Assembly: GCA_019232665.1 (NCBI GenBank)
Contig: JAFANN010000262.1
Coordinates: 1 to 34,447 of the forward strand
Direction of reading: 5' to 3'
DNA length: 34,447 nucleotides
From: Caulobacteraceae bacterium
GTDB taxonomy: Bacteria > Pseudomonadota > Alphaproteobacteria > Caulobacterales > Caulobacteraceae
In this document: piece after piece, positions 1 through 34,447 of the stretch
Layout: the number at the start of each line of letters is the position of its first letter
Numbering within the stretch: position 1 is the first letter of the stretch
Translations under genes and position numbers: made by a program
The notes under the pieces: model-generated
Told to the model about the DNA's origin: nothing
Database searches by the model: none
The model's input: only the letters and a program-made list of their open reading frames with translations

Positions 1-118
1 GCTCGATGACGCCGTCGAGATAGAGCTTCAGGGTCTGCGGCACTTCCTTCGGCATGATCGCCTGCCGCTCTTCCGCGGTCGGCGCCTTGGTCCACTTGCT
101 GATCGCGAGAACCTTCAT
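1..118 (-). CDS. 5' part of a hypothetical protein (MKVLAISKWTKAPTAEERQAIMPKEVPQTLKLYLDGVIE...), truncated by the window edge
   Basis: Open frame from ATG (reverse) at 118 to the window start; divergent from the GlxA-type regulator. Confidence 0.6.
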   Translation of the reverse strand, partial: MKVLAISKWTKAPTAEERQAIMPKEVPQTLKLYLDGVIE

Positions 119-193
119 GGGAGTATCTCCTGGGGTGTCAGGGTTGATGACAGGAGACGATTTAGCCCCGGGCCTCGATTGGCGATATTGGCG

Positions 194-268
194 TTACCGC
201 CAAGTTTAGGACCATTTCCGCCAACCCGCATCTTGACGCAATTACCAGCCTTATGGTCATTTCCGCCA
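194..268. promoter_or_regulatory. Candidate operator: direct repeats TTACCGCCA (194), TTTCCGCCA (215), TTTCCGCCA (260), weaker TTACCAGCC (242)
   Basis: Near-identical 9-mers; first two 21 bp apart; last abuts the regulator ATG; first lies inside TTGGCG-TTAC-CGCCAA. Confidence 0.4.
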
Positions 269-1230
269 TGCGCATCGCAGTCCTGATCCTCGACGGCGCC
301 TTCGACATCGGATTCACGTCGGTGCTCGACAGCTTCAGGGTGGCCAACAACCTCGCGGCCCAACAAGGCGAGCCCCGCCTGTTCAAGGTCTCCACCTTTG
401 GAATGCGGCGGAAGGTCAGGTCGAGCGGCGGGCTGGTCATTCCGGTCGAGCCGATCCCGGCGGATTACAAACCCGACTGGGTGATCGTCCCCGCCCTTGG
501 CGCCTCCACACCTCAACTCCTGGTCCCGGCGTTGGAGAGGCCAGATGTGAAGGACGCCAGGTCGGTGATCCTCAAGTGGCGGGCGGACGGCGCGCAAGTC
601 GCCGCCTCGTGTATCGGCACGTTCGTCGTGGCGGAGACGGGCTTGCTGGATCATCGCGAGTCGACGACGACCTGGTGGCTCGCGCCCCTGTTCCGCCAAC
701 GCTACCCGAATGTCCGGCTCAACGAGTCGCGCATGATCGTGCCGACGGACATCGGCGTGACGGCCGGGGCCGCGATGGGCCATCTCGACCTCGCCTTATG
801 GCTGATCCGCAAGTCGAGCCCTGAACTCGCCGCGATGGTCTCTCGCTACCTGTTGGCGGACGTCCGAACGGCGCAGGGCCCCTACATCATCCCCAACCAC
901 CTGGCGCAGGCCGACCCTCTGATCCTGAAGTTCGAGCGATGGGCCCGCGAACACCTGCACGAGGGTTTCAATCTTCAGGATGCCGCGATCGCCATCGCAA
1001 CCAGTCCGCGATCCCTGCAGAGGCGCTGCCAGGACGTGCTCGGAAAATCCCCGCTCTCCTACTTCCAGGATCTGCGCGTCGAGCGCGCCCAGAACCTCCT
1101 GCAAGGCACATCTCTCGACGTCGACGCGATCGCGACTCAGGTCGGCTATGTCGACGGGGCGACGCTGCGCACGCTCCTGCGCCAGCGCCTCGGCCGCGGC
1201 GTCCGCGACCTCCGGGCCGACGTCCGGTGA
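268..1230 (+). CDS. GlxA-type transcriptional regulator (DJ-1/PfpI amidase-like domain plus AraC HTH)
   Basis: MRIAVLILDGAFDIGFTSVLDSFRVAN...; C-terminal AraC HTH (AIAIATSPRSLQRRCQDVLGKSPLSYFQDLRVERAQNLL). ORF opens at 253 but ATG at 268 is the likely start. Confidence 0.9.
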   Translation: MRIAVLILDGAFDIGFTSVLDSFRVANNLAAQQGEPRLFKVSTFGMRRKVRSSGGLVIPVEPIPADYKPDWVIVPALGASTPQLLVPALERPDVKDARSVILKWRADGAQVAASCIGTFVVAETGLLDHRESTTTWWLAPLFRQRYPNVRLNESRMIVPTDIGVTAGAAMGHLDLALWLIRKSSPELAAMVSRYLLADVRTAQGPYIIPNHLAQADPLILKFERWAREHLHEGFNLQDAAIAIATSPRSLQRRCQDVLGKSPLSYFQDLRVERAQNLLQGTSLDVDAIATQVGYVDGATLRTLLRQRLGRGVRDLRADVR

Positions 1231-1248
1231 TCGTCGGATTGAGTGGGT

Positions 1249-1397
1249 GCGGCCTTCCCCATCCGTCTGCCCGCCTTCTGCGGTCAGCCACCTTCCCCGG
1301 GAGGGGAAGGAGAGCGCGGTTCATTTCATGTTTTTCGCTCTCCTCACCCTTCTGGGGGAGGTGGACGGCCGAAGGCCGGACGGAGGGGGAGGCCGCC
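1249..1397. repeat. Long palindromic intergenic repeat, copy 1
   Basis: GCGGCCTTCCCCATCCGTC...CCACCTTCCCCGGGAGGGGAAGGAGAGCG-(AT-rich loop)-CGCTCTCC...GGGGGAGGTGG...GACGGAGGGGGAGGCCGC; convergent gene ends. Confidence 0.85.
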
Positions 1398-1420
1398 GCC
1401 CCGGCGTCCGCGGCGAAGCC

Positions 1421-3340
1421 TCACCGCAGATCCGGCGGCGTCGCCTCGGCGGAGAGAGCGGCAACCGCCTCGTCGAGGGTCATCACGTTCTGGCGGTCGC
1501 TGCCCAGCCGGCGGAGCGCGACTTTGCCTTCCTCGGCTTCGCGGCGGCCGACGACGGCGAGGACCGGGACTTTGGCCATGGAGTGTTCGCGCACCTTGTA
1601 GCCCACCTTCTCGTTGCGCAGGTCCGTCTCGACACGGAGCCCCGCCTTGCGCAGCTTCTCGGCCACGCTGATGGCGTAGTCATCCGCCTCCGACGTGATC
1701 GTCGCGACCACCGCCTGGACCGGCGAGAGCCAGAGCGGGAAGGCCCCGGCGTAGTGTTCGATCAGCACGCCGAGGAACCGCTCCATCGTGCCGACGATCG
1801 CCCGGTGCAGCATCACCGGCCGGTGCTTGCCACCGTCCTCGCCAATGAAGGTCGCGTCGAGACGTTCGGGCAGGACATAGTCGAGCTGCAGCGTGCCGCA
1901 CTGCCACGTGCGTCCGATCGCGTCGCGCAGGTGAAACTCGAGCTTTGGCCCGTAGAAGGCGCCCTCGTTGGGGATCCGCTCGACTTCGACTCCCGCCGCG
2001 TTGGCGGCGCGCTCCAGCGTGTCCTCCGCGATCGTCCACTGCTCGTCCGTGCCGAATCGGCGCTCGGGCCGCAGCGCGAGCTTGACCGAGTGCAACTCGA
2101 CGCCGAGGTCGGCGTAGATCAGCTTGAGGAGCTCGATGAAGTCCGTGGACTCGGACTCGATCTGCTCCTCCGTGCAGAAGATGTGAGCATCGTCCTGGAT
2201 CATGCGCCGCACACGGAGCAATCCGAGCAGAGAGCCCGAGCTTTCGTACCGGTGCAGGACGCCGAACTCCATCATCCGGATCGGCAGCTCACGGTACGAG
2301 CGCTGCCCCTGGTTGAAGATCTGCACGTGACAGGGACAGTTCATCGGCTTGACCGCGAGCGTCTCGTCCTCCGCCGTCTCGCAGACGAACATGTTCTCGT
2401 GGAACTTCTCCCAGTGCCCTGAGCGCTCCCACAAAGAAACGTCGAGGATGTTCGGCGTGGACACCTCGACATAGCCGGCGCGCTCCGTCCGTCGACGGAC
2501 GTAGTCCTCCAGCGTGCGATAGAGCGTCCAGCCCTTGGGATGCCAGAACACCATGCCCTTCCCCTCCTCCTGGATGTGGAAGAGGTTCATGGCCCGGCCG
2601 ATGCGCCGGTGGTCGCGACGCTCGGCCTCCTCGAGCCGGTGCAGATAGGCCTCGAGATCGGCGTCCGACGCCCACGCCGTGCCGTAGATCCGCTGCAACT
2701 GGGCGTTGGCCTGGTTGCCGCGCCAATAGGCGCCGGCCAGCTTCGTCAACTTGAACGCCTTGCCCACGTGGCGCGTGGACGGCAGGTGCGGACCGCGGCA
2801 GAGGTCCTTCCAGCCGCCCTGGCGGTAGACGCTGATCGGCTCCTTCGCCGGGATGTCGCGGATGATCTGCGCCTTGTAGGCCTCGCCGATCTCCTCGAAG
2901 TGGCGGATCGCCTCGTCGCGGTCCCACACCTCGCGCGTGATCGCTTCGTCGCGATCGACGATCTCGCGCATCCGAGACTCGATGGCGGCGAAGTCCTCCG
3001 TGGAGAACGGCTCGTCGCGAGCGAAGTCGTAGTAGAAGCCGTCTTCGACATTGGGGCCGATCGTGACCTGCGTGCCGGGGAAGAGCTCCTGCACCGCCTC
3101 GGCCAAGACGTGGGCCGTGTCGTGGCGGATCACATCGAGCGCCTCGGGGGCGTCGCGCGTGATGATCTCGATCCGGCCGTCGTGCTCGAGCGGCCGCTTG
3201 AGATCGAGCAGTTCGCCGTCGAGCTTGACCAGCAGGGCCTTCTTCTCGAGCGACTTGGATATGGCGGCGGCGACCTCGCGGCCCGTCACCCCCTTGGGGA
3301 ACTCACGGGCCTGGCCGTCGGGGAACGTCAGTTGGATCAT
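1421..3340 (-). CDS. thrS: Threonyl-tRNA synthetase
   Basis: 639 aa; TGS domain at N-terminus, HxxxH editing region ([13 protein letters not shown]), class II motifs ([22 protein letters not shown]), C-terminal anticodon-binding domain. Confidence 0.97.
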
Positions 3341-3596
3341 CGGACTCCGGCTTCTTTCCCGCCCGTCTCGCGGGCGCTGGCGGCACCGGGTCGTATCCCT
3401 GGCCGCCGAATGGATGGCAACGGCACAGGCGCCATGCCGCGAGGGCGCCCCCGCGGATTGGCCCGTGCACGGTCAGGGCCTCGGCCGCATAGTCCGAACA
3501 GGTCGGGATAAAGCGGCACTGTCGCCCGAACCACGGCGAGAGCGTCAGCTTATAGGCGCGATGGGCGCCCCAGACGACGCGGTCGTAAAGGTTCAT
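3303..3596 (-). CDS. yidD: Membrane protein insertion efficiency factor YidD
   Basis: 97 aa [41 protein letters not shown]...GYDPVPP; classic C-R-F-x-P-T-C-S-x-Y motif. Confidence 0.93.
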
Positions 3597-3628
3597 GCCG
3601 ACGCGCCTTGTGGCGGAGCGGGCTCCGC

Positions 3629-4084
3629 TCAGGCTGCGCCGGCGCGGCGAGTTCGCTCCGTCTGAGCCATCCGGCACGCGTCCACGGCCGCTTCGAACGC
3701 CAGGAGCGTCGAGGCGTGACGGGGCGGGTAATCCTTTACCGGTTCGAGCATGGCCAGGTCCGAGAAGCGTCCTTCCGGAGGCGCGCCTCCAGACTTCAAC
3801 ATAGCACGAAGCGCGTCTCGCGCCATTTCGATCTCCACCGGACGAGCGCCGACGACGTGCTCGCCCAGGACGGCCGCCGCCGCCTGGCCAAGCGCGCAGG
3901 CCTTCACCTCCTGGGCGAAATCGGCGACGCGGCCGTCCTTGCCGATCACCACGTCGACCACGATCCGGCTGCCGCACAGCTTGGAGATCTTCTCGGCGCT
4001 GCCGCCAGGCTTAGCCAGGCGTCCGGCTCGCGGCATGTTCGCCGCGGCCTTCAGGATCTTCGCCGAATAGAGATCATCGATCAT
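3629..4084 (-). CDS. Iron-sulfur cluster assembly scaffold-like protein (NifU N-terminal/IscU family)
   Basis: [23 protein letters not shown]...[11 protein letters not shown]...[13 protein letters not shown]. Confidence 0.8.
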
Positions 4085-4163
4085 GGCGAAGGATATCGGC
4101 GCGAGCGGCGTAAAATCCAGGGCTTGACCGCCACATCTTGCGTGGCCCGTGGCGCGTACGATT

Positions 4164-4616
4164 TCAAGCGTTGGCGCCCGCGTAGGCCTCCTCGGCTCGG
4201 GCCTTCACCGCCTCGCCCATCGCGGCGAAGCCCTTGCGGATATCCTTGGCCATACGCCGAAGCGCGAGGGAGGCGAAGCGGCCGCGGAAGAGCTCGCCGT
4301 TGGAGAAGATGCAGCCCGTTTCAGTGAGCGCCTCGATCTCGATGTAGCGGGTGCTCTGGATCAGGCCGCCGAGCATGCTCACCCGCCAGTGAATCTGGTC
4401 GTTGGGCACCCAGTCGAGGATGACCGGTCGGATGGTTCGCACCTTCTGCCCCGGGATCGCGACGTCCAGGTCGAGCTGGGCGCCGATGCGCAGGACACCA
4501 TTGGCGCGGGGATAGAGAGGGTTCCAGTCCTTCCAGGCGCCAAGATCCGAGATCGAGTCCCAGATGACGTCGGCGGGCGCGCGTATGCCGATGCGGTGCT
4601 CGATCTTCACGTCCAA
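4164..4616 (-). CDS. SRPBCC-family protein
   Basis: [38 protein letters not shown]...; START/Bet v1-like pattern. Confidence 0.8.
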
Positions 4617-4617
4617 G

Positions 4618-5997
4618 TCAGACGCGCTCCTTCAGCCGCCACGTCGCTCCCGTGGGGTTGTCCATCACCTCGACGTCCATGGCCGTCAGCTCGGCGCGCA
4701 GGGCGTCGGCGAGGGTGAAATCCTTAGCCTTCCTCGCCGCCACACGACGGGCGATCAGGTCCTCGATCCTGGCCGTGAGATCGGCGTCCGCGCCACCCTG
4801 AAACCAGGCCGCCGGGTCGGCGCCGAGAAAGCCGGCGAGGCGCGCGCTCGCCAGCAACTCGCCCTTCACCGCCGCCCGCTCGACGCCGTTGGCGGCGTCG
4901 AGCCGCCCGGCGAGCGCGAACAGCTCGGCGTTGGCCTTGGGCGTGTTGAGATCGTCGAGAAGCGCCTCGAGGAAGGCGGCCGAGGGCTCCGCCGGCACGG
5001 CTTCGACCTCGCTTGCCCGCATCAGGGCGCCGTAGAGCGTGTCGAGCGCTCGCTTTGCCTGCGCCGCGGTGTCCTCGGTCCACGCCAGGGGTTGGCGATA
5101 GTGCGAGGCGAGAAGCGCCCAGCGCAGGGCCTCGCCAGGGAAGCGGTCGATCAGGTCGTGGACCAGGGTCACGTTGCCCAGGCTCTTGGACATCTTGTCC
5201 TGGCCCATATTGAGGAAGCCGTTGTGCACCCAGTACCGGGCGTAGCCCTGGTCGCAGGCGCACACGCCCTGGGCGATTTCGTTCTCGTGGTGCGGGAAGA
5301 TGAGGTCGTGACCGCCGCCGTGGATGTCGATCGGCAGGCCCAGGGTCTGCTCGATCATGGCGGTGCATTCGATATGCCAGCCGGGCCGGCCAGGGCCGAA
5401 TGGGCTCTCCCACACCGGCTCGCCCGGCTTGGAGGGTTTCCAGAGGACGAAGTCGGCGGGGTTGCGCTTGTAGGGCGCCACTTCGACCCGCGCCCCGGCG
5501 ATCATGTCCTCCATCGAGCGCCCGGAGAGGGCGCCGTAGGCGGGGAAGGACTGGATGTCGAAGAGGACATGCCCCTCGGCTTCGTAGGCGGCGCCCAACT
5601 GCACGAGGCGCCCGACCAGGGCGACGATGGCGTCCATCGTCCGCGTCGCCCGCGGTTGGAAGGTGGGCTGCAGGGCGCCCAGCGTCGCCATGTCGGCGTT
5701 GTAGACGCCAAGGTAGCGCTCGGTGATCACGTCGATCGGCACGCCTTCCTCGGCGGCCTTGGCGTTGATCTTGTCGTCGACGTCGGTGACGTTGGCCGCG
5801 TAGAGGACGTGGTCCTCGCCGTAGAGATGGCGAAGCAGCCTAAACAGCAGGTCGAAGGCGACCACCGGCCTGGCGTTGCCGATATGGGCGTAGTTGTAGA
5901 CGGTGGGTCCGCACACATACATCGTCACCCGCGAAGGATCACCGGGAACGAAGTCCCGCTTGGCGCGGGCCATGGTGTCGTACAGGCGCAAGGTCAT
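4618..5997 (-). CDS. cysS: Cysteinyl-tRNA synthetase
   Basis: [44 protein letters not shown]...; [17 protein letters not shown]. Confidence 0.96.
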
Positions 5998-6048
5998 GAC
6001 GGGGCGGTATATAGCCTTGGACCCGATAAAAGCCATTTGGAGACGAGC

Positions 6049-6450
6049 TTGCCGAGCGAAGCGACCTTCCCCACCGCCCCGGACAAGCGGAGCCTGGAAC
6101 AGGGGGCGACGCTCGCCCCGCGCTTCGACAGGGACGGCCTGATCGCCGCGATCGCCACCGACGCGCGCACGGGCGAGGTTCTCATGCTGGCCTGGATGAA
6201 CGCGCAGGCGCTCAGTCTCACCCTCGAGACGGGCGAAGCGCACTACTTCAGCCGCTCGCGCCAGCGCCTCTGGCGCAAGGGCGAGACCAGCGGCCAGGTC
6301 CAGACCGTCGAGGAGCTGCGGGTGGACTGCGACCAGGATGCAGTGCTGCTGAAAGTGAGTGTCGGTGGCGATGGCGGCGCCTGCCACACCGGCCATCGCT
6401 CGTGCTTCTATCGTGTGGCGGAGAAAGGTCGACTTGTCGTCCGCGACTAG
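6049..6450 (+). CDS. hisI: Phosphoribosyl-AMP cyclohydrolase
   Basis: [30 protein letters not shown]...[24 protein letters not shown]...[11 protein letters not shown]...[14 protein letters not shown] start at 6049 or 6037. Confidence 0.93.
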
Positions 6451-7417
6451 CGAGACCGGCGCAGCCACCATCCTGGAGGTGCGGCTCGACGCGCCTGTGG
6501 GACGCCTGGACAAGGCGCTCGCGGAAGCCGTGCCCGACCTCTCCCGGGCCCGGCTGCAGGCGCTGATGGCCCACGGGGCGCTCTCCCGCGAGGGCGTGAC
6601 GCTCGACGATCCCTCCGCCCGAGCAGCAGCCGGTCTATACCGCCTCGAAATCCCTCCGGCGGCGCCCGCCGAACCGCAAGCGCAGGATCTCGGCCTCGTC
6701 GTCCTTTTCGAAGACGAATTTCTGATCGTGATCGACAAGCCGCCGGGGATGAGCGCCCATCCGGCCCCCGGCAGCGAGGAGGGCACGCTCGTCAACGCCC
6801 TCATCCATCATTGTGGAGCGAGCCTGTCGGGGATCGGAGGCGTGGCGCGCCCGGGAATCGTCCACCGCCTGGACAAGGGAACGTCGGGGGTGATGGTCGC
6901 GGCGAAGACCGACGCCGCCCACCAGGGCCTTTCGCGCCTGTTCGCCGCCCACGACATCGACCGCGCCTACCTCGCCCTCGTCCGGGGCGCGCCCTCACCG
7001 GCCCACGGAACGATCGTCACCCGCATCGGCCGCTCGACCCACGATCGCAAGAAGATGGCCGTCCTGACGCGTGGCGGGCGTGAGGCGGTGACGCACTATC
7101 AGGTCGAGCAGACGTTCGGGCCGGCCGCGAAACCGCTGGCGGCGCGCGTGCGCTGCCGGCTGGAGACGGGCCGGACGCACCAGATCCGAGTCCACCTCGC
7201 CTCCAAGGGCTCGCCTTGTTTGGGGGATCCGACCTACGGCGCTGGAGCGCCGGCGCCTTCCGTGCGCGCGGCGGTCGAGGCCGCGGCGCTGCGTCGACAA
7301 GCGCTGCACGCGGCGGTGCTGGGGTTCGTCCACCCGATCACGGCCGAGGCGCTCCGGTTCGAAACGGCGCCCCCTGCCGATTTCTGCGCGCTTGAAGCGG
7401 GCCTCAAAGCCTTGTGA
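6434..7417 (+). CDS. RluA/RluD-family pseudouridine synthase
   Basis: [31 protein letters not shown]4-like N-terminus ([27 protein letters not shown]); [17 protein letters not shown] start likely, overlapping the hisI end. Confidence 0.92.
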
Positions 7418-7421
7418 GAAC

Positions 7422-7512
7422 GATTCGCACTGTCCGCCGGTGAACTAGGCGCAACAAAGCCCTATATAGGGTGTTCTCAGACTCCTCCGCGCCCACACGA
7501 CGCTCTCGAGTC
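7422..7512. promoter_or_regulatory. rpoH upstream region with three GANTC (CcrM-type) sites and a perfect 12-bp palindrome CCCTATATAGGG (7460-7471)
   Basis: GATTC 7422-7426, GACTC 7480-7484, GAGTC 7508-7512. Confidence 0.45.
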
Positions 7513-7538
7513 TCTTAAGGTGGGGATTTAGGAAGTCC

Positions 7539-8429
7539 ATGGCAGCTGTCAATGCCCTTTCCGTGATGTCGCCTGATGGCGGCCTGTCTCGTTACCTGAC
7601 CGAGATCCGGAAATTCCCGATGCTCGCGAAGGACGAAGAATTCATGCTGGCCAAGCGCTGGCGTGAACATCAGGATCCGGAAGCGGCTCATAAACTCGTC
7701 ACGTCTCACCTTCGCCTCGTAGCAAAGATAGCTATGGGTTACCGTGGTTATGGCTTGCCGATTGGTGAAGTCATCTCTGAAGGCAATGTCGGCCTGATGC
7801 AGGCCGTGAAGAAGTTCGAGCCCGACAAGGGTTTCCGCCTGGCGACCTACGCCATGTGGTGGATTCGCGCGTCGATCCAGGAATACATCCTGCGTTCGTG
7901 GAGCCTGGTGAAGATGGGCACCACGGCTGCGCAGAAGAAGCTGTTCTTCAATCTTCGCAAGGCCAAGAGCGAGATCAGCGCCCTGGAAGAAGGCGACCTG
8001 CGCCCCGAACAGGTGAGCCAGATCGCCACCAAGCTCGGCGTGCTCGACTCCGAAGTGATCTCGATGAACCGCCGCCTGGCCGGCCCCGACGCCTCGCTCA
8101 ACGCGCCCCTGCGCGCCGACAGCGAGAACGAGTGGCAGGACTGGCTGGAGGACAAGGATCAGATCAGCCAGGAAACCCAGCTCGCCGAGGACGAGGAAAA
8201 GCAGATCCGCATGAGCCTTCTCGAAGAGGCGATGACGGAGCTGACCGACCGCGAGCGGCACATCCTCACCGAGCGCCGGCTGAAGGACGATCCGACGACC
8301 CTCGAAACGCTGGCGTCTGAGTATGGCGTCAGCCGCGAGCGCGTGCGCCAGATCGAGGTCCGCGCGTTCGAAAAGCTGCAACGCGCCATGCGCGCCGCAG
8401 CCGCCGAACAGAACCTGGAATCGGCGTAA
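7539..8429 (+). CDS. rpoH: RNA polymerase heat-shock sigma factor sigma-32
   Basis: LSRYLTEIRKFPMLAKDEEFMLAKRW...AHKLVTSHLRLVAKIAMGYRGYGLPIGEVISEGNVGLMQAVKKFEPDKGFRLATYAMWWIRASIQEYILRSWSLVKMGTTAAQKKLFFNLRKAK. Confidence 0.96.
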   Translation: MAAVNALSVMSPDGGLSRYLTEIRKFPMLAKDEEFMLAKRWREHQDPEAAHKLVTSHLRLVAKIAMGYRGYGLPIGEVISEGNVGLMQAVKKFEPDKGFRLATYAMWWIRASIQEYILRSWSLVKMGTTAAQKKLFFNLRKAKSEISALEEGDLRPEQVSQIATKLGVLDSEVISMNRRLAGPDASLNAPLRADSENEWQDWLEDKDQISQETQLAEDEEKQIRMSLLEEAMTELTDRERHILTERRLKDDPTTLETLASEYGVSRERVRQIEVRAFEKLQRAMRAAAAEQNLESA

Positions 8430-8452
8430 GGATCTGGCCGCCGCTTAGTGGT

Positions 8453-8608
8453 GGCGGCCTTCCCCCTCCGTCCGCGGCTTCGCCGCGTCCACCTCCCCGT
8501 GAAGGGGGAGGAGAGCGCATTTTTCTTCAATGATTTATCGCTCTCCTTCCCCTCCCGGGGAAGGTGGATGACCGCTGGAAGCGGTCAGACAGATGGGGAA
8601 AGGCCGCC
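8453..8608. repeat. Long palindromic intergenic repeat, copy 2
   Basis: GGCGGCCTTCCCCCTCCGTC-[CGCGGCTTCGCCGCG]-TCCACCTCCCCGTGAAGGGGGAGGAGAGCG-loop-CGCTCTCCTTCCCCTCCCGGGGAAGGTGG-[TGACCGCTGGAAGCGGTCA]-GACAGATGGGGAAAGGCCGCC; between convergent rpoH and HAD gene. Confidence 0.9.
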
Positions 8609-8632
8609 GGCGCCAAGCGGCAAGAAAAGCTC

Positions 8633-9304
8633 CTATCCGTTCTGCGCCGCGAGTAGATCGCGAACGTCGTGGAGCGTCTCGGCGACCGCGACGCAGAGGC
8701 CGCGCATCTCCTCCGTGGCCTCGAGCAGGTCGGGCACCATGATCGTCATCAGGCCCGCCGCATGCGCGGCCCGCACGCCGTTATGGGAGTCCTCCAGACC
8801 CAGGCACGCTTCGGGCGCGACCCCGAGGCGGCTCGCGGCAGTGAGGAACGGGTCGGGATTGGGCTTGCCCCTGGCATAGTCGCCATGCGCGACGACAGCC
8901 TGGAAGCGAGCCGCGAGGTCGCCGAGTTGCCTCTCCACCGCCGCGTGTGACGACGAGGTCGCGATCGCGCGGGGCAGGCCCAGCGCATCGAGGTCGTCGA
9001 GCAGCTCGACGACGCCCGCCTTGAGCTGAAGGTCCACGGCCATCTGGGCGTGAGCGTGGGCGTTCACCGCCTGGATCCAGGCGTCGTAGTCGAAGTCCGC
9101 GCCAAAGTGCTCCAGCACGACCCTCTGATTCTGCTCGCGCGGCGCGCCGACCATGCGCAGGAACACCTCCATGGTAATGTCCCGCCCGTCCCTGCGCGTC
9201 ACCGCGAACATCGAGTCGCGGAAAATCCGCTCGGAATCGGTGAGCAGGCCGTCCATGTCGAAGACGACCCCTTCGACGCGCCTTGGCAGAGGCGGCAGGC
9301 TCAC
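8633..9304 (-). CDS. HAD-superfamily hydrolase (phosphoglycolate phosphatase/beta-phosphoglucomutase-like)
   Basis: VEGVVFDMDGLLTDSERIFRDS...AIATSSSHAAVERQL...GKPNPDPFLTAASRLGV...CLGLEDSHNGVRAAHAAGL. Confidence 0.92.
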   Translation of the reverse strand: MSLPPLPRRVEGVVFDMDGLLTDSERIFRDSMFAVTRRDGRDITMEVFLRMVGAPREQNQRVVLEHFGADFDYDAWIQAVNAHAHAQMAVDLQLKAGVVELLDDLDALGLPRAIATSSSHAAVERQLGDLAARFQAVVAHGDYARGKPNPDPFLTAASRLGVAPEACLGLEDSHNGVRAAHAAGLMTIMVPDLLEATEEMRGLCVAVAETLHDVRDLLAAQNG

Positions 9305-10200
9305 GCAGGCCCTCTCACGAAGGCGTCGGCTTCGTAGCCCTGGAAGAAAAGCATCGCGGTGAGGTCCGTGTGCTCGATGCGGGCCCTGGCCCGCTCAGCG
9401 ACGATCGGCTTGGCGCGATAGGCGACGCCAAGGCCCGCGGCCTCGATCATCGCCAGGTCGTTGGCGCCGTCGCCGATGGCCGCGGTCTGCGAGAGATCGA
9501 GCCCGAGCGCCGCCGCTTCCTCGACGAGCGCAGCCAGCTTCGCCTCGCGGCCCAGGATCGGCTGGGCCACCTCGCCCGACAGGCGCACGCCATCGTCGAT
9601 GAGCCGGTTCCCACGATGTGCGGCGAAGCCGGCCGCCGCCGAAACGCGGGAGGTGAAGAAGTCGAACCCGCCGGAGACGAGCACGCAGCGCGCGCCGTGC
9701 GCCGCCATGGTCCGCACCATGGTCTCCGCCCCGGGCTCGAGCCGCACGCGCTGGGCGTACACGTCCTCCAGCGCCCCCAGTCCAAGCCCGGCGAGCTTGG
9801 ACACCCGCTCGATCAGGGCGCCCTCGAATTGGATCTCTCCCGCCATGGCGCGCGCGGTGATTGCCGCGATCTCGGCCTTGAGGCCGGCGAAGTCGGCAAT
9901 TTCGTCCAGGCACTCGCAGCCGATGATCGTCGAATCCATGTCCGCGACCAGCAGGCGCTTCCTGCGATCCTCGGCGGGTTGGGCGCAGAAGTCCGCCGGC
10001 TGCCGCTCCAGGGCCCGCGCCGCGGCACGAGCGAGGTCCTGCGGGCTCTCGCCTTCGGTGAAGAGATCGATGGCGCCTTCGCCCAGCTGCTGCATGTCCA
10101 GCACCGGGTTTCCCGCGCCCGCGACGGCCTCCAGCCCATCGGCAAGGGCGACCTGCAAGGTTTCGAACTCGCGGCAGACGAGGGTGAGGACGAGGCGCAC
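9301..10200 (-). CDS. serB: Phosphoserine phosphatase
   Basis: RLLVADMDSTIIGCECLDEIADFAGLKAEIAAITARAMAGEIQFEGALIERV...VLVSGGFDFFTSRV...AIGDGANDLAMIEAAGLGVAYRAKP; GTG start at 10200; overlaps the HAD ORF by 4 nt. Confidence 0.92.
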   Translation of the reverse strand: MRLVLTLVCREFETLQVALADGLEAVAGAGNPVLDMQQLGEGAIDLFTEGESPQDLARAAARALERQPADFCAQPAEDRRKRLLVADMDSTIIGCECLDEIADFAGLKAEIAAITARAMAGEIQFEGALIERVSKLAGLGLGALEDVYAQRVRLEPGAETMVRTMAAHGARCVLVSGGFDFFTSRVSAAAGFAAHRGNRLIDDGVRLSGEVAQPILGREAKLAALVEEAAALGLDLSQTAAIGDGANDLAMIEAAGLGVAYRAKPIVAERARARIEHTDLTAMLFFQGYEADAFVRGPA

Positions 10201-10335
10201 GGCCGCGCTGCTTGGCCGATCGGGACGCCGGGCGCAAGCCATCCCTGTCTGAGTCAGCCAGCTTGCGCGCCCTCGCCATTGCGGGGCATGGAGACCGGGA
10301 GAAGACGGGCGGACATCGCCCGCGGAGGAGACCGG

Positions 10336-11388
10336 ATGGCGCAGGACAGCGAGACAAGCGAGGCGATCCTCGATCCCGAGCTGCCGATCATCGATCCGCA
10401 CCATCACCTCTGGGACCGAAGAGGGGCGCCGCCCCCTGAAGGGCCGCCCCGCCACGGTTTCGAGGCCCTGCTGCGCCTCTCGCCACGTTACATGCTCGAC
10501 GAGCTCCTCGCGGACATGAAGCGCGGCCACAAGGTGTTCGCCACCGTCTACATGGAGTGCGGGTCCTTCTACCGGCAGGACGGGGACCCGGCGCTCCGTC
10601 CCGTCGGCGAGACGGAGATGGTCACCAGCATCGCCTCGGTCGGTGGCTCGGGTCAGTACGGACCGGTCAGCCCATGCGCCGGCATCGTCGGCCACGTGGA
10701 CCTCACCATCGGCGAACGCGCACGCCAGGTGCTCGAGACCCATGTCGCCCACGGCGAGGGTCGCTTCCGAGGCATCCGCCACAGCGCCTCGTCCGACGCT
10801 GACCCGGATGTCCTTGGCCCACTCGCCCGCCGCGCCCCCGGCCTCTATCGCGATGAGACATTCCGCAAAGGGTTCGCCCAACTCGAGCCCCTTGGCCTCT
10901 CCTTCGACGCCTGGCTGCTGGAGCCGCAACTGCCGGAACTCGTCGATCTTGCGCGGACCTTCCCCGGAACCACGATCGTCCTCGACCATGTCGGCACCCC
11001 GCTTGGGATCGGCGCCTACGCCGGCCGGCGAGGCGAGCGGTTCGACATCTGGCGCGGCGAGATCAAGGCGCTGGCGGAACTGCCCAACGTCCATGTGAAG
11101 GTCGGCGGCCTCGCCATGCCTTTCGCCGGCTTCGATTCCTTCATGAGCCAGCCGGCGGCCAGCTCGGAGCAGCTGGCGGAGGAATGGCGGCCCTACGTCG
11201 AGACCTGCATCGAGGCCTTTGGCCCGACCCGCTGCATGTTCGAGAGCAACTTCCCGGTCGACCTCGGCAGCTGCGCCTACGACGTCCTCTGGAACGCCTT
11301 CAAACGCCTCGCCGCCGGCGCATCCGACGACGAGAAGACCGCTCTCTTCAGCGACACCGCACGGCGCGTGTATCGCCTCGACATCTGA
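10336..11388 (+). CDS. Amidohydrolase-family protein (TIM-barrel metal-dependent hydrolase)
   Basis: LPIIDPHHHLWDRRG...GIVGHVDLTIG...TTIVLDHVGTPLGI...CMFESNFPVD. Confidence 0.88.
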   Translation: MAQDSETSEAILDPELPIIDPHHHLWDRRGAPPPEGPPRHGFEALLRLSPRYMLDELLADMKRGHKVFATVYMECGSFYRQDGDPALRPVGETEMVTSIASVGGSGQYGPVSPCAGIVGHVDLTIGERARQVLETHVAHGEGRFRGIRHSASSDADPDVLGPLARRAPGLYRDETFRKGFAQLEPLGLSFDAWLLEPQLPELVDLARTFPGTTIVLDHVGTPLGIGAYAGRRGERFDIWRGEIKALAELPNVHVKVGGLAMPFAGFDSFMSQPAASSEQLAEEWRPYVETCIEAFGPTRCMFESNFPVDLGSCAYDVLWNAFKRLAAGASDDEKTALFSDTARRVYRLDI

Positions 11389-11400
11389 CGGAAGGACCTC

Positions 11401-13101
11401 ATGCACTACAAGGAGTTGAAGACCGCCTGGGCCGAGCTTACCGCGGTCGGCGCGCCGTTCGAGATCGTGCGTACGCCAATCCGCGGGATCGACACCCTGA
11501 CCTACAAGAACGCCATACCGACGGTGCGGGAGCTGTGGCTTTCGACCAAGGCTTTCGCCGAGCGCGAATACCTCATCTATGGCGAAGAGCGGCTGACCTA
11601 CGCCCAGGCGCACGCCCACGTGGACGCGATCGCCGCCTGGCTCGTCGCGCAGGGCGTGAAGCCGCGCGACCGCGTGGCGATCTCCATGCGCAACTACCCC
11701 GAGTGGCTGCTGGTCTACTGGGCCTGCGTGTCGATGGGCGTGGCCGTCGTTGGCATGAACGCCTGGTGGGTCGGCGAGGAGATCGATTACGCCCTCAAGG
11801 ACTCCGATCCCAAGGTCATCTTCTGCGATCGAGAGCGCCTGGCGCGGCTGGTCGAGCGGCCAGCCGGCTCGATAAAGGCGAAGATCGTCGCCACGCGTGT
11901 CGATGAGCTCCCCCCTGGCGTGATCGCCTGGACGCAAGTGATCGCCACGCCCGGAACGCTTCCCAAGGTCGACGTCGACCCCGATGACGACGCCTGCATC
12001 TTCTACACCTCGGGCACCACGGGCTTCCCTAAGGGCGCGCAGCTGACACACCGGGGCTGCATCTCGAACCTGATGAGCATGATGTTCTCGGGCCAGGTGC
12101 AGGCTCTCGCCACGTCCCGCGCGACCGGCGTGCCAATCGACCCGAACGTCGCCCCGCCGATCCCGGCGGCCCTGCTCACCACGCCGCTGTTCCACGTCAC
12201 CGCCAACAACTGCGGCGCCTACGCCTCGACGGCGGCGGGCGGGAAGCTGGTGCTGATGTACCGCTGGGACCCCAAGGTCGCCCTCGAGCTCATCGAGAAG
12301 GAGCGAGTGACGGGCATGAGCGGCGTGCCGGTGATGTCGCGCGAGCTGATCAGCCATCCGGACTTCGCCAAGCACGACCTGTCGAGCCTGATGTCCCTGG
12401 GCGGCGGCGGCGCGCAGCTCCCGCCGGACCTCGTGCACAAGATCGACCAGACCGTCGCCACCGCGCGCCCCAACACCGGCTACGGCATGACCGAGACCTG
12501 CGGGATCATCACCGCGGTGGCGGCCGACTTCTTTGTCGACAAGCCGTCCAGCGCCGGCCCTGCCATGCCGGACTTCGAGACCATGTGCGTGGACGACGAC
12601 GGCAAGCCCGTGCCCGCCGGCGAACTTGGAGAGTTGTGGGTGCGCGGCGCCCAGGTGATCAAGGGCTACATCAACCGCCCCGAAGCCACGGCCGAAACGA
12701 TCACCGACGGCTGGCTGCACACCGGCGACGTCGCCAGGGTTGACGAGGACGGCTTCATCTTCATCGTCGACCGCAAGAAGGACATGGTCCTGCGCGGTGG
12801 CGAGAACGTCTACTGCGCCGAAGTGGAGGCGGCCTTCTACCGTCACGAGTCCGTCGCCGAGGTCTGCGTGTTCGGCGTCGCCGACGAACGCCTTGGGGAA
12901 GAAGTCGCCGCGGCGGTGGTCTTGCGGGACGGCCACGCGGTCGGCGCGGAGATCCTGCGCACCCACTGCGCGGGGATCATGGCCAAGCACAAGATCCCCC
13001 GATACCTCTGGCTGCTGTCGGACCCTCTGCCGCGCAACGCCAGCGGAAAGTTCCTCAAGCGCGAGCTGCGCCAGACTCTCGCCCTGACCGACGCGTTGTG
13101 A
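11401..13101 (+). CDS. Class I adenylate-forming acyl-CoA synthetase/ligase
   Basis: [80 protein letters not shown]. Confidence 0.93.
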
Positions 13102-13111
13102 CGCGACGGCC

Positions 13112-14194
13112 ATGCTGATCGACGGCCAGCCCACGCGGACGATCTGGCCGACTCCCGATGGGGCCGTGGAGATTCTCGACCAGACGCGTCTTCCCCATCG
13201 CGTGGAGACGGTGCGCCTCACGAATGTCGAGGACGCCGTGCGCGCCATCGCCGACATGCAGGTGCGGGGCGCGCCCCTCATCGGCGTGACTGCGGCCTAT
13301 GGCATGGCGCTGGCCGCCGGCGCCGATCCGGCGGACGAGGCCCTCGCGTCGGCCCGAGCCAGGCTCGCCGCGAGCCGGCCGACCGCCGTCAATCTGGCGT
13401 GGGCGCTGGAGCGGATAGGCCGCGTGCTGGCCGATCTGCCGCCCGCTCACCGCGAAGCCGCCGCTTGGGCTGAGGCCGCGGCGATGGCCGAAGAGGACGT
13501 CGCGGCCTGCCGCGCGATCGGAGAACACGGCGCCGACCTCATCGCCGAGGCGGCGGCGCGCAAGGGCGGCGGACCGGTCAATGTCCTCACCCACTGTAAC
13601 GCCGGCTGGCTGGCCACTGTGGACTGGGGGACGGCCCTCGCGCCGATCTACGTCGCCCAGGAGCGCGGGATCGAGGTGCATGTCTGGGTGGACGAGACGC
13701 GCCCGCGCAATCAGGGCGCCGCCCTCACCGCCTTCGAGCTTGGCCAGCAGGGGATCGCCCACACCATCGTGGTCGACAATGCCGGCGGCCACCTGATGCA
13801 GCATGGCATGGTGGACCTGTGCGTGGTCGGCGCCGACCGCGTGACCTCGACCGGCGACGCCGCCAACAAGATCGGCACTTACCTCAAGGCGCTGGCGGCG
13901 CGTGACAGCGGCGTGCCGTTCTTCGTCGCCGCGCCATCTTCGACCATCGACTGGAGCTTGACCGACGGGGTCGCGCAGATACCGATTGAGCAGCGCGACG
14001 CGCGTGAGGTCACCCACCTGTGGGGCTCGCTGGAAGATGGATCCCTGAGCTGGGTCCGGGTGGCTTCGCCAGGCAGCGCAGCGGCGAACTACGCCTTCGA
14101 TGTCACACCCGCCCGGCTGATCACGGCGATCGTCACGGAGCGCGGGCGGGTCGCGGCGAGCGCGGAACCGCTGCGGACCCTTTTCGACCGCTAG
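13112..14194 (+). CDS. mtnA: S-methyl-5-thioribose-1-phosphate isomerase
   Basis: [73 protein letters not shown]. Confidence 0.92.
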
Positions 14195-14212
14195 AAATCC
14201 GAACGAGGAGAG

Positions 14213-14270
14213 TGGGTGGGGGTGCGAGGGGTCGGAGCGGGCTCACCTCGCCAACGCCTTCCCCCACCCA
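14213..14270. repeat. Hairpin downstream of mtnA: TGGGTGGGGG...CCCCCACCCA with inner GCGAGG...CCTCGC
   Basis: 10-bp perfect outer arms plus 6-bp inner arms; followed at 14271-14287 by GTTCCGC-GAT-GCGGAAC. No U-tract. Confidence 0.6.
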
Positions 14271-14410
14271 GTTCCGCGATGCGGAACGCAGCCTCGCCAT
14301 CCATGGGCGCGGCATACCTCGTGCTCTGGTGCGCGCCTCCACGGACTGTACACCACTGAGTCAAGCCGCCTCAAACAAGTTGAACCGGCCCTGACCCGAT
14401 ATAGATCGTC

Positions 14411-14573
14411 TTCGACGTCTAAGGTCGAATTAAGACCGTACGGTACTTGGCAGTAGGTTATTTTGTGACATCAAATAACAATCTTCGCTGTAAGGTGTAA
14501 GCAGTTTGTCCCTCAATTACTCTAAACGAACCGCAGAATTATTGAGAAATTGAGAGAATTGCTACTTACAGCG
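14411..14573 (+). ncRNA. Candidate structured RNA in an AT-rich island (strand uncertain)
   Basis: Consecutive inverted repeats: TTCGAC/GTCGAA; ACCGTACGGT; GTTATTT/AAATAAC; and coaxial stems CGCTGTAAG(14486)/CTTACAGCG(14565), AGCAGTT/AATTGCT, CTCAATT/AATTGAG. Possible -35 TTGAAC at 14380 and -10-like GATATAGA at 14398. Confidence 0.3.
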
Positions 14574-14632
14574 CGAACAACGCCAATTCCGCACCGGGAC
14601 GGGTGTTCACACTGAGAGTTCGCCGCCTGCCG

Positions 14633-16531
14633 TCACTGGCAGGCGAGGCACTCCTCGTAGTCGGTGCGCGCCTCGGCGGCGGCCTTGGCCGCTGCGCCTG
14701 CGCCGCCGGCGAAGGCCGCGCGCTGAACCGACTTGGAGCGCAGGTAGTAGAGGCTCTTCATGCCCCGCTCCCACGCCTGCCAGTGCAGCATGTGCAGGTC
14801 CCACTTATCGACGTCGCCGGGCAGGAAGATGTTGACCGACTGCGACTGGCAGACGTCGGGCGTGCGGTCGGCCGCAAGGTCGATCACCCAACGCTGGTCG
14901 ATCTCGAAGGCCGTCTTGAACACGTCCTTCTCCTGATCGGTCAGGAAGTCGAGGTGCTGCACCGAGCCCTCGTTCTCCAGGATCGACGCCCACACCTCGC
15001 TGGTGTCGCGCCCCTTCGCCTGCAGCACGCGCTCCAGATACGGATTGCGCACGGCGAAGGAGCCGGAGAGCGTCTTGTGCGTGTAGACGTTGGCCGGGAT
15101 CGGCTCGATGCCGGCGCTCGTGCCGCCGCAGATGATCGAGATCGAGGCGGTCGGGGCGATCGCCAGCTTGTGGCTGAAGCGCTCCATCACGTCCCGTTCG
15201 GCGGCGTCAGGGCACGCGCCCCGCTCTTCGGCCAGGGTTTTGCTGGCGGCGTCGCAGGCGCGGCGCAGGTGCTTGAAGATGCGCATGTTCCAGCTCTTCG
15301 CCAGGGCGCTCTCGAACGGCACGTTCTGGCCCTGCAGGAAGCTGTGGAAGCCCATCAGCCCCAGTCCCACCGACCGCTCCCGCGCTGCCGCATAGGCCGC
15401 CGCCGTCATTTCAGCCGGAGCACGGTCGATGAAGTCCTGCAGGACGTTGTCGAGGAAGCGCATGACGTCCTCGATGAAGGTCGGGTGGTCGCGCCACTCG
15501 AGGAACATCTCGGCGTTGACCGAGGAGAGGCAGCAGACCGCGGTGCGCTCGACGCCCCGGTGGTCCGGCCCAGAGTGCAGCATGATTTCCGAGCAGAGGT
15601 TCGATTGCCGCACCCTCAGGCCCAGCTCCCGCTGGTGCTTGGGCATGGCGCGATTCACCGCGTCGGAGAAGATGACGTAGGGCTCGCCGGTCTGCAGCCG
15701 CAGCTCCAGCAGCTTCTGCCACAGGGCGCGGGCGTCGACCGTGCGCACCGCCTCGCCAGTCTTGGGCGAACGCAGGGCGAAGGGCGCGCCGTCCCGCACC
15801 GCTTCCATGAACTCGTCGGTGACCGACACGCCATGGTGCAGGTTCAGCGACTTGCGGTTGAAGTCGCCGGAAGGTTTGCGGATTTCGAGGAACTCCTCGA
15901 TCTCCGGGTGGTGGATGTCGACATAGACCGCCGCCGAGCCTCGGCGCAGGGAGCCCTGGCTGATGGCGAGCGTGAGGCTGTCCATCACCCGGATGAAGGG
16001 GATGATGCCGCTGGTCTGGCCCGAGCCCTTCACCTTTTCGCCGATCGAGCGGACGCCGCCCCAGTAGGTGCCGATCCCCCCGCCGTTGGCTGCCAGCCAC
16101 ACGTTCTGGTTCCAGGTGCCGACGATGCTTTCCAGCGAGTCGCCGACCGCGTTGAGGAAGCAGGAGATCGGCAGGCCCCGGTTGGCGCCGCCATTGGACA
16201 GCACCGGCGTGGAGGGCATGAACCACAGCTTGGAGATGTAGTCGTAGATCCGCTGGGCGTGGTCCGCATCGTCGGCGAACGCGGTCGCCACGCGGGCGAA
16301 CATGTCCTGGTACGACTCACCCGGGAGGAGGTAGCGGTCCTCCAGCGTGGTGCGGCCGAAGTCGGTGAGCAGGGCGTCGCGCGAGCGGTCGATCTCGACC
16401 TTGCGCACGAGCGTCAGGCTCGGTCGTTCGACCGGTTTTGGGCGCACCTGGCGCGGCTGTGAGATCTGATCCTGAATCGCGTGCGACGTGTTCATCCCGA
16501 GCCCCGACCGTACTTTCTGCGAGGAGCCCAT
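14633..16531 (-). CDS. nrdA: Ribonucleoside-diphosphate reductase alpha subunit (class I type, no N-terminal ATP-cone visible)
   Basis: STPVLSNGG; NLCSEIML; ERTAVCCLSSVNAEMF; GIEPIPANVYTHKT; C-terminal ECLACQ redox pair. Alternative start at 16495 (MNTSHAIQD). Confidence 0.93.
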   Translation of the reverse strand: MGSSQKVRSGLGMNTSHAIQDQISQPRQVRPKPVERPSLTLVRKVEIDRSRDALLTDFGRTTLEDRYLLPGESYQDMFARVATAFADDADHAQRIYDYISKLWFMPSTPVLSNGGANRGLPISCFLNAVGDSLESIVGTWNQNVWLAANGGGIGTYWGGVRSIGEKVKGSGQTSGIIPFIRVMDSLTLAISQGSLRRGSAAVYVDIHHPEIEEFLEIRKPSGDFNRKSLNLHHGVSVTDEFMEAVRDGAPFALRSPKTGEAVRTVDARALWQKLLELRLQTGEPYVIFSDAVNRAMPKHQRELGLRVRQSNLCSEIMLHSGPDHRGVERTAVCCLSSVNAEMFLEWRDHPTFIEDVMRFLDNVLQDFIDRAPAEMTAAAYAAARERSVGLGLMGFHSFLQGQNVPFESALAKSWNMRIFKHLRRACDAASKTLAEERGACPDAAERDVMERFSHKLAIAPTASISIICGGTSAGIEPIPANVYTHKTLSGSFAVRNPYLERVLQAKGRDTSEVWASILENEGSVQHLDFLTDQEKDVFKTAFEIDQRWVIDLAADRTPDVCQSQSVNIFLPGDVDKWDLHMLHWQAWERGMKSLYYLRSKSVQRAAFAGGAGAAAKAAAEARTDYEECLACQ

Positions 16532-16553
16532 TTGGCGTCGCCTCGCTAAATTA

Positions 16554-16601
16554 CGACTAAATCTTGTGGGCGGAACGTCCGCCCCGCCCTACATATGGGG
16601 A
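16554..16601. promoter_or_regulatory. Candidate tandem NrdR boxes: CGACTAAATCTTGTGG (16554-16569) and GCCCTACATATGGGGA (16586-16601)
   Basis: Both partially match ACACWATATATWGTGT and start exactly 32 bp apart; immediately upstream of nrdA. Confidence 0.55.
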
Positions 16602-16784
16602 CACAGACCCCGAAAAGCGTCAACGGGCGCCGGGGTTTGGCGACAGTTTTTTTTGGTTGATGAAACCTTAACCGCAGGGCGCCAGGGTGGCGCTCCCGAT
16701 CGCTTGCGGACGGTCGGAGTCGTTGCGGCAGCGCAGGGTCGGTCGTAAGGGAATCCGCTCGCCGAAGGCCAAGCGGACGGAGCG

Positions 16785-18173
16785 ATGTCAGAGGTCAATC
16801 TCCCGTCGGATCACGAGCCTTCGATCCCGATCCGCCTGTTCAGCCAGGCGGACTGGAGACTCAACGCCCAGGAGCTCAGTCCGCCCGCGCGGGCGGCGGC
16901 GACGCAGGTCAAGTTCGCCGGAAAATCGGGCGACCTCGCGGTTGTCAGAGGCGACGACGGCGAGGCCCAGGAAGTGCTCTTCGGCCTTGGCGAGGGACCG
17001 GCGGCGCCGGCCTTCCGTGGTCTGGCGGCCAAACTGCCGCCAGGGGACTACCGGCTCGACGGCGAGGCGCGCGGCGACGGCGCCGACCTCGCCCTGGCCT
17101 GGGCCCAGGGGGCCTACCGCTTCGACCGGTACAAGCGCGATCGGGGCGATCCGCCGCCGCGCCTGGTGACTCCGAGCGGCGCGGATGCGAACCGCGTGCG
17201 CGTCCTCGCCCACGCCTGCGCCCTCGCCCGAGACATGGTCAACACGCCGGCCAACGACATGGGGCCGCTGCAGATCGAGACGATCGCCCGCGAGATCGCC
17301 CACCAGCACGGGGCGCAGATCGAGGTGGTGACCGGGGACGCCCTGCTCGAGGCCGGCTATCCGGCGGTCCACGCGGTCGGACGGGCCGCCGTGGCCCATC
17401 GCGCGCCGCGGATGATCGAGATCACCTGGGGTGAGGCGGGCGCGCCTGTCGTGGCCGTGGTCGGCAAGGGCGTGGTGTTCGACACCGGCGGCCTCGATCT
17501 GAAGCCTTCGGCCGGCATGCGGCTGATGAAGAAGGACATGGGCGGCGCCGCCCACGCCCTCGCCCTGGGTCGGATGATCATGGGCCTGCGCCTGCCGGTG
17601 CGCCTGGTCGTGCTGGTCCCGGTGGTGGAGAACGCCGTCTCCGGCGACGCCATGCGGCCCGGGGACGTGCTGGCCTCGCGGCGCGGCCTCTCGATCGAGG
17701 TGGGCAACACCGACGCGGAGGGCCGTCTGATCCTTGCCGACGCACTTGCGCGGGCGGCGGAGCTGACGCCCAGCCTCACCATCGACATGGCGACCCTGAC
17801 CGGGGCGGCGCGGGTGGCGCTGGGGCCGCACGTCATCCCCTTCTACACCGATGACGACGATCTCGCCGGCGAGATCGCGGAAGGCTCGCTCGCCGCAAAC
17901 GACCCGCTCTGGCGCATGCCGCTGTGGGACGGCTACGCCGCCTCCCTGGATAGCGACGTCGCTGACCTCAAGAACGACCCGGACGGCTGGGCGCAGGCCG
18001 GGTCGGTCACTGCGGCGCTCTTCCTCAAGCGCTTTGCGCCGGTCGGGCCGTGGGTCCACCTGGACATCTTCGCCTGGAATCCGCGCTCTCGACCCGGCGC
18101 GCCGGTAGGGGCGGAAGCCCAGTCCATCCTCGCCCTCCTCCACATGCTCGAGCGGCGGTTCGCGAAGGCGTGA
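16785..18173 (+). CDS. Leucyl aminopeptidase family (M17) metallopeptidase
   Basis: VVGKGVVFDTGGLDLKPSAGMRLMKKDMGGAAHALAL; NTDAEGRLILADAL; DMATLTGAARVALG. Confidence 0.94.
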   Translation: MSEVNLPSDHEPSIPIRLFSQADWRLNAQELSPPARAAATQVKFAGKSGDLAVVRGDDGEAQEVLFGLGEGPAAPAFRGLAAKLPPGDYRLDGEARGDGADLALAWAQGAYRFDRYKRDRGDPPPRLVTPSGADANRVRVLAHACALARDMVNTPANDMGPLQIETIAREIAHQHGAQIEVVTGDALLEAGYPAVHAVGRAAVAHRAPRMIEITWGEAGAPVVAVVGKGVVFDTGGLDLKPSAGMRLMKKDMGGAAHALALGRMIMGLRLPVRLVVLVPVVENAVSGDAMRPGDVLASRRGLSIEVGNTDAEGRLILADALARAAELTPSLTIDMATLTGAARVALGPHVIPFYTDDDDLAGEIAEGSLAANDPLWRMPLWDGYAASLDSDVADLKNDPDGWAQAGSVTAALFLKRFAPVGPWVHLDIFAWNPRSRPGAPVGAEAQSILALLHMLERRFAKA

Positions 18174-19009
18174 AGGCCGATCCGCGCCTGACCCTGGCCC
18201 GGGCGGACCTGGCCAGCTCCGACCTCGAAGGGGTCGTCCGAGCGAAGCGATTCGCCGAGCCGAAACGGATGTGTGTGACGACCCCGTTCGTCGCCCTGCG
18301 TCGGGCGGCGGAGGCCGGCGCAGAGCAGCTCGACCAGGTCCTGTTCGGGGAAGCCTTCGACGTGCTCGAGAACGACGGCGACTTCGCCTGGGGCCAGGCC
18401 GCCCGCGACAGTTACGTCGGCTGGGTCGACGCCTCGGCCCTCGACAAGAACGAAGAGGCGCCTACCCACTGGGTCACAGCCCTGCGCACCTACGCTTTCG
18501 CCGAGCCCTCGATCAAATCCCGCGCGCTCGGGCCGCTCAGCTTGAACGCCCTCGTCCGTATCACCCAAACGCAGGGTGAACTGGCCCATGCGGTGGGCGC
18601 AGGCTGGATCGCTGCGGCGCACCTTGCCCCGATCGGAACCGGGTTTGCGGAACCGGCTGCGACAGCGGAGCGGTTCGTGGGGACGCCCTACCTCTGGGGC
18701 GGCCGCGACAGCGTCGGCGTCGACTGTTCGGGCCTCGTCCAGCAGGCCCTGTACGCCGCCGGCCACGCCTGTCCGCGGGATTCCGACCTGCAGGCCCAGC
18801 TGGGCGCGGCCATCGCGTTTGAGGACCTGGCGCGCGGGGACCTGGTCTTCTGGCGCGGCCACGTGGGCATGATGCTGGACGAGGCGCGCCTCGTCCACGC
18901 CAACGCCTGGCACATGGCCGTCGCCACCGAGCCCCTGGCCGAAGCCACGGCCCGGATCAGCAGCCGCGGCGGCGGCGACCCGACGGGCTTCCGGCGGGTG
19001 GGGTTGTAG
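18170..19009 (+). CDS. C40-family (NlpC/P60) peptidase with SH3-like N-terminus
   Basis: GTG start overlapping the aminopeptidase stop (GTGA); FVGTPYLWGGRDSVGVDCSGLVQQAL; RGDLVFWRGHVGMMLDEARLVHANAW. Confidence 0.92.
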   Translation: MKADPRLTLARADLASSDLEGVVRAKRFAEPKRMCVTTPFVALRRAAEAGAEQLDQVLFGEAFDVLENDGDFAWGQAARDSYVGWVDASALDKNEEAPTHWVTALRTYAFAEPSIKSRALGPLSLNALVRITQTQGELAHAVGAGWIAAAHLAPIGTGFAEPAATAERFVGTPYLWGGRDSVGVDCSGLVQQALYAAGHACPRDSDLQAQLGAAIAFEDLARGDLVFWRGHVGMMLDEARLVHANAWHMAVATEPLAEATARISSRGGGDPTGFRRVGL

Positions 19010-19025
19010 GGCTGGCGTCGGAGCT

Positions 19026-19188
19026 GCGGCCTTCCCCCTCCGTCTCATCCCGCTTCGCGGGCTGAGCCACCTCCCCCGTAAAGGGGGAGGAGAGCGCTGA
19101 ATTGTTTCATAAAAAAACTCGCTCTCCTTCCCCTCCCGGGGAAGGTGGACCGGCGCGAAGCGCCGGGACGGATGGGGAAGGCCGCCGC
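19026..19188. repeat. Long palindromic intergenic repeat, copy 3
   Basis: GCGGCCTTCCCCCTCCGTC-[TCATCCCGCTTCGCGGGCTGA]-GCCACCTCCCCCGTAAAGGGGGAGGAGAGCG-loop-CGCTCTCCTTCCCCTCCCGGGGAAGGTGG-[CCGGCGCGAAGCGCCGG]-GACGGATGGGGAAGGCCGC; between convergent genes. Confidence 0.9.
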
Positions 19189-19202
19189 GACACGCCCGCC
19201 GT

Positions 19203-20183
19203 TCAATCCGTCCCGGCGAGGATGCGGCCGTAGAGGGTGGGGTCGACGTTGCCGCCGGAGAGGATGATCACGGTGGCTTGCCCCGGGTCGGGGCGGATCT
19301 TGCCGCTGAGCAGGGCGGCGAGGGCGACCGATCCGCCGGGTTCGACCACCAGCTTCAGCTCCTGGAAGGCGAAGCGCATGGCCTGGGCGACCTCGGCGTC
19401 GTCGACAGTCTCCGCGCCGGAGAGGCATGACTTGAGGATCGGGAATGTGAGCTCCCCGGGCATCGGCGATTCCAGCGCGTCGCACAGCGAACGCTGCGCG
19501 GGCGGCGCGCCCACGCGCTTGCCCGCCTCCAGCGAGCGTCGCGTGTCGTCGAAGCCTTCCGGCTCGACGGCCCAGATCTGCGCCCAGGGCGCATGCGCCT
19601 TGATCGCCAGGCACACGCCGCTCATCAGCCCGCCGCCGCCGACGGGGCCGATCACCGTGGCGATGCGTTCGCCGAGCGCCTCGGCCTGCTCGACGATCTC
19701 CAGCCCTGCCGTGCCCTGGCCGGCGATGACAAAGGGATCGTCGAAAGCCGGCACCACCACCGCTCCGCGCTGGCGGGCCAGCTCGGCGGCGATCTCCTCG
19801 CGGCTCTCGCGCGCGCGGTCGTAGAAGCGGATCTCGGCGCCATAGTTGCGGGTCGCCTCCGCCTTCACCTTCGGCGCGTCCGACGGCATGACGATCAGCA
19901 CCGGCATGTCGAGGGCGCGTCCGGCGAGCGCGACTCCCTGAGCGTGGTTGCCGGAGGAGAAGGCGACGACGCCGCGCTTGCGCTCGTCCTCGGAGAGCCG
20001 GCTCAGGCGATTGTAGGCGCCGCGGAACTTGAAGGCGCCGACGCGCTGGAAGGTCTCGGCCTTGATCAGGATCCGGCCGCCAACACGCGCCTCCAGCGCG
20101 GGGCTCTCGAGCAGGGGCGTGCGCACGGCCACGCCCTCGATCTGCCGCGCCGCGTCGCGGACGTCGTCGATCGTCACGCTCAT
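19203..20183 (-). CDS. Threonine ammonia-lyase / serine-threonine dehydratase (PLP fold II), no ACT domain
   Basis: [57 protein letters not shown]. Confidence 0.92.
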
Positions 20184-20599
20184 CGGGCGAAGACCTGCGC
20201 GTCGTCGGCGAAGGCCTTGAACTCCAGTGCGTTGCCCGAGGGGTCCTTGACGAACATCGTGCTCTGCTCGCCGGGCAGGCCGACAAAGCGCGTCTGCGGC
20301 TCGATGATGAAGCGGACGCCGGCAGCCTTCAGGCGCTCGGCCAGGATGCGCCAGTCGGCAGGCTCGAGGATCAGGCCGAAGTGGCGCACCGGCACGTCCT
20401 CGCCATCGACGGGGTTGGTCGCCGCCTCACGCAGCTCCTCCGGCGCGAGGTGCGCCACGATCTGATGGCCGTACAGGTCGAAGTCGACCCAGTCCTCGGC
20501 GCTGCGCCCCTCGGGGCAGCCGAGCACGCCGCCGTAGAAGGCGCGCGCCGCCGCCAGATCGTGGACTGGGAAGGCGAGATGGAAGCGTGGGCGGGTCAT
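20180..20599 (-). CDS. VOC-family (glyoxalase/dioxygenase-like) protein
   Basis: [31 protein letters not shown]...[11 protein letters not shown]...[16 protein letters not shown]; 4-nt overlap with the downstream gene. Confidence 0.88.
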
Positions 20600-20712
20600 G
20601 CGCCGGCTCTTAGCGCATGTCACCGGGCGCGGGGAGCGCCCGCCCTGGACTTTGGGCCTCACTCGCGGTCACTTGGCCGCCCGTCGCTCGCCTATCCGGA
20701 GAAAGCCTCGAC

Positions 20713-21927
20713 ATGAACGTCATGACCATCGACGCGCACGGCTGGAAAGCCGCTGGAGACGCGGGCCTGGAAAGCGCCATCGAGCTTCGTCGGGCGATCC
20801 ACGCCGAGCCGGAGCTCGGCCTCGATCTTCCCAAGACGACGGCCAAGGTGAAGGCGGCGCTCGCGGGCCTGCCGCTGGAGATCCGCGAAGGCCACTCCAC
20901 GAGCGGCGTCCTAGCCATCCTGCGCGGCCCGGCCAACGGCCGCACGGTGCTTCTGCGCGGCGACATGGACGCGCTGCCGCTGACCGAGGAAACCGGCTTG
21001 CCCTTCTCCTCCCTGAACGTCGGCGCGATGCACGCCTGCGGCCACGACACCCACGTGGCCATGCTGGCCGGCGCCGCGCGGGCCCTGTGCGAGCGGCGCG
21101 AGCGCCTGGCGGGCACGGTGATGTTCATGTTCCAGCCGGGCGAGGAGGGGCACCACGGCGCCCGCTTCATGCTGGAGGACGGGCTGATCGATCCGCTGCC
21201 CGACGTCGCCTTCGCCCTGCACATCTCGCCGAACATGCCCAGCGGCGTCTTCGCCGGCCGCACTGGCCCGCTGCTGGCCGCCGCCGACAAGGTGACGGTG
21301 AAGGTGACCGGCCAGGGCGGTCACGCCTCGATGCCGCAGGACGCGGTCGATCCGATCCCGGTCCTCTGCGAGATCGTCACCGCCATCCAGGCAATGGTCA
21401 CGCGGCGGATCTCCGTCTTCGAACCGGCGGTCGTCACGATCGCCCACATCGACGCCGGCACGACAAACAACGTCATTCCCGAATCCGGCCGTATGGTGGG
21501 GACGATCCGCACCTTCTCCGAGCGCACGCGGAAGATGGTCCACGAAGGGATAGCGCGGGTCGCCGAGAACATCGCCGCCGCCCACCTCGCGCGCGCCCAG
21601 ATCGACATCGATCCCGGCTTCCCCGTCACGGTCTGCGACGGCCGCGTCACCGAGCTCGCCGCGCGAACCGCCCGCACGGTCTTCGGCGAGGACGGCTGGA
21701 TGACCATGCCGCACCCGATCATGGGGGCGGAGGACTTCTCCTACGTCCTGCAAAAAGTCCCCGGCGCCATGGCCTTCCTCGGCGCCGCGCCCGAGGGCGG
21801 GGACTACCGCACCTGCTGCGCCCTGCACTCGAACCGCATGGTCCTCGACGAGCGGGTGATGGCGCGGGGCATCGCCATGCACTGCGCCATGGCGGAGGCC
21901 GCGCTCTCGTCCGACTTCGAGCTCTAG
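20713..21927 (+). CDS. M20-family amidohydrolase (N-acyl-amino-acid/hippurate hydrolase-like)
   Basis: ELRRAIHAEPELGLDLPKT; LRGDMDALPLTEETGLPFSS; MHACGHDTHVAMLAGAA; FMFQPGEEGHHGA; MGAEDFSYVLQKVPGAMAFLG. Confidence 0.92.
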   Translation: MNVMTIDAHGWKAAGDAGLESAIELRRAIHAEPELGLDLPKTTAKVKAALAGLPLEIREGHSTSGVLAILRGPANGRTVLLRGDMDALPLTEETGLPFSSLNVGAMHACGHDTHVAMLAGAARALCERRERLAGTVMFMFQPGEEGHHGARFMLEDGLIDPLPDVAFALHISPNMPSGVFAGRTGPLLAAADKVTVKVTGQGGHASMPQDAVDPIPVLCEIVTAIQAMVTRRISVFEPAVVTIAHIDAGTTNNVIPESGRMVGTIRTFSERTRKMVHEGIARVAENIAAAHLARAQIDIDPGFPVTVCDGRVTELAARTARTVFGEDGWMTMPHPIMGAEDFSYVLQKVPGAMAFLGAAPEGGDYRTCCALHSNRMVLDERVMARGIAMHCAMAEAALSSDFEL

Positions 21928-21934
21928 AAGACGC

Positions 21935-23206
21935 GTGGGGGCCGGCGTCGAAACCACGGCGCCGCCACTGACGGCGCCACGGCTGCCCATCTGGGTGATG
22001 GGACTGGCGATGGCCCCGTTCGGCCTGCTCGGCGGGGTCTGGGCGGTCACCACGCCCCAGCTCCTTGCCTCCCAACACGTCCCCGAACCGATGATCGCCA
22101 CCGTCACGGCGCTCTCGGGGTTGCCGACCTCCGTCGGCTTCCTCGCCTCACCAGTGCTGGACGTGTGGATCAGCCGGCGCGCCTGGACCCTCGGATTGGC
22201 GGTCCTCACGGGACTGCTGCTGTTCGCGGCCCTCCTCTGCCATCAGAGCGTCCTCGCCATCGGCGCCTTTCTCTTCCTCGCCTGGTTCTCCGCCATCCTC
22301 TTCGCCGGCGTGGCCGGGGCGTGGCTAAGCAGCCTGTTGCCTCAGGAGAAGCGCGCGAGCCTGGCGGCGTGGAGCACGGTGGGGAACACGGGCGCCGGAG
22401 GTCTGGCGGTGTTCATCGCCATGCCTCTCCTGCGCGATCTTCCCTTCCTCGCGGGCGCGGCGGTGCTTGGACTGGCGGTGATGGCGCCAGTTCTTCCCCT
22501 CCTCCTGCTCGAGGCGCCGCCGCCGGACGCCCGCCTCTCGAACGAAGGGCTCACAGCGTTCCTGCGCGACCTTCGCACCCTGGCGACGCGCCCGCACATC
22601 GTGCGCCTGCTCATCCTCTTCTTGGCGCCTGCCGCGGCCTTCTCCTTGACCAACCTGCTGGGCGGGCTTGGCGATCAGTTCCGGGCGTCGGAGCGGTTCG
22701 TCTCCACCGTGGGGGGCGCAGGCGTCACCGTGGCGGGGATCATCGGCTCGCTGCTCGTTCCGCGCCTTCTCAAGCTCACGACGCCCGTGCGCCTCTACCT
22801 GCTCATCGGAAGCGTGGGGGCCCTGTTTACGGCAGGCCTGCTGCTGGCTCCGCACGGGCCCGCGACCTTCGCCGTGGCCATGATCGGGGAAAACGCTTTC
22901 CAGGCCGCCGCCTTCACGGCCTCCTTCGCCATCACCTTCCGGTCGGTCGGAACCGACAACCCGCTGGCCGCGACCCAGGTCTCGTTGCTCACCGGCGCCG
23001 GCAACGGGCCGATAACCTACATGCAGATCCTAGATGGCCGGGCGTACGGCGCGGCCGGCATAGCAGGCGCATTCGCCTTCGACAGCGCCGTCAGCCTTGT
23101 GGCCTGCGCAATCATGGCGCTCTGGCTGTGGCGGCGTCAGGAGCCGGACCTGCCGGACGGGAGCGGAGACGCCGGAGCGGTTGTCGCCGACCCCGCCGGC
23201 GGCTAA
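21935..23206 (+). CDS. MFS transporter (PAT/AmpG-like)
   Basis: About 12 hydrophobic segments; GLAMAPFGLLGGVWAVTTPQLLASQ...LPTSVGFLASPVLDV. Confidence 0.8.
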   Translation: MGAGVETTAPPLTAPRLPIWVMGLAMAPFGLLGGVWAVTTPQLLASQHVPEPMIATVTALSGLPTSVGFLASPVLDVWISRRAWTLGLAVLTGLLLFAALLCHQSVLAIGAFLFLAWFSAILFAGVAGAWLSSLLPQEKRASLAAWSTVGNTGAGGLAVFIAMPLLRDLPFLAGAAVLGLAVMAPVLPLLLLEAPPPDARLSNEGLTAFLRDLRTLATRPHIVRLLILFLAPAAAFSLTNLLGGLGDQFRASERFVSTVGGAGVTVAGIIGSLLVPRLLKLTTPVRLYLLIGSVGALFTAGLLLAPHGPATFAVAMIGENAFQAAAFTASFAITFRSVGTDNPLAATQVSLLTGAGNGPITYMQILDGRAYGAAGIAGAFAFDSAVSLVACAIMALWLWRRQEPDLPDGSGDAGAVVADPAGG

Positions 23207-23275
23207 AGGGCCGCGGAAAGGCCGCCCACGCACCATCCGGCGCCGCCTTTCCGCCAGGTTCACGCGGAGGCTGCT

Positions 23276-24565
<1,290 letters not shown>

Positions 24566-24590
24566 TCGGGCGAACGCTCTCCTTAAAAAT

Positions 24591-24642
24591 CCCGTCATCC
24601 GCATCTCCGCGTCACTGCGTTTCGCTGCGTGCGGGATGACGG
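24591..24642. repeat. Intergenic hairpin repeat CCCGTCATCCGCA...TGCGGGATGACGG
   Basis: 13-bp inverted arms (24591-24603 / 24630-24642) downstream of purA. Confidence 0.75.
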
Positions 24643-24686
24643 AGTTGTTTGGGGCTTCAAAGAGGCGCGCTCGAGGAGAGCAGGCA

Positions 24687-25448
24687 TTGGCCATCCACCC
24701 CAAGGCGAAGGCGTTCGACACGGCCGCTCCCGACTATGTCCGGGGGCGACCGGACTATCCGGCTGAGCTGCTCACCTGGTTGACCGGGCCGATGGGGATC
24801 TCCGCCGACGCGCGGGTCGTCGACCTGGCGGCCGGCACCGGCAAGTTCACCCGCCTGCTCGTCAAAACCGGCGCGCGCGTCATCGCCGTCGAACCGGTGG
24901 CGGGCATGCGTCGGGCGCTGCGTGACGCTCTTCCTCAGGTGGAGACCCTGAAGGGAACGGCGACGGCGATTCCGCTAGGCGATGGGGTCGCTGCGGCCGT
25001 GCTTTGCGCCCAGGCCTTCCACTGGTTCGCCAACGCTGACGCCCTGACCGAGATCGCCCGCGTGGTCGAAGCCGGCGGCCGCTTCGGTCTGGTGTGGAAC
25101 GTGCGCGACGATCGCGTCCCCTGGGTGAAGCGTATCAGCGAGATCCTCGACAGCCGCGAGGCCGATACGCCGAGGCACGCGACAGGCGAGTGGCGGCGCC
25201 TGTTCCCGTCCCGTCATTTCGGCCCACTGCACGAAACCGAATTCACACATGGCCACACGGGCGCGCCCGGCGATGTCATCGTCGCGCGCGTGAAATCCGT
25301 GAGTTTCATCGCCGCCCTGCCGCTGAAGGAGCTCGCCAAGGTCGAGGCGGAGGTCCGCGCGGTGATCGACAGCGAGGCGGAGCTGCGCGGGAAGGGCGAA
25401 GTGACCTTCCCCTATGTGACCCGCGCTTACTGGACCCAGCGGCTGTAG
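24687..25448 (+). CDS. Class I SAM-dependent methyltransferase
   Basis: VVDLAAGTGKFTRLLVKTGARVIAVEPVAGM...AVLCAQAFHWFANADALTEIARVVEAGGRFGLVWN. ORF opens at 24636 but this overlaps the hairpin; TTG at 24687 likelier. Confidence 0.85.
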   Translation: MAIHPKAKAFDTAAPDYVRGRPDYPAELLTWLTGPMGISADARVVDLAAGTGKFTRLLVKTGARVIAVEPVAGMRRALRDALPQVETLKGTATAIPLGDGVAAAVLCAQAFHWFANADALTEIARVVEAGGRFGLVWNVRDDRVPWVKRISEILDSREADTPRHATGEWRRLFPSRHFGPLHETEFTHGHTGAPGDVIVARVKSVSFIAALPLKELAKVEAEVRAVIDSEAELRGKGEVTFPYVTRAYWTQRL

Positions 25449-25461
25449 GACGATCTGCTTC

Positions 25462-25833
25462 TCAGGTCAGCATGTGCTCGCCGATGGCGCGGGCGACGGC
25501 GTCGCTGTCGAGGGGCTTTTCGAAGCGTGCGACTTTCGAGAATCGTTCGGGAATAGACTGCGACTCATAGCCGGTCGTGAAGCAGAATGGGACATTGCGA
25601 GCCTCGAGGGCTTCTGCGACCGGAAAGACCTTCTCCCGGCCAAGGTTGACGTCCAATAAAGCGCCGTCCATTCGAGCGCCCGTTTCTATCAGACGCAATG
25701 CGTCTGACACAGTACGCACCGGCCCAAGTACTATGGCGCCCGCTTCCTGCAATGAGTGCGACAGGTCATCTGCGAGGAGAAATTCATCCTCGACCACCAA
25801 TACGCATCGCCCGCGGAGATGATGTTCACCCAT
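25462..25833 (-). CDS. Single-domain response regulator (FAT GUY-like receiver)
   Basis: VLVVEDEFLLADDLSHSLQEAGAIVLGPVRTVSDAL...DGALLDVNLG...VPFCFTTGYES...RFEKPLDSDAV; no output domain. Confidence 0.88.
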   Translation of the reverse strand: MGEHHLRGRCVLVVEDEFLLADDLSHSLQEAGAIVLGPVRTVSDALRLIETGARMDGALLDVNLGREKVFPVAEALEARNVPFCFTTGYESQSIPERFSKVARFEKPLDSDAVARAIGEHMLT

Positions 25834-25975
25834 CGGCTGGCGACCCTCCGAAGACCCTCCCCGCCTTGGTATTCGCGAAGGCAAGAGGATACAACGTGCC
25901 TGAAGAGACGGAAGCTCTCATTTGTACGGAAAAACAAGCTTAACAGATCTTATTGCATAGCCGAACGTCCGCCAG

Positions 25976-26000
25976 GGAACCGGCCATGTTGGGCGCGGTT
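25976..26000 (+). promoter_or_regulatory. Candidate ECF (EcfG-like) promoter: GGAAC-N17-GTT
   Basis: GGAAC 25976-25980, 17 nt, GTT 25998-26000; 28 nt before the cheB-like ATG at 26029. Confidence 0.4.
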
Positions 26001-26028
26001 CGTTCAAGGGGCCAGCGCGACGAGGGTT

Positions 26029-27039
26029 ATGAGCAAGCGGGATATCGTGGCGATCGGAGGTTCTGCAGGGAGCGCGGCAGCTCTGCGAAAGATCGTCGCC
26101 GCCCTTCCCCTGGATTTTTCCGGATCGGTTTTCGTGACCGTTCACATTCCCACTACCCAGCCGAGCCATCTGGCCGAGGTTCTGGGCAAATCCGGCGAGC
26201 TGCCGGTCGCGATCGCCCTGGACGGCCAGCCGATCGAACGGGGCCAGATCTATGTCGCCCCCATGGACCGGCACATGCTGCTGATGAACGGGGCGATCCG
26301 GCTGGGCGCCGGGCCGCGGGAGAATCTGGTCCGCCCGTCCATCGATCCGATGTTCCGGTCCGCAGCCATGTCGTTCGGGTCCCGCGTGATCGGGGTGGTC
26401 CTCAGCGGACTGCTCAACGACGGCGCATCGGGTCTTTTCGCGATCAAGAGCGCGGGCGGCGTCGCCATCGTCCAGCATCCGCTCGACGCGCAGGAGAGCA
26501 GCATGCCCCGGGCGGCCCTCGAGGCTGTCGACGTCGACCACGCGGCGCGGGCGGACGAACTGGGCGAGCTCATCGCCTCGCTCGCCCGAACCGAAGCCGG
26601 ACCGTCGAGGGCTGTCCCCGACAGCGTGGCGTTCGAGGTCAAGGTGGCTTGCGGAGGACGCGTGGGTTCGGACACGCTGCACCGGTTCGCCAGCCCGGCC
26701 ACACTGACCTGCCCCGAGTGCGGCGGCGTCCTGTCGGAGGTGCAAGGCGAGAAGCCGCTCCGCTTCCGCTGCCAGATCGGCCACGCTTACACGGCCGAGG
26801 AGCTTGCGGACCACCACGAGCTGCTCGACGAGGCGATCGGGGTCGCCATGAGAATCATGGAAGAGCGGGTCACTCTGGTACGGCGAATGGCGCAGGACGC
26901 GCGCGAAACCGGCCGCAAGGCGGTGGCTGAGCTCTATGACACGCGTGCGGCCGAGTACCGGCGCTATGCGGACACGCTCCGTCAGGCCGCCCAAATCTCG
27001 ATGGCCGCCAGTAGAGAAGCGAACGAAGACGCTGCTTAG
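26029..27039 (+). CDS. Stand-alone CheB-type protein-glutamate methylesterase with C-terminal Cys/His motif region
   Basis: DIVAIGGSAGSAAAL (Ser), FVTVHIPTT (His), GVVLSGLLNDGASGLFAIK (Asp), IVQHPLDAQESSMPRAAL; no receiver domain; tail CPECGG...FRCQIGHAYTAEEL. Confidence 0.92.
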   Translation: MSKRDIVAIGGSAGSAAALRKIVAALPLDFSGSVFVTVHIPTTQPSHLAEVLGKSGELPVAIALDGQPIERGQIYVAPMDRHMLLMNGAIRLGAGPRENLVRPSIDPMFRSAAMSFGSRVIGVVLSGLLNDGASGLFAIKSAGGVAIVQHPLDAQESSMPRAALEAVDVDHAARADELGELIASLARTEAGPSRAVPDSVAFEVKVACGGRVGSDTLHRFASPATLTCPECGGVLSEVQGEKPLRFRCQIGHAYTAEELADHHELLDEAIGVAMRIMEERVTLVRRMAQDARETGRKAVAELYDTRAAEYRRYADTLRQAAQISMAASREANEDAA

Positions 27040-27105
27040 TCGTCATTGCGCTTCTTCCCGCATCCCTAAGGGGATAGGTTAATTGACGGGAGATGGGGAG
27101 GCAGA

Positions 27106-30100
27106 TTGGCCAGACGGACCTCGAAGACGGATAAGCCCCAGCCGGTCGCCCAGCCCCCACCTGCCGTAGCGGCATGCGTCGCTGTAGCGGTGGCGCCTGG
27201 ATCGACTGAGACCCTGATACAGTTCCTGGGCGGGCTGCCCGCCGACACCGGCGCCGCCTTCGTGTTCATCGCGCCCGGCGTTCCGAACGCGACCCTCGAT
27301 CCGTTCGCGGATCTCAGCGACTTCACCTCGATGCCGATCGCGCCCGCGACCTCTGAAACGGTCCTCGCGGCCGACCATGGCTATGTCTGTCCTCAAGGTC
27401 AGGTTGTCGTGATCGAGAAGGGGCGCCTGCGCCTCGAGCCGGCAAAGCCCGGCGACGGACGGATCGACAGCCTCGTCGTCACTTTGGCCGAGGCCTATGA
27501 AGAGCGCTCCGCCGTAGTCCTGCTGGGCCCCCTCGGCAGCGATGGTGTCACGGGCGTGACCGCGACCAAGCGATTGGGGGGGCTGTCGGTCGCCGAAGGC
27601 ACCGAAGAATCCCTCGAGCCAGCCGCCACGGCCGTCACCGCCGCGGGAATTGCTGACATGCGCCTCCCCGCCAGCAGGATAGGCGTCGAGATCCTCGAGT
27701 ACCTCTCCAACATCTCGCGCTCGGAGGCTCATGAGGAAAAGCGCGAAACGGAAGCGGACGCCGGCCCGTCTCTCGCGCGCATCGCCGCCATTCTGCGCAA
27801 TGTGACCGGCAACGACTTCAACGGCTACAAACACGCCACCTTCCTGCGACGCGTCCAGCGCCGGATGCAGGTGGTCCACGCCAGCGACCTGGATTCCTAC
27901 ATCGACCTGCTGCGCCGCGACCCGCAGGAGGTCCAGCATCTGTTCCAGGACCTGCTGATCAGCGTCACGCACTTCTTCCGCGATCCCGGCGAATTCGAAA
28001 TCCTTGAACAGGAAGTCATCCCGAAAATCTTCGAGAGCAAGGGCCGCGACGACCGGATTCGCGTGTGGGTGCTTGGCTGCGCTACCGGAGAGGAGGCCTA
28101 CTCGCTCGCCATCCTTCTCCGCGAGCAGATGTCGAAGATCGACACGCCGCCCCACGTCCAGATCTTCGCGACCGACATCGACGCGCGCGCCCTCGCGATC
28201 GCGCGTAGCGGGCGTTATCCCGAGCAGATCGCGCGCCACGTCTCTCCCGAGCGCCTCGCCCGCTGGTTCGTGAAGGAAGGCGTGACCTATGTGGTGTCCA
28301 AGGAACTGCGGGAGATGTGCATCTTCTCGCCGCATAACATCGTCAAGGACGCACCGTTCTCACGCATAGACTTGCTGTCCTGCCGGAATCTTCTGATCTA
28401 TTTGAATGGCTCGCTACAAGATCGGGTGATCCCGATCTTCCACTTCTCGCTCAATCCTGGTGGCTACCTCTTCCTGGGCCCGGCCGAGAACGTCACGCGC
28501 CAGCAGAAGCTCTTCGCCCAGGTCGACCGCAAGAGCCGGCTCTTCCGTCGCCTCGACACCCCCACGCGTGTCCTGCCGGACTTCCCGCTCACGCCGCGTG
28601 CGACGCACCAGGAGGGAGAGGGGCCGGGGCCCGTCCCCCGTTCGCCTCGGCCGCTCTCCAGCGGTCTCAGCCGCCGGGTCGATCACGTGGCCGAGCGCTA
28701 CGCGCCGGCCTTCGTCGTTGTCGACAGCAGTTACGACGTGCTGCACTTCTCCGGTCGCACGGGTCGGTTCCTCGAACCTGCGGCGGGGGCCGCGAGCCTG
28801 AACCTGCTCAACCTCGTCCACCGCGACCTGCGGATGGACCTCCGATCGGCGATGCACAAGTCGATCAGCCAGCACGCCCGGGCCAGCGTGCGGCATGTGC
28901 GCATGGGCGGCGGTGCGGAGGCGCGCGCGGTGAGCATCGTCGTCGAGCCCGTCTCCCGGCCCGACGAATCGGTGGCCCTGATGGTCATCTTCCAGGACGC
29001 CGGTCCGCTTCCCGAGGGGATCAACGCCGGCGAATCTTCGCGGACCGACGACCAGGTGCAGCGCCTGGAGGGGGAGCTGCGCACCGCCAAGGAGCGGCTG
29101 CAGGCGACGATCGAAGAGCTGGAGAGCACCAACGAGGAGCTGAAGTCCTCGAACGAGGAATACCAGTCGATCAACGAGGAGCTTCAGTCCGCCAACGAGG
29201 AGCTCGAGACCTCGAAGGAGGAGCTGCAGGCGGTCAACGAGGAGCTGCATACGGTCAACGGCGAGCTCGCACACCGGGTGGCCGAACTGGCGAGCTCGAA
29301 CTCGGACCTCAAGAACCTTCTCGAAAGCACGCGCATCCCGACGATCTTCCTCGACAACGACCTGCGCCTGCGGACCTTCACGCCGGTCACCACCGAAATC
29401 TTCCACATCATCGACAGCGACGTCGGCCGGCCGATCGCGCATATCACCACCCGCCTCGCCTATCCGCAGCTTCAGGACGACGCGCGCCAGGTGCTGTCCA
29501 CCCTCGGCCGCGTCGAGCGGCAGGTCGACATCGAGGAGGACGACCGCAAGTTCCTCGTTCGCGTGCTCCCCTACCGGAGCGTCGACAACTTCATTGGCGG
29601 CGTGGTCCTGACCTTCCTCGAGATTACCGGCACGGCGCGCGCGGAAGCGGCGCTGCAGACCAGCGAGCGGCGCTTTGGCGAGGCCCAGCAGCTGGCCGGC
29701 GTCGGCGTCTGGGAGTGGAACCCCGAGAGCGACGAGACCTGGTGGTCGCCGACCGTCTACGACCTGTGGGGCCTGCCAAGGTCCGAGAAGCCGCCGGCTC
29801 ACGCCGATCGCCCGGTGCACGAGGAGGACCGCGAGCAGTACCTCAAGGCGGTCGAGGAGGCCCGTGCAGGCGGGGTTTTCGACGCCGAGTGGCGCGTCGT
29901 CCTGCCGGACGGCTCGTTCCGCTGGCTGGCCGAGACGGGACGCGAGGATTCCTCCCGCGGCCGGAGGATGCTGGGGATCACCCAGGACATCACCCACCGC
30001 AAGGTGACAGAGACCCGCCTGACCATGCTTCTGGGCGAGCTGCAGCACCGGGTGCGGAATATCCTGGGCGTGGTGCGATCGATCGTGAACCGGACGGTGC

Positions 30101-30666
30101 GGAGCTCCACCAGCCTCAGCGACCTCGCCGAGCGGCTGGACGGACGCCTGCACACCCTCGCGCGGACCCAGGCGGTGTTCACCCGCACCGGCGTGACGTC
30201 GATGGAGATCGGCGATCTCGTGCGCGACGAGCTCTCGGCGGTCGGCGCTCCGGACGACCAGCTGACCATCGATGGGCCCAGCGTGCGCGTGCGGCGCGAG
30301 GTGGCGCAGAGCTTCGCTCTCGCCGTTCACGAGCTCACCACCAACGCGGTCAAGTACGGCGCCTTCGCCGAGTCCGGCGGTCAGCTATCGGTCACTTGGC
30401 GCTTGCTGGAGGACGGTCACGATCCGCGCCTGCAGCTGGAATGGAGGGAGAGCGGCGTTCGCGCCCTCGACATCCGGCCCGCCCGCGCCGGCTTCGGTCG
30501 CGAACTGATCGAGCGCAGCCTGCCTTACGAACTGGGCGCCGAAACCCGCCTCGAGTTCGCCCCCGGCGGCGTCGTGGCCGTGATCGAACTGCCGCTCAAC
30601 GAGAACATCGCCGAGGTCGAAGGCGACGGGGGGGGGGGATGGGGGATAGCCCCTCTTCCTCACTAG
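27106..30666 (+). CDS. Hybrid sensor: degenerate CheB domain, CheR methyltransferase, coiled coil, PAS domains, HWE histidine kinase
   Basis: CheR: VWVLGCATGEEAYSLAILL, SCRNLLIYL; coiled coil EELESTNEELKSSNEEYQSINEELQSANEELETSKEELQAVNEEL; HWE: GELQHRVRNILGVVRSI, VHELTTNAVKYGAF, LEWRESG. TTG start. Confidence 0.92.
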   Translation: MARRTSKTDKPQPVAQPPPAVAACVAVAVAPGSTETLIQFLGGLPADTGAAFVFIAPGVPNATLDPFADLSDFTSMPIAPATSETVLAADHGYVCPQGQVVVIEKGRLRLEPAKPGDGRIDSLVVTLAEAYEERSAVVLLGPLGSDGVTGVTATKRLGGLSVAEGTEESLEPAATAVTAAGIADMRLPASRIGVEILEYLSNISRSEAHEEKRETEADAGPSLARIAAILRNVTGNDFNGYKHATFLRRVQRRMQVVHASDLDSYIDLLRRDPQEVQHLFQDLLISVTHFFRDPGEFEILEQEVIPKIFESKGRDDRIRVWVLGCATGEEAYSLAILLREQMSKIDTPPHVQIFATDIDARALAIARSGRYPEQIARHVSPERLARWFVKEGVTYVVSKELREMCIFSPHNIVKDAPFSRIDLLSCRNLLIYLNGSLQDRVIPIFHFSLNPGGYLFLGPAENVTRQQKLFAQVDRKSRLFRRLDTPTRVLPDFPLTPRATHQEGEGPGPVPRSPRPLSSGLSRRVDHVAERYAPAFVVVDSSYDVLHFSGRTGRFLEPAAGAASLNLLNLVHRDLRMDLRSAMHKSISQHARASVRHVRMGGGAEARAVSIVVEPVSRPDESVALMVIFQDAGPLPEGINAGESSRTDDQVQRLEGELRTAKERLQATIEELESTNEELKSSNEEYQSINEELQSANEELETSKEELQAVNEELHTVNGELAHRVAELASSNSDLKNLLESTRIPTIFLDNDLRLRTFTPVTTEIFHIIDSDVGRPIAHITTRLAYPQLQDDARQVLSTLGRVERQVDIEEDDRKFLVRVLPYRSVDNFIGGVVLTFLEITGTARAEAALQTSERRFGEAQQLAGVGVWEWNPESDETWWSPTVYDLWGLPRSEKPPAHADRPVHEEDREQYLKAVEEARAGGVFDAEWRVVLPDGSFRWLAETGREDSSRGRRMLGITQDITHRKVTETRLTMLLGELQHRVRNILGVVRSIVNRTVRSSTSLSDLAERLDGRLHTLARTQAVFTRTGVTSMEIGDLVRDELSAVGAPDDQLTIDGPSVRVRREVAQSFALAVHELTTNAVKYGAFAESGGQLSVTWRLLEDGHDPRLQLEWRESGVRALDIRPARAGFGRELIERSLPYELGAETRLEFAPGGVVAVIELPLNENIAEVEGDGGGGWGIAPLPH

Positions 30667-30768
30667 CGCGCCCGTCCCCTCGCCAACCCCAGGCGTAGCG
30701 ACCGCAGCGGAGTGGGGACATCAGTTCCCGCCAGCGGCGCAACACTTAGTCAAACGACCTCGGATCGC

Positions 30769-30791
30769 CCTTCTCCCCTTGCGGGAGAAGG
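30769..30791. repeat. Hairpin CCTTCTCCC-CTTGC-GGGAGAAGG between convergent genes
   Basis: 9-bp perfect inverted repeat, 5-nt loop. Confidence 0.7.
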
Positions 30792-30826
30792 AAAAACAAC
30801 AACTTAATAGGTCACCTGCCAACGCC

Positions 30827-31210
30827 TTACGCCCGGACGGAGCGGAGGAGCCGGCCGAGTTGGCGGGCGGCTTCGCCGGGGGTGACCGGCTTCTCGATGC
30901 GCTGGATGTCCTTGTATGCCTCGGGCGTGCGGCCGGAATCGTAGCCGGTCGCGAAGAGAAAGGGGACGCTTCGGGCGCGCAGGGCCTCGGCGACGGGAAA
31001 GACCATCTCGCCGCCCAGATTGATGTCGAGGACGGCGCCGTCTATCCGCGCCTCCGCCTCGACCAGCCGCATCGCCTTATGAATCGTAGGAACCGGGCCG
31101 ACCACGATTGCTCCGGCCTCGATGAGCTCGCGACGGATATCCTCGGCGAGGGCGTATTCGTCCTCGACCACCAGGATCCGACAGTCGACCAGCCCGGAGT
31201 CGACCCTCAC
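30827..31210 (-). CDS. Single-domain response regulator (FAT GUY-type receiver)
   Basis: ILVVEDEYALAEDIRRELIEAGAIVVGPVPTIHKAM...DGAVLDINLG...VPFLFATGYDSGRT...RIEKPVTPGEAA. Confidence 0.9.
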   Translation of the reverse strand: MRVDSGLVDCRILVVEDEYALAEDIRRELIEAGAIVVGPVPTIHKAMRLVEAEARIDGAVLDINLGGEMVFPVAEALRARSVPFLFATGYDSGRTPEAYKDIQRIEKPVTPGEAARQLGRLLRSVRA

Positions 31211-31211
31211 C

Positions 31212-33149
31212 TCAGCTTCCCCTCGGCATGTGTTGCGACACCGGCAGGGTGATGACGCAGTGTACGCCGTCGCGGCCCAGTTTGTAACTCGTCTCAGCGT
31301 CCAGCTGATAGGGCAACGCCCGCTCGATCAGTTCGCGGCCGGCGCCGCCGCGCGTGTCGGCGTCCGGCGGCATGGCCACGCCGCTTTCGATCCACTCCAC
31401 GCGCAGGCGCTGGCGGCCGTCGACCAGCCCCGGCTCCAGCCGCCAGCGGACCGTCAGCCGACCTTCCGGTTGCGCCAGGGCGCCGTACTTCATCGCATTC
31501 GTCGCCAGTTCATGGATCGCCATGGCGAGGATCTGGACGGTGCTGGAACGCAGCAGCACGCCCGGCGGTCCATCGAGGGTGACCTGCCCCCCTTGGGCGC
31601 GAAGCTCGTCTCGCACGAGCTCGTCGAAGGGGACGCGATCGCTTTCCTTGAGACGTGACAGCAGGCTCTGCACCCTCGCCAGAGCGTCCATCCGGTCGGC
31701 GAACTTCTGGTTGAAATCCGGCAGGCTGCGGCTGGTGCGCGCCGTGCGCTGGGCGATCGAGCGCACGACAGCCATCAGGTTGCGGGTCCTGTGCTGCAGT
31801 TCGCCGATCATGACCGTCATCCTGTGGGCGGTCTCCTTCTCCGCGGTGACGTCCTCGCCGATGCCGCCGATCCGCGTTACCCGCCCGCGCTCGTCGACGA
31901 GCGGGAACATCGTGTCCCTCAGCCAACGGACCTGCCCGTCGCTGGCCCGCCGGACGCGGTATTCGAGGCTCACATGCTCCCCAAGAGCCACGCTCTGAAG
32001 CTCCGAGAGGGCGAGGTCGCGGTCCTCCGGCAAAATGAGCTCGAGCCAGCCCGTCAGGCCGTTTCCGGCGATGGCGTGTTCCAGCTCCAGTCCATAGACG
32101 GTGTCGAAGGCCGCGCTGAGGTATTCCCATTGCAGGCTCTGCGCGTCGCGGATCCACAGCACGTCCAGTGAGGCGTCCCCGAAGCGACGGAACCTCGCTT
32201 CGCTGTCGCGCAGGGCGGCTTCCGCCTGTTTGCGCTCGCTGATGTCCAGCGCGTACTCGACGATGGCGCCGTCGCCGAGGTCATGGCCGCTGAACAGCAT
32301 CCACCGGCGGCGGCCATCGCGCGTGAGGTACTCCTTTTCGTAAGGACCGGCGCGGCCCTCTCTCGCCAGCCGTTCGCGCTCGACTTCCGACTGCGCCATC
32401 CACTCCGGCGGCGTCAGGTCCCTCCAGCCCAGGCGACCGCTGGCCACGTCCTCCCGGGTCCAGCCGGTCATCCGAAGGAACGCGTCGTTGGCGTCGAGAA
32501 GCCGACCGTCCAGCGAGAAGAAGAGGATTCCGATGGCGTCTGTCTCGATCACTCGCCGCAGCCGCGTCTGGCTCGCGCGCAGGGCCTCCTCCCGACGGTA
32601 GCGAACAATCGCCTCGCTGGCCTGGCGCGCATAGAGGTCGGTCAGACGGTGATCGGTGTCGCTGAAGGCGCGGTGCTGGCGGAAATAGGTGGAGACCATG
32701 CCAAGCCGCTCTCCCCCGACGCCGTGCAGCGGCGTCGACTGCGCGGCGCTGAAGCCATACCCGCGAGCGGCCTCCAAGAACCTGGCGAAGGCGGGGTCCG
32801 TCGCGACGTCCTCGATCACCACACGCTCGCCTTTGGCGAGAGCCTGCCCGCAGGAAGTCCCGTGGTCGACGCCGATCTCGGCGAAATCGGATTCGAAGGC
32901 CGCGTCGAAGCCACGCTGAGCGACCAGTCTCAGCGTTCCACGCTGCCGATCGAAGATCTGGATGTTGCCAAAGTCGGCCCGGTGCAGGGCGACGATTGCA
33001 TCCAGCACCTGAACCAGGAGGTCGTGCAAGTCGGCTGTCCGGTCGAGCCGCAGGGTCAGCTCGTGAAGCCGCCGCATAGCGTCCAGCTCCGACGCCAGCT
33101 GCGCCCGGGACTCTTCCGGCTCCCATCCGCCGAGCGTCGTACGCGACAT
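31212..33149 (-). CDS. GAF-PAS-PAS HWE-family sensor histidine kinase
   Basis: GAF (HGTSCGQALAKGERVVIEDVATDPAF), two PAS/PAC units (LDANDAFLRMTGWTREDV; VSLEYRVRRASDGQVRWLRDTMFPLVD), HWE motifs GELQHRTRNLMAVVRSI, IHELATNAMKYGAL, VEWIESG. ORF may start at GTG 33182. Confidence 0.93.
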   Translation of the reverse strand: MSRTTLGGWEPEESRAQLASELDAMRRLHELTLRLDRTADLHDLLVQVLDAIVALHRADFGNIQIFDRQRGTLRLVAQRGFDAAFESDFAEIGVDHGTSCGQALAKGERVVIEDVATDPAFARFLEAARGYGFSAAQSTPLHGVGGERLGMVSTYFRQHRAFSDTDHRLTDLYARQASEAIVRYRREEALRASQTRLRRVIETDAIGILFFSLDGRLLDANDAFLRMTGWTREDVASGRLGWRDLTPPEWMAQSEVERERLAREGRAGPYEKEYLTRDGRRRWMLFSGHDLGDGAIVEYALDISERKQAEAALRDSEARFRRFGDASLDVLWIRDAQSLQWEYLSAAFDTVYGLELEHAIAGNGLTGWLELILPEDRDLALSELQSVALGEHVSLEYRVRRASDGQVRWLRDTMFPLVDERGRVTRIGGIGEDVTAEKETAHRMTVMIGELQHRTRNLMAVVRSIAQRTARTSRSLPDFNQKFADRMDALARVQSLLSRLKESDRVPFDELVRDELRAQGGQVTLDGPPGVLLRSSTVQILAMAIHELATNAMKYGALAQPEGRLTVRWRLEPGLVDGRQRLRVEWIESGVAMPPDADTRGGAGRELIERALPYQLDAETSYKLGRDGVHCVITLPVSQHMPRGS

Positions 33150-33337
33150 CTCCGACCCGTCCTGCAACCCGGCGCCTCCCACGCCGCGCGGGCCGCCGCG
33201 ATTTAGCCCGGCGACCGCCGGGTTGAACGCAAATCCACCCCTGTTCGACGCGTCCCGTCGCCCGATCGATCCCTGCTTTGGCGCCAGGCGGAGTCGATCG
33301 GTTCAACCACCGGGGCAGCGACACGAAGATCCGTTGT

Positions 33338-33769
33338 TCAGCTTGGCATCGTGTTCAGGAGGGCGAGGAGTCGGGCGACGAAGCCCTCGTTCTGGGTCAG
33401 CTCGCGAAGGTGCGTGGGGGCGAGGCGTCTGAGGGCCTCTTCACCCTGATCGGTCAGGAGCACAGCGACGCGGCGGGCGTCGCCCGGCGTGGCGGCCCGG
33501 CGGACCAGTCCGGCGGCCTGCATCCGGTTGACCAGTTCGGCCGCGGAATGCTGGCGCACCAGGAGCTGGTCGGCCAGCTCTCCGATGGAGATCGGGCGGT
33601 CTCCCGCGTGGCCCTTGATTGCAAGCAGCGCCTGGTATTGCTGAGGCGCATAGCCGGCCGCCTCGGCCTCGCGACTGCTGAAGGCGAGGAAGCGACGGAG
33701 CTGGTGGCGGAAAGCGGCGAGCGCCCGGTACTGCTCGAGGGTTACGGGCGGCGCCTGCGGTGAATCCAT
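33338..33769 (-). CDS. MarR-family transcriptional regulator
   Basis: ALLAIKGHAGDRPISIGELADQLLVRQHSAAELVNRMQAAGLVRRAATPGDARRVAVLLTDQGEEAL; winged-helix pattern. Confidence 0.92.
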   Translation of the reverse strand: MDSPQAPPVTLEQYRALAAFRHQLRRFLAFSSREAEAAGYAPQQYQALLAIKGHAGDRPISIGELADQLLVRQHSAAELVNRMQAAGLVRRAATPGDARRVAVLLTDQGEEALRRLAPTHLRELTQNEGFVARLLALLNTMPS

Positions 33770-33860
33770 TCAAGTCCTCGAGTTTCGGGGCTGGTGAGCC
33801 TGGTCGTCGGGCGTTACGCGCCGATGTCGAAGATGCCCAACCTTCGCCGCCGCGGGAAGC

Positions 33861-34447
33861 TCATCGCCAGCCGAGCTCACGCGCCGCGGCCTCGCTCGGG
33901 CCGTCCAGGGCCGGGGCGGACGTCATCGACTGGGCGGCAGAGAGCACCGAGGCGGGAATCTCATCGCCCGCGACCTTGTAGGCGCCGGCGCGCCCGCTCC
34001 CGGCCGTGGCGGCGGCAAGCGGCACCGTCCAGTGCGCGCCCGTACGACACGCGACACCGGCGAGTCGCGCGGGGTGATCGAGGAAGGTCCGGCAATAGCG
34101 GCCATCGTCGGCGCGGATGGTGAAGCCGATCCGGATCGCCTGATTTGGGGACTGCTCCGCCGCCAGCTGGTTATTCAACGCCCGGGCGAGGCCGTCCTGC
34201 GCCACCAGCGCTCCGCCCTGGGTCGCGACGGCGGGAGCGGAACGCAGGGCAGCGCCGCCGAAGCCGATCACCAGACCCGCTGCGAGGCAAGCCGCCGCCA
34301 GGAGCCCTGCGGAGCCGGGAGCGGGCCGCGCCGTGGCCTGGCGCCGCTGACGCCGGACGGCGGCGAGGTCCACCACCTCTGGCGCCTCATACGACTTCGC
34401 GCCGGCCACCACGCTGAGCAGGCGGCCGGGGACCGGCTCGACCAGCG
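33861..34447 (-). CDS. Anti-sigma-factor-like membrane protein (N-terminus beyond window)
   Basis: Frame continues to the window edge: ...LVEPVPGRLLSVVAGAKSYEAPEVVDLAAVRRQRRQATARPAPGSAGLLAAACLAAGLVIGFGGAAL; one TM segment then DDGRYCRTF...ACRTGAHW. Confidence 0.65.
   Translation of the reverse strand, partial: LVEPVPGRLLSVVAGAKSYEAPEVVDLAAVRRQRRQATARPAPGSAGLLAAACLAAGLVIGFGGAALRSAPAVATQGGALVAQDGLARALNNQLAAEQSPNQAIRIGFTIRADDGRYCRTFLDHPARLAGVACRTGAHWTVPLAAATAGSGRAGAYKVAGDEIPASVLSAAQSMTSAPALDGPSEAAARELGWR

Follow-up and report, generated by a model that had tools for sequence, protein, structure and literature searches.

A Caulobacteraceae host without detectable chemoreceptors retains CheR and CheB, the enzymes that methylate and demethylate such receptors, and sequence comparison suggests that their target is now a repetitive helix in a sensor kinase of the stress type. 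The window (i.e., the whole stretch of DNA that was analysed, 34,447 bases, which is one entire assembly contig, C247) carries five signalling genes. On balance, we favour the reading that they form a chemotaxis-independent, self-adapting two-component module, in which CheR would methylate the coil of its own kinase and a separate CheB would reverse the mark, thereby tuning the output of the HWE domain. The initial annotation had proposed that CheR/CheB methylation tunes an HWE kinase; a target other than a methyl-accepting chemotaxis protein (MCP) fits all of our comparative evidence, whereas the methylation itself, the sign of its effect, the phosphotransfer partners and the stress output are what we infer.

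Gene content and domain organisation

The content first described, RR(-), CheB(+), fusion(+), RR(-), HK(-), was borne out by open reading frames and Pfam domains, including gene order, strands and domain calls. RR1 (25462..25833, minus strand; ATG start assumed, with the frame opening at 25884) is a single-domain receiver with the motif PFCFTTGY. It is followed by a standalone CheB methylesterase, most likely at 26029..27039 (plus strand; Pfam CheB_methylest, 1.2e-48), and by a fusion kinase of 1186 aa (27106..30666, plus strand). RR4 (30827..31210, minus strand) is a second single-domain receiver, and HK5 (31212..33182, minus strand; HWE_HK, 3.1e-19) is a GAF-PAS-PAS-HWE kinase. A tRNA-Ala call elsewhere in the window (17128-17219) was judged to be a false positive.

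The fusion runs from a degenerate CheB (Pfam, 2.2e-17; residues 25-195, 27178..27690, plus strand) through CheR_N and CheR (7.9e-50 for CheR; residues 223-475, 27772..28530, plus strand), a PAS-like domain and a coil to PAS_10, PAS_3 and HWE_HK (2.4e-19), and thus shows the CheB/CheR fusion family trait of fused CheB and CheR followed by coil and PAS. The SAM motifs GCATGEEAYS and FATDID are conserved in its CheR. The PAS-like part is an extra alpha/beta domain in the AF2 model (residues 519-634, between CheR and the coil), which is probably a PAS domain; a search by sequence found no solved relative for it. The HWE dimerisation/phosphoacceptor region lies at 30037..30279 (plus strand). Both kinases are HWE members, with HWE_HK matches above the cut-off as well as the His and W-x-E motifs (ELQHRVRN and LEWRESG in the fusion; ELQHRTRN and VEWIESG in HK5).

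The coil as a candidate methylation substrate

The proposed substrate is the coil located after CheR and ahead of the kinase part (residues 649-741; 29050..29328, plus strand), which AF2 predicts to be a single helix of 93 residues. It contains seven tandem N-E-E-x-x-[ST] heptads with exposed Glu-Glu pairs, and across 36 sequences its identity is 86%, compared with 51% for the HWE domain. The coil pairs resemble the methylation sites of chemoreceptors. Specifically, the chemoreceptor-like motif [ASTG]xx[EQ][EQ]xx[ASTG][ASTG] occurs on average 3.9 times per coil in 103 fusions, versus 0.02 times per 90 residues elsewhere in those proteins and 0.036 in other long open reading frames, although the matches within a coil are not independent because of the heptad repeat. 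The strict 10-position consensus [ASTG][ASTG]xx[EQ][EQ]xx[ASTG][ASTG] had no match in the window's coil; four matches are obtained once the first small residue, a position held there by E, K or Q, is dropped.

It could be argued that the coil, as a conserved signalling helix, does no more than stabilise the dimer and that CheR and CheB modify some other protein of the cell (a soluble receptor, HK5 or another target), given that both enzymes classically act in trans and that Bacteroidota kinases have similar but shorter N-E-E coils with no CheR in the same open reading frame. We regard this as unlikely, if still worth bearing in mind. Conservation is higher at the exposed Glu pairs (mean entropy 0.29/0.10 bits at heptad positions f/g) than in the core of the coil (0.74/0.98 bits at a/d; about 1.0-1.9 in other domains). 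Moreover, the coil accompanies CheR in cis in the recovered Pseudomonadota coil reading frames (the exceptions being a gene split by a transposase and a fragment of 252 residues), even though their output domains vary between HWE, HisKA and GGDEF. The coil was detected in 50 of 200 Pseudomonadota genomes, a quarter of the sample, and only once in the window's own genome; the latter, together with the lack of any MCP in eleven genomes (see below), also argues against a target in trans.

Absence of chemotaxis and handover of the esterase

The initial annotation reported no CheA, CheW or MCP in the window, an observation that extends to the whole genome: the CheW domain of CheA and CheW (PF01584) and MCPsignal (PF00015) each gave zero matches, and seven control genomes were positive in each search. 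A chemotaxis operon just beyond the window, as had been feared, is therefore excluded at the genome level. Among 50 other genomes bearing the fusion, ten also lack CheW, and those ten lack MCPs as well. Since all eleven MCP-free genomes (the window's and these ten) have retained CheR and CheB, the substrate of the enzymes in these genomes is not an MCP.

Most hosts do have chemotaxis (CheW in 40 of 50 genomes with the fusion, and in 44 of 50 with the coil), and the assembly of the window's host (3.83 Mb) is in 375 contigs and 97.8% complete. It is conceivable, then, that in most hosts the module serves the adaptation of a chemosensory array and that the array is merely missing from this assembly. 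We consider this highly improbable, as the CheW and MCP families are usually multi-copy and both gave no match. In addition, the complete genome of Stella vacuolata and five more genomes rated 100% complete (G101, G121, G173, G189 and G221, two of them single contigs) carry the fusion or the coil without CheW.

In the window, the fused CheB domain has lost the catalytic Ser and His of its S-H-D triad. The standalone CheB has the triad intact, no receiver domain and a C-terminal tail that resembles a zinc ribbon. This arrangement, a dead fused triad with an intact separate CheB adjacent, is found in one clade of 42 rows that includes the window (SH-aLRT 99); outside it, the fused triad is intact and there is no separate CheB. 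The exceptions are L007 and L052, with dead triads and no partner CheB, and L053, with an intact triad and a second CheB. In distant fusions, a second group of fused CheB domains that looked dead was a regex artefact, G-x-S-x-G, H and D being intact in the sequences. The handover of esterase function is essentially one evolutionary event, so that the correlation lacks phylogenetic replication, and a phylogenetically independent test of whether triad loss goes with a separate CheB had no power with one supported event only. The decayed fused domain and the genome without chemotaxis might also point to CheR and CheB as relics of lost chemotaxis within an ordinary HWE kinase and its receivers, but this is the least probable reading considering that the CheR SAM motifs are near-invariant, that S-H-D is preserved in the separate CheB at almost every locus and that the same module retains the enzymes in ten further MCP-free genomes.

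Conserved synteny of all five genes did not hold up. What is conserved across alphaproteobacterial orders is a core of CheB, fusion and a receiver of the PFxF[AT]TGY type. This module is widespread (Roseomonas, Methylobacterium, Rhizobium, Sphingomonas), and in the window its receiver is displaced. Most genomes of the family have no fusion, the module is largely missing from close relatives, and the nearly full-length matches of the window's fusion to alphaproteobacterial relatives of its own clade are at 48-65% identity.

Receivers, proposed mechanism and related systems

Each receiver is a single domain without output that retains the acidic pocket, the phosphoacceptor Asp and the Lys, and both score below the Pfam Response_reg cut-off (24.2 and 28.0 vs. 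30.2 bits). They had been described as FAT GUY-type. This applies to RR4, whose exact PFxFATGY motif (PFLFATGY) fits PFxFATG[GY] and whose best solved relatives are SdrG (5ieb) and Sma0114 (2lpm; 9e-16), whereas RR1 is one position off the strict motif and is better termed FATGUY-like; it would be expected to work like a FATGUY receiver. RR1 matches the FTTGY motif type of the receivers that immediately follow the fusion elsewhere. HK5, which has no N-E-E coil and whose kinase region is closest to the kinase modules of Rhizobium/Sphingomonas-type fusions, is encoded on the same strand as RR4 and one base upstream of it. The initial annotation's idea that each kinase has its own receiver is therefore plausible for HK5 and RR4, but known FATGUY receivers are promiscuous hubs (PMC5964349). 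A receiver tree built to assign RR1 and RR4 to kinases gave no resolution (too few columns).

With regard to the stress response, a complete PhyR/NepR/EcfG core is encoded elsewhere in the genome (contig C131), where the locus has five perfect GGAAC-N15..19-CGTT boxes (0.39 expected). The module's link to the general stress response is indirect, since the window has no perfect box of this EcfG type and Sma0114, itself a FATGUY protein, acts in another pathway.

In the mechanism that we favour, stimuli at the PAS domains would set the state of the long coil that lies after CheR and before the PAS-HWE part, and CheR would methylate Glu residues of the heptads on the same chain or on the dimer partner. 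The separate CheB would strip these methyl groups; having no receiver domain, it would not be switched by CheA. The methylation level would alter coil packing, and hence HWE autophosphorylation, and the phosphate would pass to RR1 and RR4, which may relay to the PhyR-NepR-EcfG pathway. HK5 would be a second input into the same receivers.

Such an arrangement has partial parallels. RsbM of Bacillus cereus controls the sigma-B stress response and methylates the hybrid kinase RsbK on its signalling helix; this methyltransferase is a protein of its own, for which the authors state that there is no cognate esterase (PMC4574943). Our module would likewise place a methyltransferase on a sensor-kinase helix outside chemotaxis to tune the general stress response, but its methylation is predicted, its CheR belongs in cis to the kinase chain, it has kept an esterase gene, its helix carries seven tandem repeats and the kinase domain make-up is unlike that of RsbK. 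MCPs with CheR/CheB adaptation also combine Glu pairs flanked by small residues with a methyltransferase and a methylesterase. Unlike them, the fusion lacks an MCP signalling domain, CheW and CheA, departs from the strict consensus and carries its kinase on the same chain as the coil. Other CheB/CheR fusions, annotated as cheBR (e.g., the chimeric CheB-CheR gene of Phaeobacter inhibens, PMC12363192), share the order CheB-CheR-coil-PAS followed by a kinase or other output; the window's clade differs in its dead fused esterase, replaced by the standalone CheB, and the window's fusion in residing in a genome without any chemosensory system. In the literature searched, we found only annotations of such fusions and no functional studies. 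The FATGUY receivers SdrG, MrrA and Sma0114 are single-domain proteins with PFxFATG[GY] and HWE kinase partners (PMC5898713, PMC5964349; PDB 5ieb, 2lpm).

More broadly, we give about even weight to the view that these proteins represent a receptor-less sensor family with its own complete adaptation system. In this view, a cis-acting CheR would methylate, in a graded manner, the coil of seven Glu-pair repeats in its own polypeptide, and a CheB, either fused or encoded in the operon, would remove the marks. If so, reversible methylation, the adaptation memory of chemotaxis, would be a self-contained part of ordinary sensor kinases, and would provide short-term memory to kinases and other outputs (e.g., diguanylate cyclases) without a chemosensory array. 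The Glu pairs of the coil would then be a concrete target for CheB/CheR fusions, for which MCP-free genomes such as the window's offer clean test beds.

Domain layout and genomic setting

The five signalling genes of the island and their domain assignments, as proposed in the initial annotation, were borne out, and GC content is similar to that of the remainder of the window. In our 1186-residue fusion (27106-30666, plus strand), a degenerate CheB (residues 25-195) is followed by CheR_N (223-273), CheR (287-475), an extra alpha/beta domain (519-634; AF2 secondary structure only) that is probably a PAS, a single helix or coil (649-741), PAS_10 (735-841), PAS_3 (879-946) and HWE (978-1058). The standalone CheB (26029-27039, plus) is without a CheA-controlled receiver; its C-terminus (about 26700-27039) has a zinc-ribbon-like tail, CPxCGG...CxxGH, that many of its homologues also have. 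The island adjoins a MarR-family regulator (33338-33769, minus), and a membrane-protein-like ORF with no Pfam match at the contig end (33861-34445, minus) is possibly an anti-sigma factor. An ARAGORN call of a 92-nt tRNA-Ala(cgc) (17128-17219, minus) is almost certainly a false positive, lying antisense within a clear M17 aminopeptidase gene (16785-18173, plus).

The absence of chemoreceptors, claimed for the window, holds genome-wide. Searches of the whole assembly (3.83 Mb, 97.8% complete, with the window as one complete contig) gave no match to the CheW or MCPsignal families, and seven control genomes were positive for each. CheR was found in the fusion and as a weak partial match (28.6 bits) on contig C325; the only CheB matches were the standalone gene and the domain in the fusion. 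CheW was present in 40 of 50 other fusion-bearing genomes, and no MCP was found in the 10 that lack it. CheR and CheB were retained in 11/11 CheW-free genomes (that of the window included), two of which (G001 and G027) have one additional CheR elsewhere.

The five-gene layout did not prove to be a conserved neighbourhood; only the core module is widespread (77 related loci). Most alphaproteobacterial loci read CheB, fusion, receiver on the same strand, the receiver gene frequently overlapping the 3' end of the fusion, and Rhodobacterales and Rhodanobacter loci have fusion and receiver without a separate CheB. The receiver is displaced in the window, with RR1 (25462-25833, minus) upstream of the fusion on the opposite strand and RR4 (30827-31210, minus) and the kinase HK5 (31212-33182, minus) downstream and convergent. 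Any fusion occurred in 14/79 relatives of the window's genome, with matches 34-41% identical and mostly stopping before the kinase part. The closest relative found belongs to a metagenome-assembled alphaproteobacterium (65%, L001), so either patchy inheritance or lateral acquisition accounts for our copy.

Transfer of the esterase role

Alignment of the CheB domains separates two kinds of fusion. The first preserves the fused G-x-S-x-G, His and Asp, with no separate CheB in the locus; the second has lost the fused triad, and directly upstream of it stands a separate CheB in which S, H and D are all intact. Intact fusions without a separate CheB numbered 50, and dead fusions with one 36 (at L003 and L034 it is elsewhere in the genome); two dead fusions had none (L007, L052) and one intact fusion had another CheB (L053). 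The few fusions outside these counts had a truncated or disrupted CheB part, or lay too near a contig end to be classed. Ten distant fusions scored dead automatically were intact when their sequences were read directly, and that scoring was rejected.

In the CheR tree the dead kind forms a single clade (42 rows, SH-aLRT 99). The passing of the esterase role to a separate CheB thus happened once and does not recur, and nearly all descendants, across several orders, retain the separate gene. We know of no other customer for it in MCP-free genomes.

The coil as candidate substrate

No other long stretch of the fusion is as well conserved as the coil, which has a mean identity of 86% versus 76% for CheR and 51% for HWE (36 sequences). 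If Leu is placed at heptad position a, the Glu-Glu pairs occupy f and g, where mean entropy is 0.29 and 0.10 bits, versus 0.74 and 0.98 at core positions a and d. Had the coil served dimerisation only, we would expect the reverse, with the core more conserved than the Glu pairs. Its repeats are similar to chemoreceptor methylation sites, for which the consensus is [ASTG][ASTG]xx[EQ][EQ]xx[ASTG][ASTG], usually with the second of the pair methylated (PMC6829392, PMC6391922). The strict consensus has 0 matches in the window; dropping its first position gives four. This relaxed form occurs 3.9 times per coil in 103 fusions (matches that are not independent because the coil is repetitive), versus 0.02 per 90 residues in the remaining parts of those proteins; the figure for other long ORFs is 0.036.

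The coil was present in 50/200 Pseudomonadota genomes, and all but two of the recovered ORFs (a transposase-split gene and a 252-residue fragment) also encode CheR. At L168 (719-6148), a transposase-like ORF interrupts a CheB-CheR-coil fusion gene between its CheR and coil parts. Output domains vary (HWE, HisKA, GGDEF and others); judged from these sequences, the coil therefore goes with CheR, not with the kinase. Shorter coils of the N-E-E kind, with 0-1 motif matches, are present in four Bacteroidota kinases whose ORF does not encode CheR. Read most simply, the CheR domain would methylate the coil of its own protein or of a dimer partner, with CheB as the eraser.

Receivers and a possible stress link

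In B. cereus, the RsbM/RsbK pair is an example of a general stress response that can be controlled by methylating the signalling helix of a kinase (PMC4574943); that system has no cognate esterase according to its authors, whereas ours keeps one. Output could possibly pass through FATGUY-like receivers to PhyR: in S. melonis and C. crescentus, receivers of this type take their input from HWE/HisKA_2 kinases (PMC5898713, PMC5964349). Of the two receivers, both initially described as FATGUY-type, RR4 fits the published motif PFXFATG[G/Y] (PMC5964349) and RR1 has T for A; receivers of related loci often have PFVFTTGY, or PFVFSSGY in Rhodanobacter. The nearest solved structures to RR4 are SdrG and Sma0114, the latter reported in a different pathway. 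In its kinase region HK5 most resembles the corresponding modules of fusions of the Rhizobium/Sphingomonas type (63% to L065), a grouping with only moderate support (86). Contig C131 carries PhyR, NepR and EcfG together with two further HWE/HisKA_2-type kinases; perfect EcfG boxes number five in this locus versus none in the window. Upstream of the CheB-fusion module, five Rhizobium loci (L018, L020, L021, L031, L044) carry a tandem series of several more FATGUY-like receivers, which suggests a receiver-rich array.

L014 and L034 are apparently split, with CheB-CheR in one ORF, a PAS/GAF-HWE kinase in the next and then a receiver; if not sequencing errors, they would be useful for testing action in trans. 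The proposed mechanism is apparently unpublished, a novelty that is provisional because the literature covered was open-access PubMed Central only. It is specific and testable, and the module is one of ordinary parts in an unusual context.
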